The notes under the pieces were generated by a model, which saw nothing but the letters and a program-made list of their open reading frames with translations, ran no database searches and had not been told where the DNA came from. 64,000 nucleotides of DNA from Pseudomonadota bacterium. Its GTDB lineage: Bacteria; Pseudomonadota; Gammaproteobacteria; Burkholderiales; Burkholderiaceae_C. The DNA lies in contig JAIUPQ010000003.1 of the NCBI GenBank assembly GCA_020161145.1, positions 310,001 through 374,000 of the forward strand, in the 5' to 3' direction. Shown here piece by piece: positions 1 through 64,000 of this stretch. The position numbers and the translations under genes were made by a program. Each line of letters starts with the position of its first letter. Position 1 is the first letter of the stretch.

Positions 1-1
1 C

Positions 2-145
2 ATCTCGGGCCTGTCCCAATCGGCCCAGATGGGTTTGCTGGTGGAGCTGACCTGCCACCTTTCGGCGCCACGCGAGCGGCTGTATGCCCAGCGGTGCCTG
101 CCGTATGCAGAGCGCGAAGTGGGCAAACCGCCGCCACTGCCGTGA
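2..145 (+). CDS. C-terminal fragment of an unidentified protein
   Basis: An open frame enters from the left edge and stops at TGA 143-145, leaving the last 47 residues of a protein, ending in a Lys-Pro-rich tail (KPPPLP). The fragment includes an amphipathic stretch (QMGLLVELTCHL) but no motif I recognise. It is convergent with the peptidase gene that ends at 181. The frame has no start in the window, so this could also be a chance frame; I assign no function. Confidence 0.4.
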   Translation: MSGLSQSAQMGLLVELTCHLSAPRERLYAQRCLPYAEREVGKPPPLP

Positions 146-180
146 GGCGGCCCGCGCCCGGTTGATCACGCCACGGGTGG

Positions 181-2352
181 TCAATCCTGCCGCGCCAGGT
201 GATGCCACAGAAAGGCGTAGGTATCCGCGTTCTCGTCGAGTTGCTGCTCGCGGGTGTCGCCGATGCCGTGCCCTGAGGCAAGGTTCAGCCGCAGCAGCAC
301 CGGTGCGTCACCCTGACGTGCCGCCAGCAACCGGGCCGCGAATTTGAGGCTGTGCCAGACCGCCACGCGGGTGTCGTTGACGCCATGTGGCAGCAGCACC
401 GGCGGGTAGTGGGTGCCGTCCTGCACATGCGCGTAGGGGCTCATGGCCAGCAGCCCCTTGAAACCCTCTTCGGTGCGCACCGAGCCGTACTCGGGCACGT
501 TGCCCGGCCCGTTGGGATCGGCCTCGTTGCGCAGCATGTCGTGCACGCCCACGGCCGCCACCACGGCGCCAAACAGGTCGGGACGTGCCGTCAGCACACG
601 GCCAGCCAGCATGCCACCCGCGCTGCGACCACTGAAGCCCAGTTGCCTGGGGTTGGTCCAGCCCGCGTCCACCAGGTACTCCGCGCAGGCGATGACATCC
701 AGCCAGGTGTTGACCTTGTGGCTGCCCTTGCCGGCCAGATACCAGTCGTTGCCAAACACGCCGCTGCCACGCGGGTTGGCAAAGGCCAGCACGCCGCCTC
801 GCTCCAGCCAGGCCAGGCGCTCGCGGCGGTAGTTGGGCTCGATGGTGCTGCCGTAAGCGGCATAGGCCGTCAACCACACCGGACGGCGGCCATCGCGCCG
901 CAGGTCGGCACGGTGGACGATGCTCAGGGGCACCAGCGCACCGTCGTGGCTGCGCACCATCACCTCGGTGGCTTTCAGGCCCATGGGCGTATCGCCGGTT
1001 GCCAGCAAGGGCAGGCTCAGGTCACGCACCTTGCCATCAGGCAACACGTGCAGGTAACGCTGGCCTTGCGTCCAGCCTTGCAGGCCGATCACCAGTCCGT
1101 CCTGCTGCACCGTGGACGCATCGCGCCCCCAGCCAAAGTCCACCGTCACCTGTCCAGCCAAGGGCAGCGGCTGGGCCTCGAACGCCGCATCGTCCTGATA
1201 GGGCCGGCGCAGCAGCACGTTGACGTTGCCCTCGCGGGCCAGCACCCACAGAGCGTCCCGGGTAGCGATCACTCGCTGCACCACCCGCCCGGAGGCCGCC
1301 AGCACCACGCGGGGCGGCTGCGCAGGCTGTGTCAGGTCGTAGGCCAGCACCTGCTGGCGCGGCGCCCCCTTGTGGCTGACTGCGTACAGCGTCATGCCGC
1401 GCACAGCGTAGTCCACAACGCCGTCGGCCACGCCCACCACCGGTGTCCAGCGCATGCCGGGGTCGCGCACCTGCGACCAGGGGCCGGTGTAGAGCACCAC
1501 CTCCTTGGCCACCCCATTGCCCACCAGCACCAGCGCCTGCTCGGTGTTCGGGATCCGCCGAACCAGCACGTCACCGTCCCGCCCCGGGTTCAGCCCGGGC
1601 CAGTCGCGGCCGGGTAGTTGCTCCACCTTGGCGGGCTCGTCGGCGGTGGGCAAGGTGATGAGCGTCAGTTCACTGTCGCGGTACTTGTCCAGGGCCGTGC
1701 GACCTGGCCCCGGGGCCTGCAGCCGCTGCATGGCGAACTGGGTCTCGCTCTGCCAGCTGGGCATGCCGGCGCGCGGCAGCGGCCCCAGGACGGTGCGCCC
1801 CGAGGCCACGTCCAGCACGTACAGATGGGTGTCCTCCGAGCCCGCCGCCGAAACCAGCACACCCACGTGTGTGGCCTGAGGTGAGGCGCTGAACTGGTTG
1901 ACGGCCTGGGGTTGGCCCGGTTTGGCACCGGGCAGGCCGACCGCCATGGGGTCAAAGACCATCCGCTCGCCACGGCCGCCCGGTGCACGCCACATCAGCT
2001 TGAACTGGTCATCGGCCGCCCCGCGCTTCAGGTAGAACAGGCTGCCGTCGCTGCGGGCCTGCACCCGCGTCACGGCGTCGCTTCCCGAGCGCTCCAGCGC
2101 CTCCAGCCGCGCGCGAAACGCGGCCCGTTCGGGCAGGGCTTGCAGCACCTTGTGCGCATGGCTGCTGTGGGCCAGCATCCAGGCTTGCACGCCTTCGGCG
2201 GCCGTGTCTTCCATGTATCGGTAGGGGTCGCTGACCTCGACGCCAAAGTGGCGCTCCATCACCGGCCGCACCGGCGCCACCGGTAACTCGGCCGCCATCG
2301 CCTGCCAACCCATCAGGCCGACCAGCCACACCAGCGCCATCCGCATGCCCAT
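181..2352 (-). CDS. Exported prolyl-oligopeptidase-family serine peptidase (S9)
   Basis: A 723-residue protein with an N-terminal signal peptide of about 20 residues ending near WQAMAA, so probably periplasmic. The N-terminal part matches the start of S9 oligopeptidases (RYMEDT) followed by a propeller-like region. The C-terminal alpha/beta-hydrolase domain shows the nucleophile elbow GRSAGG, an Asp in the VNDTRVAVWHS segment and a His in SGHGIGD, which together make a plausible Ser-Asp-His triad. Length fits the 650-750 residues usual for prolyl oligopeptidase and oligopeptidase B. The exact specificity (after Pro or after basic residues) cannot be read from sequence. Its start faces the citrate-synthase-like gene, so the two probably share a short divergent promoter region around 2353-2435. 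Confidence 0.88.
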   Translation of the reverse strand: MGMRMALVWLVGLMGWQAMAAELPVAPVRPVMERHFGVEVSDPYRYMEDTAAEGVQAWMLAHSSHAHKVLQALPERAAFRARLEALERSGSDAVTRVQARSDGSLFYLKRGAADDQFKLMWRAPGGRGERMVFDPMAVGLPGAKPGQPQAVNQFSASPQATHVGVLVSAAGSEDTHLYVLDVASGRTVLGPLPRAGMPSWQSETQFAMQRLQAPGPGRTALDKYRDSELTLITLPTADEPAKVEQLPGRDWPGLNPGRDGDVLVRRIPNTEQALVLVGNGVAKEVVLYTGPWSQVRDPGMRWTPVVGVADGVVDYAVRGMTLYAVSHKGAPRQQVLAYDLTQPAQPPRVVLAASGRVVQRVIATRDALWVLAREGNVNVLLRRPYQDDAAFEAQPLPLAGQVTVDFGWGRDASTVQQDGLVIGLQGWTQGQRYLHVLPDGKVRDLSLPLLATGDTPMGLKATEVMVRSHDGALVPLSIVHRADLRRDGRRPVWLTAYAAYGSTIEPNYRRERLAWLERGGVLAFANPRGSGVFGNDWYLAGKGSHKVNTWLDVIACAEYLVDAGWTNPRQLGFSGRSAGGMLAGRVLTARPDLFGAVVAAVGVHDMLRNEADPNGPGNVPEYGSVRTEEGFKGLLAMSPYAHVQDGTHYPPVLLPHGVNDTRVAVWHSLKFAARLLAARQGDAPVLLRLNLASGHGIGDTREQQLDENADTYAFLWHHLARQD

Positions 2353-2435
2353 CTCCTCAAGTCAAAGTGGGCGCGATTTCATCGACACTGAGATCCACAG
2401 TCAACATTGATCAACCCAATCAACTCAGGCATGCC

Positions 2436-3656
2436 ATGGGCACCCATCCACCGCGCCCAAACGGCGAATGGCTCAGCGCCGACCAGGCCGCCAGCCAACT
2501 GGGGGTGCGCAAAGCCACGCTGTACGCCTATGTCAGCCGGGGGTTGCTGACCGCCGTCGCCGACCCGCAGCAGCCCAGGTGCCGCCGCTACCCGGCGCTT
2601 GAGGTCGAGGGCCTGCGAGAGGGCTTGCGTCGGCACCGCCCGCCTGCTTCGCCGGGCATGCTGTATGAAGGCCACCCACTGGTGGACACCGCGCTGACGG
2701 GCATGGTGGACGGTGTGCTGGTAATGGGTGGGCAGCCGCTCACCACCTGGGCCGAGCACGCCAGTGTGGAAGACACTGCGGCCCTGCTCTGGCACACCTC
2801 GGTGGCCGCCGCGTTTGGCGATCCGCCGCCTGTGCTGCCCGCGCTGTGGCACCGCACCGCAGCCGATCTGCGCGAGGCAGACCCTCAATGTCGCGCGATG
2901 GCCCTTTGGAGCCTGGCGCTGCCGCACCTGCGCGGTGACCTGTCCCTGCAGGGCGATGCGCTAGCGGCTGCGTTGGGTGCCCATCTTCGGGTGGCATTTG
3001 CCTGCTACCTGGGCCAGGCACCCAGCGACGACCCGCTGCACCTGCAGGTGGCCCACGCCTGGGCCATCACCGTGCCTCACCACGACGCGGTGCGCCAGTC
3101 GCTGGTGCTGTGTGCCGACATCCTGGGCAACCTGATGAGCCTTTCGGGCCGCATGCTGGCCTCGCTCCAAGGCAGCCTGGCCGCCTGCCTGACGGCCACC
3201 ATGAGCTATGGCTTCGTGCGACTGAGCGGCGGCGAATACGAGGCCGTGGAAACCCTGTTCGATACCGTGCTGGAAAGCGGCAACCCGGCTTCCGTGGCCG
3301 CAGCCTACCGCAGCCGTGGCGAGACGCTGCCGGGCTTCAACCACCACGCATTCGTTCATGGCGATCCGCGCGCCGCCGCCCTGCTGCGAATGGCCGACAC
3401 CCTGGGCTCTCCCGCTGCGCACTGGATACCACTGATGCAGGGTAGCCACCTGCAGCACCCTGCGTTGGACTGGAGCCTGGTGGCCCTGCGGCGCGCGCTG
3501 GGCGCCCCGCGTCATGCCGCCTTCAGCCTGATGCACATGGCACGCTCGACAGGCATGTTGGCTCAGGTGGTGGAGCAGCGCCAGATCGACCAGCGCATGT
3601 GGGTGACCTCCCGCTACGTGGGGCCATCGCCGAGCCGCGACAATCCACCCCCATGA
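2436..3656 (+). CDS. HTH-fused citrate-synthase-like protein
   Basis: A 406-residue protein. Residues about 12-45 form a MerR/excisionase-type helix-turn-helix (SADQAASQLGVRKATLYAYV). The rest has the citrate synthase fold pattern, including PGFNHHAF followed by GDPRA (residues 299-312). Of the three catalytic residues of citrate synthase, the second His (H303) and the Asp (D345, in ALDWS) are kept, but the first His, normally in LHGG, is Ser264 in RLSGGEYEA. The usual RPRQxYxG segment near the C-terminus is also altered (TSRYVG). I chose the ATG at 2436 over a GTG at 2367 because homologous sequence begins just after it. The stop overlaps the prmB start (ATGA). It may be a regulator that uses the fold as a sensor, or an enzyme with altered chemistry; catalysis as a citrate synthase is doubtful. 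Confidence 0.75.
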   Translation: MGTHPPRPNGEWLSADQAASQLGVRKATLYAYVSRGLLTAVADPQQPRCRRYPALEVEGLREGLRRHRPPASPGMLYEGHPLVDTALTGMVDGVLVMGGQPLTTWAEHASVEDTAALLWHTSVAAAFGDPPPVLPALWHRTAADLREADPQCRAMALWSLALPHLRGDLSLQGDALAAALGAHLRVAFACYLGQAPSDDPLHLQVAHAWAITVPHHDAVRQSLVLCADILGNLMSLSGRMLASLQGSLAACLTATMSYGFVRLSGGEYEAVETLFDTVLESGNPASVAAAYRSRGETLPGFNHHAFVHGDPRAAALLRMADTLGSPAAHWIPLMQGSHLQHPALDWSLVALRRALGAPRHAAFSLMHMARSTGMLAQVVEQRQIDQRMWVTSRYVGPSPSRDNPPP

Positions 3657-4504
3657 CGTTGAATGACTTGATTGCCGAAGCCGAGCGCCGGCTGGATGAG
3701 GCGGGTGTGGTTTTTGGCCAGGGCACCATGTGTGCCCATGACGAGGCCGCCTGGCTGGTGCACTGGCGCCTGGGGTTGCCGCTGGAGGGCGTGGACGACC
3801 GCGCCGTGACCGAACAGGAATGGGCCGGTGCGCTGGCGCTGGTGGCCGAGCGCATCCGCACCCGCCAGCCGACGGCCTACCTGACCGGCGAGGCCTGGCT
3901 GCAAGGCGTGCCGTTTCACGTTGATGCGCGCAGCATCGTGCCGCGCTCGCTGATTGCCGAGGTGCTGGCCGACGGGCTGATCGACGCCTGGCTGGGCCGC
4001 GAGCCCACGCGGGTGCTGGACTTGTGCACCGGCAACGGCAGCCTGGCCGTGCTGGCCGCGCTGGCCTGGCCCGAGGCCAGGGTCACCGGCACCGACGTGA
4101 GCGCCGAGGCGCTGGCCGTGGCGGTGCGCAACGTGGAGCGCCATGCCCCGCAGGTGCGCCTGCTCAAAGGCAGCGGCTGGCAGCCGGTGGCCGGCGAGCG
4201 CTTCGACGTGGTGCTGTGCAACCCGCCCTATGTGAATGCCCAGTCCATGGCCACGCTACCGCCTGAGTTTCGCGCCGAGCCCGAGCTGGCCCTGGCCGGC
4301 GGTGCCGACGGCATGAACCTGCTGCGCGACTGGCTGCCCCAGGCCGCCGCCCACCTCAAGCACGACGGTGTGCTGGTGCTGGAGATCGGCCACGAGCGGG
4401 CCCACTTCGAGGCGGCCTTCCCCCATCTGGTGCCGGTCTGGCTGGCCACCAGCAGCGGCGACGATGCCGTGCTGCTGCTGACGCACGAGGCGCTGGACAC
4501 ATGA
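3653..4504 (+). CDS. prmB: Ribosomal protein uL3 N5-glutamine methyltransferase
   Basis: A 283-residue HemK/PrmC-type class I methyltransferase predicted to methylate a glutamine of ribosomal protein uL3 using S-adenosylmethionine. Visible motifs are the SAM loop LDLCTGNGSLA and the NPPY catalytic motif in LCNPPYVNAQSM. PrmB rather than PrmC is favoured by IVPRSLIAEVL before the SAM loop and by the PPEFRAEPELALAGG segment after NPPY. The ATG at 3653 overlaps the upstream stop (ATGA), and the gene ends in an ATGA overlap with the ABC-F gene, so translation of the three genes is probably coupled. Confidence 0.9.
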   Translation: MTLNDLIAEAERRLDEAGVVFGQGTMCAHDEAAWLVHWRLGLPLEGVDDRAVTEQEWAGALALVAERIRTRQPTAYLTGEAWLQGVPFHVDARSIVPRSLIAEVLADGLIDAWLGREPTRVLDLCTGNGSLAVLAALAWPEARVTGTDVSAEALAVAVRNVERHAPQVRLLKGSGWQPVAGERFDVVLCNPPYVNAQSMATLPPEFRAEPELALAGGADGMNLLRDWLPQAAAHLKHDGVLVLEIGHERAHFEAAFPHLVPVWLATSSGDDAVLLLTHEALDT

Positions 4505-6492
4505 TCACGCTGCGCAACCTGACCCTGCGCCGGGGCGCCAAGGTGCTGCTGGATGGCACCAGCGTCACCATCCACCCCGGTGAAAAAGCCGCCCTGGTGG
4601 GCCGCAACGGCGCCGGCAAGTCCACGCTGTTCGCGCTCCTGAACGGCACGCTGCACGAGGACGGCGGCGAGTTCGCCATGCCCGCCGGCTGGCGCATCGC
4701 CCAGGTGGCCCAGCACATGCCGGAAACCGACGAGAGCGCCACCGATTTCGTGCTGGCCGGCGACACGCACCTGGCTGCGCTCTATGCCCAGCTGGAGCAG
4801 GCCGAACAGGCCCATGACGGCATGGCCATTGCCCAGGCCCACAGCGACCTGGCCGACGCGGGCGCCCACGACGCCCGCGCGCGCGCCGAGGCGCTGACAT
4901 TGGGGCTGGGCTTCACGCCGGCACAACTGGCGCGGCCGGTCAACAGCTTTTCGGGCGGCTGGCGCATGCGGCTGCAGCTGGCGCGGGCGCTGATGGCGCC
5001 CTCGGATTTGCTGCTGCTGGACGAGCCCACCAACCACCTGGACCTGGACGCGCTGGTCTGGCTCGAAGGCTGGCTGACCCGCTACAGCGGCACGCTGGTG
5101 GTCATCAGCCACGACCGCGAGTTTCTGGACGCGGTCACCCAGGTCACGCTGCACATCGAGCACCAGCGCGTCAACCGCTATGGCGGCAACTACAGCGCAT
5201 TCGAGGAGTTGCGCGCGCAGCAATTGGCGCTGCAGCAGGCCGCGTTCTCCAAGCAGCAGGACAAGATCGCCCACCTGCAGAAGTTCATCACCCGCTTCAA
5301 GGCCAAGGCCTCCAAGGCCAAGCAGGCGCAAAGCCGCGTCAAGGCGCTGGAGCGCATGGAGAAGATTGCGCCGGTGCTGGCCGATGCCGAGTTCCAGTTC
5401 GAGTTCAAAGAGCCCCAGAACCTGCCCAACCCCATGCTGGCCATTGCCGACGCGCAATTTGGCTACCGCCAGCCGGACGGCCGCGAGACCGTCATCGTGC
5501 AAGGCGTCAACCGCAGCGTGATGGCCGGCCAGCGCATCGGCATCCTGGGTGCCAACGGCCAGGGCAAGTCCACCTTCGTCAAGACGGTGGCCCACACGCT
5601 GCCGCTGCTGGCCGGCCAGCGCACCGAGGGCAAAGGCCTGGCCATCGGCTATTTCGCCCAGCAGGAGCTGGACGTGTTGCACGAGGACAGCACGCCGCTG
5701 GAGCACCTGGTGCGGCTGGCGCGCGAGCTGGGGCTGGAGCGCACCGAGGCGGCGCGCGAGCAGCAGCTGCGCAACTTCCTGGGCACCTTCAGCTTCCCCG
5801 GCGAGATGGCCATGCAGCCAGTGGGCCAGTTCTCGGGCGGCGAGAAGGCGCGGCTGGTGCTGGCCATGCTGGTCTGGCAGCGCCCCAACCTGCTGCTGCT
5901 GGACGAGCCCACCAACCACCTGGACCTGGCCACGCGCGAGGCACTGGCCGTGGCGCTCAACGAGTTCGAGGGCACGCTGATGCTGGTCAGCCACGACCGC
6001 GCCCTGCTGCGCAGCGTCTGCGACGAGTTCTGGCTGGTGGCCGACGGGCGCCTGACCCCGTTCGACGGCGACCTGGACGACTACCAGATCTGGCTGGCCG
6101 AGCGCGCCCGCGAGACGCAGCGCGCCGCCAGCGGCAAGGCCCGCGCGCCAGCGCCAGCCCCCGTGCCGGCGCCCTCACCCCAGGCGCCACCGGCTGCCGC
6201 ACCGGCCCCGGCGGCCCGCAAGGAAGACCGCAAGGCCACCGCCCAGGCACGCCAGGCCCGGGCCAGCCAGACGCGCCCGCTGCGCATCGAGTTGCAGCAG
6301 GGCGAGGTGCGCATGGCCTCACTGGCCACCGAGCGCGCCGACATCGAGGCACAAATCGTCGCCGGCACCCTGGACGGCCCCGCCATGGCCGACGCTGGCC
6401 GCCGCCTCAACCACATCGGCGCCGAGGTGGCGATGCTGGAAGAGCGCTGGCTGGAGCTGACGGGGGAGATCGAGGCGATTGAGCAGGGGTGA
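4501..6492 (+). CDS. ABC-F family ATPase (YheS/Uup-like)
   Basis: A 663-residue soluble protein with two ABC ATPase domains and no membrane segments, the hallmark of ABC-F ribosome-associated factors. Domain 1 has Walker A GRNGAGKST, signature SGGWRMR and Walker B LLLLDEPTNHLDL. Domain 2 has GANGQGKST, signature SGGEKAR and a second LLLLDEPTNHLDL. Between them lies the charged helical linker (KFITRFKAKASKAKQAQSRV) typical of the interdomain arm that reaches into the ribosome E site. The C-terminus adds an Ala-Pro-rich tether (residues about 540-565) and a predicted coiled coil. Length and tail resemble E. coli YheS more than EttA. It acts in the cytosol; the exact translation role is not established by sequence. 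Confidence 0.9.
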   Translation: MITLRNLTLRRGAKVLLDGTSVTIHPGEKAALVGRNGAGKSTLFALLNGTLHEDGGEFAMPAGWRIAQVAQHMPETDESATDFVLAGDTHLAALYAQLEQAEQAHDGMAIAQAHSDLADAGAHDARARAEALTLGLGFTPAQLARPVNSFSGGWRMRLQLARALMAPSDLLLLDEPTNHLDLDALVWLEGWLTRYSGTLVVISHDREFLDAVTQVTLHIEHQRVNRYGGNYSAFEELRAQQLALQQAAFSKQQDKIAHLQKFITRFKAKASKAKQAQSRVKALERMEKIAPVLADAEFQFEFKEPQNLPNPMLAIADAQFGYRQPDGRETVIVQGVNRSVMAGQRIGILGANGQGKSTFVKTVAHTLPLLAGQRTEGKGLAIGYFAQQELDVLHEDSTPLEHLVRLARELGLERTEAAREQQLRNFLGTFSFPGEMAMQPVGQFSGGEKARLVLAMLVWQRPNLLLLDEPTNHLDLATREALAVALNEFEGTLMLVSHDRALLRSVCDEFWLVADGRLTPFDGDLDDYQIWLAERARETQRAASGKARAPAPAPVPAPSPQAPPAAAPAPAARKEDRKATAQARQARASQTRPLRIELQQGEVRMASLATERADIEAQIVAGTLDGPAMADAGRRLNHIGAEVAMLEERWLELTGEIEAIEQG

Positions 6493-6505
6493 GGCTGAAG
6501 GCGCC

Positions 6506-6856
6506 TCAGCCGCCCTTGCCCCAGGGCCTGGGCCCGCCCAGCAGATGCAGGTGCAGGTGCATGACCTCCTGCCCGCCGTCGGGGCCGGTGTTGATCTGGG
6601 TCTTGAAGCCGCCCGCGCCGCCGTGCTCGCGCATCAGCCTGGGGGCCAGCGCCATCATGGCGCCCAGCCAGTCGGTATCGGCCTCGGTGGCGTCGGCCAG
6701 CGAGGCGATGTGGTGTTTGGGCACCAGCAGCAGGTGCACGGGCGCGGCGGGGTGGATGTCGTGGAAGGCCAGGAAGCGCTCGTCTTCGTAGACCTTGCGC
6801 GCCGGGATCTGGCCGGCGGCAATCTTGCAGAACAGGCAATTGGGGTCGGTGTGCAT
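6506..6856 (-). CDS. hinT: HIT-family purine nucleoside phosphoramidase
   Basis: A 116-residue histidine-triad protein with the C-terminal active-site motif HLHLHLLGG and the N-terminal CLFCKI segment with a paired-Cys signature. HinT enzymes hydrolyse adenosine 5'-phosphoramidate-type substrates. I chose the ATG at 6856 because AGGAG lies 6 nt upstream; an in-frame ATG at 6874 would add six residues and overlap the previous stop. It is the last gene of the minus-strand run that starts with argB, and hisE-hinT proximity is common in Burkholderiales. Confidence 0.9.
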   Translation of the reverse strand: MHTDPNCLFCKIAAGQIPARKVYEDERFLAFHDIHPAAPVHLLLVPKHHIASLADATEADTDWLGAMMALAPRLMREHGGAGGFKTQINTGPDGGQEVMHLHLHLLGGPRPWGKGG

Positions 6857-6870
6857 GCGCAGCTCCTGGG

Positions 6871-7260
6871 TCATTCCGGCATCGGGCGGCGGTCGTTGAG
6901 GGCCAGCCAGCCGCGCACCACGCGGTAGAGGAACCAGATGGAGATGGCCAGCCAGGCGATCCAGCCGGGCACGGCGAACAGCAGCCACAGCGGCGCGGTG
7001 ATCAGGTAGAGCGCGCCGGCCCATAGCACGCTGGCAATGCGCCACTTGAAGTGGCTTTCCTGCCAGGTGCCGCGTGCGTCGTCTTTCTTGACCAGATCGA
7101 GGATGAAGGCCACGATGAGCAGCGCGATGCCGGGCTGAAAACCGGGCAGCACGGCGCCCACCGCCACCACGGCGTGCAGCGCATAGCTGATGTTACCGAT
7201 GGTGCGCAGGGATTCGTCGCGCTGGGGGTCGATGACCACGGCGGCGATGTCGTCGTTCAT
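6871..7260 (-). CDS. Small DUF4870-like membrane protein
   Basis: A 129-residue protein with three predicted transmembrane helices (residues about 24-60, one around 75-90 and one around 90-112) and charged ends, resembling DUF4870 membrane proteins. It starts with an ATGA overlap with the hisE stop and sits between hisE and hinT, a recurrent place for this family in related bacteria. The family function is unknown and nothing in the sequence suggests a catalytic site. Confidence 0.8.
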
Positions 7261-7598
7261 GCTGAAGTCTCCTTGTGTTGGGCTTTACGGGCAGCGTATT
7301 CGTCCAGGCCGGAGAGGCCGACGCGGCGCTCCAGCTCGGTCAGCACCGCCTGCGGGTGCAGGCCGTGATGGGCCAGCGCCACCAGGCAGTGGAACCACAG
7401 GTCGGCCATTTCGTAGACGATGGCCTGGGGCTCGCCATTCTTGGCGGCGATGACGACCTCGGTGGCCTCTTCGCCCACTTTCTTCAAGATGGTGTCGTCG
7501 CCCTTGGCCAGCAGCCGGGCCACGTAACTTTTGTCGGGGTCGCCCTGGCGGCGCGTCTCGATGACGGCGGCCAGGCGGCTCAGGGTGTCGTCGTTCAT
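7257..7598 (-). CDS. hisE: Phosphoribosyl-ATP pyrophosphatase
   Basis: A 113-residue all-alpha MazG-like pyrophosphatase that converts phosphoribosyl-ATP to phosphoribosyl-AMP, the second step of histidine synthesis. The helix [17 protein letters not shown] carries the acidic metal-binding pattern (EExxE) and the second helix has YEMADLWFH. Its start overlaps the hisI stop by ATGA. Separate hisI and hisE genes, as here, replace the HisIE fusion found in enterobacteria. Confidence 0.95.
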
Positions 7599-7987
7599 GG
7601 GGTTTTGAGCACGGGGGTCACGCTCACCCAGGTGGGGCCTTCGGGCGCGGTTTGCAACTGCGAAAAAAAGCACGAGTGGCGGCCGGTGTGGCAGGCAATG
7701 CCGGGCGTGTGGCCGGTCTGCACCACGGTGAGCAAGATGGCGTCGCCGTCGCAGTCCAGCCGGATGTCCTGCACCTGCTGCACGTGGCCGCTGGTTTCGC
7801 CCTTGCGCCATAAGGCCTGGCGCGAGCGGCTCCAGTAGACGGCCTCGCGGCTGGCCAGCGTCAGCGCCAGCGATTCGCGGCTCATCCAGGCCAGCATCAG
7901 CACGTCGCCGCTGCCGGCCTCCTGGGCGATGGCGGGCGCCAGGCCGTCGGCGTTCCAGGCGATGCGGTCCAGCCAGTCGGTGTTCAT
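7595..7987 (-). CDS. hisI: Phosphoribosyl-AMP cyclohydrolase
   Basis: A 130-residue zinc enzyme that opens the purine ring of phosphoribosyl-AMP, the third histidine step. Visible motifs are [23 protein letters not shown], the DCDGD metal site and the zinc Cys/His cluster in [11 protein letters not shown]. It overlaps the NUDIX gene upstream and hisE downstream by ATGA. No hisF is next to it; upstream genes are unrelated to histidine. Confidence 0.95.
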
Positions 7988-8418
7988 GCGGCAAGTGTAG
8001 GGGCGGTGAAACCGGCTTCCTCGGCCAGCCAGTCCAGCACCGGCAGCGTGCCGGGCAACACCGGGGCCACGGTGACGGGCAGCGTCTGCCAGGCCATCTG
8101 CTGGCCTTCGCGCATCTCGAACGCCCCCGCCCAGGCGTGCACGGTGTGAAAGTGCAGCCGCACCCGCGCATGGGGGTAGTCCATCACCAGCTCACGCCAG
8201 GGTTGGCTGGCGCCTATGGTGATGCCCAGCTCTTCATGCAGCTCGCGCGCCAGCGCGGCGTGCACGCTCTCGCCGGGCTCGAGCTTGCCACCCGGGAACT
8301 CCCAATGGCCGGCGTAGACCTTGCCCTCGGGGCGGGAGGTGAGCAAAAAGCGCGGCAGGCCTGCGTCGTCGGGCCGGCGCAGCACGCCCACGGCCACGTC
8401 GGTGATGGGGCGCGTCAT
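7984..8418 (-). CDS. NUDIX hydrolase (MutT-like)
   Basis: A 144-residue single-domain NUDIX protein. The NUDIX box is complete: [20 protein letters not shown] followed by ELGI gives Gx5Ex7RExxEExGU. The preceding [11 protein letters not shown] is the MutT-type lead-in, so an 8-oxo-dGTPase-like nucleotide-sanitising role is plausible, although the substrate is not fixed by sequence. It starts inside the stop region of the DUF815 ATPase gene and ends by ATGA overlap with hisI. Confidence 0.85.
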
Positions 8419-9284
8419 GGCCGGGCCAGCGCCGTGCGGCCGGCGCGGTCGCGGGCGTACTGCCAGGCCACGCGGCCCGAGCGCGAGCCGCGTTGCAGCG
8501 CAAACTGCAGCGCCTCGCGCTCGGCCGCCGCAACCTGCTCCGGGGTGTGGCCAAAGTGGCGCAGCCAGCCGGCCACGATGTCCAGGTATTCGGCTTGCGA
8601 GAACGGGTAGAACGCCAGCCACAGGCCGAAGCGCTCCGAGAGCGAGATTTTTTCTTCCACCGCCTCGCCGGGGTGGATTTCGCCGTCGTCGCCCGGGCGG
8701 GCGGCCAGGTTGTCCTGCATCTGCTCGGGCATCAGGTGGCGGCGGTTGCTGGTGGCGTAGATCAGCACGTTGTCGGCGGCCTCGGCCAGCGAGCCGTCGA
8801 GCACCGATTTGAGCGCCTGGTAGCCGCGCTCGCCGGCGTCGAACGAGAGGTCGTCGCAGTAGACGATGAAGCGCTGCGGCAGGGCGGCCACGGCGTCCAC
8901 GATGTCGGGCAGGTGGGCCAGGTCGGCTTTGTCCACCTCGATCAGGCGCAGGCCTTGCGCCGCAAACGCGGCCAGGCAGGCCTTGACCAGCGAGCTTTTG
9001 CCGGTGCCGCGCGCGCCGGTCAGCAGCACGTTGTTGGCGGGCACGCCGGCCACGAACTGGGCCGTGTTGGCCATCAGCGCGTCGCGCTGGCGGTCCACCC
9101 ATTGCAGCTCGTCCATGCGCACCCGCGCCGGGCGCACGAGCGGCCGCCAGGCGCCACCAGGCACGAAGCGGGCGGCGGGGGTCTGCGTCCAGTCGATGGG
9201 GCTGGGCGGCTGGGTGGCAGGCAGCAGGCGCTCCAGGCGGCCCAGCACGGCATCCAGCCGCGCCATCAAATCGGTGTCGGTCAT
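8415..9284 (-). CDS. DUF815 AAA+ family ATPase
   Basis: A 289-residue P-loop ATPase with Walker A GARGTGKSS around residues 91-99, a Walker B-like FIVYCDDLSFD segment and an arginine-rich C-terminus, matching the DUF815 family of AAA ATPases. The DNKDD-type region is replaced by a long NRRHLMPEQMQDN stretch usual for the family. The biological role is not known. The ATG at 9284 lies one base after the slmA stop; it ends in overlap with the NUDIX gene. Confidence 0.85.
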   Translation of the reverse strand: MTDTDLMARLDAVLGRLERLLPATQPPSPIDWTQTPAARFVPGGAWRPLVRPARVRMDELQWVDRQRDALMANTAQFVAGVPANNVLLTGARGTGKSSLVKACLAAFAAQGLRLIEVDKADLAHLPDIVDAVAALPQRFIVYCDDLSFDAGERGYQALKSVLDGSLAEAADNVLIYATSNRRHLMPEQMQDNLAARPGDDGEIHPGEAVEEKISLSERFGLWLAFYPFSQAEYLDIVAGWLRHFGHTPEQVAAAEREALQFALQRGSRSGRVAWQYARDRAGRTALARP

Positions 9285-9285
9285 G

Positions 9286-9905
9286 TCAGGTGATGAGTCC
9301 CAGCGCGACGTCAAGGTGCTCGGTGGGGCTGCGCTTGAAGCCGCTGCGGCCAAAGCGCTGCAGCCGCCCCAGCACGAAGGCGGTGAGCACCGAGGCGCGG
9401 GCGTTGGCGTCCACCGTGGGGGTGGGCGAGCCGGCGGCTTCGGCGGCGGCGCGCAGGCTTTGGCGCCACTGCGATTCCAGCCGGTCCCAGAACTGGTTCA
9501 TGCGCGCGTGCAGGCGCTCGTCTTCGTGCACCAGCGCGTCGCCCGCCATGACGCGCGCCATGCCGGGGTTTTTTTCGCCAAACTGCAGCGTCATCTGGGT
9601 GATGCGCCGTGCCTGCTCGGCGCCGTCCGCGTCCTGGGTGGTGATCTGGTTGGCCAGCGTGAAGACGCTGGTCTCGATGAAGCCGATCAAGCCCTCGAAC
9701 ATCTGGGCCTTGCTGGCGAAATGGCGGTACAGCGCCGCCTCGGAGACGCCCAGCGTGGCCGCCAGCGCGGCGGTGGTGATGCGCTCGCCGCCGGGCTGCT
9801 CCAGCATGGTGGCCAGGGCCTGCAGGATCTGTACCCGCCGCTCACCGGGCTTGGGGCGGCTGCGCGGCGGGGTTGCAGCGGCGTCAGGGGAGTCGAGGGC
9901 GTCGG

Positions 9906-9909
<4 letters not shown>
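9286..9909 (-). CDS. slmA: Nucleoid occlusion factor (TetR family)
   Basis: A 207-residue TetR-fold protein whose N-terminal helix-turn-helix reads ITTAALAATLGVSEAALYRH with the adjoining FASKAQMFEGLIGFIE, close to SlmA of E. coli. SlmA binds DNA and blocks FtsZ ring assembly over the chromosome. The start ATG at 9909 overlaps the stop of the upstream HAD gene (ATGA). The gene sits in the argB run, a common place for slmA in betaproteobacteria. Confidence 0.85.
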
Positions 9910-11832
<1,923 letters not shown>

Positions 11833-13710
11833 TCAGCCCACGGCCTTGCGCACCTGATCCAGCGCGGTGGGGTCGTCCAGCGTAGAGAGATCGCCCGGGT
11901 CGCGTCCCTCGCACACCGCCGCCAGCGCGCGGCGCAGCAGCTTGCCCGAGCGGGTCTTGGGCAACGCCCCCACCACCAGCACGCGCGATGGCCGGGCCAC
12001 GGCGCCGATGGAGGCATCGACCACGCTGAAGACTTCTTTTTCGAGCACCTTGGCGTCGGGCGCGGCCGCCTTGAGCGTGACGAAGGCCACCGGCACCTGG
12101 CCTTTGAGCGCATCGGCCACGCCCACCACGGCCACCTCGGCCACCTGCGGGTGGCCGGCGATGCTTTCTTCGATTTCGCGCGTGCCCAGCCGGTGGCCCG
12201 CCACGTTGATGACGTCGTCGGTGCGGCCCAGGATGGTGTAGTAGCCGTCGCCGTCGCGCATGGCCCAGTCGAAGGTGGTGTAGATCAGCCGCTCGGGCAC
12301 GGCCGACCAGTAGGTCTGCACAAAGCGCTCGTCGTCGCCCCACACGGTCTGCATGCAGCCCGGGGGCAGCGGCCCTTCGATGGCGAGCATGCCTTTCTGA
12401 CCCGGGGCGGTGATCTCCTCGCCCGTCTGGTCATCCACCAGCTTGACGTCGTAGCCATAGACCGCCTTGCCGGGCGAGCCCAGTTTGGTGGGCGCGGGCT
12501 CGATGGGGTTGCACAGCGTCAGGATGGGCCAGCCGGTCTCGGTCTGCCAGTAGTTGTCGAGCACGGGTTTTTGCAGCACGTCGGTGATCCAGCGCGCGGT
12601 GGGCTCGTCCAGCGGCTCGCCGGCCAGAAAGAGCGCGCGCAGGCTGGACAGGTCGTGCCGGGTGATCCAGGACGGGTCTTGCTTGCGCAGCACGCGGATG
12701 GCGGTGGGCGCGCTGAACATCACGCTGACCTGGTAGCGCGCCACCAGTTCCCACCAGATGCCCGGGTCGGGCTGGGTGGGCAGGCCCTCGTACATCAGCG
12801 TGGCCATGCCGGCCAGCAGCGGGCCATAGATGATGTAGCTGTGGCCCACCACCCAGCCGATGTCGCTGGTGGCGAAATAGGTCTCGCCCGGCCGGCCGTC
12901 ATAAATGTGGGCCATGGAGGCCGCCAGCGCCACCGCATAGCCGCCGGTGTCGCGCTGCACCCCCTTGGGCCGACCGGTGGTGCCGCTGGTGTAGAGGATG
13001 TAGCTGGGGTGGCTGGCGTCCACCCATTCGCAGGGCTCCTGCGCGTTCATGTGCACCAGGCGCAGCGCGGTGTAGTCGTGGTCGCGGCCAGCCACATGGG
13101 CGGCCGGCGCCAGGCCTCGATCCACCATCAGCACGGCCGGCACCTTGTGGTGGGCCAGTTGCAGCGCCTCGTCGAGCAGGTGTTTGTAGGGCACCACCTT
13201 GCCGCCGCGCGAGCCGGCGTCGGCACTGACCACCAGCTTGGGCGTGGCGTCGTCGATGCGCGAGGCCAGCGCGTGGCTGGCAAAGCCGCCGAACACCACC
13301 GTGTGCACGGCGCCGATGCGGGCGCAGGCCAGCATGGCAAAGGCCGCCTCGGCAATCATGGGCATGTAGATCAGCACGCGGTCGCCCTTGCCCACGCCCA
13401 GGCTGCGGTAGATGGCGGCCATGCGCTGCACCTCGGCCTGCAGCTCGGCGAAGCTGTAGACCTTTTCGGTGCCGGTCTCGGTGGAGACGAAGATCAGCGC
13501 GCGCCGGTCGGGGTGGCTGGCGGCGTGGCGATCGACGGCGTTGTGGCACAGGTTGGTCAGACCGCCCTTGAACCAGGTGGCGAACGGCGGGCGCCGGGTG
13601 TCACAGACCTCGGTGAAGGGCTGGTGCCAGTCGATGCGCTGGGCCTCCTGGCGCCAGAAGGCGTCGCGGTCAACGATGGAGCAGCGGTGGAATTCGGCGT
13701 AGGTGGACAC
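11833..13710 (-). CDS. prpE: Propionyl-CoA synthetase
   Basis: A 625-residue acyl-CoA synthetase of the acetyl-CoA synthetase family, activating propionate with ATP and CoA. Motifs: the P-loop YTSGTTGRPKG, the ATP-binding YWQTETGWP and the C-terminal PKTRSGKLLRR, whose last Lys is the known site of regulatory acetylation in this family. PrpE rather than Acs is supported by the CDTRRPPFATWFKGG start region and total length. The likely start is GTG 13710 with CTGGAG 8 nt upstream. Propionyl-CoA made here would feed the carboxylase encoded at 16-21 kb. Confidence 0.9.
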   Translation of the reverse strand: MSTYAEFHRCSIVDRDAFWRQEAQRIDWHQPFTEVCDTRRPPFATWFKGGLTNLCHNAVDRHAASHPDRRALIFVSTETGTEKVYSFAELQAEVQRMAAIYRSLGVGKGDRVLIYMPMIAEAAFAMLACARIGAVHTVVFGGFASHALASRIDDATPKLVVSADAGSRGGKVVPYKHLLDEALQLAHHKVPAVLMVDRGLAPAAHVAGRDHDYTALRLVHMNAQEPCEWVDASHPSYILYTSGTTGRPKGVQRDTGGYAVALAASMAHIYDGRPGETYFATSDIGWVVGHSYIIYGPLLAGMATLMYEGLPTQPDPGIWWELVARYQVSVMFSAPTAIRVLRKQDPSWITRHDLSSLRALFLAGEPLDEPTARWITDVLQKPVLDNYWQTETGWPILTLCNPIEPAPTKLGSPGKAVYGYDVKLVDDQTGEEITAPGQKGMLAIEGPLPPGCMQTVWGDDERFVQTYWSAVPERLIYTTFDWAMRDGDGYYTILGRTDDVINVAGHRLGTREIEESIAGHPQVAEVAVVGVADALKGQVPVAFVTLKAAAPDAKVLEKEVFSVVDASIGAVARPSRVLVVGALPKTRSGKLLRRALAAVCEGRDPGDLSTLDDPTALDQVRKAVG

Positions 13711-13787
13711 GGGCGGATCTCCAGGCAAGTGGATCTGCCGCCATTGCAAAAGGGCAAGCTGACACCGCACTGTCTCCCGAGCAAGCT

Positions 13788-13815
13788 ACCCGGGTATGCG
13801 CCCAGCCCACCCGGG
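13788..13815 (-). terminator. Possible hairpin after the chemoreceptor gene
   Basis: ACCCGGGT at 13788-13795 can pair with ACCCGGG at 13809-13815 across a 13-base loop, just past the chemoreceptor stop. There is no following T-run, so it may be a weak or Rho-assisted end rather than an intrinsic terminator. Confidence 0.3.
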
Positions 13816-13827
13816 CCACCCCTGCCG

Positions 13828-15429
13828 CTACAGCTTGAAGCGCGCCACGGCCGCCGCCAGGTCGCCGGCCTGCTCGCGCATGGCCTGGGCTGCGGCCGCC
13901 GTCTGCTCCACCAGGGCGGCGTTGCGCTGGGTCATGCCGTCCAGGTCGCCCATGGCCCCGCCAATCTGCGCCACCCCTTGCGACTGACGCTGGGCGCCCT
14001 GCTCGATTTCGCCCAGCAGCGCACTGACGCGGCCGACGTTGGTGACGATGGCCTCCATGGTCTGTCCGGCCTCCTGCACGATGGCCGTGCCGCCCTGCAC
14101 CTGCTGGACGCTGGCGTCGATCAAGGCCTTGATCTCGTGCGCGGCCTGGCTGGAGCGACCGGCCAGGGCGCGCACCTCCTGTGCCACCACGGCAAAGCCA
14201 CGGCCCGACTCGCCCGCGCGGGCGGCCTCCACGGCGGCATTGAGCGCGAGGATGTTGGTCTGGAAGGCGATGCCGTCGATGGTGCCGATGATGTCGCTGA
14301 TGCGCGCCGACGCGCCGCGTATGCCCTCCATGGTCTGCACCATCTGGGCCATGACCTGCCCGCCGCGCACCGCGTCGTCGGCGTTGCCGCGCGCCAGCGT
14401 GACCGCCTCGCGCACCTGCGTGGCCGCATGCGTGGCGCCCTCGGTCATGCGCGTCATCACGACGGTGGATGCGTGCAGGTTGGCGGCCGTCTGCTCGGTG
14501 CGCTCGCGCAGATCGGTGGCGCCGCCAGCCACGTCGGCGCTGGCGCCCACGATGCGCTGGCTGCTGTCGCGCATGCGGCTGACCATGCTGCGCATGGCCT
14601 GCTGCATGCGTGTGAGGGTATCCAGCAGATGGGCCGTCTCGTCGCGGCCACTGGCCGTGGGCCGCGTGGTCAGGTCGCCCTCGGCCATGGCGCGCAGGTG
14701 ATGATCGGTCTGGCGCAGGCCGTCCATCATGGCCAGGTAGAAGGCCTGCAGCACGTAGACGGCCAGCAGCAACACCGCCAGGCCCGTCAGCGCCAGCTTG
14801 CGCCAGTGCGCCTGGGCCTCGGCATGCACGTCGTCCATGTACACACCGGTGCCCACCACCCAGCCCCAGGGCGAAAACCCGGCCACGTACGACAGCTTGG
14901 GCGCCGGCTCCTTGGCGCCCGGGTGCGGCCACTGGTAGGCCACGTAGCCGGCGCCCCGATCGCGCACGGTGGCCACAAACGCCGGAAACATCGCAAGGCC
15001 ATCGCTGTCCTTGAGGCCGGACATGTCTTTGCCCTCCAACTCGGCCTTGACCGGATGGACGACCATGCGGGCATCCATGTCATTGATCCAGAAGTAGTCG
15101 TTCTGGTTGTAGCGCAGCTGCCCAATGGCGGCCCTGGCCTGCTGCTGGGCCGCCTGGCGACTCAGCGTGCCGGCCTGTTCCTGGCCGTGCAGCCACTCCA
15201 GTGTGCCCAGCGCCAGCTCCACGTGCTGGCGCAGCGCCGTGCGGCGCTGCTCCAGCTCGCGCTGGTAGCCGTTTCGGGCCTCGGCCACCACCACCACCAG
15301 CAGCGGCACCAGCAGCAGCACCGAAACGATCAGCGCCTTGCTGCGAAACCCGACCTGTTGCAGCACCCGCACGCCCGGTTGAAACAGCCCAGTCCATACC
15401 GACTGGCGGGCAGCCCATTCGTTGCTCAT
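13828..15429 (-). CDS. Methyl-accepting chemotaxis protein with single Cache domain
   Basis: A 533-residue chemoreceptor. Residues about 33-52 are the first membrane helix, about 55-190 an sCache_2-type periplasmic sensor ([16 protein letters not shown] is diagnostic), about 192-215 the second membrane helix, followed by HAMP and the cytoplasmic signalling domain. The hairpin tip shows the conserved [20 protein letters not shown] and [17 protein letters not shown]. There is no C-terminal CheR/CheB pentapeptide. Single Cache domains often sense small organic acids; its place beside prpE makes propionate or related acids an attractive but untested ligand. Confidence 0.92.
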
Positions 15430-15532
15430 GAAAAGTCCTTGTCCTTGTTGTCAGTCAGGGCTTGGCATCATGGCAAGGCTTGTCCGCCTCGAATTCGACA
15501 ACTGGGCGGTCATCCCGCCGCTATTGAACGCA

Positions 15533-15994
<462 letters not shown>

Positions 15995-16002
15995 GGCGGG
16001 CC

Positions 16003-18066
16003 TCAGGCGAAGACGATGATGGGCTGATCTACCGCCAGGCTCTCGCCCTTGGTGGCCACCACCTCCTTGACCACGCCGTCCTGCGCGGCCACCAGGGTGT
16101 TTTCCATCTTCATGGCCTCGATGACGGCCAGCTTCTCGCCCGCGCTGACCGCCTGGCCAGGCTTGACGGCCACGTCCACCAGCAGGCCCGGCATGGGCGA
16201 GAGCAGGAACTTGGACAGGTCGGGCGGCGTCTTGACGGGCATCAGCGCAAACAGCTCGGCCGTGCGGCGGCGCATGACGATGGAGTCGAACTGGGCGCCA
16301 CGGTGGTAGATGCGCGTGGCCAGCGGCTTGCCGGCCACGTGGCGATCGACCTGGACGCAGAAGGGCTGGCCGTCCACGCTGCCGCGCGTGCGGCGCTCAC
16401 CCAGGCTGCTGTGGGTTTGCAGCGCAAACGTGCGCCCGTCCACCAGCACATCGCCCGCGCCGCGCACGCCGTCATAGACGGGCATGCTGACCGGGTGGTG
16501 CACGTGCCGGCCGTCTTCCTTGAGCTCGATGACCACCATGTCGCGCACCGGGCGTGCGCCGTGGCCGGCCATCTGGCCGCTGATGCCAGCCGCGCGCTCG
16601 CGCACCTTGCGCCACATCAGCGCCGCCAGCGCCACCAGCAGCCGGGGCTCCTCGTGCTGCATGTGCTCGGGCTTGAAGCCTTGCGGGTAGTGGGCGGCAA
16701 TGAAACCGGTGTTGAACTGGCCCGAGACGAAGTCCGGATGCGCCAGCAGCGCCGACTGGAAGGGGATGTTGCTGCTGATGCCGCGAATGACGAACTCGTC
16801 GAGCGCATCGCGCATGCGGGCGATGGCGTCGTTGCGGTCTTTGCCGTGCACGATGAGCTTGGCAATCATCGAGTCGTAGTACATGGGGATCTCGCCCCCC
16901 TCTTCCACGCCGGTGTCCACCCGCACGCCGCCCGGTTCGCTGCCGGGCTGCAGCGTGGGCGTGGCGGCATGCAGCGTCGCGCGTGGCGGCATGAAGCGGC
17001 GCAGCCGGCCGGTGGACGGCAAAAAGCCGCGCAGCGGGTCTTCGGCGTTGATGCGGCACTCCATGGCCCAGCCCTCGCGCCGCACGTCGGCCTGGGCAAA
17101 GGCCAGCGGCTCGCCCGCCGCCACGCGGATCATCTGCTCGACCAGATCCAGCCCCGTGATGCACTCGGTCACCGGGTGCTCCACCTGCAGCCGGGTGTTC
17201 ATCTCCAGGAAGTAAAAGCCCTGGTCTTTGCCGACGACGAACTCCACCGTGCCGGCGCTCTGGTATTGCACGGCCTTGGCCAGCGCCACCGCCTGCTCGC
17301 CCATGGCGGTGCGGGTGGCCTCGCTGATGAAGGGCGACGGCGCCTCCTCGATCACCTTCTGGTGGCGCCGCTGGATGGAGCACTCGCGCTCCCACAGGTA
17401 GACCACGTGGCCCTGGGCGTCGCCCAGCACCTGGATTTCGATGTGGCGCGGCTCCTCGATGAACTTTTCCATGAAGACGCGGTCGTCGCCAAAGCTGGCG
17501 CGGGCTTCGTTGCGGCAGGCGGTGTAGCCATCGAAGCACTCCTTGTCATTGAAGGCCACGCGCAAGCCCTTGCCGCCGCCGCCCGCGCTGGCCTTGATCA
17601 TCACCGGGTAGCCGATGCCCTGGGCGATGCGCACCGCCTCCTCGGGCGACTCGATGGGCTCGTTGTGGCCCGGAATGGTGTTGACCCCGGCGGCCAGCGC
17701 CAGCTTCTTGGAGGCGATCTTGTCGCCCATGGCCGCAATCGAATGGGCTTTGGGGCCGATGAAGGCGATGCCCTCTTCCTCGCAGCGGCGCGCGAACGCC
17801 TCGTTCTCGGACAGAAAGCCGTAGCCCGGGTGCAAGGCCTCGGCGCCCGTGGCCTTGCAGGCGGCAATGATCTTGTCCGCCACCAGGTAGCTCTCACGGC
17901 TGGGCGCGGGGCCCAGCAGCACGGCCTCGTCGGCCAGCCGCACGTGGCGGGCGTCCTTGTCGGCCTCGGAATAAACCGCCACGGTCTGAATGCCCATCTT
18001 GCGCGCCGTCTGGATGACCCGGCAGGCGATCTCTCCACGATTCGCAATCAAAATTTTCTTGAACAT
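16003..18066 (-). CDS. pccA: Propionyl-CoA carboxylase alpha subunit (biotin carboxylase and carrier)
   Basis: A 687-residue biotin carboxylase/biotin carrier fusion. The N-terminal [16 protein letters not shown], the ATP-grasp loop SAGGGGKGL and the catalytic region KNxx/[14 protein letters not shown] are all visible, and the C-terminal biotinyl domain has EAMKMEN with the biotinylated Lys. The linking BT region is present, as in propionyl- rather than acetyl-CoA carboxylases. The ATG at 18066 has GGAGA about 5-7 nt upstream; an ATG four codons earlier is less likely. Works with PccB encoded at 19.5-21 kb to make methylmalonyl-CoA. Confidence 0.9.
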
Positions 18067-18114
18067 CACTCTCTCCATCGTCGATGGGCGCGGGGTCAGT
18101 CGCGCCCGGAGCGG

Positions 18115-19503
18115 TCAGCGCCGGCCACTGGCCACCGCTGCGGCCTGCTCCAGCAGTTGCACCTCGGGTTGATTCAGTCGCACCTGCAGCCAGCGCTGCA
18201 GCGTGCTGCGCTGCGCGGCGCTCAGCGGCCGGGTGCGTTCGACCACCACCACGGCGGCGTCTTTGCGCGGCGCCGAGGCGCCGGCTGCGGGCGGCTCGAC
18301 CGCACTGACCTGCTGCCCATAGGCCAGCGTCAGCGCCTGCACCTGCGGCAGTTGGGCCCGCACCTCCTGGCCCAGGCTGGCCACGTCCACCTGGGTGGTG
18401 GCCGGCTCGGGCGCGGCCAGCAGTTGCTCGACGCGGCCCTCCACCTCCTTGAGCCGGCCGTCGGCCACGCGCAACTGGTCTACCAGCGTGCGGTCCATGT
18501 CCTGCTTGATCTGGTTGCGCAGCGCGCCCACGTCCACCGGCTCGTCACCGGCGCGGCGCACCACCAGCTTGCAGTCCTTCAGCCCTTCGTGCGACATCAG
18601 CAGGTCACTCATCTCTTTGAGCCTGGCCTCGTCGTAGCGGCCCAGCAGGGTCAGCGACAGCGTGCGCGTGGGCTCGTCCATCTTGTAGGCCACGATGTTG
18701 AACTCGGGCTGGGCCTGCAACTGCTGCGCCACCCGCGCGGCACCCCGGTTGAACACCTCCACCTGCACGAAGCGGTAGCCCATCCAGACGCTGGGCACCA
18801 GCACCGCCAGGATGCCCACGGTGATGACGACGCGGTGGCGCAGGCGCGTGGCCGGCTCCAGGTTGCCGCGCAGCGGCAGCCGCAAGATTTTGGTGATGAC
18901 CAGCGTGGAGACGGCGATGAACACGCCGTTGATCAGGAACAGGTAGGCCGCGCCGCCGAACATGTCCCAGCGCCCATGGGCCAGGCCGAAGCCGGCCGTG
19001 CACAGCGGCGGCATCAGCGCGGTGGCGATGGCGACGCCCGGCAGCACGTTGGAGACGTCTTTGCGCGTGGCGGCCACCATGCCGGCGCCGCCGCCAAAGG
19101 CGGCGATCAGCACGTCCCACATGGTGGGCGTGGTGCGCGCCAGCAGCTCCGAGCCGGGCTGGTCCAGCGGGCTGAGCCAGAAGTACAGCGCCGAGGTGGC
19201 CAGGCTGATGGCGGTGAACAGGCCCAGGGCCTGCGCCGCCTCGCGGATGAGCTTGAGGTCTTGCACCGCCGCGCCATAGCCTATGGCCATGATGGGGCCC
19301 ATCAGCGGCGAGATCAGCATGGCGCCGATGATGACGGCGGTGGAGTTGACGTTCAGCCCCACCGAGGCGATGAGGATGGCGAAGAACAGCACCCACAGGT
19401 TGGCTCCGACGGGGATGCTGCCGGCGCGGATATCGGCGTCGATGACGTCGGGGTCATCCTGATCCCGGCGCAGGTTGAACAGGCGACGCAGCACAAGACT
19501 CAT
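18115..19503 (-). CDS. DUF389 family membrane protein
   Basis: A 462-residue protein matching the DUF389/TIGR00341 family. After a charged N-terminus there are about six membrane helices (residues about 30-225), including SPLMGPIMAIGYGAA and the GGGAGMVAATRKDVSN loop, followed by a further helix near 228-250 and a soluble C-terminal part with a helical, Glu/Gln-rich region. The family function is unknown. It lies 9 bases after pccB and 48 bases before pccA, so it is probably expressed with the carboxylase subunits; a transport or membrane-sensing role in propionate use is only a guess. Confidence 0.85.
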   Translation of the reverse strand: MSLVLRRLFNLRRDQDDPDVIDADIRAGSIPVGANLWVLFFAILIASVGLNVNSTAVIIGAMLISPLMGPIMAIGYGAAVQDLKLIREAAQALGLFTAISLATSALYFWLSPLDQPGSELLARTTPTMWDVLIAAFGGGAGMVAATRKDVSNVLPGVAIATALMPPLCTAGFGLAHGRWDMFGGAAYLFLINGVFIAVSTLVITKILRLPLRGNLEPATRLRHRVVITVGILAVLVPSVWMGYRFVQVEVFNRGAARVAQQLQAQPEFNIVAYKMDEPTRTLSLTLLGRYDEARLKEMSDLLMSHEGLKDCKLVVRRAGDEPVDVGALRNQIKQDMDRTLVDQLRVADGRLKEVEGRVEQLLAAPEPATTQVDVASLGQEVRAQLPQVQALTLAYGQQVSAVEPPAAGASAPRKDAAVVVVERTRPLSAAQRSTLQRWLQVRLNQPEVQLLEQAAAVASGRR

Positions 19504-19512
19504 GGGGGCCCC

Positions 19513-21045
<1,533 letters not shown>

Positions 21046-21098
21046 GGGTCAACTCCTTGCAATGGTTCTCAGGTGCGCCGCCGCATGGCGGAGGCGCG

Positions 21099-22103
21099 TC
21101 ATGGGGGGGTGGCCTCGAACAGCCGCAGCAGCGCGCGGGCCGCCACCGAGGCCGGTGTCTGCCCGGCCCGCACGGCGGCCAGACTGCCCGGCAGCGCCGC
21201 GCGCACCGCCGCATGGGCACGAAAGTCGGCGTGCAGGCCCGCCTCGACCACCGCCCACATCCAGGCCTGCGCCTGCTCGGCGCGGCGGCGGGCATGGGCG
21301 CCACTGGCCTTGCCCGCCGCGATGCGGGCGGTGACGGCGGCCCACAGCGCATCCACGCCGCGGCCGTTCAGGGCCGACAGCTCCAGCACCTGCGGCGCCG
21401 GCACGCCCTCGCCGCCGCGATGCGACCACAGCCGCAGCGCCGAGGTGATCTGCGCCCGCGCCCGCGTGGCGGCGGCCGGGTCCACGTCGGCCTTGTTGAT
21501 GGCGACCAGATCGGCCAGCTCCATCACGCCGCGCTTGATGGCCTGCAAGTCGTCGCCGGCATGGGGCAGTTGCAGCAGCAGGTAGAGGTCGGTCATGGCG
21601 GCCACGGCCGTCTCGCTCTGGCCCACGCCCACGGTCTCGACGATGACCACGTCGAACCCGGCGGCCTCGCACAGCAGCATGGCCTCGCGGGTTTTCTCGG
21701 CCACACCGCCCAGGGTGCCGCTGCTGGGGCTGGGCCGGATGTAGGCGCGCATGTCCATCGAGAGGCGCTCCATCCGCGTCTTGTCGCCCAGGATGGAGCC
21801 GCCCGAGACGCTGGACGAGGGGTCTATGGCCAGCACGGCAACGCGGTGGTCCTGCTCGATCAGGTGCACGCCCAGCGCCTCGATCAGCGTGCTTTTGCCC
21901 ACCCCGGGCACGCCCGAGATGCCCAGCCGCAGCGCGGCGCCGGTCGCGGGCAGCAACGCGGTCAGCAGCGCATCGGCGCGCACGCGGTGGTCGGGCCGGG
22001 TGGACTCCAGCAGCGTGATGCCCTTGGCCAGCGCGCGGCGGCGGGCGGACGACTCACCCGCCGTCAGCGCGGCGGCCAGCGCGGCGTCCTGGGGCTCAAG
22101 CAC
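21099..22103 (-). CDS. meaB: Methylmalonyl-CoA mutase-associated GTPase
   Basis: A 334-residue G3E-family GTPase that protects and reloads adenosylcobalamin on methylmalonyl-CoA mutase. Motifs: Walker [18 protein letters not shown], the SIMIBI-type [18 protein letters not shown], the switch ETVGVGQSE and NKAD for guanine binding. I start at GTG 22103, which has TGGAGG 7 nt upstream and overlaps the end of the GNAT gene by 8 bases; the frame is open further upstream but there it lies inside the GNAT gene. Confidence 0.9.
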
Positions 22104-22563
22104 GGGCCGGCCTCCAGTAGTACAAGTCCCATTCGCCCTCGGCCTGCAGCGCAAAGCCGTGGCGCAGGTAGAGCCGGTTGGCGTCCGAGTGCTTGAGCGC
22201 GGTGACGCTGACGGCCTTGTGCGCCGCGTCGGCCTCGGCCAGCACCTGGGCCAGCACCCAGGCGCCGATGCCCTGGCGCTGTGCCGAGGGGTGGATGTAG
22301 AGATGGTCGAGCAGCCAGTCGGCCTCGCGCGGCTGCACCACCACGAAGCCCACCAGCGCGCCGGCCTGCAGGATGTGCCGCGTGTGCGCCGGCGAGTAGC
22401 CGCGCGAAAGCCGCTCGCGCGCGCGCTGCGGATCGAACCGGCCCACGCGCGAGAGGCTCTCCTGCATGGCGGCCAGGCGCAGCGCCAGCAGGGCTTCAAA
22501 GTCGGCCTCGCCGGCGGGGGCCAGGGTGATGCCGGGGAGATGCCTGGCGGCGGGTTCAGCCAT
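22096..22563 (-). CDS. GNAT family N-acetyltransferase
   Basis: A 155-residue acetyltransferase of the GNAT fold. The acetyl-CoA loop is in [15 protein letters not shown] (Q/RxxGxG/A), after the GFVVVQ beta strand, and NRLYLRHGF is the usual C-terminal motif. The substrate cannot be inferred. It overlaps meaB by 8 bases, so it is translated with the methylmalonyl-CoA genes. Confidence 0.85.
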
Positions 22564-22599
22564 GTAGCGCCCCCGATGTGACGGGCAATGCCTGCGTCT

Positions 22600-23007
22600 T
22601 CATGCTGCCCAGTTCTCCAGTTGCAGGCCGTCGATGCGCTCGAACTCGCGCAGGTTGTTGGTGACCAGCGTGGCCTCCAGCGCCAGCGCCTGCGAGGCGA
22701 TCAACAAATCGACGTGGCCGATCAACTGCCCCTGGCTGCGCAGCCGGTGGTAGTGGCTGGCGTAATGCCAGATCGCCTGCTGCGTCCAGGGCAGCAGCGT
22801 GAATTCGCGCAGCAGGTGCTCCAGCACCTCTCGGTTGTGGGCCGGGCGTTCGCTTCTTTCGACACCGTAGGCCAGTTCGGCAGCCACCAGCGTGGGGATG
22901 GCCACCTGTTCGCGCCCGGCCTCGCGCAAGCGCCGCAGCACCGTCTCCATGCCTTTGCGGGCATAGATGACGATGTTGGTGTCAAGCAAAAACAACCGGG
23001 CCTCCAT
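22600..23007 (-). CDS. vapC: PIN-domain toxin of a type II TA pair
   Basis: A 135-residue PIN ribonuclease. The acidic catalytic residues are visible as Asp in [11 protein letters not shown], Glu in [10 protein letters not shown], Asp in [11 protein letters not shown] and the C-terminal Asn-Asn/Glu segment [12 protein letters not shown]. VapC toxins cleave tRNA or rRNA. The ATG at 23007 overlaps the antitoxin stop by one base (TGATG), the normal coupling of vapBC pairs. Confidence 0.9.
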
Positions 23008-23273
23008 CAATCGAAGCGCTCGATGTCGTCCACCGGCGGCGTGCGATCCCGCTCGACCGCATCCGGCATGCCCTCGAACTCGGCCAGGATGCCCACCACC
23101 CGGGCAAACCAGGCGTCGTTGTCGGGCGGTTTGGGGCGCAACACCAGCGCATTGCCCATGCGCTCGATGTACACCTCATCGGTGTCGAAGCGGTAGGCCT
23201 TGGGCAGCCGCACCGCCTGGCTGCGGCCCGACATGAAGACTTTGGCGGTATCGGGGGATGCGACATCACGCAT
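23007..23273 (-). CDS. vapB: VapB/AbrB-type antitoxin
   Basis: An 88-residue protein with an N-terminal swapped-hairpin (AbrB/MazE) DNA-binding domain: [17 protein letters not shown] is the diagnostic segment. The acidic, proline-containing C-terminus (DNDAWF to the end) would wrap the VapC toxin. It probably represses its own promoter with VapC; a matching inverted repeat lies 21 bases upstream of the start. Confidence 0.9.
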
Positions 23274-23293
23274 GGTGGGCTCCGTGGCAACAA

Positions 23294-23316
23294 GAGATAT
23301 GACAATGGTATATCTC
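23294..23316 (-). promoter_or_regulatory. Probable vapBC operator
   Basis: GAGATAT (23294-23300) and ATATCTC (23310-23316) form a perfect 7-base inverted repeat with a 9-base spacer, centred about 32 bases before the vapB ATG. On the minus strand the spacer holds TTGTCA, a possible -35. Both position and sequence suit autoregulation by the VapBC complex. Confidence 0.6.
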
Positions 23317-23329
23317 CATCCTCATCACC

Positions 23330-25480
<2,151 letters not shown>

Positions 25481-25553
25481 GGCGAAACCTCAGGCGATCG
25501 ACCACCACCGGCAAGGTGGTGCTGCAGGCGCGCATGGTAACGCAAACAGCCGC

Positions 25554-25569
25554 ATTCATAATTATGAAT
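25554..25569. promoter_or_regulatory. Perfect 16-bp palindrome between mutase and GntR gene
   Basis: ATTCATAATTATGAAT reads the same on both strands. It lies 74 bases before the mutase start and 33 bases before the predicted GntR start, in a short AT-rich patch. CATAAT/TATGAA hexamers within it could act as -10 elements for either direction. Probable operator of the adjacent GntR-family regulator. Confidence 0.65.
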
Positions 25570-25601
25570 TCAATATCACACCCGTGTTACCCTCCTGCCC
25601 C

Positions 25602-26264
25602 GTGCCATCCAACCCCGCTCCCATTGCCCAAAGCGCCCTGTACCAGCAGGTGGCCGAGCGGCTGCGCGCGCAGATCTTCAACCGCGAGCTGGAGCCCGGC
25701 GCCTGGATCGATGAGCTGAAGATTGCCGCCGACTACGGCATCAGCCGCACCCCGCTGCGCGAGGCGCTCAAGGTGCTGGCCGTCGAGGGGCTGGTGACCA
25801 TGAAGATGCGCCGCGGCGCCTACGTCACCGAGATGTCGGCCACCGACGTGCGGCAGATCTACCACCTGCTGGCGCTGCTGGAGGCCGACGCCGCCGGCCA
25901 CGTGGCCAGCCATGCCAGCACGGCCGAGCTGGCCGAACTCCAGGCGCTGCACGACAAGCTGGAGCGCAAACACGGTCAGCCCGAAGCCTTTTTTGCCGCC
26001 AACGAGGCCTTTCACCTGCGCCTGCTGCAACTGGCCGACAACCCCTGGCGGCTGCATCTGGTGGAAGACCTGCGCAAGATGATGAAGCTCAACCGCCACC
26101 ACTCGCTGTTCAAGCGCGGCCGCATCGCCGAATCGCTGGCCGAGCACCGCGCGCTGATGGCGGCGCTGCACGCCCACCAGGGGCCGCAGGCGGCCCAGCT
26201 GATGCACGCGCACTTCACCAACGGGCTGGCGGCGGCCACCGCAGGGGCGGCGCCGTCAGCCTGA
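25602..26264 (+). CDS. GntR-family (FCD) transcription regulator
   Basis: A protein of about 220 residues with an N-terminal winged helix (ALYQQVAERLRAQIFNREL then DYGISRTPLREALKVLAVEG) and a C-terminal all-helical FCD ligand domain (residues about 85-210) containing the Asp/His metal-site pattern in EAFHLRLLQLADN and SLAEHRALMAAL. Divergent from the mutase, so the most likely target is the methylmalonyl-CoA cluster. The start is uncertain: the frame is open upstream into the mutase gene, and I prefer GTG 25602 just before the conserved region, although no good ribosome site precedes it. Confidence 0.8.
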   Translation: MPSNPAPIAQSALYQQVAERLRAQIFNRELEPGAWIDELKIAADYGISRTPLREALKVLAVEGLVTMKMRRGAYVTEMSATDVRQIYHLLALLEADAAGHVASHASTAELAELQALHDKLERKHGQPEAFFAANEAFHLRLLQLADNPWRLHLVEDLRKMMKLNRHHSLFKRGRIAESLAEHRALMAALHAHQGPQAAQLMHAHFTNGLAAATAGAAPSA

Positions 26265-26272
26265 AGCGGGCA

Positions 26273-27184
26273 TCAACCCCACTTCATCTCGCCCTTGGCC
26301 ACCTTGGCGCCGATTTGCAGCGCGGGAGCCAGGCCGGCATCGGGGTAGCGCCGGGTCATCGCCGCAATCAGCGCCGCGCTGTCCGCCGCCTTGGCCGCCT
26401 CTTCGTCAAAGGCCAGCAGGTAGCTGCGGGTGTAGGCCAGTGCCGACGCATCGAGCGCACCGCCCACCGCCATGTGCCCCGGCACCACCACGGCGGGCTG
26501 GCGCGCGGCCATGGCGTCCAGCGCCTGCACCCAGGCTGCGCGCGCGGCGGGTGTGGGGGTGTCGGCCGTCCAGACATGCAGCCCCGAGAACGCCAGCACC
26601 CCGCCGAAGACGGCGTTCAGCGACGGCACCCACAGGTAGCGGCGGTTGTCCATGTCGGCGACGGTCACGATCTCGATGGCGCGGCCTTCCAGGCTCAGGC
26701 TGGGGCCATCAAAGGCCTCGGGCAGCACCACGTCGGCCAGCGTCTGCGGGCCGTTTTCCTTGAGCTGCGGTCCCCAGGTCTCCAGCTTCTTTTGCACATT
26801 GCCGCGAATGGCGGCGATGGTGGCGGACGCGGCGAGGACTTTGGCGGCGGGGAACGCGGCCTTGATGGGCCCCAGGCTGAAGTAGTAGTCGGGGTCGCTC
26901 TGGCTGACATAGATGGTGGTCAGCGTCTTGCCCGAAGCCTTGATCGCCTCGGCCACCGCGCGGCCGTCGGGCAGCGAGAAACCGCCATCGATCAAGATGG
27001 CCTCCTTGGCGCCCGACAGCAGCACCGGGGCCCGAAAGAAGCCACGCTCGCCCGCCGGGAAGTGCGTCCATTGCAGCGGCGTGGACGTGGGCGCGGTCAG
27101 GGTCTGGGCGCTGGCGTGGCCGGCCAATGCGGTGGCGGCACCGGCCGCCACGGCGGTCTGGAGCAGGTTACGGCGAGTCAACAT
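26273..27184 (-). CDS. Exported MBL-fold protein with degenerate metal motif
   Basis: A 303-residue metallo-beta-lactamase-fold protein with a twin-arginine-like signal (RRNLLQTAVAAGAATALAG, residues 4-22). The central HxHxDH motif of this fold is replaced by VSQSDPDYY (residues 93-101): the three His are lost and the Asp kept. PGH near residue 233 is retained. A related divergent subgroup of MBL proteins does exist, so this may bind metal differently or be non-hydrolytic. It follows the DsbA-family gene by 45 bases, with a LysR regulator divergent from that gene. Confidence 0.75.
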   Translation of the reverse strand: MLTRRNLLQTAVAAGAATALAGHASAQTLTAPTSTPLQWTHFPAGERGFFRAPVLLSGAKEAILIDGGFSLPDGRAVAEAIKASGKTLTTIYVSQSDPDYYFSLGPIKAAFPAAKVLAASATIAAIRGNVQKKLETWGPQLKENGPQTLADVVLPEAFDGPSLSLEGRAIEIVTVADMDNRRYLWVPSLNAVFGGVLAFSGLHVWTADTPTPAARAAWVQALDAMAARQPAVVVPGHMAVGGALDASALAYTRSYLLAFDEEAAKAADSAALIAAMTRRYPDAGLAPALQIGAKVAKGEMKWG

Positions 27185-27229
27185 GGTCTTGTCCTTTTGG
27201 TAAACGATGGGAGAGAAAACACCGAGGCC

Positions 27230-27868
27230 TCAGGCGGCCACGAGCTGATCGAGCAAGGCTTGCGGGTTGGCATAGGCGGCGCTGGCGTGCAGCAACCGGT
27301 ACTGGCCTTCCGCTTGCAGGATGAAGGTGGGCACGCCGCGCGCGCCCACCGCCTGCAACAGCGCACGGGCCTGGGCCGTGCGGGCGCGGTTGGCGTCCAG
27401 CAAGGCCGCGTCGGGCTCGGCCAGCCGCTCGGCGGCCTGCGTCAGGCCCAGAGGCCGCAGCACGGCGGCCAGGGTGTCCAGCCGGGTGATGTCCTGGCCG
27501 TCGATGTAGCGCGCCTGCTGGATGGCGTGCAGCGCCTGCCACTCGCGCTGCGGCGCGCTCAGCGCCACGGCCGTCAAGGCCACGGTGGCCGGGCCGCTGT
27601 CGAAGTCCTGGCGTCGGTCGGCCAGCACGTCGCTGCGGTAGCGCTCGGTGAACGGCTGGCCCGTCAGCCGCGCAATGCGCTGGTCGTGGCCCCAGGCGTA
27701 GGCGGCAAAGTCGTCGTCCATGGGCCGCGCGCCCTCACCCGAGAACAAGCCGCTGGGCAGCAGGTGCAGCGCCACGTCCGGCTCGGCGGCCAGGGCCGCC
27801 ACGGCCGCGCTGGCGCCGTAGCACCAGCCACACAAGGGGTCGAACACGTAATGCAGGGTTAGGGTCAT
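27230..27868 (-). CDS. DsbA-family thioredoxin-fold oxidoreductase
   Basis: A 212-residue DsbA/FrnE-like protein. The active site is FDPLCGWCYGAS (CxxC as CGWC) and the cis-Pro loop is GVPTFIL. There is no signal peptide, so it is probably cytosolic, like FrnE or 2-hydroxychromene isomerase relatives. The ATG at 27868 has GGAG 7 nt upstream. It precedes the exported MBL protein in the same direction and is divergent from a LysR gene. Confidence 0.85.
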   Translation of the reverse strand: MTLTLHYVFDPLCGWCYGASAAVAALAAEPDVALHLLPSGLFSGEGARPMDDDFAAYAWGHDQRIARLTGQPFTERYRSDVLADRRQDFDSGPATVALTAVALSAPQREWQALHAIQQARYIDGQDITRLDTLAAVLRPLGLTQAAERLAEPDAALLDANRARTAQARALLQAVGARGVPTFILQAEGQYRLLHASAAYANPQALLDQLVAA

Positions 27869-27911
27869 CACTGGGCTCCAAATCAATCCATGCCGTCATG
27901 TTAGAAATTCG

Positions 27912-27938
27912 GCATTGATAGATAAATAGCTATGATGC
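27912..27938. promoter_or_regulatory. Imperfect dyad, possible LysR binding site
   Basis: GCAT and ATAG (27912-27921) are mirrored by CTAT and ATGC (27930-27938) around an 8-base centre, giving an interrupted inverted repeat in the dsbA-lysR gap. It sits about 30 bases before the preferred LysR start and 44 bases before the DsbA-family start, a normal place for a LysR box. Confidence 0.4.
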
Positions 27939-27967
27939 AGATAATCTGTATGCAAATGGCAATCAAT

Positions 27968-28894
27968 ATGACCGAAACCGGCCTGGGCAACTTCGCCAAC
28001 CTCAAGCGGCTGGCCTACTTTGCCGCCGTGGTGGAAACGGGCAGCTTCACCGCCGCCGCCGACCGCCTGGGCATCACCAAGGCGGTGGTCAGCCAACAGG
28101 TGGCGCGGCTGGAGCGCGACTTCCGCACCACGCTGCTGACCCGCACCACGCGCAAGGTCACCCCCACCGACGCCGGCCACGCGTTCTACCAACGCTGCGC
28201 GCTGATCCTGCGCGAGGCGGGTGATGCGTTCGACGAGCTGGCCGCCGTGGCCGGCGAGCCCGTGGGCACCTTGCGCCTGACCGCGCCGCTGGACTACGGC
28301 ATCAGCGCCGTGGTGCCAGCCATTGCGGCCTTTGTGCAGCGCCACCCGCAGTGCAAGGTCGATGCCGTGCTCAGCGACCAGTCGCTGGACTTGATGTCGG
28401 GCCAGGTGGAGCTGGCCATCCGCGTCGGCTGGCTGACCGAGCTGCACGTGCAGGCGCGGCAAATCGGCACCTTCCGCCAACTGCTGGTGGCGGCGCCAGG
28501 CTGGCAGCAACAGGTCTCGCAATTGGACGGACCCGAAGGCATTGCCGCCCTGCCCTTCGTGGCCAACCAGGCGCTGCGCGACCCCACGCACTGGACGTTC
28601 TCGCGCACCGAGCTCGAGCGCCAGCGCGTGACCGTGCACCCCGCCATCCACCTGGACGCCACACTGGCCGTGCGCGAGGCGGTGCGCCTGGGCGCGGGGC
28701 TGTCGGTGCTGCCCGACTTTGCGGTGGCCGACGACCTGGCCACCGGCCGGCTGATCCCGGTGCTGCCGGCCTGGGGCCTGCCCTCGGGCGGCATCCACGC
28801 CGTGTTCCCTGCCGCGCGCTTCCGGCCGGGCAAGGTGCGGGCGTTTGTGGATCTGATGGTCGAGCGCGCAGCGGACGCCGCTGTGTCACATTGA
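27968..28894 (+). CDS. LysR-family transcription regulator
   Basis: A 308-residue LysR regulator. The winged helix-turn-helix is FAAVVETGSFTAAADRLGIT with KAVVSQQVARLERD, and the C-terminal two-lobe effector domain follows from about residue 95. Several ATGs lie upstream (27932-27956), but these would overlap the dyad, so ATG 27968 is preferred. By position it probably controls the divergent DsbA-family/MBL pair. Confidence 0.85.
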   Translation: MTETGLGNFANLKRLAYFAAVVETGSFTAAADRLGITKAVVSQQVARLERDFRTTLLTRTTRKVTPTDAGHAFYQRCALILREAGDAFDELAAVAGEPVGTLRLTAPLDYGISAVVPAIAAFVQRHPQCKVDAVLSDQSLDLMSGQVELAIRVGWLTELHVQARQIGTFRQLLVAAPGWQQQVSQLDGPEGIAALPFVANQALRDPTHWTFSRTELERQRVTVHPAIHLDATLAVREAVRLGAGLSVLPDFAVADDLATGRLIPVLPAWGLPSGGIHAVFPAARFRPGKVRAFVDLMVERAADAAVSH

Positions 28895-28899
28895 CCCCC

Positions 28900-29583
28900 A
28901 TGGCCCACCCACCACCCGCCCCCGCCTCACTGGAGGAGGTGCTGTTCAGCCAGGGCTTTGGCAGCCGCCGCGCCTGCGCCGCCCTGGCCCCGCAAGCCCA
29001 GCTCAGCGCCGACGGCCACACCCTCACCGTGGCCGGCGTGGCCTGGCCGGTGGTCACCCACGCGCTGGTCATGCTGCACAAGCCCGCCGGCTACGAATGC
29101 TCGCAGCGCCCCGGACGCTGGCCCAGCGTGCTCAGCCTGCTGCCCGCCCCGCTGCGCCAGCGCGGCAAAGGCGGCGTCCAGCCCGTGGGCCGGCTCGATG
29201 CCGACACCACCGGGCTGCTGCTGCTGACCGACGACGGCGCGCTGACGCACCGCCTCACCAGCCCCCGCCGCCATGTGCCCAAGGTGTATGAAGTCACCTG
29301 CAAACACCCGGTGGACAAGGCGCAGATCGAGCGCCTGCTGGCCGGCGTGGTGCTGCACGACGACCCGGCCCCCGTGGCCGCCAGCGCCGCCCAGGCCACC
29401 GGCACCCACACGCTGCGCCTGACCCTGGCCCAGGGCAAATACCACCAGGTCAAGCGCATGCTGGCCGCCGTGGGCAACCGGGTGGAGGGGTTGCACCGCA
29501 GCGCCTTTGGCAGCCAGGCGCTGCCGGCCGATCTGGCGCCGGGGCAGTGGCGATGGGTCGTTGCGTCAGACTTTGGTATCTAG
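28900..29583 (+). CDS. rsuA: 16S rRNA pseudouridine synthase (RsuA/RluB family)
   Basis: A 227-residue pseudouridine synthase. The catalytic Asp is in GRLDADTTGLLLL, followed by the HRLTSPRRHVPKVYEV and QGKYHQVKRMLAAVGN motifs typical of RsuA, which modifies U516 of 16S rRNA. The N-terminal S4-like part is short. It follows the LysR stop by 5 bases. Confidence 0.85.
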   Translation: MAHPPPAPASLEEVLFSQGFGSRRACAALAPQAQLSADGHTLTVAGVAWPVVTHALVMLHKPAGYECSQRPGRWPSVLSLLPAPLRQRGKGGVQPVGRLDADTTGLLLLTDDGALTHRLTSPRRHVPKVYEVTCKHPVDKAQIERLLAGVVLHDDPAPVAASAAQATGTHTLRLTLAQGKYHQVKRMLAAVGNRVEGLHRSAFGSQALPADLAPGQWRWVVASDFGI

Positions 29584-30239
29584 CTAGCCATCCCGCCGCG
29601 TCAGGGAACCGATTTCGAATGTCACGGTTAGCAGAACGCTCCGGGTTCTTGAAGTCCTGGCGGCCTATGACCTCTTGGAATCACGTCGTCTACGGCGCGT
29701 TGTTCGTTTCGCCATGGCTTGCAGCATGCGTACGGTTGCAATCGATCGAACACCCCGCATGGCGCCCAACCGCCTCCACAAACACACGCATCTGTGCGCC
29801 CACTTGCATCGGCTCCTGCACTTGCAACCGAATCTGCATCTCCACTCGCGCCGACCAGGTGGTCGGAGTGCTGGAGGAAAGCAGCAGGGCGAGCCCAGCC
29901 ACGGCAATGCGCCTTTGCCAACGTACAAACGCGCTCACGGGACACCCGCAGTCATCAGAAGGCCTTGGTGGGCAACGACGTTTGTCTACCGGCTGTTTCC
30001 CGTGGGAAATGGGACGCCTACGAACGTGACCAGAACGACCAACGCGGTCACCAGCCAAGTCCTTAGTGACAACGACGCCCGCCCCAAGGTTGGAAACATT
30101 TTTTAACAATTTCCTCATTCAATAGCCCCTTCTGATTTGCCGAAATTCCATGAGCGGGACTCTCTCGTCCGCCCTTACTTGTTCGACTAGAAATCAGGGG
30201 AAATCAGGAGCCATGCGGTTGGTCGATGTAACAAATGTG
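29584..30239. other. Low-information stretch between rsuA and the IS5 region
   Basis: About 650 bases without a convincing conserved gene and with visibly lower GC than the surroundings, especially from 30090. It holds one possible minus-strand small exported ORF (29690-29938), the short inverted repeat GGAAA/TTTCC around a T-rich centre at about 30091-30113, and a tandem GAAATCAGG repeat near 30190-30208. It looks like decayed or inserted DNA next to the insertion sequence. Confidence 0.5.
29690..29938 (-). CDS. Possible small exported protein or gene remnant
   Basis: An open frame from GTG 29938 would encode 82 residues starting with a basic-hydrophobic segment (VRWQRRIAVAGLALLLSSS) that looks like a Sec signal peptide, then a short region with paired Cys. 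There is no clear ribosome site and no family I recognise. The surrounding DNA looks degenerate, so it may be the head of a broken gene rather than a functional one. Confidence 0.25.
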   Translation of the reverse strand: MSAFVRWQRRIAVAGLALLLSSSTPTTWSARVEMQIRLQVQEPMQVGAQMRVFVEAVGRHAGCSIDCNRTHAASHGETNNAP

Positions 30240-30450
30240 AGTAGTGGATGGTGCGCGGCAAGCTGCCGGGGCAGACTACATGAGTGAGGCCGTCACATAA
30301 GTAGGCAGCGCCAAATGGGGGATGCAGCGCCACTTTGGGGCCGCTGGGCGGCCTTGCAGTGTGGCCACCGCGCCAGAGATGAGGGCTTGCAAGGCGATGT
30401 TTCGACTGCCACGGCGTGGCGCACTTCAAACTCGAGTTGGCCCTCCTTAG
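30240..30450 (+). mobile_element. Decayed right end of a second IS5-group element
   Basis: This stretch resembles the right end of the intact element in direct orientation: GCGCCAAATGGGGG occurs here at 30308 and in the intact element at 31520, and the matches continue to the TTAG at 30447-30450. At its left, 30245-30283 encodes WMVRGKLPGQTT followed by a stop, matching the WLVRGKLLG transposase C-terminus. The rest of that older copy is missing. Confidence 0.7.
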
Positions 30451-31652
30451 GGACACTCTGCACAAACCCGAGCAACCCCTGGTACCGCGCGCAGGCGTGA
30501 GAGGGCAAGATGGTGCCATGAAGCAAACCAGCCTGGGCCTTGAGCTGACGACCAAGAAGACCCGCAAGCGCGTGTTCTTGGATGAGATGGACCGTGTGGT
30601 GCCCTGGGCCGAGTTGGTCGATCTGATCCAGCCCTACGCCCCCGAAGGCAAGCGAGGCCGACCACCCTTTGCCGTGCAGACCCTGCTGCGCATCCACTTC
30701 ATGCAGCAGTGGTTTGGTCTCTCGGACCCGGCGATGGAAGAAGCCCTGCACGACACGCCGCTGCTGCGCGAATTCGCCGGGCTGGACGACTGGCAAAGCC
30801 GCTTGCCTGACGAGAGCACCATCCTGCGCTTTCGCCACCTGCTGGAGAAACACAAGCTCGCCGCCCAGATGCTCAAGCTCGTCAACGACCTGCTGGAGCA
30901 GCGCGGCTTGCTGCTGCGCCAGGGCAGCATCGTGGACGCCACCCTGATTGCCGCGCCCAGCTCCACCAAGAACCAGGACAAGGCCCGTGACCCCGAGATG
31001 CACCAGAGCAAGAAAGGCCAGCAGTGGTATTTCGGCATGAAGGCCCACATTGGCGTGGACGCCGCCTCGGGCCTGGTGCACACCGTCAGCGGCACCGCCG
31101 GCAACACAGGTGACGTCACCCAGGCCAACCGCCTGCTGCACGGCCAGGAGAAAGAGGTCTGGGGCGATGCCGGCTACCAAGGGGCCGACAAGCGAGCCGA
31201 TGCCAAAGCCGGCGTGCAGTGGCACATCGCCATGCGCAAAGGCCGGCGCAAGCAGCTTGACCCCAACCAGGCGGGCCTGCAAGGCCAGCGCGACCGGCTG
31301 ACCGAGCAGATCGAGCAGGCCAAGGCCAGCGTGCGCGCCAAGGTCGAGCACGTCTTTCGGGTCATCAAGTGCCAGTTCGGCCACACCAAGGTGCGCTACC
31401 GGGGGCTCAAGAAGAACACGGCGCAACTGCACACGCTGTTTGCGCTGGGCAATCTGTGGCTGGTGCGCGGCAAGCTGCTGGGGGCTGCGGCATGAGTGCG
31501 GCCACTGCATTGGCAGACGGCGCCAAATGGGGGTGGCAGTGCCACTTCGGGGCCATTGGGCCACTTTGCAACGTGGCCACCGTGCCGGAAATCAGGGCTC
31601 GCGCGGCAATGCCTCGGCTACCACGGCGGGGCGCGAGTTATTCAGACCTTCC
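30451..31652 (+). mobile_element. Complete IS5-group insertion sequence
   Basis: A 1,202-bp element bounded by TTAG on both sides (30447-30450 and 31653-31656), which fits the YTAR target duplication of the IS5 group. The left end GGACACTCTGCACAA and the reverse complement of the right end, GGAAGGTCTGAATAA, match at 10 of 15 positions as imperfect terminal inverted repeats. It holds one transposase gene and a 157-base non-coding tail before the right end. Confidence 0.75.
30518..31495 (+). CDS. IS5-family transposase
   Basis: A 325-residue DDE transposase. The acidic triad positions are Asp in SIVDATLIAAP, Asp in WGDAGYQGADK and Glu in RAKVEHVFRVIK, and the N-terminal DUF772-type region (FMQQWFGLSDPAMEEALHD) is typical of IS5. 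The ATG at 30518 begins the conserved MKQTSLGLEL. The frame appears intact, so the element may still be mobile. Confidence 0.92.
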   Translation: MKQTSLGLELTTKKTRKRVFLDEMDRVVPWAELVDLIQPYAPEGKRGRPPFAVQTLLRIHFMQQWFGLSDPAMEEALHDTPLLREFAGLDDWQSRLPDESTILRFRHLLEKHKLAAQMLKLVNDLLEQRGLLLRQGSIVDATLIAAPSSTKNQDKARDPEMHQSKKGQQWYFGMKAHIGVDAASGLVHTVSGTAGNTGDVTQANRLLHGQEKEVWGDAGYQGADKRADAKAGVQWHIAMRKGRRKQLDPNQAGLQGQRDRLTEQIEQAKASVRAKVEHVFRVIKCQFGHTKVRYRGLKKNTAQLHTLFALGNLWLVRGKLLGAAA

Positions 31653-31712
31653 TTAGGCAAGATACACATCGTTGAGATTGCTGACGCGCCACAGCAGGAA
31701 TAATCGCGCGCC

Positions 31713-32702
31713 ATGCGCCTGATCCGTTGCTCCCTGCAAGACCCTCTGCCCCCTGCACCCCGGGGCCGTGCCATCACCATCGGCAACTTCGACGGCGTGC
31801 ATAGGGGCCATCAGGCCATGCTGGCGCTGCTGGTGGCCGAGGCGCGCCACCGGGGCCTGGCGGCCTGCGCGCTGACGTTTGCGCCGCACCCGCGCGATTG
31901 GTTCGCCCGCCGCGCCGGCACGCCCGACGCGGTGCCGCCGCGCGTGGCCACGGTGCGCGACAACGTGGGCGAGCTGGCGCGCTGCGGCGTCGATGACCTG
32001 GCCCTGCTGCGCTTCGACGCCCGGCTGGCCGCCCTGCCCGCCGAGGCCTTTGTGCGCGAGGTGCTGGTGCAGCGCCTGGGCGCCCGCCATGTGCTGGTGG
32101 GCGACGACTTTCGCTTTGGCGCCCGGCGCCAGGGCGACTACGCGCTGCTGGAGGCGATGAGCGGCGAGCTGGGCTACGACGTGGCCAAGCTGAACAGCTA
32201 TGAGGTGCACGGCCAGCGCGTCTCCAGCTCGGCCGTGCGCGCCGCGCTGGCGGCCGGTGACATGGATGGCGCGGCCGAGCTGCTGGGCCGCCCCTACCGC
32301 ATCAGCGGCCGCGTGGCCCACGGCCGCAAGCTGGGCAGGGGCCTGGGGTTTCCCACGTTGAACGTGGCCTTTGGCAGCCAGCGCCCGGCCGCCCAAGGCA
32401 TCTTCGCGGTGCGCGTGCATGGCCTGGCGGATGGCCCGCTGGACGGCGTGGCCAGCCTGGGCGTGCGCCCCACCATTGAAACTGGCGGCCGCGTGCTGCT
32501 GGAGGTGTATGTGCTGGACTGGCCCAGCGCCCTGGGCAGCGACGGCGCCTACGGCCGCTGCGTCAGCGTCGACCTGCTGCACAAGCTGCACGACGAGCGC
32601 ACCTACCCGTCGCTGGACGCGCTGCGCGCGGGCATTGCGCAGGACGTGGCGGATGCGCGGGTGTGGCTGGCAGCTAGAACCGCCGCATCAGCCCCGCATT
32701 GA
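31713..32702 (+). CDS. ribF: Bifunctional riboflavin kinase/FAD synthetase
   Basis: A 329-residue enzyme. The N-terminal nucleotidyltransferase part has ITIGNFDGVHRGHQAML (with the GxHxGH-like signature), and the C-terminal flavokinase part has GRVAHGRKLGRGLGFPTLN. It converts riboflavin to FMN and FAD. It starts 60 bases after the IS5 end; a possible promoter (TTGCTG, 15 bases, AATAAT at 31699-31704) lies just after the element. Its last 29 bases overlap the convergent mipA-like gene. Confidence 0.93.
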   Translation: MRLIRCSLQDPLPPAPRGRAITIGNFDGVHRGHQAMLALLVAEARHRGLAACALTFAPHPRDWFARRAGTPDAVPPRVATVRDNVGELARCGVDDLALLRFDARLAALPAEAFVREVLVQRLGARHVLVGDDFRFGARRQGDYALLEAMSGELGYDVAKLNSYEVHGQRVSSSAVRAALAAGDMDGAAELLGRPYRISGRVAHGRKLGRGLGFPTLNVAFGSQRPAAQGIFAVRVHGLADGPLDGVASLGVRPTIETGGRVLLEVYVLDWPSALGSDGAYGRCVSVDLLHKLHDERTYPSLDALRAGIAQDVADARVWLAARTAASAPH

Positions 32703-33579
32703 CGCCCCAGCCCAGCGTCTTGCGCGTCAGCGGGCTGTCCACGGCGGGGCCCAGCAGGCGCGAGACGCCCAGGCCCAGCTGCATGCCCCAGCCCGACATG
32801 AATTCACCGCGCAGCACGATGCCGGCGTGAACGTCTTGCAGGCCGCTGCCCGGCTCGTAGACCGGGTAGCCGCTGGCCAGGGACTGGGCCGCCGTCACGC
32901 CGTACTGGCGCTGCATGTACTGGCCGTTGGCAAACGACAGGCCACCTCCGATGCCCAGCCGCAGCGGCGGCGCGCCGTCCCACCAGGCGCGCTCGCGCTC
33001 CCAGGCCAGTTCCACGTCACCCAGCGCGCCACCGCCACGGCCCAGGATGTCGGGGTTCCAACTGGCGTTCCAATGCCATTCGGGGGTCAGCTGGTAGCGC
33101 AGGTACAGCCGCGCACGCACGGTGGCGTCGATATCGCCCATGCCGCGCAGGTAGCCGCTGTCACCGTCGCTGCGGCCCTGGTCCACCCGCAGGCCCACGC
33201 TGGCCCGCCAGCGCCGGGAATCCACCAGCGAATACGACAGGCCGCGCGCCACATCGCGGTTGCTGCGCGTGACCATGCCACTGCCGTTGGAGATGGCGAA
33301 GCGCCCCCAGCGCAGCAGGAAGGCCGGCCGCAGCCGCCAGGCTTGGCGGTCGCTGCCCATGTATTCAGGCTGGTAGCCCAGGATGAGGCCGAATGCGGCC
33401 TCCCAATCGGGCCGCTGCACCTCGGGCGGTGTGGGCAGCGCGTCGGGTGACGCAGGTGGTGCCACCTCCATCCCGGTGGCACCGGAAGCCACCTCGGCGG
33501 GCGGCTGGGGCAGGCTCTGGGCGCTGGCCCCAAGCGGCCAGAGCGCCCATGCGGCCCACCCGCAAAGCAATCGTTTCAT
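32674..33579 (-). CDS. MipA/OmpV family outer-membrane protein
   Basis: A 301-residue protein with a signal peptide (cleavage near LGASAQS), a proline-rich linker and a beta-barrel region. GLILGYQPEYMGSDRQAWRL is the family signature and the chain ends in an aromatic residue (RRF), as usual for outer-membrane barrels. MipA in E. coli scaffolds murein enzymes, but the family is broad. It is inserted antisense between ribF and ileS, which are adjacent in many bacteria. Confidence 0.85.
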   Translation of the reverse strand: MKRLLCGWAAWALWPLGASAQSLPQPPAEVASGATGMEVAPPASPDALPTPPEVQRPDWEAAFGLILGYQPEYMGSDRQAWRLRPAFLLRWGRFAISNGSGMVTRSNRDVARGLSYSLVDSRRWRASVGLRVDQGRSDGDSGYLRGMGDIDATVRARLYLRYQLTPEWHWNASWNPDILGRGGGALGDVELAWERERAWWDGAPPLRLGIGGGLSFANGQYMQRQYGVTAAQSLASGYPVYEPGSGLQDVHAGIVLRGEFMSGWGMQLGLGVSRLLGPAVDSPLTRKTLGWGVNAGLMRRF

Positions 33580-33625
33580 GGGGCCATCATAGGCGCCGGC
33601 CCCTTACGGCCACATGAAGATTGGG

Positions 33626-33643
33626 GGTGGTACCACCTAAAAT
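33626..33643 (+). promoter_or_regulatory. Palindrome and -10-like element upstream of ileS
   Basis: GGTGGTACCACC (33626-33637) is a perfect 12-base palindrome directly followed by TAAAAT (33638-33643), a good -10 hexamer 32 bases before the ileS ATG. No good -35 is at the normal spacing. The palindrome would overlap the spacer, so a bound protein could control ileS-lspA. Confidence 0.4.
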
Positions 33644-33674
33644 ACGGGGTTTTGCCCTTCGATCGGCCGCGCCC

Positions 33675-36497
33675 ATGACCGCCAGCAAGCCCGACTACCG
33701 CCAGACGCTGAACCTGCCCGATACACCTTTCCCCATGCGAGGTGACCTGCCCAAGCGCGAGCCGGGCTGGGTGGCCCAGTGGGAGCAGGAGGGTGTGTAC
33801 CGGCGCCTGCGCGACGCCCGCCACGGCGCGCCGCTGTTTGTGCTGCACGACGGCCCGCCCTATGCCAACGGCCAGTTGCACCTGGGGCATGCGGTCAACA
33901 AGATCTTGAAGGACATGATCAACAAGGCGCGCCAGCTGGAGGGCTTTGACGCGCGCTACGTGCCCGGCTGGGACTGCCACGGCCTGCCCATCGAGAACGC
34001 CATCGAGAAGAAATACGGCCGCCACCTCTCGCGCAGCGAGATGCAGACCAGGAGCCGCGCCTACGCCACCGAGCAGATCGGCCAGCAACTGGCCGACTTC
34101 CAGCGCCTGGGCGTGCTGGGCCAGTGGGACGACCCCTACAAGACCATGAACTTCGGCAACGAGGCGGCCGAGTTGCGCGTGTTCAAGCGCGTCATCGAGC
34201 GCGGCTTCGTCTACCACGGGCTCAAGCCGGTCTACTGGTGTTTCGACTGCGGCTCGTCGCTGGCCGAGCTCGAGATCGAGTACCAGGACAAGCAAAGCCA
34301 GGCCGTGGACGTGGCGTTCAAGGCCCACGACCCGGCGGCGCTGGCCGCCGCCTTCGGCCTGACTGCGCTGCCGCAAGACGCCTTCGCCGTCATCTGGACC
34401 ACCACCGCCTGGACCATCCCGGCCAACCAGGCGCTGAATGCCGGGCCGGACATCAGCTATGCGCTGGTGGACACGCCCAGGGGCGTGCTGCTGCTGGCCG
34501 CCGCGCGGGTGGCCGACTGCCTGGCGCGCTATGGCCTAGAGGGCACCGTGCTGGCCACCGCGCCCGGCGAGCGGCTGGCGGGCCTGGCCTTCGAGCACCC
34601 GCTCTACGACGTGGACGCCGGCTACCGCCGCCTGGCCCCGGTCTACCCGGCCGACTACGCCACCGACACCGACGGCACTGGCCTCGTGCACTCGGCGCCG
34701 GCCTACGGCGTGGACGACTTCAACTCCTGCATCGCCCATGGCCTGGCCTACGACGACATCCTCAGCCCGGTGCAGGGCAATGGCGTCTACGCCGAGGGCT
34801 TCCCGCTCTTTGGTGGCCTGCACATCTGGAAGGCGGTGCCCGTCATCATCGACACGCTCAAGGGCGCCGGCCGCCTGCTGGCCGAGCGCACCATCACGCA
34901 CAGCTACCCGCATTGCTGGCGCCACAAGACGCCGGTGATCTACCGCGCCACCGCGCAGTGGTTCATCCGCATGGACGAAGGCGAAGGCGTGTTCACCGTG
35001 GACAAGGCGCCGCAGACGCTGCGCCAGATGGCGCTGGCCGCCATCGAGGAAACCGCCTTCTACCCCGCCAACGGCCAGGCCCGGCTGCACGCGATGATTG
35101 CCGGGCGACCCGACTGGGTCATCTCGCGCCAGCGCGCCTGGGGCGTGCCCATCCCCTTCTTCACCCACAAGGCCACGGGGGAGCTGCACCCGCGCACCAT
35201 GGCCATCATCGACCAGGCAGCCGACCTCATCGAGCAGGGCGGCGTCGAGGCCTGGAGCCGCGCCAGCACCGAGGACATCCTGGGCGCCGAGGACGCGCCG
35301 CACTACGACAAGTGCACCGACATCCTGGAGGTGTGGTTCGACTCGGGCTCCACCTTCAGCCACGTGCTGCGCGGCTCGCACGCCGGCCTGCACCACGACA
35401 GCGGCCCCGAAGCCGACCTCTACCTCGAAGGCCATGACCAGCACCGCGGCTGGTTCCATTCGTCGCTGCTGCTGGCCTGCGCGCTGTATGGCCGCGCGCC
35501 CTACCGGGGCCTGCTGACCCACGGCTTCACCGTGGATGCCCAGGGCCGCAAGATGAGCAAGAGCCTGGGCAACGGCATCGACCTGCACGAGGCCAACAAG
35601 AAGTGGGGCGCCGAAATCCTGCGCCTGTGGGTGGCCTCCAGCGACTACGCCGGTGACATCGCCGGCGACGACAAGATCATGGCCCGCGTGATCGATGGCT
35701 ACCGCCGCATCCGCAACACGCTGCGTTTCCTGCTGGCCAACGTCAGCGACTTCGACGCTGGTCACGACGCCGTGCCCTTCGAGCAGATGCTGGAGATCGA
35801 CCGCTGGGCGCTGACGCGCACCGCCGAGCTGCAGGCCGAGTTCCTGGCCCATTACCGCGTCTATGAGTTCCACCCCGTGGTGGCCAAGCTGCAGCTGTTC
35901 TGTTCGGAAGACCTGGGTGGCTTCTACCTGGACGTGCTCAAGGACCGGCTCTACACCACGGCGCCCAAAAGCCTGGCGCGCCGCTCGGCGCAGACCGCGC
36001 TGCACGCCATCACCCACGCCATGCTGCGCTGGATGGCGCCCTTCCTCAGCTTCACCGCCGAGGAAGCCTGGGCGCTGTTCGGCAGCAGCCCCACCATCTT
36101 CGTGGAGCACTACCAGACCATCCCCGCGGGCGACGACGCGCTGCTGGCCAAGTGGGCGCGCATCCGCGCCATCCGCGACGCGGTCAACAAAGAGATCGAG
36201 GCCCAGCGCGCGGCGGGCCGGGTGGGTGCCTCGCTGCAGGCCGAGGTGGCGCTGACCGTGGGCGCTGAAGACCACGACCTGCTGGCCAGCCTGGGGGCCG
36301 ATCTGAAGTACGTCTTCATCACCTCGGCCGCCACGTTGCAGCCGGGCGACGAGCTGGCCGTGCAGGCCGGCCCCATCGCCGCCACCAAGTGCGAGCGCTG
36401 CTGGCATTACACGCTGGACGTGGACCCGGCCACCGGCATCTGCGCGCGCTGCGAAAGCAATCTGCACGGCGCGGGCGAAACGCGGACGGCTGCCTGA
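33675..36497 (+). CDS. ileS: Isoleucine-tRNA ligase
   Basis: A 940-residue class I aminoacyl-tRNA synthetase. The HIGH motif is in [17 protein letters not shown] in [13 protein letters not shown], the editing domain lies between them, and the C-terminal zinc finger is [10 protein letters not shown] with CARCESNL. The length and C-terminal zinc motif are those of bacterial type 1 IleRS. The ATG at 33675 precedes the conserved N-terminus. The stop overlaps the lspA start (TGATG). Confidence 0.97.
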
Positions 36498-37009
36498 TGG
36501 CCACCAAGCGCGCCGCTGGCGCCTCGTTGTGGCTGTGGCTGGGCCTGGCCGCGCTCATCGTCGTGGCCGACCAGTTCACCAAAACGCTGGTGCTGCAGAA
36601 CTTCCAGTTGGGCGACAGCCGCCACGTCACCGACTGGTTCAACCTCGTGCGCGTGCACAACAGCGGCGCGGCGTTCAGCTTCCTGGCCGGCGCCTCGGGC
36701 TGGCAGCGCTGGTTCTTCGTGGGCCTGGGCGCCGTGGCCTCGGTGGTCATCGTCTGGCTGCTGCGCCGCCACGCCGACCAGACCCTGTTCTGCCTGGCCA
36801 TCAGCCTGATTCTGGGCGGTGCGCTGGGCAACGTGCTGGACCGGCTGATGCACGGCTACGTGGTGGACTTCCTGCAGTTCCACTGGGGCTTTCTGGCGCC
36901 ACTGTTTGCAGGCGGCTATTTCCCCAGCTTCAACCTGGCCGACTGCGCCATCACGGCCGGCGCCATCGGCCTCATCCTCGACGAGTTGCGCCGGGTCAGA
37001 AAAGGCTGA
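36497..37009 (+). CDS. lspA: Lipoprotein signal peptidase
   Basis: A 170-residue inner-membrane aspartic protease with four predicted helices. The catalytic Asp pair is in [19 protein letters not shown] and [11 protein letters not shown], and [13 protein letters not shown] is the conserved loop. It removes signal peptides from lipoproteins such as the BP74-like protein at 43 kb. Translation is coupled to ileS through TGATG. Confidence 0.95.
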
Positions 37010-38512
37010 TCACCCTGCGGCGTCGAGGTAGCGCGCCCGCAGATGGGCCTCGAAGTAGGCGGGGTTCAGCGGCTCGCCGCTGATGCGCTGCACCAGCTCC
37101 GGGGTTTCAAAGCGGCTGGCGGCCTCCCAGACGTGGGTGCGCAGCCAGTCGAAGACCACGCCCAGGTCGCCCGCCTCGATGCGCGCGTCCAGATCGGGCA
37201 CCTGGCGGCGCAGCGTGGCAAACCACTGCGCGGCGTACATGGCGCCCAGCGTGTAGCAGGGGAAGTAGCCGATCAGGCCCGCCGCCCAGTGCACGTCCTG
37301 CATGGGGCCGTTGCGGTAGTCGCCGCGCGTGTCCAGGCCCAGCCAGCGCTGCATGCCCTCGTCCCAGGCGGCGGGAATGTCCTCCACCTGCATGCTGCCG
37401 GCTATCAGCGCCTGCTCGATCTCGAAGCGCAGCACCACGTGCGCCGGGTAGGTCACCTCGTCGGCATCCACGCGGATCGGGCCCGGCACCACCTGGTGCA
37501 GCAGCCGCAGCAGGTTGGGCAGCTCGAACGCCGGCTGCATGCCCAGCGTCGCCACCAGCAGCGGCTGCAGCCGTGCGACGAAGCCAGGGTGGCGGGCCAG
37601 TTGCATCTCGAACGCCAGGCTCTGGCTTTCATGGATGGCCATGGAGCGCGCCCGTGCCACCGGCTGGCCCAGCAGCGCGCGCGGCAGGCCTTGCTCGTAG
37701 CGGCCGTGGCCGGTCTCGTGGATGGTGCCCATCAGGCTTTTGAGGAAGTCGTCCTCGTCGTAGCGCGTGGTCAGGCGCACGTCCTCGGGCACGCCGCCCG
37801 AAAACGGGTGGGCCGACACGTCCAGCCGCCCGGCCTCGAAGTTGAACGCCAGCAGCCGCATGACCTGCTCGCACAGCCCGTACTGCGCGGCGGTGGGAAA
37901 CGGCCCTTGCGGCTGCACCAGTGCGCCGCCCGCCTGCTGGCGCGCCTGCACCTGGGCAATCAGGCCTGGCAGCCATTGATGCAGCGGGGCGAACACGCGC
38001 TCGACCTCGGCCGCCGTCATGCCGGGCTCGTAGCCGTCCATCAGCGCGTCGTAGGGCGCCAGGCCGGTCTGCGCGGCCCGCAGCGCGGCCTCCTCGCGCG
38101 CCAGCGCCACCACCTCACGCAGATGGGGCACAAAGCCAGCCCAGTCGTTGCGCGGCCGGGCCTGGCGCCAGGCCAGCTCGCTGCGCGCGTGCACCTGCGC
38201 GCGGCGCGTCACCAGCGCGCTGGGCAGTGCCTGATCGGCCCGCACGGCGCGGCGCATCTCGCGCCAGTTGGCGCGCTGCCCGGCGTCCAGCGGCTCCTGC
38301 TCGGCGCGGGCCAACTGATCGGCCAGTGCCGGGTCGGTGCGCAGGCCGTGCAGCAGCGTGGCCATCTCGGCCAGGGCGTCGGCGCGCGCCGCGGCCGCGC
38401 CCACGGGCATCAGCGCCTCCTGGTCCCAGTAGGCCATTTGCTGCAGGTGGTCGAGCCGGTGCTGGCGCGCAAACGCGGTCACCAGGGTGTCGTAGGCGGG
38501 GGTGGTGCTCAT
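37010..38512 (-). CDS. M32 family carboxypeptidase
   Basis: A 500-residue metallocarboxypeptidase of the Taq type. The zinc motif HExxH is in TIHETGHGRYEQG, followed by AMAIHESQSL-type text (MAIHESQSLAFE) that gives the third Glu ligand. YFPCYTLGAMYAAQ and DVHWAAGLIGYFPCY are conserved near the C-terminus. Likely a cytosolic peptide-trimming enzyme. Its stop abuts the lspA stop. Confidence 0.93.
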   Translation of the reverse strand: MSTTPAYDTLVTAFARQHRLDHLQQMAYWDQEALMPVGAAAARADALAEMATLLHGLRTDPALADQLARAEQEPLDAGQRANWREMRRAVRADQALPSALVTRRAQVHARSELAWRQARPRNDWAGFVPHLREVVALAREEAALRAAQTGLAPYDALMDGYEPGMTAAEVERVFAPLHQWLPGLIAQVQARQQAGGALVQPQGPFPTAAQYGLCEQVMRLLAFNFEAGRLDVSAHPFSGGVPEDVRLTTRYDEDDFLKSLMGTIHETGHGRYEQGLPRALLGQPVARARSMAIHESQSLAFEMQLARHPGFVARLQPLLVATLGMQPAFELPNLLRLLHQVVPGPIRVDADEVTYPAHVVLRFEIEQALIAGSMQVEDIPAAWDEGMQRWLGLDTRGDYRNGPMQDVHWAAGLIGYFPCYTLGAMYAAQWFATLRRQVPDLDARIEAGDLGVVFDWLRTHVWEAASRFETPELVQRISGEPLNPAYFEAHLRARYLDAAG

Positions 38513-38523
38513 GCGCCGGATTG

Positions 38524-39027
38524 TCAACCGGCCGTGAGCGCCCCCGGAAACCACCACAACAGGCCCGCCGTCATCACCACGTAGCGCAGGAATTTGCCCA
38601 GCGCCATCCACAGCGCGCAGCCCCAGGGCTCCAGCCGCAGCCAGCCGGCCACCGCGCACAGCGGATCGCCCACCACCGGCAGAAAACTCAAAAAGCAGGC
38701 TGGCGGGCCAAAGCGCTGCAACCAGCCCAGCGCCGTGCGTTCGCTGCCGGGCTTGATGTGGCGCACCTCTTCCACCGCCCGGTGCACGCCGCGCCCCATG
38801 GCATAGCTGACCATGCCGCCCAGCGTGTTGCCCGCCGTGGCCGCAAAGATGGCCGGCCAGAACAGCTCGGGGTTGAGCTTGACCAGGCCGAACACCGCCG
38901 GCTCCGAACCCAGCGGCAGCAGCGTGGCCGACACAAACGCGATGACGAACACCGTGCCCAGCCCATGCTCGGGCAGGGCCAGCCAGACCATCACCGTCTG
39001 CAGATGCTGTGCAATCCATTGCTCCAT
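38524..39027 (-). CDS. YqaA/DedA-like membrane protein
   Basis: A 167-residue SNARE-associated (VTT) family protein with about four membrane segments. FVSATLLPLGSEPAV is the YqaA signature and the reentrant-loop region is RFGPPACFLSFLPVVGDPL. DedA-family proteins help flip lipids or maintain envelope proton force, but YqaA itself is poorly characterised. It ends 11 bases before the M32 start and shares its upstream gap with dusB. Confidence 0.85.
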   Translation of the reverse strand: MEQWIAQHLQTVMVWLALPEHGLGTVFVIAFVSATLLPLGSEPAVFGLVKLNPELFWPAIFAATAGNTLGGMVSYAMGRGVHRAVEEVRHIKPGSERTALGWLQRFGPPACFLSFLPVVGDPLCAVAGWLRLEPWGCALWMALGKFLRYVVMTAGLLWWFPGALTAG

Positions 39028-39037
39028 AAGCGGCCAC

Positions 39038-39043
39038 TATAAT
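39038..39043 (+). promoter_or_regulatory. Consensus -10 upstream of dusB-fis
   Basis: TATAAT lies 28 bases before the dusB ATG in the gap between yqaA and dusB. No -35 close to consensus is at 16-18 bases. The adjoining GCTGC/GCAGT around a T-run (39046-39063) is a weak stem that would lie in the leader. Plausible start of the dusB-fis(-purH) transcript. Confidence 0.5.
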
Positions 39044-39071
39044 TTGCTGCTTTTTTAGGCAGTCTTTCGCG

Positions 39072-40085
39072 ATGCTGCGCATCGGCCCCTACACCCTCCC
39101 CAACAACCTCATCGTGGCGCCCATGGCGGGCGTGACGGACCGGCCGTTTCGCATGCTGGCGCGGCGGCTGGGGGCCGGCCATGCGGTCAGCGAGATGATC
39201 ACCTCGCGCAAAGAGCTGTGGCAGACGCTCAAGACCGCGCGCCGGGCCGACCACGCGGGCGAGCCCGGCCCCATTGCCGTGCAGATCGCCGGCACCGACG
39301 CGGCCATGATGGCCGAGGCGGCCGCCCACAACATCGGCCTGGGCGCGCAGATCATCGACATCAACATGGGCTGCCCGGCCAAGAAGGTGTGCAACAAATG
39401 GGCCGGCTCGGCGCTGATGCGCGACGAGCCGCTGGCGCTGGCCATCGTCGAGGCCGTGGTGGCCCAGTGCGCGCCGCACGGCGTGCCGGTGACGCTGAAG
39501 ATGCGCACCGGCTGGTGCGAGGCCGAAAAGAACGCCGTGCGCATCGCCCGCGCGGCCGAGGCGGCCGGCGTGGCCTTGATTGCCGTGCACGGCCGCACGC
39601 GCGAGCAGGGCTATGGCGGCGCAGCCGAGTACGCCACCATTGCCGCCGTCAAAGCCGCAGTGGGTGTGCCGGTGGCGGCCAACGGCGACATCGACTCGCC
39701 CGAGAAGGCCGCCACCGTGCTGCGCGCCACCGGGGCCGACGCCCTCATGATCGGCCGCGCCGCGCAGGGCCGGCCCTGGCTCTTTGGCGACGTGGCCCAC
39801 CACCTGACCCATGGCGGCCACCGCCCGCCGCCCGCCACCCATGAGGTGCGCGGCTGGCTGCTGGCCCATCTGCACGACCACTACGCCCTCTATGGCGAGC
39901 AGGCCGGTGTGCGCAGCGCGCGCAAGCACATCGGCTGGGCCGTGCACGCCCTGCCGGGCGGCACCGCGTTCCGGGCCGTGATGAACACCTTGACTGAAGC
40001 CCAGGCGCAATGGCGCGCCGTGGCCGACTTCTTTGACGAACTGGGCACGCGCCACGAGCGCCTGCCCCGGGTCAGCGCCGTATGA
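39072..40085 (+). CDS. dusB: tRNA-dihydrouridine synthase B
   Basis: A 337-residue FMN-binding TIM-barrel enzyme that reduces uridines in tRNA. Motifs: VAPMAGVTDRPFR, NMGCPAKKVCNKWAGSALM with the catalytic Cys, and HGRTREQGYGG. It overlaps fis by ATGA in the conserved dusB-fis arrangement, so it probably drives fis expression. Confidence 0.95.
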   Translation: MLRIGPYTLPNNLIVAPMAGVTDRPFRMLARRLGAGHAVSEMITSRKELWQTLKTARRADHAGEPGPIAVQIAGTDAAMMAEAAAHNIGLGAQIIDINMGCPAKKVCNKWAGSALMRDEPLALAIVEAVVAQCAPHGVPVTLKMRTGWCEAEKNAVRIARAAEAAGVALIAVHGRTREQGYGGAAEYATIAAVKAAVGVPVAANGDIDSPEKAATVLRATGADALMIGRAAQGRPWLFGDVAHHLTHGGHRPPPATHEVRGWLLAHLHDHYALYGEQAGVRSARKHIGWAVHALPGGTAFRAVMNTLTEAQAQWRAVADFFDELGTRHERLPRVSAV

Positions 40086-40324
40086 GCAAAAAAACACCCC
40101 CTTCCATCGACATGGCCGTGCGCCAGGCGCTGGAGCAGTACTTCAAAGACCTGGACGGCGACGCGCCCGACGGGCTCTACGACAAGCTCATTGCCACCGT
40201 CGAGCGCCCGCTGCTCGACGTGGTGATGGCCCACGCCGAAGGCAACCAGAGCCGCGCCGCCGAATGGCTGGGCGTCAACCGCAACACGCTGCGGCGCAAA
40301 CTTCTCGATCACAAACTCCTCTGA
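40082..40324 (+). CDS. fis: DNA-binding protein Fis
   Basis: An 80-residue Fis homologue. The C-terminal helix-turn-helix is [20 protein letters not shown], preceded by the dimer helices around [12 protein letters not shown]. Fis bends DNA and regulates rRNA synthesis, recombination and growth-phase genes. Its start overlaps the dusB stop; purH starts 11 bases after it. Confidence 0.95.
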
Positions 40325-40334
40325 ACCACACCCC

Positions 40335-41939
<1,605 letters not shown>

Positions 41940-41969
41940 TGGCCCACCCCCTACGCGATCACAGATCGC

Positions 41970-41985
41970 GCCCCCTCAAGGGGGC
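41970..41985 (+). terminator. GC-rich hairpin downstream of purH
   Basis: GCCCCC-TCAA-GGGGGC forms a 6-base all-GC stem with a 4-base loop, 30 bases after the purH stop. No T-run follows, so it resembles the GC hairpins often found between genes in this family rather than a classic intrinsic terminator. Confidence 0.4.
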
Positions 41986-42152
41986 ACTGCCAGTGGACCG
42001 GCGAAGCCGGATCCACGGCAGTCGGCTGGGTTGAGGGTGGCATGCGCTTACCTGAGCGAACTGCCTCCATCAAGTGCCCACTGCGGATGGACTGGCAAAG
42101 CCGGATCCACGGCAGTCGGCTGGGTTGGGGGTGGCATGCGCGAACGTAAGCG
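41986..42152 (+). repeat. Two tandem copies of a hairpin-forming repeat
   Basis: Copy 1 (41986-42060) and copy 2 (42080-42152) share AAGCCGGATCCACGGCAGTC and the following CGGCTGGGTTG and GGTGGCATGCGC segments, offset by 94 bases. Each begins with a 37-base palindrome: in copy 1 ACTGCCAGTGGACCGGC pairs with GCCGGATCCACGGCAGT around a GAA loop with two one-base bulges. The second copy covers the ribosome site and ATG of the ykgJ-like gene. Confidence 0.7.
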
Positions 42153-42408
42153 AACATGCCGTCCTGGTTGCGCGGCCTGCTGCATTGCGCCGTCGATCAG
42201 CAGTGCCATTCCTGGGATGGCGGGCGGCAAGCCGGCCGGCATGCCGTGCGTGCAACTGGATGAGGCGCTGCGCTGCCGCCTGTTCGGCCATCCCGAGCGG
42301 CCGGCTGTCTGCGGCTCGCTCGCGCCCCATGCGGCCATGTGCGGCGACACGCGTGAGCAGGCGCTGGTGTGGCTGACGCGGCTGGAGGCGCAGACGGCGC
42401 CGCCATGA
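42136..42408 (+). CDS. YkgJ-family cysteine cluster protein
   Basis: A 90-residue protein with the zinc/iron-binding cysteine pattern of YkgJ proteins: [35 protein letters not shown] and RPAVCGS. It is shorter than many family members but matches small YkgJ proteins of Comamonadaceae. The start ATG at 42136 has GGGGGTGG a few bases upstream and lies within the second repeat copy. Function unknown, possibly a metal-binding accessory protein. Confidence 0.8.
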
Positions 42409-42425
42409 GGCCGCCCAGGCAGAAC

Positions 42426-42887
42426 TCAGAGCGCCTTGCGCATCAGCGCATTGGGCACCGCGACACCCCGCACCACAGGTGCCCGCCGCTCGACCACCTC
42501 GAACCCGAAGCGCCGGAAAAACGGCTCGGCGGTGCGGCTCACGTCGGACGTCATCTCGCTCAGCCGCAGGTGCCTGGCTTCGGTCACCAGCGTCGCCATC
42601 AGCGCCCGGCCTATGCCTTGCCGAGGGTGGTGGCCTGAAACGAAGAAGTGATCGACATAGCCACTTGCCTGCACGTCCGCATAGCCCACCGGCTCGCCTT
42701 CAAGCTCAGCCACGAAGGGGTTGATGCCGCGCATCCGGGCCACCCATAGGTCGTGATCCACCTGGGCGGGCGCCCAGGCATTGATCTGCGCCCGCGAGTA
42801 GTCGCGGCAGGCGATCCGATGGATGGCGGAATGGAAGACCTCGAAGAGGGCGAGTTCCTCGCCGTGGACCAGTCGACGGATGCGCAT
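42426..42887 (-). CDS. GNAT family N-acetyltransferase
   Basis: A 153-residue acetyltransferase. The acetyl-CoA motif is FVSGHHPRQGIGRALMATLV, with FFRRFGFEVVERR near the C-terminus, similar to YafP/putative acetyltransferases. The ATG at 42887 overlaps the stop of the HAD remnant (TGATG), implying the two genes were once an operon. Confidence 0.85.
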   Translation of the reverse strand: MRIRRLVHGEELALFEVFHSAIHRIACRDYSRAQINAWAPAQVDHDLWVARMRGINPFVAELEGEPVGYADVQASGYVDHFFVSGHHPRQGIGRALMATLVTEARHLRLSEMTSDVSRTAEPFFRRFGFEVVERRAPVVRGVAVPNALMRKAL

Positions 42888-43123
42888 CAGGCTGTAGCAG
42901 GTTGCGGCCGCAGATGCCCGGGCAGGGAAGGCAGGTCTGCCCCCGAGGCACGCAGGCCGAACACATGGAGGATGCGTTCGGCGAAGTCGACTCGCTTGGA
43001 GGTGCACACGCCCAGCCGACAGCCTTGCGCTGCAAGCGCGTGGTTGATCGAGCGCCCGATCCCGTCGGCCGGGTCGCTCAAGGTGCCATCGAGGTCAAAG
43101 ACCAGGGTGGGTGGGGCGCTCAT
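42887..43123 (-). pseudogene. HAD phosphatase remnant with internal deletion
   Basis: The frame starts like a phosphoglycolate-phosphatase-type HAD enzyme (LVFDLDGTLSDPADGIGRS, INHALAAQG), then jumps straight to CRLGVCTSKRVDFAERIL, which in intact proteins lies about 60 residues later, and stops soon after with the motif III Lys and motif IV Asp missing. Only 78 of about 215 expected residues remain. The nucleophile Asp is present but the product should be inactive. It was probably co-transcribed with the GNAT gene. Confidence 0.75.
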
Positions 43124-43184
43124 GTGGGATTCGTGCAATCCAGCCGACTTCGAAACCGGTCACTTTGCACGGGCGGTGGCAGGC

Positions 43185-43616
43185 TTACGGACAACTTGGG
43201 TCAGCAGAGCAGTCCCGCAACGCGGTCAGGCGGGCACCCCAAGGGCAAAAGCCCTGACCAGGACAATTGGCTTCTATGTAGGAGGGGCGGCCATCACAGA
43301 GTGCTATGGTCATCTCCGAAAAGTTAATCCCTTCCGGATCGAAATGCCAGTGCCATGGCTGATTCCACGGCTGGGCCGTGCAAACCAAACCGCCAACCGG
43401 AATGTTGGCCTTCGAGGTGCCGGCCCAGAGGGCCTTGGCTTGTTCAATGCCCCTTGGGTTGGTGATGAGTGCATGGAATGTCTCGGACTCAACCGCAAAG
43501 GTGGCATAGAGACGGGTGGTGGGCGGCTCATCTGAGCCGCCGCCGCATGACGAGGTCAACGCAGCCACCGCAAATAACACCGTCCCTTGTGTGAAGACTT
43601 TCAGCGCTCGGTTCAT
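43185..43616 (-). CDS. BP74-like lipoprotein
   Basis: A 143-residue protein with a lipoprotein signal (residues 1-24, lipobox LTSSC then GGGSDEPP). The mature part resembles the BP74 N-terminal domain: ATFAVESETFHALITNPRG, the IPVGGLVCTAQPWNQPWHWH segment, SEMTIALCDGRPSYIE and CPWGARLTAL. The four Cys in the second half may form disulphides. AGGAG lies 6 nt before ATG 43616. The function of bacterial BP74-like proteins is unknown; this one would be anchored in the envelope. It is a single gene with no obvious partner. Confidence 0.75.
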   Translation of the reverse strand: MNRALKVFTQGTVLFAVAALTSSCGGGSDEPPTTRLYATFAVESETFHALITNPRGIEQAKALWAGTSKANIPVGGLVCTAQPWNQPWHWHFDPEGINFSEMTIALCDGRPSYIEANCPGQGFCPWGARLTALRDCSADPSCP

Positions 43617-43824
43617 GGCAGGCTCCTTGTTTCGTCTCAGCATAGCCTGAGTCCCCGGGTTTTGGCGGACCGCTCGGATGGACTGGACGATGAGGACGCA
43701 CCCTGCCTCGCCAAACTCCCCCACCAGTGGGACAGACAGCGGCGGCCTTCGCGCATGTAATGGCCTCAAGGCGTGACACCCCGCGCCGCCGCAGTCCAAA
43801 CCAACGGCTCCAGGGAGGAGCGTC

Positions 43825-44019
43825 ATGTTCAAGTCCACACCCAAGACGGCCCAGCCCGCCTGGCACAACCGGCAGCCCAAGCACCCGCCAGCCGCCCCCG
43901 GTGCGCCCGCGCAGGCTGGCGGCGGCAGCCGGCTCACTGCACCGCCCAGCCGGCGGCCCAACGACGAATTGCCCTGCTGGCCGCTGTACGCCTTGTGGCA
44001 CCCGCAGGCGCCCTGGTAG
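43825..44019 (+). CDS. Small proline-rich protein, function unknown
   Basis: A 64-residue basic, Pro- and Trp-containing protein (MFKSTPKTAQPAW at the start, CWPLYALWHPQAPW at the end). The ATG at 43825 has a strong ribosome site, GGAGGAG, 4 bases upstream, which is the main reason to call it. There is no membrane segment and no recognised domain. Upstream, 43617-43824 holds no other gene that I can see. Confidence 0.45.
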   Translation: MFKSTPKTAQPAWHNRQPKHPPAAPGAPAQAGGGSRLTAPPSRRPNDELPCWPLYALWHPQAPW

Positions 44020-44052
44020 CGACCGGCATGGCGGCCATACAGAGGCGCATGC

Positions 44053-45861
44053 CTACACCCCCAACCGCCGCGCCAACGTCCCCTCGCCGCTGACCGTGAC
44101 CAGCAGCCTGTGGGTGGCGCGGGTGGCGCCGACGTAAAACAGCCGCGCCGCCTCGGCCTCGTCGCCGTCGGTGGCGTGGGTGAGCTGGGCCACGCCTGGC
44201 ATGGCGACGACGGGGAACTCCAGCCCTTTGCTGACCTTGAGCGTCAGCACGTGGATCACGTCCTCTGCGGGTTTGAACTCACCGCTGCGGCGGCGCACCT
44301 GATGCGGCAGGTGCAGGCGGCGCAGCGCGGTGGCGCAGGCGCCCAGCACGTCGTGGTCGGGGCAGATGATGGCCATCTCGCCCCAGGCGTGGCCCTCCTC
44401 GTGCGCCGCCTGCAGGTGCTGGGCCACGGCCAGCGCCTCGTCGCGCAGATTGGGCAGGCGCACCACCAGCGGTTCGCGGCCCTCGCGCCCGCCGCTGACC
44501 GGGCGGATCAGCGGCACGCCGTCTTCGTCCACCTCGTGCGGCTGTAGCAACTCGGCCGCCACGCGGTGGGCCAGCGCCAGAATCTGCCGCGTGTTGCGGT
44601 AGTTGATCTTGAGGATGGTGGTGCGGCCCTGGGCCTGGATGCCCACGCTCTTGAAGCTGAAGGCGCGGGCGCGGCGGCCATAGATGTTCTGTGCGTCGTC
44701 GTAGAGCACCAGCAGGCTGTGGGTGGCCGGATCCACCATCTGCGCCACCAGCTTCAGCCACTCGGGGCGAAAGTCGTGCCCCTCGTCGATGAGCACGGCC
44801 TGATACTGGCCGGCCGGAATGTGGCCGCGCGCCACGCCGCGGATGACGCCCTCCACCATGGCGTCGAACAGCTGCGGCCCTTGCGGCGGCAGATCCTGGC
44901 CGAAGGCGATCAACTGCTGGCGACACCAGCGGTGGAAGTGGCGCGCATGCACGCGGTCGGCCAGCCCCCTGGCCTCGAAATGGCTGGCCAGTTGCGTGCC
45001 CAGCGGCTCGTTGAAGCACAGCACCAGAATGGGCTTGGCGCTGGCCGCCGTCGCGCGCGCCAGGTATTCGGCCCGGTAGCCCAGGATCATGGTCTTGCCC
45101 GAGCCGGCCACGCCGTGGATGACGCGGTGGCCATCGCCCAGGCTGCGCGCCAGTTGCTCCTGCTGCAAGTCCATCACCTGCATCACGTCCGGCAACTCGG
45201 CCTCGGGCGTGGCGTCGAAGAGGCCTTGCTGCTGCGGCACGCGCACCTCGGGGAACATGATCCAGCGCACGCGGTCGATCTGCGGCAGCGTCATCAGGCC
45301 GTCGAAGGCGTACGGGAACATCTGCCACAGCCGCCGCTGGAACGCCTCGACATCGCCCCCTTCGGGCATCTCGTCGCTGCAGATGACGCGGTCGGGCTCC
45401 ATGGCCTCGCCCAGCCCCGCCGCTTCAAACTGGCGGCGCGTGATGCGGGTGAACACCACGCCATGGCCCCAGGGAAACAGCAGCTTGCCCTGGTGCGGGC
45501 CGCTGGCGGCCACGAGCTGGGCGTCGCGCTCCAGCTCGCGCACCACCTGGATGGCGCCATGGCGGGCCTGCGCCAGCGGGTTGATGACGACTTTGACGCG
45601 GCCGTCGGGCACGATCTCGACGATCTGCCGCGTGGCGCGGGAGATGGTCTCCAGCCGCCAGTCCTTGGTCTCCAGAATGAGCAGGCCGCGCCCGGGGTGC
45701 AACACCACAAAGTCGGGCTGCGTCTGCTTGGGGCCCATGGGTACGTCGTACCACAGCAGGTAATCGTCGTCGAGCTGCTGCTCCAGCCGCTGCGCCAGCC
45801 GCCGCTCGCCGCTGGTCATGCGCGCGGTACAACTGCCCAGCGCGGGAATCAGGGTTGCCAT
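44053..45861 (-). CDS. NERD-domain UvrD/Rep-type helicase
   Basis: A 602-residue protein. Residues about 15-125 form a nuclease-related (NERD) domain with the PDFVVLHPGRGLLILETKDW strand pattern (Asp and ExK). From about 235 it is a superfamily 1 helicase: Walker A GVAGSGKT (250-257), Walker B IDEGHD, INYRNTRQIL (motif IV), and the C-terminal motifs HVLTLKVSKGLEFPVV and RLFYVGATRATHRLLV. NERD plus helicase proteins of this kind are found scattered in bacteria; their cellular role is unclear. It stands alone in an accessory patch. Confidence 0.85.
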   Translation of the reverse strand: MATLIPALGSCTARMTSGERRLAQRLEQQLDDDYLLWYDVPMGPKQTQPDFVVLHPGRGLLILETKDWRLETISRATRQIVEIVPDGRVKVVINPLAQARHGAIQVVRELERDAQLVAASGPHQGKLLFPWGHGVVFTRITRRQFEAAGLGEAMEPDRVICSDEMPEGGDVEAFQRRLWQMFPYAFDGLMTLPQIDRVRWIMFPEVRVPQQQGLFDATPEAELPDVMQVMDLQQEQLARSLGDGHRVIHGVAGSGKTMILGYRAEYLARATAASAKPILVLCFNEPLGTQLASHFEARGLADRVHARHFHRWCRQQLIAFGQDLPPQGPQLFDAMVEGVIRGVARGHIPAGQYQAVLIDEGHDFRPEWLKLVAQMVDPATHSLLVLYDDAQNIYGRRARAFSFKSVGIQAQGRTTILKINYRNTRQILALAHRVAAELLQPHEVDEDGVPLIRPVSGGREGREPLVVRLPNLRDEALAVAQHLQAAHEEGHAWGEMAIICPDHDVLGACATALRRLHLPHQVRRRSGEFKPAEDVIHVLTLKVSKGLEFPVVAMPGVAQLTHATDGDEAEAARLFYVGATRATHRLLVTVSGEGTLARRLGV

Positions 45862-45934
45862 GGGGTGATGTTAGGCGCATGGCCGCAGGGAGCAGCCCGC
45901 CGCCACGCCACCACCGGCGAACCCAGGCCCGGAC

Positions 45935-46993
45935 TCAAGGGGCCATCGGCTCCAGCAGGAACATGCCCCGCTTCCCGTCCGTCATGAGGGCGAACACCAG
46001 AATCTGCCCCCGGTTGTTCAAATGTGCCTGTACCGCCATGGCCACGAGCGCGGGCCATGGGCTGCTCGGATCGACCAGGTCGAGCAAAAGATGGGGTCCC
46101 GAATCGGCATCGCGGTATTTGATGCGGCGCTCCGTGAAACTGTACTCATGCCACACCACCTGCCCTGCATTGTTGATGTTCCCAATTGGTTTGCTATAGG
46201 CCTCGTAAGGCGCATCCAGCAGCATGTAGCGGCCCTGGCGGTCAGACACAAACACAGCGCACTTGTCGCTGTCGCAGAAGCAGCCGAGCACTTGGCCGCT
46301 GTCGTTGATGTCCAGCCCGCAATACGCGGCACGCCCGTCTTGCATGATCAAGGGCCGCGCACCATGCTCAGGCGACCAGCGAACAGGCACTTTGTCAAAG
46401 AACGTCCGGTTGTTCCATGTCGATATCAACAACTCACCGCTGTTGTTGATGGCGATGGCTTGGGTGCCGGCGGGCTCGGAGAGCGGCCGGGGTTGCTGGG
46501 GGGCCAGGCTGCCATCGGGCTGCCAGACGGCGGCCCGCCTGCGCGTGCGAATGGAACCGGCCACCACACCGGCATCGTTGATGACATAGGCTTCCCCCCA
46601 TTTGGTACCCGGCGGCACCTCCAGCATCACCATGCCGCGTTCCGGATGCCAGGTGTAGCTGCCACGTACGCCGTGTTTCTGGCGGTAAAAGACCACCACC
46701 GTGCCGTCGGCACTGAGTGCCCTCGCCTCCTCACCAAAAACCGCTTTCAGCGGTGGAATTGGCACCCTCACCCACCCGCCGCCGACTACGCTGACCCATA
46801 CCGTGCCCCCACCACCGCAGGAAAAAGCGATCTGCCCCGCATCATTGAATGCGACCGGCCCACAGCCATAGTATTGGTCGTCGCCGTAGGGGCCTTCCAC
46901 CGGCGTCATGCTGAACATCGGCGCTGCGCACGCCACCGGAGCCACGACCCAGACCGCGACCGCGCGCAGCCAACGTAAGCATGACGACCACAT
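45935..46993 (-). CDS. Exported HAF-repeat-like protein
   Basis: A 352-residue protein with a signal peptide (cleavage near ACAAP). It carries about six copies of a short beta motif of the form N(D/N)xGQ(I/V): AFNDAGQIAF, VINDAGVVAG, AINNSGELLI, DINDSGQVLG, NINNAGQVVW and HLNNRGQILV, spaced about 35-60 residues, suggesting a beta-propeller. This resembles HAF-repeat extracellular proteins. No enzymatic motif is visible; probably periplasmic or secreted. Confidence 0.7.
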   Translation of the reverse strand: MWSSCLRWLRAVAVWVVAPVACAAPMFSMTPVEGPYGDDQYYGCGPVAFNDAGQIAFSCGGGGTVWVSVVGGGWVRVPIPPLKAVFGEEARALSADGTVVVFYRQKHGVRGSYTWHPERGMVMLEVPPGTKWGEAYVINDAGVVAGSIRTRRRAAVWQPDGSLAPQQPRPLSEPAGTQAIAINNSGELLISTWNNRTFFDKVPVRWSPEHGARPLIMQDGRAAYCGLDINDSGQVLGCFCDSDKCAVFVSDRQGRYMLLDAPYEAYSKPIGNINNAGQVVWHEYSFTERRIKYRDADSGPHLLLDLVDPSSPWPALVAMAVQAHLNNRGQILVFALMTDGKRGMFLLEPMAP

Positions 46994-47044
46994 CGCCGTT
47001 CTCCCCCAGGGTAGTGTGAGAGCAGCCTATACCGCTATTTGCCT

Positions 47045-47517
47045 TCACGCATGCGGCCAAACCCGCAGGTCGGCAGCCGGCCCCTCCGCCATCGTCGCCT
47101 GGCGCAAGCCGATCGCATCGCCGGCCGCCGTGACCTCAATCACCTCATCAAACCCTTCACCCAGGCTCGGCGCCTGCAGGCTGTCATGCACATGCTGGAT
47201 CGTGGCCTCGGCGATGCGTGCGTTGCCGCTGTGGCCGGCGTTGCGCGCCTTCGCCACCGCCAACGGCCGCAAAAGTAGATGGTGCGGGCGGGGCTCTGCG
47301 CCAACTTCCGCGCCACCCAGGTGGACTTGCCCGCGCCTTGCAAGCCCATCACCACGTAGAGCGTGGCGTCGCCGCCCAGCACGGCCAGCCGCTGCGCCAG
47401 CCGTGCATAGGCCTGCGTCCAGGCGGCGCGGCCAGCCTCCGGGCTGATGGGTTGGCTGCCGCCGAGGTTCAGGAATTGGTCGGGGTCAATGTGGCATGAC
47501 GGCGCGGTGGCGCTCAC
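47045..47517 (-). pseudogene. P-loop ATPase/kinase remnant, frameshifted
   Basis: The first part, from GTG 47517, encodes SCHIDPDQFLNLGGSQPISP and a clear Walker A (LYVVMGLQGAGKSTWVARKL), then after ARTIYF the frame is lost near 47275. The continuation PLAVAKARNAG and EATIQHVHDSLQAPSLGEGF is in another frame, with a deletion of roughly 25 residues between. Intact homologues are AAA_33-type ATPases/kinases of about 160-180 residues. It overlaps the upstream gene by GTGA, so it was the second gene of a pair. Confidence 0.75.
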
Positions 47518-47816
47518 GCCTCCACCGCATACACCACCACCCGCGGCGGCCCCGCCAGCAGGGTGCGCCATTCGGCCAGCCAGCGCTGCATCTCGGGGTC
47601 GTGTTCCACGCGCTGCTGGTCGGCATCGAACGCCGCCACGGTGGCATAGGCGACGACCTCGATGAAGACATCGGGATCGTCCACCTGTTGCAACAGCCGC
47701 ACGCTGATGTCACCCGGCGCCTCATAGAACGGGATAGCGCGGGCCAGGAAGGCACGCAGCGCGTCGGCACCGCCGGGCGGGACGCGCAAGTGCAGGTGCA
47801 GTTCTCTGGCGCTCAT
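47514..47816 (-). CDS. Small dimeric alpha/beta-barrel protein (ABM/NIPSNAP-like)
   Basis: A 100-residue protein with the beta-alpha-beta pattern of antibiotic-biosynthesis-monooxygenase/NIPSNAP-like proteins (ELHLHLRVPPGGADALRAFL, VFIEVVAYATVAAFDADQ). The match is weak and no catalytic residue can be named. It overlaps the P-loop ATPase remnant by 4 bases. Confidence 0.55.
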   Translation of the reverse strand: MSARELHLHLRVPPGGADALRAFLARAIPFYEAPGDISVRLLQQVDDPDVFIEVVAYATVAAFDADQQRVEHDPEMQRWLAEWRTLLAGPPRVVVYAVEA

Positions 47817-47865
47817 GCGGGGGAGTCTACGCCTGGCTGGCGTTGGTGATGGTGGCGTGTGCGGC

Positions 47866-48100
47866 GCCGGCACGGGGCAGCGGCCACGCGGCCCGACGAC
47901 TGGCCCTGGGCTGCGCCCAGGGTGCCCTCCAGTGCTCGCTGCGGATGCCCCGTCGCCGAACTCCCGCCGCTCGCAAGGCTCGCTCTGGTTAAACAGCGGC
48001 GCCGAGTCAGACCACGAAGCGCGCCTGACGGCGCGCGGGCAGCCTCCGCTGCGCGCTTCGGCTGCGTCAACGGGCCGCGTGGCCGCTGCCCCATGCCGGC
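47866..48100. repeat. 30-bp inverted repeat, one mismatch
   Basis: GCCGGCACGGGGCAGCGGCC plus ACGCGGCCCG (47866-47895) is the reverse complement of 48071-48100 except for one base. The arms are 175 bases apart. At RNA level they could close a large stem-loop; at DNA level they may be a mobile extragenic repeat. Confidence 0.75.
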
Positions 48101-48158
48101 ACCGAGTTGGGGGCATGCCACGGTTGTTGGGCGCGGTGGCACACCAACCCATCAGCAC

Positions 48159-48389
48159 GCGCCAGCCGGCACCCGGCGGTGGCGACTTTTGGGGCGGCGA
48201 GAAGCGCCGTGTTGGCGTCGGCGCGCGCAGCGCGCTTCGTAAACTGACTTGCCGTGGCTGTCTGAGCGGAACGCGCGTCAGCGCGTGCAGCGAGTTCCAC
48301 GGCGCGGCGTCAACGCGAGCATCACAGCGGAGTCGGCGCGGCAGCGCCGACCGCCCCAGCAGGAGCCACCGCCGGGTGCCGGCTGGCGC
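48159..48389. repeat. Perfect 25-bp inverted repeat
   Basis: GCGCCAGCCGGCACCCGGCG followed by GTGGC (48159-48183) is exactly mirrored at 48365-48389, 181 bases away. The arms include shorter inner palindromes (GCCGGC). The right arm ends 45 bases before the htpG stop, so a transcript from htpG would run into it. Confidence 0.8.
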
Positions 48390-48434
48390 GGGCGGCGCAG
48401 TGTTACACCACCCCGCACCACACCCCAACAACCC

Positions 48435-50321
48435 TCACCCCAACAACACCCGATTCACCCGCGCCACATGCGCCGCCGGGTCTTCCAGCTGCCCGCCCTC
48501 GGCCAGCAGCGCGCCGTCCAGCAAGATGTTGGCCAGGTCGTCAAAGCGCGCGTCGCTCTCCAGCCGCTTGACCAGCGCGTGCTCGGGGTTGATTTCCAGA
48601 ATGGGCAACGAGGCATCGCCCGGCTGGCCCTGGCCGGCCTGTTTCAACAGGCGCGCCAGGTGGGCGCTCATGGCGCCGTCGTCCACCACCACGCAGGCGG
48701 GCGAGTCCACGAGGCGGGTGGTCACGCGCACGTCTTTGGCGCGGCCAGCCAGCGTGGTCTTCAGGCGCTCCAGCAGCGGCTTCAAGGCCTCGCTGGCGGC
48801 TTCGGCCTGCTGCTTCTCGGCTTCGTCCTGCAGCGTGCCCAGATCGACGGCGCCCTTGGCCACGCTTTGCAGCGCGTGGCCTTCAAACTCGTGCAGGTGC
48901 GACAGCATCCACTCGTCCACGCGGTCGGTCAGCAACAGCACCTCGATGCCCTTCTTGCGAAAGACCTCGAGCTGCGGGCTGCTCTTGGCCGCCGCCAGGC
49001 TGTCGGCGGTGATGTAGTAGAGGGTGTCCTGGCCCTCTTTCATCCGGCTCACGTAGCCGGCCAGCGAGACGCCTTCGTCGGCGTGGGTGGAGGCAAAGCG
49101 CAGCAGCTTGGCCAGGCGCTCCTGGTTCTGGAAGTCTTCGCCCAACCCCTCCTTGAGCACGGCACCAAAGCCGTTCCAGAACGTCTGGTACTTGGCCTTG
49201 TCGTCGTCGCTGTCGCTGTCGGCCAGCCCTTCGAGCATGGCCAGCACGCGCTTGGTGCTGCCCTCGCGGATGGCGCGCACGTCGCGGCTTTCCTGCAGCA
49301 GCTCGCGGCTGACGTTGAGCGGCAGGTCGGCCGAGTCGATCACGCCCTTGACGAAGCGCAGGTAGACGGGCATCAGCGCCTCGGCGTCGTCCATGATGAA
49401 GACGCGCTTCACATACAACTTGACGCCGCCCCGGCTGTCGCGGTTCCACAGGTCGAACGGCGCCTTGGCCGGGATGTAGAGCAGCTGGGTGTACTCGCTG
49501 CGGCCCTCGACGCGGTTGTGCGTGTAGGCCAGCGGGGGCTGGCTGTCGTGGCTGATCTGCTCGTAGAAGGCCACGTACTCAGCCTCGGTGATCTCGCTCT
49601 TGGGGCGTGTCCACAGCGCGGCAGCCTTGTTGACCGGGTCCCAGCCCTCACCCTTGACGTAGGCCGACTTTTCGGTGTCCCAGGTCTCGGCCTGCATCAG
49701 CACCGGCAGGGCGATGTGGTCCGAGTACTTGCCAATGATGCTGCGCAACTTCCAGCTGCTGAGGAACTCGGCCTCGTCTTCGCGCAGGTGCAGGATGACG
49801 TCGGTGCCACGGCCCGCGCGGGTGATGGCTTCCAGCTCGTACTCGCCGGTGCCATCAGAGGCCCAGCGCACGCCGTGGTTGGCCGGCAGGCCGGCGCGGC
49901 GACTCTCCACCGTGATGCGGTCGGCCACGATGAAGCCCGAGTAAAAGCCCACGCCGAACTGGCCAATGAGGTTGGCGTCCTTCTTCTGGTCGCTCTCCAG
50001 CGCGGCCATGAACTCGCGCGTGCCGCTCTTGGCAATGGTGCCCAGGTTGGCGGCCGCCTCGGCCTCGCTCATGCCAATGCCGTTGTCGCTGATGGTCAGC
50101 GTGCGGGCCTCGGCGTCGTAGGCCACGTGGATGGCCAGGTCGGGCGCGTCCTCCAGCAACTCGGGCTTGGCCAGGGCCTCGTAGCGCAGCTTGTCGCAGG
50201 CGTCGGAGGCGTTGGAGATCAGCTCGCGCAGAAAAATCTCTTTGTTGGAATAGAGCGAGTGCGTGACCAGGTGCAGGATCTGCTGCACCTCGGCCTGGAA
50301 GGCGTGGGTTTGTTTGGTCAT
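48435..50321 (-). CDS. htpG: Molecular chaperone HtpG (Hsp90)
   Basis: A 628-residue Hsp90. The N-terminal GHKL ATPase shows [20 protein letters not shown] (Glu/Asn of the ATP site), TISDNGIGM and [15 protein letters not shown]; the middle domain has the catalytic Arg region [20 protein letters not shown]. Length is normal. Cytosolic, acts with DnaK in folding. It appears monocistronic. Confidence 0.97.
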
Positions 50322-50378
50322 GGGTGTGGTGGGCCAGAAAGAGTGAACGCCGCGCAGATGGGGGCGCGGCGACGGATT

Positions 50379-52106
50379 TCAAGTTGCGGCGGTGACGCTG
50401 GGCGGTGCGCTGAGGGCCTGCCACAGGGTGCCGTCGGCCCGCACGTGGCCATCGGCGGCCAACTGCTCGTAAATGGCATTGAGCGAGCGCACGGCCAGCG
50501 CGTGGCGGTCGGTGGGCACGTCGCCATAGACGGTGGCCACCAAGGCCGCCGTGGTGGCCGGCCCCTGGGCGTCGAGCGCCCGCCAGGCCTTGGCCTCGCG
50601 GCCTCGGCGGTGGGCCAGCAGGCGCCGCACCTCGCCATGGGCATCGGCCATCAGAAAGCCGTGGCCGGGGGCCAGCCAGGCCAGCGGCTCCTCAAGCAGC
50701 CGCTCCAGCGAGGCCAGATAGGCGCGCATATCGCCATCGGGCGGGTTGATGACCACGGTGCTGCCCTGCATGATGTGGTCGCCGGTAAAGAGCAGCCCCT
50801 CTTGCTCCAGCAGCCAGCACAGGTGGTTGGACGCATGGCCCGGCGTGGCCACGGCGCGCAGCGTGCAGCCGGGCGCGGCGGTGATGCGCTCACCGTCGGT
50901 GGGCTGGTGGTCGGGCGCAAACGCGGCGTCCTGCCACTCGGGGTGAGCGGCCACGCGGCCGATCACCTGGGCGCCGGTGGCCGCCTTGAGCAAGGCCGTG
51001 GCCGGCGAGTGGTCTTGATGGGTGTGGGTCAGCACGATGCGGGTGATGCGCGCCGGCGCCGCCGCCGCGATCAAGGCCTGCACATGGGCCGGGGCATCGT
51101 GGCCCGCTTCGCTCAGCGGGCCGGGGTCGAGCACGGCCGCCTCGGTGGCGCCGGGCGACGACAGCACATAGCTGTTGGTGCCCGGCCCGCTCATCAGCCC
51201 GCCGTTGCCGCAGGTGATGCGCTTGAGCAGCGGCGAGAGCGTCACCACGCGGCCCGCCACCAGGTCCACATAGGCCGTGCCCTGCCCTTGCGGGTCCAGC
51301 CGCGCCACCTCGGCAAACGCCGGGTGGTCGGGCAGCACCGGCCATGGCCCTTGCGCGTTGCGGGCCAGGCGCGGCATCACGCGCGCCGGCGGCGTGCGGG
51401 CGGCGGTGGCGTCCCAGAAGGCCTGGGCCGTGGCATGGCGGCCGGCGTCCTGCAGCAGCGCGCGGGTCACGGGCAGCATCTTGAGGTTGCGCGCGCTTGA
51501 CAGCGCCTCGGTGGGCGTCAGCCAGGCCAACTCCTGCGCCTCGCCGTCGTCGGCCTCGGCGGCCAGCCCCGGCGGCGCCACGGCCACGAAAAAGCGGGTG
51601 TCAAAGCGCTGCGGCATGCCCAGCGGCGTCAGCCAGTGGCCGTGGTAGGCGAGCGCATCCGCCCGCAGCGCCAGGCCGTGGCGGCGGCACAGCGCCACAA
51701 AGTCGGTGTCCTCGTGGCCGCGCGCGCGCGCGGCCACGGCCGCGTCCACCGCGCCATCGGCCCACAGCAGACCCACCTCTTCATAGCACTCGCGCAGCCC
51801 GCCCAGCAGGTAGAGGGCGCCCCCTTTGGTCACGCCCATGCGGGCGTTCAGCGCGGCTTCGTCCAGACCCTTGGCCAGCGCCGGCAGCTCGGCATCGGCC
51901 GCATCCAGCACGCCGCCCGGGAAGACCCAGACGCCGCTGCGCATGTCGCCCTGGCGCACGCCGCGGCGCAGCAGCAGCACCTCGATGCCGGCCGTGCCAT
52001 CGCGCACGGTGATGACGCTGGCCGAGCGCCGTGCGCCCTGGGCGTCGGCGTCTTGTGGGTCCAGCAAATCGTGAGGAAGTGGCGGATGTTTGCTCATGGT
52101 GGCCAT
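50379..52106 (-). CDS. NUDIX hydrolase fused to MBL-fold hydrolase
   Basis: A protein of about 575 residues with two enzymatic domains. Residues about 25-245 are NUDIX of the NUDT19 type: VWVFPGG is separated by a long insert from LRECYEEVGLLW (RExxEExGL). Residues about 290-500 are a metallo-beta-lactamase fold of the LACTB2 type with all metal motifs: VLTHTHQDHSPA (HxHxDH), ATPGHASN, FTGDHIM and LAPGHG, followed by a winged-helix-like tail. The start is ATG 52106 or 52097. A joint role in nucleotide/CoA turnover and RNA or thioester hydrolysis is conceivable but not shown. Confidence 0.85.
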   Translation of the reverse strand: MATMSKHPPLPHDLLDPQDADAQGARRSASVITVRDGTAGIEVLLLRRGVRQGDMRSGVWVFPGGVLDAADAELPALAKGLDEAALNARMGVTKGGALYLLGGLRECYEEVGLLWADGAVDAAVAARARGHEDTDFVALCRRHGLALRADALAYHGHWLTPLGMPQRFDTRFFVAVAPPGLAAEADDGEAQELAWLTPTEALSSARNLKMLPVTRALLQDAGRHATAQAFWDATAARTPPARVMPRLARNAQGPWPVLPDHPAFAEVARLDPQGQGTAYVDLVAGRVVTLSPLLKRITCGNGGLMSGPGTNSYVLSSPGATEAAVLDPGPLSEAGHDAPAHVQALIAAAAPARITRIVLTHTHQDHSPATALLKAATGAQVIGRVAAHPEWQDAAFAPDHQPTDGERITAAPGCTLRAVATPGHASNHLCWLLEQEGLLFTGDHIMQGSTVVINPPDGDMRAYLASLERLLEEPLAWLAPGHGFLMADAHGEVRRLLAHRRGREAKAWRALDAQGPATTAALVATVYGDVPTDRHALAVRSLNAIYEQLAADGHVRADGTLWQALSAPPSVTAAT

Positions 52107-52130
52107 TGTCGGTGCGTTATCCTCAACCGC

Positions 52131-53192
52131 ATGAGCCGGACGTGGACGCATGCCGTGATGGGGGCGCTGCTGCTGGCCGCGCTGGCACCCGCGTGGGCCA
52201 GCGACATCACCATCCGCCGCATGGGTGCGGCCGACGACGTCAGCCCCACGCTCCACGGCCCCGCCTTCTACCTCAAGGGCGATGGCCCACCCGAGGTCTA
52301 TTCCTTCGATGCCTTCGCCCGCGAGATTGCGCTGGGCGAGCCGCTGGACGTGGTGGTGCTGGGCGCCAGCTACGCCAACTACGACGGCGAATGCGCCATC
52401 CTCGAGGCGCTGGACAGCATCAATTCCTGCACCACCGTGGTCATCCGCGACGACCAGAACACCAACGATGCGCGCGTGCGCGAGGTGCTGCAACAGGCCG
52501 AGATCATCTACTTCCGGGGCGGCGACCAGTGCAACTTCGTGCACTGGAAGTATTCCGCCGTGCATGAAGAGGTGGAGGAGTTGGTCGAGCGCGGCGGCGG
52601 CACCGGCGGCGGCAGTGCGGGCCTGGCCATCCAGGGTTCGCTGGCCGTCTACGACGGCTGCACCGGCAGCACCAGCTCGCCCTCGGCCCTGGCCGACCCC
52701 TACACCGCCAGCATCAGCTTCACCACCGAGTTGTTCCATTGGCCGCACCTGGACAACGTCATCATGGACAGCCACTTCGTCAAACGCGACCGCATGGGCC
52801 GGCTGATGACGTTTCTGTGCCGCCAGCAGGCGCTGGGCCGCGCCGAGGCGGCCTGGGGCCTGGGCCTGACCGACGGCGGCGTGATGCTGGTCGATCGCGA
52901 CGGCATCGGCACGGTGTGGAACGAGCCTGCCTACGTGGTGCTGGCCGACGGCAACCACGCCGGTTGTGGCGATGAGCGCCAGCCCCTGACCTACCAGGGC
53001 TTCAAGGTCTGGCGCCTGGCGCCGGGCGAGCAGTACGACTTCATGATCCGGCCGCACAAGGGCTACTACACCGTGGACGTGAAGGGTGGTACCTTGAGCA
53101 CCGACCCCTACCAATACCCGCCGGCCCGGCCGGCCGACAAACAGACCTTCCCGCACGCCCGCAAAGCCAGCCCTGCCCGGTCGCTGCGCTGA
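52131..53192 (+). CDS. Exported cyanophycinase-like peptidase (S51)
   Basis: A 353-residue protein with a signal peptide ending near PAWASD. The fold matches the cyanophycinase/S51 family: EIIYFRGGDQCNFVHW precedes GGGTGGGSAGLAIQG, whose Ser is the nucleophile position, and MDSHFVKRDRMGRL and GIGLTDGG-like text (GLGLTDGGVMLVDRDG) follow. Typical cyanophycinases have GTSAGA, so the nucleophile elbow is slightly changed. It is divergent from the NUDIX-MBL gene and stands alone. Cyanophycin or another isoaspartyl peptide outside the cytosol may be the substrate. Confidence 0.8.
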   Translation: MSRTWTHAVMGALLLAALAPAWASDITIRRMGAADDVSPTLHGPAFYLKGDGPPEVYSFDAFAREIALGEPLDVVVLGASYANYDGECAILEALDSINSCTTVVIRDDQNTNDARVREVLQQAEIIYFRGGDQCNFVHWKYSAVHEEVEELVERGGGTGGGSAGLAIQGSLAVYDGCTGSTSSPSALADPYTASISFTTELFHWPHLDNVIMDSHFVKRDRMGRLMTFLCRQQALGRAEAAWGLGLTDGGVMLVDRDGIGTVWNEPAYVVLADGNHAGCGDERQPLTYQGFKVWRLAPGEQYDFMIRPHKGYYTVDVKGGTLSTDPYQYPPARPADKQTFPHARKASPARSLR

Positions 53193-53231
53193 CCTCCGGC
53201 CCGGGTGGCGCCGACGCCGCGCCGGGGGGTG

Positions 53232-54020
53232 TCAGACAAAGCGCATGGACACCGTGCCCAGGTCCTGGAAACGCACGGCCACGCTGTCGCCGGCCTTGAC
53301 GGCAATGGCCTCGGTCACGCCGCCCGTCATCACGAAGGTGCCGGCCGGGATCTCCTGCCCGCGCGCACCCAGGTGATTGGCCAGCATGGCCACCGCCGCC
53401 AGCGGATGGCCCAGCACGGCCGCGCCGGCCGCCATGGCGCGAATCTCGCCATTGATCTCCAGCACCACGCCCAGCGTGCGCAGGTCCAGCTCGTCCAGCT
53501 CGCGCGGCCGCCCGCCGATGACGAAGCGCGCGGATGAGGTGTTGTCGGCGATCACGCTCTTGAGGTCGAACTTGAAGTCGCGGTAGCGCGAGTCGATGAC
53601 CTCCACCGCCGGCAGCACCAGCTCGGTGGCCACCATCACCGCCGCCACGTGGCAGCCCGGCCCCCGCAGCGGGGCCTTGGTGACGATGCAGATCTCGGCC
53701 TCCACCTTGGGGTGAATCAGCTCGGCCAGCTTGATCTCACCGCCATCAGGGCGGGCCATGTAGTCGCTGATGAAGCCGAATACCGGCGTGGCCACGCCCA
53801 TCTGCTTCATCTTGGCAAACGAGGTCAGGCCGCATTTGAGTCCGGCCGTCCGGCTGCCGCGGGCCTCTTTGCGCCGGCGGATTTCGTCCTGGATGGCGTA
53901 GGCATCGTCCCAGTCCATGTCCGGGTGGTCGTCGGTGATCTTGGTCACGTCGCGCGCCTGCAGTTCGGCCTGCTCCAGGTGCTCGGCAAGGCCAAGAATG
54001 GTGTTCTGATCGAGTTTCAT
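53232..54020 (-). CDS. dmpH: 4-oxalocrotonate decarboxylase
   Basis: A 262-residue enzyme of the fumarylacetoacetase-like hydratase/decarboxylase family, converting 2-oxo-3-hexenedioate to 2-oxopent-4-enoate in the dehydrogenase branch of catechol meta-cleavage. The N-terminal DMDWDDAYAIQDEIRRRK, GLKCGLTSFAKMKQMG and VIDSRYRDFKFDLKSVIADN are typical of DmpH/XylI. It lies 18 bases after dmpE and is the last gene of the run. Confidence 0.88.
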   Translation of the reverse strand: MKLDQNTILGLAEHLEQAELQARDVTKITDDHPDMDWDDAYAIQDEIRRRKEARGSRTAGLKCGLTSFAKMKQMGVATPVFGFISDYMARPDGGEIKLAELIHPKVEAEICIVTKAPLRGPGCHVAAVMVATELVLPAVEVIDSRYRDFKFDLKSVIADNTSSARFVIGGRPRELDELDLRTLGVVLEINGEIRAMAAGAAVLGHPLAAVAMLANHLGARGQEIPAGTFVMTGGVTEAIAVKAGDSVAVRFQDLGTVSMRFV

Positions 54021-54038
54021 GAGGGCGTGTCCCTTTTG

Positions 54039-54821
54039 TCAGATGAAGCGGACCGACGTGCCACCCAGGCCGCCGACACTGCACACCAGGCTGTCGCCGG
54101 CCTTGACCGGCACCAGTGGCGACTGGGAGCCCGAGAGGATGATTTCGCCGGCCTTGAGCACGATGCCCAGCCGGCCCAGCGTGTTGGCCAGCCAGGCCAC
54201 GGCGTTGACGGGCGAGCCCTGCACGGCGGCGCCGGCCGAGGTGCTGATCAGCTCGCCGTTCTTCTCCAGCACCATGCCGGCCAGCGCCAGGTCGATGCGG
54301 CGCGGGTCTTTGCGCACGCCGCCCAGCGTGAGCACGCCGCAGGAGGCGTTGTCGGCCACGGTGTCCTGGATCTTGATCTTCCAGTCCTTGATGCGCGAGT
54401 CGACGATCTCGAAGCAGGGCATCACGCAGTCGGTGGCGCGCAGCACGTCGGCGGCCGTCACGCCCGGGCCCGTCAGGTCGCGCTTGAGCAAGAACGCCAC
54501 CTCGGCCTCGGCGCGCGGCGCAATCAGGGCGTCCGCCCGGATGGCCTCGCCCTCATTGAAGACCATGCCCGAGGTCATCTGCCCGAAGTCGGGCTGGTTG
54601 ACCTTGAGCATGTCCATCACCACCTTGCTGGTGACGCCGATCTTCTTGCCCACGATGGTCTCGCCGGCATCGAGCCGGCGCTGGATCATGCGCAACTGGA
54701 TCTGGTAGGCGTCCTCGATGGTGATCGCGGGTTCGCGATCGGTCAGCGGATCGACCGGCTGGCGCGCGATCAGGGCGGCATACAGCTCGTCGCCATAGCG
54801 TTGAATCTGGTCTTGGTTCAT
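54039..54821 (-). CDS. dmpE: 2-oxopent-4-enoate hydratase
   Basis: A 260-residue paralogue of the decarboxylase that adds water to 2-oxopent-4-enoate to give 4-hydroxy-2-oxovalerate. IGKKIGVTSK-type text (IVGKKIGVTSKVVMDMLKV), PRAEAEVAFLLKRDL and VDSRIKDWKIKIQDTVADN with metal-binding acids fit DmpE/XylJ. DmpE and DmpH form a complex in known pathways, in line with their adjacency. Confidence 0.88.
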   Translation of the reverse strand: MNQDQIQRYGDELYAALIARQPVDPLTDREPAITIEDAYQIQLRMIQRRLDAGETIVGKKIGVTSKVVMDMLKVNQPDFGQMTSGMVFNEGEAIRADALIAPRAEAEVAFLLKRDLTGPGVTAADVLRATDCVMPCFEIVDSRIKDWKIKIQDTVADNASCGVLTLGGVRKDPRRIDLALAGMVLEKNGELISTSAGAAVQGSPVNAVAWLANTLGRLGIVLKAGEIILSGSQSPLVPVKAGDSLVCSVGGLGGTSVRFI

Positions 54822-54849
54822 GGTGGCCTCTCAAGAAAACGAAGGGCCG

Positions 54850-54876
54850 CCCCGAGGTTTCTTGACCCCCTCGGGG
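54850..54876 (-). repeat. Intra-operon hairpin between dmpC and dmpE
   Basis: CCCCGAGG (54850-54857) and CCTCGGGG (54869-54876) form a perfect 8-base stem with an 11-base loop in the 87-base gap between the hydratase and dehydrogenase genes. It could affect mRNA stability or partially stop transcription between the two genes. Confidence 0.5.
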
Positions 54877-54908
54877 GGCCTGGCGCGCAGCGGCAGGTTT
54901 GGGGGCGC

Positions 54909-56369
54909 TCAGAACTTGAGCATCACGTTGCGCAACTCGGTGTAGAACTCGAACGAGTGCACACCCCCTTCACGGCCGATGCCCGATTGCTTGGAGCCGC
55001 CGAACGGCGTGCGCAGGTCGCGCAAGAACCAGCTGTTGATCCAGCACAGCCCGACCTCGATCTGCTGCGCCATGCGGTTGGCGCGGGCGATGTCCTGCGT
55101 GTAGATCGAGGTGGCCAGGCCGTAGCGGTTGTGGTTGATCTTGGCCACCACCTCATCCTCGGTGTCGAAGGGGCTGATGTGGCAGCACGGGCCGAACACC
55201 TCCTCGGTGACGACCGACGCCGTCTCGGGCAGACCCGTCCAGATGGTGGGCTGCACCCAGCAGCCGTCCTTCAGCGCGGCGGGCATGTCGGGCACGCCCC
55301 CGCCAGTGACCACGGTAGCGCCCTCGTCCCTGGCCTTCTGGTAGTAGGACAACACCTTGCTCTGGTGCTCTTTGCTGACCACGGGGCCGATCCGGGTGTC
55401 TTTGTCGAACGGACGGCCCGGCGTCATGGCCTCGGCCCTGGCCTTGAGGGCGGCGACGAACCGCTCGAAGAGGGGGCGCTCCACATAGACCCGCTCGGTG
55501 CCCAGGCAGACCTGGCCGGCGTTCTCGAAGCACGAGCGCGTGACGGTGTCCACCGCCAGGTCGAAGTCGCAATCGGCAAACACGGTGGCGGCGTTCTTGC
55601 CGCCCAGCTCCAGCGAGGCAGGCCGGATGCCCACCGCCGCCGCCTGCATGATGGCCGTGCCAGTGCGGGTCTCACCGGTGAAGGTGATGCCGTTGACGTC
55701 GGGGTGGCTGGTCAGGAAGGCGCCGGCCGAGTCGGGGCCAAAGCCATGCACCACGTTGTAGACGCCGGGCGGCACGCCCACCTTGTTCATCACCTCGCCC
55801 AGCAAAGTGGCCGTCAGCGGGGTTTCCTCCGAGGGCTTGACCACCACGGTGTTGCCGCAGGCCAGCGCCGGGCCCACCTTCCAGGTCATCAGCAGCAGCG
55901 GCAGGTTCCAGGGGCAGACCACGGCGATGACGCCGCGCGGCACGCGCACGCCGTAAGACAGCGCGGTCTTGCCATCGGGCGTGCGCATCTGGAAGCTCTC
56001 CGTGGACATGGTCTTGATGGTGTCGGCGAAGATCTGGAAGTTGGCCGCCCCGCGCGGAATGTCCACGTGCGAAGCCAGGTGCGCGGGCTTGCCGGTGTCG
56101 GCAATCTCGGCCTGCAAGAAGTCGTCGAAGCGGCGGTTGATCTCCTGGGCCACCGCGTCCAGCATGCCCACGCGCTCCACCACGCTGAGCCGGCCCCAGG
56201 GGCCTTTGAGCGCGGCCTTGGCCGCCGCCACGGCGGCATCGACCTCGGGCCGGCCGGCCTCGTACACCTGGCCGATCACCGTGTTGTCCACCGGGTTGCG
56301 GTCGGCAAACGTCTTGCCGCTGGTGTTCCTGACGAACTCACCGTGGATGAAGTTCAGTATTTCTTTCAT
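54909..56369 (-). CDS. dmpC: 2-hydroxymuconic semialdehyde dehydrogenase
   Basis: A 486-residue NAD-dependent aldehyde dehydrogenase. The catalytic Glu is in SLELGGKNAA and the catalytic Cys in ENAGQVCLGTERVYVE; the cofactor fold is in CPWNLPLLLMTWKVGPAL. HMS dehydrogenase identity (DmpC/XylG) follows from length, motifs and position between the dioxygenase and the hydratase. It oxidises the ring-cleavage product to 4-oxalocrotonate. Confidence 0.9.
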   Translation of the reverse strand: MKEILNFIHGEFVRNTSGKTFADRNPVDNTVIGQVYEAGRPEVDAAVAAAKAALKGPWGRLSVVERVGMLDAVAQEINRRFDDFLQAEIADTGKPAHLASHVDIPRGAANFQIFADTIKTMSTESFQMRTPDGKTALSYGVRVPRGVIAVVCPWNLPLLLMTWKVGPALACGNTVVVKPSEETPLTATLLGEVMNKVGVPPGVYNVVHGFGPDSAGAFLTSHPDVNGITFTGETRTGTAIMQAAAVGIRPASLELGGKNAATVFADCDFDLAVDTVTRSCFENAGQVCLGTERVYVERPLFERFVAALKARAEAMTPGRPFDKDTRIGPVVSKEHQSKVLSYYQKARDEGATVVTGGGVPDMPAALKDGCWVQPTIWTGLPETASVVTEEVFGPCCHISPFDTEDEVVAKINHNRYGLATSIYTQDIARANRMAQQIEVGLCWINSWFLRDLRTPFGGSKQSGIGREGGVHSFEFYTELRNVMLKF

Positions 56370-56468
56370 GGGACAGTCCTTTCAAATAGCCAATCCGGTG
56401 GCGGGCGGCGGTCACAGCGGCCGTGGCCGCCTCCCAGTGCACGACGTCCTGGGGGCTAGCCAGCTTCA

Positions 56469-57416
56469 TCAGGTGAACACCGACAGAAAGGCTTCGTTGA
56501 GCTTGCGGTCGTGATAGAAGATGGCCGGCCCGATCTCGGTGTCGTGCCAGGTGATCACCGGCTTGTCGGGGTAATGCGCATAGCCACCCGCGAAGACCTC
56601 GTTGCGATTGCCCGAGGGGTCGAAGAAGTAGATGGTTTCGCCCCGCGTGATGCCGTGCCGGGTGGGGCCGATGTCGATGGACACCCGGTAGCGCGAGAGG
56701 ATGTCCCCCGCCCGCAGCACCTGCTCCCAGGTGCCCAGCAGGAACGAGGCGTGGTGGAACTTGCCCTTGACCGGCTGGCGCACGAAGGCCACGTCGTGCG
56801 CCTTGTTCGAGCAGGTCAGAAAGGCGCCGATCATGAAGTCCTGCTCGGGGCCGGCCATGATCTGCTCGGCCAGCGAGAAGCCCAGCACCTCGCGAAAGAG
56901 CTTGACCGTGCCGTCCAGGTCGTCGCCGTACAGCAGGCAATGGTCGAAGCGGTGCGGCGCGATGCCCACCAGCCCCTCGGGCCAGGGCTCGGGATGCACG
57001 TCGGGGCCGTCGGTGCCGCAGCCATTGCCCACCACCTTCTTGTAGGCATACAACTCCATCACGTGGCCGGTGGGGATGGTGAAGCGAAAGCGCTCACCCG
57101 TCTCGGGGTGTTCGCCGGCCGCCACCCACGTCAGGCCCTGGCACAGACCCGAGGCCTCGATGTCGGCCGCCAGCCGCTTGAGCGTGGCCTCGGAATCGAC
57201 CTTCCAGCCCATGTAGTCCATGCCCGCCTCATCGGCCTCGCGCAACACCACGCTGTGGTGGTCGTGTTCGTCCCAGCCCTTGAGGAACACCCGGCCTGCG
57301 TTGTCGCGTGCCATCTCGCGCAGGCCCAGCACGTCGCGGTAGTGCTTGACCGCAGGTTCCATTTCAAGCACGCGGATCTGCACGTGCCCAGGACGCAATA
57401 CGCCGGTAAGTGCCAT
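56469..57416 (-). CDS. dmpB: Catechol 2,3-dioxygenase
   Basis: A 315-residue type I extradiol dioxygenase that opens catechol next to the hydroxyls. The iron ligands are H159 (FDHC), the His in KFHHASFLL (about 221-222) and E273 (GNRNEVFAGG), matching XylE His153/His214/Glu265 with a small offset. The two VOC-type halves are complete. First gene of the operon; AAGGAG lies 7 nt before the ATG, and a sigma-54 promoter is predicted about 85 bases upstream. Confidence 0.95.
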   Translation of the reverse strand: MALTGVLRPGHVQIRVLEMEPAVKHYRDVLGLREMARDNAGRVFLKGWDEHDHHSVVLREADEAGMDYMGWKVDSEATLKRLAADIEASGLCQGLTWVAAGEHPETGERFRFTIPTGHVMELYAYKKVVGNGCGTDGPDVHPEPWPEGLVGIAPHRFDHCLLYGDDLDGTVKLFREVLGFSLAEQIMAGPEQDFMIGAFLTCSNKAHDVAFVRQPVKGKFHHASFLLGTWEQVLRAGDILSRYRVSIDIGPTRHGITRGETIYFFDPSGNRNEVFAGGYAHYPDKPVITWHDTEIGPAIFYHDRKLNEAFLSVFT

Positions 57417-57498
57417 TCGAGTCTCCTTGTCGGGTGGGGGCCATCGTCGCGGCCGTCTTGCCGGGCCGCGTTCATCGGCTCGGCTCGCCTGGGTCTAT

Positions 57499-57514
57499 CG
57501 CAGACAACGTGCCA
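57499..57514 (-). promoter_or_regulatory. Predicted sigma-54 promoter of the meta-cleavage operon
   Basis: On the minus strand TGGCACGTTGTCTGCG fits the -24/-12 consensus TGGCACG-N4-TTGCW, with the invariant GG and GC at exact spacing and two changes in the -12 box. The GC lies about 84 bases before the dioxygenase ATG. It implies RpoN and a AAA+ activator. Confidence 0.65.
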
Positions 57515-57616
57515 GCCTGCGGCCGGCCGCCGCGGCGAAGCGGTCGCTCCCTCTACGGCAGCCCGCGATCCAGGGGTAGACCCCAGGCATGGACCCACAC
57601 GCTGGGGCAGCAGGGA

Positions 57617-57634
57617 TTGATCAAATGGTTGATC
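57617..57634. promoter_or_regulatory. XylR/DmpR-like upstream activating site
   Basis: TTGATCAAATGGTTGATC contains TTGATCAAATG, close to the XylR half-site TTGANCAAATC, followed by a second TTGATC; read as a dyad it gives GATCAA-N4-TTGATC on the minus strand. It lies about 130-145 bases before the predicted sigma-54 start, the usual place for such activator sites, and also upstream of the regulator gene. The overlapping ATCAAATGGTTG also fits an IHF-like consensus except for the first position. Confidence 0.55.
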
Positions 57635-57658
57635 GCCACCCTCTGTTGCCGGCTGCAA

Positions 57659-57676
57659 ATGACTCATATGAATCAT
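57659..57676. promoter_or_regulatory. Near-perfect 18-bp palindrome before the regulator
   Basis: ATGACTCATATGAATCAT differs from its own reverse complement at a single base pair. It lies between the upstream site and the regulator gene and contains the two upstream ATG candidates, so those are less likely to be true starts. Candidate operator for the regulator or another protein. Confidence 0.5.
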
Positions 57677-57760
57677 TCGCCCGCGTGCGCCGCAGGGGGC
57701 ACCCCCGGTGGCACGGTGCATGCTCACGGCATCAGGGCGCCAACCTTGCAAGCCCCCCTC

Positions 57761-58651
57761 ATGACCGCCACCAGCCCCCCGTCGCCAGGCCAGGCGCCGA
57801 TCCGGTTTGCGCAGTTGGCCGACCTGCTCGGTCGCCTGCACATCTCGACCACCGACGGCCGCATCTGGCTGGACGAGCAGCGCATGCTGCTGCTGCACGC
57901 CAGTGCCCTGGGTGCGTTGCGCCAGGACATGGTCGAGAGCCTGGGCACGGACATCGCCCGTCGGCTGTTCACCCGTCTGGGCTACCAGGCAGGCCGCTTC
58001 GGTGCCCAGATGGCGCGCAAGGCCCGCCCCTGCGCCTCGCTCAACGACTTGTTCGTCATCGGACCGCAGTGGCACTGCCTGGAGGGCATCGGCCTGGCCG
58101 GACCCGTGCGGCTGGTGTTCGACGCCGACAAGGGCGAGCACTACGGAGAGTGGGTGTGGCGGCAACCGCCTGAAGACGACGCGCCGCTGCGCCAGTCCGC
58201 CCCCGGTGCCACAACCCCTTGCTGGATGCAGGTCGGCTACGCCTCGGGTTTCGCCACCGAGTGGCTGGGCCGCCCCATCCTTTACCGCGAGGTGGCCTGC
58301 CAGGCCATGGGCCAGCCCGCCTGCCACCTCATCGGCAAGCCCGTCGAAGCCTGGGGCCGCGACGCGGCGGACGATTGGCAGTACCTGATGGTGGCCACCT
58401 TGCACGGCCCGCCCCGCGCCGACGGCGAGGTCGAGCGCGTCAGCCGCACCCTGGACAGCCTGCTGCACGGCGGGGACGAGCCCACGCAGAGGGCCTCGCT
58501 CGATGAGGTGGAAACCCTGCTGCTCAAGAAGGCGCTGGCGCGCGCCCAGGGCAACATCGCTGCCGCCGCCCGCCTGCTGGGCATCACGCGGCCGCAGATG
58601 GTGTACCGGCTCAAGAGCCGGGGCATCAACACCCCTGCGGCGAGGCCGTGA
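57761..58651 (+). CDS. DmpR/MopR-like phenol sensor lacking the AAA+ domain
   Basis: A 296-residue regulator. Residues about 16-120 are an XylR_N sensor domain (IWLDEQRMLLLHASALGALR), about 125-195 a V4R domain, and 250-290 a Fis-type helix-turn-helix (GNIAAAARLLGITRPQMVYR). The phenol-contact positions of MopR are kept as H105 and W133, and the zinc ligands as C154, E177, C180 and C188, numbered one below MopR, which supports this start over ATG 57659 or 57668. The whole central AAA+ sigma-54 activation domain (about 240 residues, with Walker motifs and GAFTGA) is missing without any frame break; residues 196-249 are only a linker. It is divergent from the meta-cleavage operon. It should bind DNA and aromatics but cannot by itself activate sigma-54 polymerase. 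Confidence 0.85.
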   Translation: MTATSPPSPGQAPIRFAQLADLLGRLHISTTDGRIWLDEQRMLLLHASALGALRQDMVESLGTDIARRLFTRLGYQAGRFGAQMARKARPCASLNDLFVIGPQWHCLEGIGLAGPVRLVFDADKGEHYGEWVWRQPPEDDAPLRQSAPGATTPCWMQVGYASGFATEWLGRPILYREVACQAMGQPACHLIGKPVEAWGRDAADDWQYLMVATLHGPPRADGEVERVSRTLDSLLHGGDEPTQRASLDEVETLLLKKALARAQGNIAAAARLLGITRPQMVYRLKSRGINTPAARP

Positions 58652-58678
58652 ATTGGCCCGGCGCTATGATGCGCCCCA

Positions 58679-58888
58679 CGTTGGTGCTCGCGCCGGTAGT
58701 CGTCTGGCGCAGTGAAACGGGAATCAGGGAGAGGCGTTCCTACGGAACCAATCCAACCTGAGCTGCCCCCGCAACGGTAAGCGGACGAGGTGCTTGCACC
58801 TTGCCTCGTGTTCAACGCCCACTGCAGGCCATCGGTCTGTGGGAAGGGCACACGGGGAATGTCTGCCAGCCCGGAGACCGGCCAACAC
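58679..58888 (+). ncRNA. Cobalamin riboswitch
   Basis: A leader of about 210 bases with GCTGCCCCCGCAACGGTAAG and the 3' B12 box GCCCGGAGACCGGCC near 58868-58882, in the order usual for AdoCbl riboswitches. GAAACGGGAATCAGG near 58714-58728 belongs to the conserved core. It sits upstream of cobB and would lower expression of the cob genes when cobalamin is plentiful. A TATGAT hexamer at 58665-58670 may be the promoter -10. Confidence 0.9.
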
Positions 58889-58901
58889 GTGGGTGCGTGT
58901 G

Positions 58902-58933
58902 CGCGAAACCAAGCGCTGCGTGCCTGTTTCGCG
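58902..58933 (+). promoter_or_regulatory. Hairpin after the riboswitch, possible expression platform
   Basis: CGCGAAAC (58902-58909) and GTTTCGCG (58926-58933) form a perfect 8-base stem with a 16-base loop, 13 bases past the B12 box and about 50 bases before the cobB ATG. It could be the switching hairpin that controls cobB translation or elongation. Confidence 0.45.
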
Positions 58934-58984
58934 GCAGTCCTGCGGGGAAGCGGGCGGCCGGCCGGTCTGTGCGAGTCCCTGTCG

Positions 58985-60307
58985 ATGTCCTCTGCTTCGG
59001 TGCGCCCCGTGCGTTGCCCCGCCTTGCTGATTGCCGCGCCCGCGTCGGGCCAGGGCAAGACCAGCGTGACGGCCGCTTTGGCGCGCCTGCACCGCCAGCA
59101 GGGCCGCCGCGTGCGGGTGTTCAAGACGGGGCCGGATTTCCTCGACCCCATGGTGCTCGCCCATGCCAGCGGCGCACTCGTGCCGCAGCTGGACCTGTGG
59201 ATGGGCGGCGAGGCACATTGCCGCGCGCTGCTGCATGAGGCGGCCACGCAGGCCGACCTGATCCTGGTCGAAGGCGTGATGGGCCTGCACGATGGCGAGC
59301 CCTCCAGCGCCGACCTGGCCTTGCGCCTGGGCCTGCCTGTGCTGGCCGTGATCGACGGCAGCGCCATGGCCCAGACCTTTGGTGCGGTGGCGCTGGGTTT
59401 GATGCGCTACCGCGAGGGGCTGACGCTGGCCGGCGTGCTGGCCAACCGCGTGGCTGGCGAGGGCCACGCGGCCCTGCTGCAGGGCAGCCTGCCGGCCGGC
59501 GTGCGCTGGTGGGGCAGCCTGCCGCGCGATGCGCAAATCGCCCTGCCCGAGCGCCACCTGGGGCTGGTGCCGGCCAGCGAGCTGACCGACCTGGATGCGC
59601 GGCTGGACCGGGCCGCGGCCGCGCTGGGCCCCGAGGCCGCCGCGCTGCCGCCCGAGGTGGCGTTCGAGGCACCCGAACCCGCCGCCAGCCCCGGCCAGCC
59701 GCTGCGCGGCGTGCGCATCGCCGTCGCGCGTGACGCCGCCTTTGCCTTCCTCTACCCGGCCAACCTGGCGCAACTGCAAGCGCTGGGCGCCGAGCTGCGC
59801 TTTTTCTCACCGCTGCACGACACCGCCCTGCCCGCCTGCGATGCCGTGTGGCTGCCCGGCGGCTACCCCGAACTGCACCTGGACGCGCTGGCCACCAACC
59901 GGCCGCTGCACCAGGCGCTGCGCGAGCACCACGCCGCCCAGCGGCCGCTGCTGGCCGAGTGCGGCGGGCTGCTGTTCCTGCTGGACGCCCTGACCGACGT
60001 GCACGGCCGGCGGGTGGCGATGGCCGGCCTGCTGCCCGGCGAGGCGGCCATGCAGACGCGGCTGGCCCACATCGGCCTGCACGAGGCCGCGTTGCCCGAG
60101 GGCCGACTGCGTGGCCACAGCTTCCACTACTCGCGCCTGCGCACGCCGCTGGCGCCGCTGTGCGCCACCACGCCCGCCCGCGCCGGGCGCACCGGCGAGG
60201 CGGTGTACCGCCAGGGGCGCCTGACGGCCTCCTACTTCCATGCCTACTTTGCGTCCAACCCGCAGGCGGTGGCGCGGCTGTTCGCGCCAGGCGAGGGGGC
60301 AGCATGA
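58985..60307 (+). CDS. cobB: Cobyrinic acid a,c-diamide synthase
   Basis: A 440-residue ATP-dependent amidotransferase (CobB/CbiA) that amidates carboxyls a and c of the corrin ring. The N-terminal P-loop is LIAAPASGQGKTSVTAALAR, followed by KTGPDFLDP and LVEGVMGLHDG. The C-terminal glutaminase-type domain has VWLPGGYPEL and the Cys in PLLAECGGLLFLL. The ATG at 58985 lacks a strong ribosome site. First gene of the cob cluster, behind the riboswitch. Confidence 0.92.
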   Translation: MSSASVRPVRCPALLIAAPASGQGKTSVTAALARLHRQQGRRVRVFKTGPDFLDPMVLAHASGALVPQLDLWMGGEAHCRALLHEAATQADLILVEGVMGLHDGEPSSADLALRLGLPVLAVIDGSAMAQTFGAVALGLMRYREGLTLAGVLANRVAGEGHAALLQGSLPAGVRWWGSLPRDAQIALPERHLGLVPASELTDLDARLDRAAAALGPEAAALPPEVAFEAPEPAASPGQPLRGVRIAVARDAAFAFLYPANLAQLQALGAELRFFSPLHDTALPACDAVWLPGGYPELHLDALATNRPLHQALREHHAAQRPLLAECGGLLFLLDALTDVHGRRVAMAGLLPGEAAMQTRLAHIGLHEAALPEGRLRGHSFHYSRLRTPLAPLCATTPARAGRTGEAVYRQGRLTASYFHAYFASNPQAVARLFAPGEGAA

Positions 60308-61089
60308 CGCCCGGCACGGTGTGGATCGTCGGTGCCGGCCCCGGGGACCCGGAGCTCATTACCGTCAAGGGGCGCGACCTGGTCGCCCGTGCCGGCGCCA
60401 TCCTGTTTGCCGGCTCGCTGGTCAGCGCAGCGGCCTTGCGCTGGGCGCCGGCCGGCTGCGAGATTGCCGACAGCAAAGACATGACGCTTGAAGCCATCTC
60501 GGCCTGGCTGATCGGGCAGGCCGCGCGGCACACCACCGTGGTGCGGCTGCAAACCGGCGATCCGGCCCTCTATGGCGCGCTGATCGAGCTGGTGCAGCCG
60601 CTGGACGCAGCGGGCGTGCCGGTGGCCGTCGTGCCCGGCGTGTCGTCGGCCATGGCCTCGGCGGCGGCGGCGGTCGAGAGCTTCACGCTGCCCGAGGTCA
60701 CGCAGACCACCATCTTCACCCGCGTCGAGGGCCGCACGCCCATGCCGGCCGGCGAGTCGCTGCGCGAGCTGGCGGCCCACCGCTGCACGCTGTGCATCTT
60801 TCTGTCCATCACGCTGCTGCACAAGGTCGAGGCCGGCCTGCGCGAGGCCGGCTGGCCGGCTGACGCACCCATGCTGGTCGTGCACAAGGCGAGCTGGCCG
60901 GGCGAGGAGCGCATCGTGCGCGGCACGCTGGCCACCATCAAGCAGCAATGCCGCGAGGCCGGCATCGTCAGCCAGGCCATGGTCATCGCCAGCCCCGCGC
61001 TGGGCGCGCGGGCCTGGCCCGATCTCACCAAATCCAAGCTCTACGACGCGGCCTTCACACACCGCTTCAGAAAGGCCAGCACCACATGA
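60304..61089 (+). CDS. cobM: Precorrin-4 C11-methyltransferase
   Basis: A 261-residue SAM-dependent corrin methylase (CobM/CbiF). WIVGAGPGDPELITVKG is the N-terminal signature, LQTGDPALYGALIE the SAM loop and VVPGVSSAMASAAA the third motif; the HRCTLCIFLSI segment is typical of the C11 enzyme. The start overlaps the cobB stop by ATGA. Confidence 0.93.
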   Translation: MTPGTVWIVGAGPGDPELITVKGRDLVARAGAILFAGSLVSAAALRWAPAGCEIADSKDMTLEAISAWLIGQAARHTTVVRLQTGDPALYGALIELVQPLDAAGVPVAVVPGVSSAMASAAAAVESFTLPEVTQTTIFTRVEGRTPMPAGESLRELAAHRCTLCIFLSITLLHKVEAGLREAGWPADAPMLVVHKASWPGEERIVRGTLATIKQQCREAGIVSQAMVIASPALGARAWPDLTKSKLYDAAFTHRFRKASTT

Positions 61090-61943
61090 CCACCGACACC
61101 ATCCTGCTCGTGGGCCACGGCTCGCGCGAGCCCAGCGGCAACGAGCAGATCGAGCATTTCGCGGCGCAATGGCGGGCGCGCTACCCGCAGTGGCGCACCG
61201 AGCTGTGCTTCATCGAGTTTGCCGAGGTCGATGTCGAACACGGGCTGGACCTGGCCGCGCGCGGATCGCGGCGCGTGGTCGTCGTGCCACTGATCCTCAA
61301 TGCGGCGGGCCACGTCAACGTCGAAATCCCGTCGCACATGGCCCGCGCGCGCCAGCGCCACCCCGGCCTGCGCTTCGACTACGCGCCGCACCTGGGCGTG
61401 TGCGAGCCGGTGCTGGACGTGCTCAAGCGGCAGTTGCGCCAATGCATGCGCACGCTGGACATGCCCGACCCCACCGGCACCGGCATCGTGCTGCTGGGCC
61501 GCGGCTCGTCCAGCCGCGAGGCCAACGGCGAGATGGCCCGCATGGCGCGCTGGCTGTTCGAGGCCGGCGACCACGAGGTCGTGGACCTGGCCTTCACCGG
61601 CATCGCCTGGCCCCGGCTGGAGCGGGTGGTGCAGCGCCAGGCACAGCAAGGGCTGCGCCAGATCGTCGTGCTGCCCTACTACCTGTTCACCGGCACGCTG
61701 ATGCAGCGCATCGGCCGCCAGGTGGCGCACCTGCGCACGCAATACCCGCAGCTGCGCTTTGCACTGGGCTCGTACTTCGGCTTCGAGCCCGAGATCGCCG
61801 AGCTGCTGGCCGAGCGCGTCGGCGCGCTGCTGGACGGCACGCTGGACGCCGTGCCGGTCGGCGACGAGGCCGCGCACTGGCAGGGGCACCACCACCACCA
61901 TCACGACCACCACGACCATGACCACGCCCAACACGGTCACTGA
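61086..61943 (+). CDS. cbiX: Sirohydrochlorin cobaltochelatase (long CbiX)
   Basis: A 285-residue chelatase made of two similar halves: LLVGHGSREPSGNEQ with NAAGHVNVEIPSHM in the first and LLGRGSSSREANGEM with LPYYLFTGTLMQRI in the second. The two active His lie in the first half. The last 20 residues are extremely His-rich (GHHHHHHDHHDHDH), as in other CbiX proteins, and may store or deliver cobalt. It inserts cobalt early, the oxygen-independent pathway. It overlaps cobM by ATGA. Confidence 0.9.
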   Translation: MTTDTILLVGHGSREPSGNEQIEHFAAQWRARYPQWRTELCFIEFAEVDVEHGLDLAARGSRRVVVVPLILNAAGHVNVEIPSHMARARQRHPGLRFDYAPHLGVCEPVLDVLKRQLRQCMRTLDMPDPTGTGIVLLGRGSSSREANGEMARMARWLFEAGDHEVVDLAFTGIAWPRLERVVQRQAQQGLRQIVVLPYYLFTGTLMQRIGRQVAHLRTQYPQLRFALGSYFGFEPEIAELLAERVGALLDGTLDAVPVGDEAAHWQGHHHHHHDHHDHDHAQHGH

Positions 61944-62616
61944 ACAGCTCACGCGCGCCGGCCGGGCCATCGAACACGACAGCTTTGCGGTCATCGACCG
62001 CGAGGCCGGCCCGCATGCCTACGACCCCGAGCAATGGCCCATCGTGCGGCGGATGATTCACGCCAACGCCGACTTCGACTTCAACGGCCTGACGCGCTTC
62101 CACCCCGACGCCGTGGGGGCCGGCCTCGCGGCCATCCGCTCGCGGCGCAGCCGCGTGGTGGCCGACGTGGAGATGATCTGCGTGGGCCTGTCGGCACCGC
62201 GCCTGGGTCATTTCGGCATGGCCACCCACCAGTTCATTGCCGATGCCGACGTGATCGCCGCCGCCCGCACCGACGACACCACGCGCGCCGTGCAGGCCAT
62301 GCGCAAGGCCTACAAGCTGGGCCTGCTGAACGGGGCCATCGTGGGCATCGGCAACGCGCCCACGGCGCTGATCGAGCTGGTGCGGCTGATCCGCGAGCAT
62401 GGCGCGCGGCCCGCGCTGGTGGTGGGCATGCCGGTGGGCTTTGTCTCGGCGGCCGAGTCCAAGGCCCTGATGGCCGAGGTGGCCGAGGTGCCCTGGGTGG
62501 TCATCGACGGCCGCAAAGGCGGCTCGACCCTGGTGGTGGCCGCCATCCACGCCCTGCTGGGCCTGGCCGAGGCCCAGGAGCACCCGGCGCCACGGATGCA
62601 AGGCCTGCCCGCATGA
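61918..62616 (+). CDS. cobH: Precorrin-8X methylmutase
   Basis: A 232-residue CobH/CbiC enzyme moving the C11 methyl to C12. FDFNGLTRFHPDAVGAGLAA, VADVEMICVGLS and GIGNAPTALIEL are family motifs, with the catalytic His in RRMIHANAD. The ATG at 61918 lies inside the His-tail coding region of cbiX, giving a 26-base overlap. Confidence 0.92.
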   Translation: MTTPNTVTEQLTRAGRAIEHDSFAVIDREAGPHAYDPEQWPIVRRMIHANADFDFNGLTRFHPDAVGAGLAAIRSRRSRVVADVEMICVGLSAPRLGHFGMATHQFIADADVIAAARTDDTTRAVQAMRKAYKLGLLNGAIVGIGNAPTALIELVRLIREHGARPALVVGMPVGFVSAAESKALMAEVAEVPWVVIDGRKGGSTLVVAAIHALLGLAEAQEHPAPRMQGLPA

Positions 62617-63722
62617 TGGACAAGACCGTCCAGCGCGGCACCCGCACCGGGTTCACCACCGGCGCCTGCTCGGCGGCGGCGGCGCGCGCGGCGGTGCTGG
62701 GCCTGGTGGACGGTCAGGTGCCCACCGCCGTGGCGGCGCTGCTGCCCAACGGGCAGCAGGTGACCTTCGTGGTGCACGACGGCCGCTGCGACGCCACCAC
62801 GGCCCACGCCATGGTCATCAAGGACGCGGGGGACGACCCCGACTGCACCGACAAAGCCCACCTGACGGCCGACGTGCGCCTGCTGCACCAGCAGCCCGGC
62901 GCAGTGCTGCTGCGGGGTGGCCCGGGCGTGGGCACCGTCACCATGCCGGGCCTGGGCCTGGCCGTGGGCGGCCCGGCCATCAACCCGGTGCCCCGCCGCA
63001 ACATCGAAGCCAACGTGCGCGCGGCAGCCGGGGCGTTGCTCGACGACGCGGGCGTCGAGGTGACGATTTCGGTGCCCCAGGGCGAGGCCATGGCCAGGAA
63101 GACGCTGAACGCCCGCCTGGGCATCCTGGGCGGCATCTCCATCCTGGGCACCACCGGCATCGTCAAGCCCTACAGCACCTCGGCCTACCGGGCCAGCGTG
63201 GTGCAGGGCGTGCAGGTGGCGGCCACCCTGGGCCACGGCGTGGTGGTGCTCACCACCGGCGGGCGCACCGAGCAATTCGCCATGAAAGAGCGTCCCGACC
63301 TGCCGGCGGCCTGCTTCGTGCAGATGGGCGACTTTCTGCGCTACGCGCTGGACACCGCCGTGGCCCAGGGCCTGCGCGAGGTGGTCATCGGCGGCATGGT
63401 GGGCAAGCTGACCAAGATCGCCCAGGGCGAGACCATCACCCACGCCAACCGCGCCGAGGTGGACACCGGCCTGCTGGCCGAGCTGGCGGCGGGCATCGGC
63501 GCCCCGGCCGAGGAATGCGCGGCCATTGCCGCCGCCGAGACGGCCCGCTTTGCGGCCGAGCGCATGCAGGCGCTGGGCCTGCTGCCGCAGTTCCACACCG
63601 CCCTGGCCCGCCAGGTGGTGCGCACCCTCACCGCCGCCGACCGCTACGCCGACCGCTTCCACCTCCACGTGCTGGTCTGCGATTTCGACGGCCACAAGAT
63701 TGCCGAGGCATCCTCCCCATGA
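62613..63722 (+). CDS. cbiD: Cobalt-precorrin-5B C1-methyltransferase
   Basis: A 369-residue CbiD protein. RTGFTTGACSAAAARAAV is the N-terminal signature and GTTGIVKPYSTSAYRASV and GGMVGKLTKIAQGETITHAN are conserved. CbiD methylates C1 in the cobalt-early pathway, consistent with CbiX. ATG 62613 overlaps the cobH stop by ATGA; an ATG at the next codon is equally possible. Confidence 0.93.
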   Translation: MMDKTVQRGTRTGFTTGACSAAAARAAVLGLVDGQVPTAVAALLPNGQQVTFVVHDGRCDATTAHAMVIKDAGDDPDCTDKAHLTADVRLLHQQPGAVLLRGGPGVGTVTMPGLGLAVGGPAINPVPRRNIEANVRAAAGALLDDAGVEVTISVPQGEAMARKTLNARLGILGGISILGTTGIVKPYSTSAYRASVVQGVQVAATLGHGVVVLTTGGRTEQFAMKERPDLPAACFVQMGDFLRYALDTAVAQGLREVVIGGMVGKLTKIAQGETITHANRAEVDTGLLAELAAGIGAPAEECAAIAAAETARFAAERMQALGLLPQFHTALARQVVRTLTAADRYADRFHLHVLVCDFDGHKIAEASSP

Positions 63723-64000
63723 ACGACCCCCTGCCCTGCCGCATCGTCGGCGTGCTGGACGACGGCGCCGCCAGCCTCAGCACCACCGCACTGGCCGTGC
63801 TGCGCACGGCCGACGTGGTGATCGGCGCCCGCCGCACGCTGGCGCTGCTGGACGACCACATTGCCCCCCGCGCCCTCCGGCGCGATCTGACCGGCCACAT
63901 GGCCGAAGTGCCCGAATGGATACGCGCGGCCCGCGCCGACCGCCAGGCCGTGGTGGTGCTGGCCACCGGCGATCCGCTGTGCCACGGCGTGGCCAGCCAC
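63719..64000 (+). CDS. cbiE: Cobalt-precorrin-7 C5-methyltransferase (cut by window end)
   Basis: The first 94 residues of a CobL/CbiE-type corrin methylase: CRIVGVLDDGAASLS, ADVVIGARRTLALL and VVVLATGDPLCHGVASH, the SAM-binding loop. It overlaps cbiD by ATGA. Whether it is CbiE alone or a CbiET (CobL) fusion cannot be seen. Confidence 0.85.
   Translation, partial: MNDPLPCRIVGVLDDGAASLSTTALAVLRTADVVIGARRTLALLDDHIAPRALRRDLTGHMAEVPEWIRAARADRQAVVVLATGDPLCHGVASH

Follow-up and report, generated by a model that had tools for sequence, protein, structure and literature searches.

The 64-kb stretch of DNA that was analysed (hereafter, the window) carries a regulator gene and, divergent from it, a catabolic operon. 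The regulator gene (57761-58651, + strand) encodes a protein of 296 amino acids. The operon, on the − strand, begins with a gene for a catechol 2,3-dioxygenase (C23O) of the dmpB/xylE type (56469..57416), followed by genes for a 2-hydroxymuconic semialdehyde dehydrogenase of the dmpC/xylG type (54909..56369; Pfam Aldedh), a 2-hydroxypentadienoate hydratase of the dmpE/xylJ type (54039..54821) and a 4-oxalocrotonate decarboxylase of the dmpH/xylI type (53232..54020), the last two of which match Pfam FAA_hydrolase and are named from gene order and likeness. Immediately 3′ of the regulator gene there is a cobalamin riboswitch (RF00174; 58665-58900, + strand; 79.6 bits).

The regulator comprises three domains: an XylR_N sensor domain (residues 21-121; 57821..58123, + strand; Pfam 3.2e-30), a V4R domain (residues 142-193; 58184..58339, + strand; 2.1e-8) and a Fis-type helix-turn-helix (HTH_8, residues 247-285; 58499..58615, + strand; 2.4e-12). 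Neither PF00158 nor any other AAA+ family was found by Pfam in the 296 residues at E up to 1, with six families listed, and a receiver domain is likewise absent. The Pfam assignments and the open reading frame, which lies in an uninterrupted frame of 413 amino acids, agree with the initial annotation, in which the protein was described as an XylR_N–V4R–HTH protein that lacks AAA+ and has a continuous frame; the linker, put there at about 55 residues, measures 53 by the Pfam bounds. The G+C content of the gene is 0.71 at codon position 1 and 0.52 at position 2, and at position 3 it is 0.89 in the sensor, 1.0 in the linker and 0.93 in the HTH, which fits coding along the whole gene.

Residues 19-200 of the regulator align without gaps with residues 20-201 of the MopR chain 5kbe. 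His106 and Trp134 of MopR, given in the initial annotation as its phenol contacts, and Cys155, Glu178, Cys181 and Cys189, given there as its zinc ligands, correspond to H105, W133, C154, E177, C180 and C188, i.e., all six are kept with an offset of one, as had been claimed. The sequence matches of the sensor in the PDB are PoxR, DmpR and MopR, and these are also the best structural matches of an AlphaFold model of moderate quality (mean pLDDT 66.9, pTM 0.54, 14 sequences). The regulator thus resembles the XylR/DmpR/MopR/PoxR family in its sensor and V4R domains, its ligand and zinc residues and its Fis-type HTH, whereas members of that family have an AAA+ domain with Walker A and GAFTGA and the regulator does not. 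Since the AAA+ domain is absent, the protein has neither the ATPase nor the contact to sigma-54, and it is expected not to fire sigma-54 transcription upon binding an aromatic.

A scan for relatives, limited to one genome per species, found 112, of which 80 were kept and the frames of 38 inspected. Walker A is present in 37 of these 38, the exception (L090) being cut off by the end of its contig. Among the 37, L081 carries a stop codon within the AAA+ part; L081 and L146 represent a Kordiimonas XylR-type regulator whose frame resumes downstream of the stop. The nearest relatives (L058-L073, from Variovorax, Zoogloea, Cognatazoarcus and others) keep the AAA+ domain, and in all 16 of 16 compared the sensor is 57-65% identical and the HTH 70-93% identical to that of the regulator; full-length regulators occur, for example, in Variovorax sp. 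J22R24 (L058) and in Cognatazoarcus (L060). By alignment with these relatives, the junction of the loss lies at approximately 58391..58426 (+ strand; about residues 211-222); the missing segment of about 298 residues comprises linker, AAA+ and lid. Measured between two fixed anchors the difference is exactly 298 residues against nine of 13 relatives, and 293-303 overall. In a tree of the sensors, the regulator is sister to the Variovorax protein L058 with support of 86/90, below the starred level, and the program flagged its long branch (0.57, vs 0.11 for L058) as unsure; a tree of the HTH end concurs with weaker support (83/68; branches of 0.31 and 0.12, respectively). The AAA+ part of this clade is found nowhere else in the source genome, the best of eight matches being, at 58%, an activator on another contig (C3). 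Among plasmid records there were 106 matches, all below 60% identity, one of which spans at least 80% of the query. These comparisons indicate that the regulator derives from a full-length sigma-54 activator of the XylR/DmpR family via the in-frame loss of about 298 residues.

Further XylR_N–V4R–HTH proteins without AAA+, for which a genome search had been suggested, were sought with PF06505 in four scans of 299, 399, 369 and 398 genomes taken from larger groups. These gave 97, 25, 30 and 25 matches, respectively, 162 of them distinct by hand count and 160 above the cut-off. Frames of at least 516 amino acids, taken as full-length by their size, account for 151 of the 160; the other nine are shorter than 500. 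These nine are the regulator itself, one frame that ends with its contig (G107, in which Walker A is present), five sensor-only frames from one genome (G979), one with a stop within the AAA+ part (G1408, which appears identical to L081) and one V4R-like protein without an HTH (G615), the last seven being judged by eye from their translations. Three further candidates were rejected: G306, a relative of the regulator, has a broken frame, and G134 and G508 were spurious as short XylR_N frames. Thus, with long frames counted as full-length, no second sensor-plus-HTH protein without AAA+ was found among about 160 XylR_N genes in the four scans. Nor did a scan of 16 genomes of the genus, two of them less than 90% complete, give another short form, the one apparent case being a broken frame. 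Across the other 15 species of the genus, the closest counterpart of the window's C23O is 58% identical, which is the level of a second copy in the source genome, so that a syntenic locus for comparison is absent from those species. A characterised XylR/DmpR protein without AAA+ was not found in the open-licence literature searched either. As judged from sequence, the AAA-less architecture is real, has arisen by domain loss and is unique within the sets searched.

The five sensor-only proteins of G979 (L138, L139, L140) have frames of 204-253 amino acids, lack an HTH by eye, and include two pairs in tandem; the same genome carries a full-length copy.

The loci of the relatives differ from the window not only in the regulator. 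In 10 of them (L060-L062, L065-L071) an orthologous, full-length regulator gene and a C23O orthologous to that of the window (76-81% identical) are likewise divergent, but the two genes stand about 5-6.5 kb apart, and the genes between them are absent from the window locus. A scan of this neighbourhood for dioxygenase genes covered two loci. In L060, the genes that separate the regulator from C23O include those for Rieske alpha and beta subunits, a reductase, a short-chain dehydrogenase and a ferredoxin; L059 has a Rieske alpha gene in divergent orientation to its regulator. Judging by the subunit composition, and by the BenE transporters encoded close to the L058 and L059 regulators, this dioxygenase would be of the benzoate or toluate type, and the ancestral regulator may have served benzoate or toluate. 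The full-length relatives also have the MopR-type His and Trp, and the regulators of L059 and L060 adjoin a ring-hydroxylating dioxygenase rather than a phenol hydroxylase. Of the earlier description as a phenol sensor without its AAA+ engine, then, the loss of the motor and the retention of the residues and the HTH hold, whereas phenol as the ligand is uncertain. Seven residues of the DmpR pocket are named in one source (PMC7264223); when these were mapped by hand, six of the seven fell on residues common to the window protein and to L058, L059 and L062, and the seventh position (N95) is Lys in those three relatives.

The two ends of the regulator have changed to very different extents. Among sites that are invariant in 10 full-length relatives, 35 of 126 are changed in the sensor of the regulator, 0 of 33 in its HTH and, for the same 10 species, 10 of 216 in the C23O (Fisher p of 2e-9 for sensor vs C23O and 1e-4 for sensor vs HTH). 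With 16 relatives, 19 of 94 invariant sites are changed in the sensor and 0 of 26 in the HTH; when each of the 16 was left out in turn, no relative had more than 10 of 104 sensor sites changed. Relative-rate tests of the sensor against L058 with five outgroups gave p values of 4e-7 to 0.004, and those of the HTH end were non-significant (p 0.06-0.32), with the same lean on few sites (6-8 vs 2-3). Rapid change in the sensor alongside an unchanged HTH would suit a protein that is retained for binding DNA, the sensor of which would have been freed from contact with the AAA+ domain; a changed ligand would also fit.

The control region between the two divergent genes contains motifs of the kind that full-length activators of the family use, i.e., paired palindromic sites and sigma-54-type promoters. 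With GG and GC fixed and a maximum score of 11, one sigma-54-type promoter candidate (TGGCACGGTGCATGCT; 57709..57724, + strand; score 10) faces the regulator gene and another (TGGCACGTTGTCTGCG; 57499..57514, − strand; score 9) faces the C23O operon; a third site, also of score 9, at 57735 (+) was left out of the model. The whole 64-kb window has 26 such sites with scores of at least 9, three of them scoring 10, and the stricter pattern TGGC-N7-TTGC, with 14 matches in the window, has none in the control region. All 16 relatives scanned have a − strand site scoring 9-10 upstream of the regulator, and only seven (L058, L060, L065, L066, L069-L071) have a related + strand site scoring 8-10. No match to the strict sigma-70-type consensus was found in 57300-58900, a consensus from which such organisms may deviate.

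Between the two sigma-54-type motifs there are two palindromic candidate sites, UAS1 (ATTGATCAAATGGTTGATC; 57616..57634, + strand) and UAS2 (AATGACTCATATGAATCATT; 57658..57677, + strand), both inside the region 57600-57690 that had been put forward as a candidate for binding. By hand measurement their centres are about 43 nt apart, compared with 44 nt in 11 relatives, and their distances from the operon's promoter motif are about 110 and 153 nt. For the family, PMC6449761 describes palindrome pairs of 16-20 nt with centres 29-42 nt apart and 100-200 nt upstream of a -12/-24 promoter; the pair in the window is as described there apart from its spacing, one above the range, and its binding is predicted only. 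Matrices for UAS1, UAS2 and the two combined were built from nine relatives and each compared with 500 shuffles, of which 0, 17 and 0, respectively, reached the best score of the window. The UAS1 matrix peaks at the place of UAS2 and the UAS2 matrix at that of UAS1; with the UAS2 matrix alone, the window falls outside the top 10 of 664 stretches. The ATCAAAT core is absent from L059, L072 and L073, and has a different context in the closest relative, L058. Even with three mismatches allowed, the classic UAS (TTGATCAATTGATCAA) does not occur in the window, and the core of the published AphR motif occurs, at three mismatches, once in the control region and twice in the window, a result that 24 of 100 shuffles reached.

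A full-length DmpR homologue and a phenol hydroxylase, which the initial annotation proposed to look for in this genome, are both present on contig C3. There, a phenol hydroxylase, a second C23O (56% identical), a hydrolase, an acetaldehyde dehydrogenase and an aldolase are encoded beside an AphR/DmpR-like full-length activator of the XylR type, the only other XylR_N gene of the source genome. The only close copy of the hydratase-type gene is that in the window operon, the other match being a 37% identical paralogue of the decarboxylase type. The meta-cleavage pathway is thereby spread over two loci, with the hydratase-type gene in the window operon (53232-57416) and the aldolase and acetaldehyde dehydrogenase on C3. 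The window operon and the C3 locus look complementary, and with the hydratase found in the former only and the phenol hydroxylase, aldolase and acetaldehyde dehydrogenase encoded in the latter, it would be sensible for both to be expressed together.

The C3 activator also has an aphRS-like setting: a GntR-like gene, recognised by eye (L005:14249-14983), adjoins it, and an AphS-like operator (AATTATCGATATTT; L006:994-1007) with one mismatch lies at the phenol hydroxylase promoter in the C3 control region. Sites common to this promoter and the window were considered and set aside: with the first matrix the promoter and the window were the top 2 of 334 stretches, but the scores of the promoter were reached by 3, 338 and 100 of 500 shuffles (UAS1, UAS2 and combined), so that the likeness is weak by shuffles and by the combined matrix. 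The sigma-54 consensus has 10 matches in L006 at up to two mismatches, a site at 1028 among them, vs 12.2 expected, and the published AphR core has one match at two mismatches, equalled by 47 of 200 shuffles.

The best reading of these findings, although a tentative one that falls somewhat short of an even chance, is that the regulator is a ligand-tuned brake which binds DNA at sigma-54 promoters that it has no power to fire; it may be a former activator turned brake. The protein would pair into a dimer via its sensor, bind the two palindromic sites and be unable to open sigma-54 promoters. A motor-less protein bound to an enhancer pair could obstruct or dilute an activator. Braking would come about either through occupancy of the sites or through mixing with a full-length activator. 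The dimer contacts of DmpR are its sensors and linker (PMC7264223), and XylR is a repressor of its own transcription (PMC3469447). Were both the operon and the promoter of the regulator gene itself fired by the C3 activator, the two proteins would form a negative loop. Removal of only the AAA+ module would then have made of a sigma-54 activator a built-in brake. Such a protein would retain its aromatic sensing and its binding to the enhancer pair, its own synthesis would depend on a sigma-54 promoter under the control of a second activator, and it would restrain this second activator at the divergent C23O operon; in this full form the proposal is rather unlikely. The C3 activator may act at the window promoters, but against this stand the identity of just 54.5% between the two HTHs and the likeness of its own promoter to the motif of the clade with one matrix of the three. 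Against the brake are also to be counted the loss of most of the linker that would form the dimer, the presence of the regulator-side sigma-54 motif in only seven of 16 relatives, the rapid sensor change, which could equally be decay, the occurrence of the form as a singleton, the failure of the UAS2 matrix on its own to single out the window, the peak of the UAS1 matrix at the UAS2 place, and the lack of TGGC-N7-TTGC in the control region and of the ATCAAAT core in L059, L072 and L073.

Decay was not among the roles listed in the initial annotation. In this reading, the motor and the dioxygenase genes would have been lost in a recent or drifting loss-of-function deletion and the protein would be useless and decaying, a serious contender that is nonetheless well below an even chance. 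It is favoured by the short form being a singleton across the scans, by the longer branches than those of the sister L058 at both ends of the protein, by the excess of changed invariant sites in the sensor over that of any relative left out and by the genes missing between regulator and C23O. Because the rate pattern cannot place the deletion in time, it is also compatible with decay following a recent loss. Against decay, the frame is unbroken, no invariant HTH site is changed in either comparison, and the named ligand and zinc residues, the palindromes and the sigma-54-type motifs are all retained.

The remaining role listed earlier, beside repressor, competitor and mixed-oligomer partner, was that of a ligand-responsive regulator of sigma-70 promoters, and this is improbable. 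Because sigma-54-type motifs face both genes and a strict sigma-70-type match is absent, a role as brake or competitor is favoured over one as sigma-70 activator, even if the strict consensus may not be that of the host. PrrA/RegA, which have the layout of a receiver plus a Fis HTH, are like the regulator in joining a sensor to a Fis-type HTH without AAA+, but the sensor is a two-component receiver domain in the former and of the aromatic type in the latter. Enhancer-binding proteins without GAFTGA have been reported active at sigma-70 promoters, and the GAFTGA-less NtrC of R. capsulatus and Caulobacter and VspR are, as described in PMC10274813, like the regulator without the usual sigma-54 drive; these proteins retain the AAA+ domain, however, whereas the regulator has lost it.

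An assembly artefact, in which the AAA+ domain was dropped by the assembler, is very improbable: the eight strong AAA+ activator genes of the genome might confuse an assembler, but the junction is well inside a 490-kb contig, with about 122 kb to its nearer end, in a genome rated 100% complete, the loss is in frame between clean domains, and the clade's own AAA+ part is absent from the rest of the genome.

To return to the brake, a functional likeness is MphX, a repressor of phenol hydroxylase genes and thus a negative factor of a phenol operon that acts beside a DmpR-type activator (PMC3063778). It is, however, an unrelated protein (COG4313) in which its authors found no HTH, whereas the regulator has HTH_8 and XylR_N; as a precedent for a sensor-plus-HTH protein it was ruled out. 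Should the regulator be a brake, it would be a natural case of an enhancer-binding activator without its motor serving as a ligand-controlled DNA-binding brake, would mark one simple path from such activators to repressors and would provide a small sensor-plus-HTH protein for study. Should it be a relic, the locus would be a record of a catabolic operon breaking down along with its regulator.

A mirror image of the regulator was seen in one of the relatives. Near the full-length regulator of L059, a gene at L059:4052-5122 encodes a protein of 357 amino acids that has Sigma54_activat, the lid and HTH_8 and lacks the sensor, and its HTH stretch is 72.5% identical to that of the regulator in the window.
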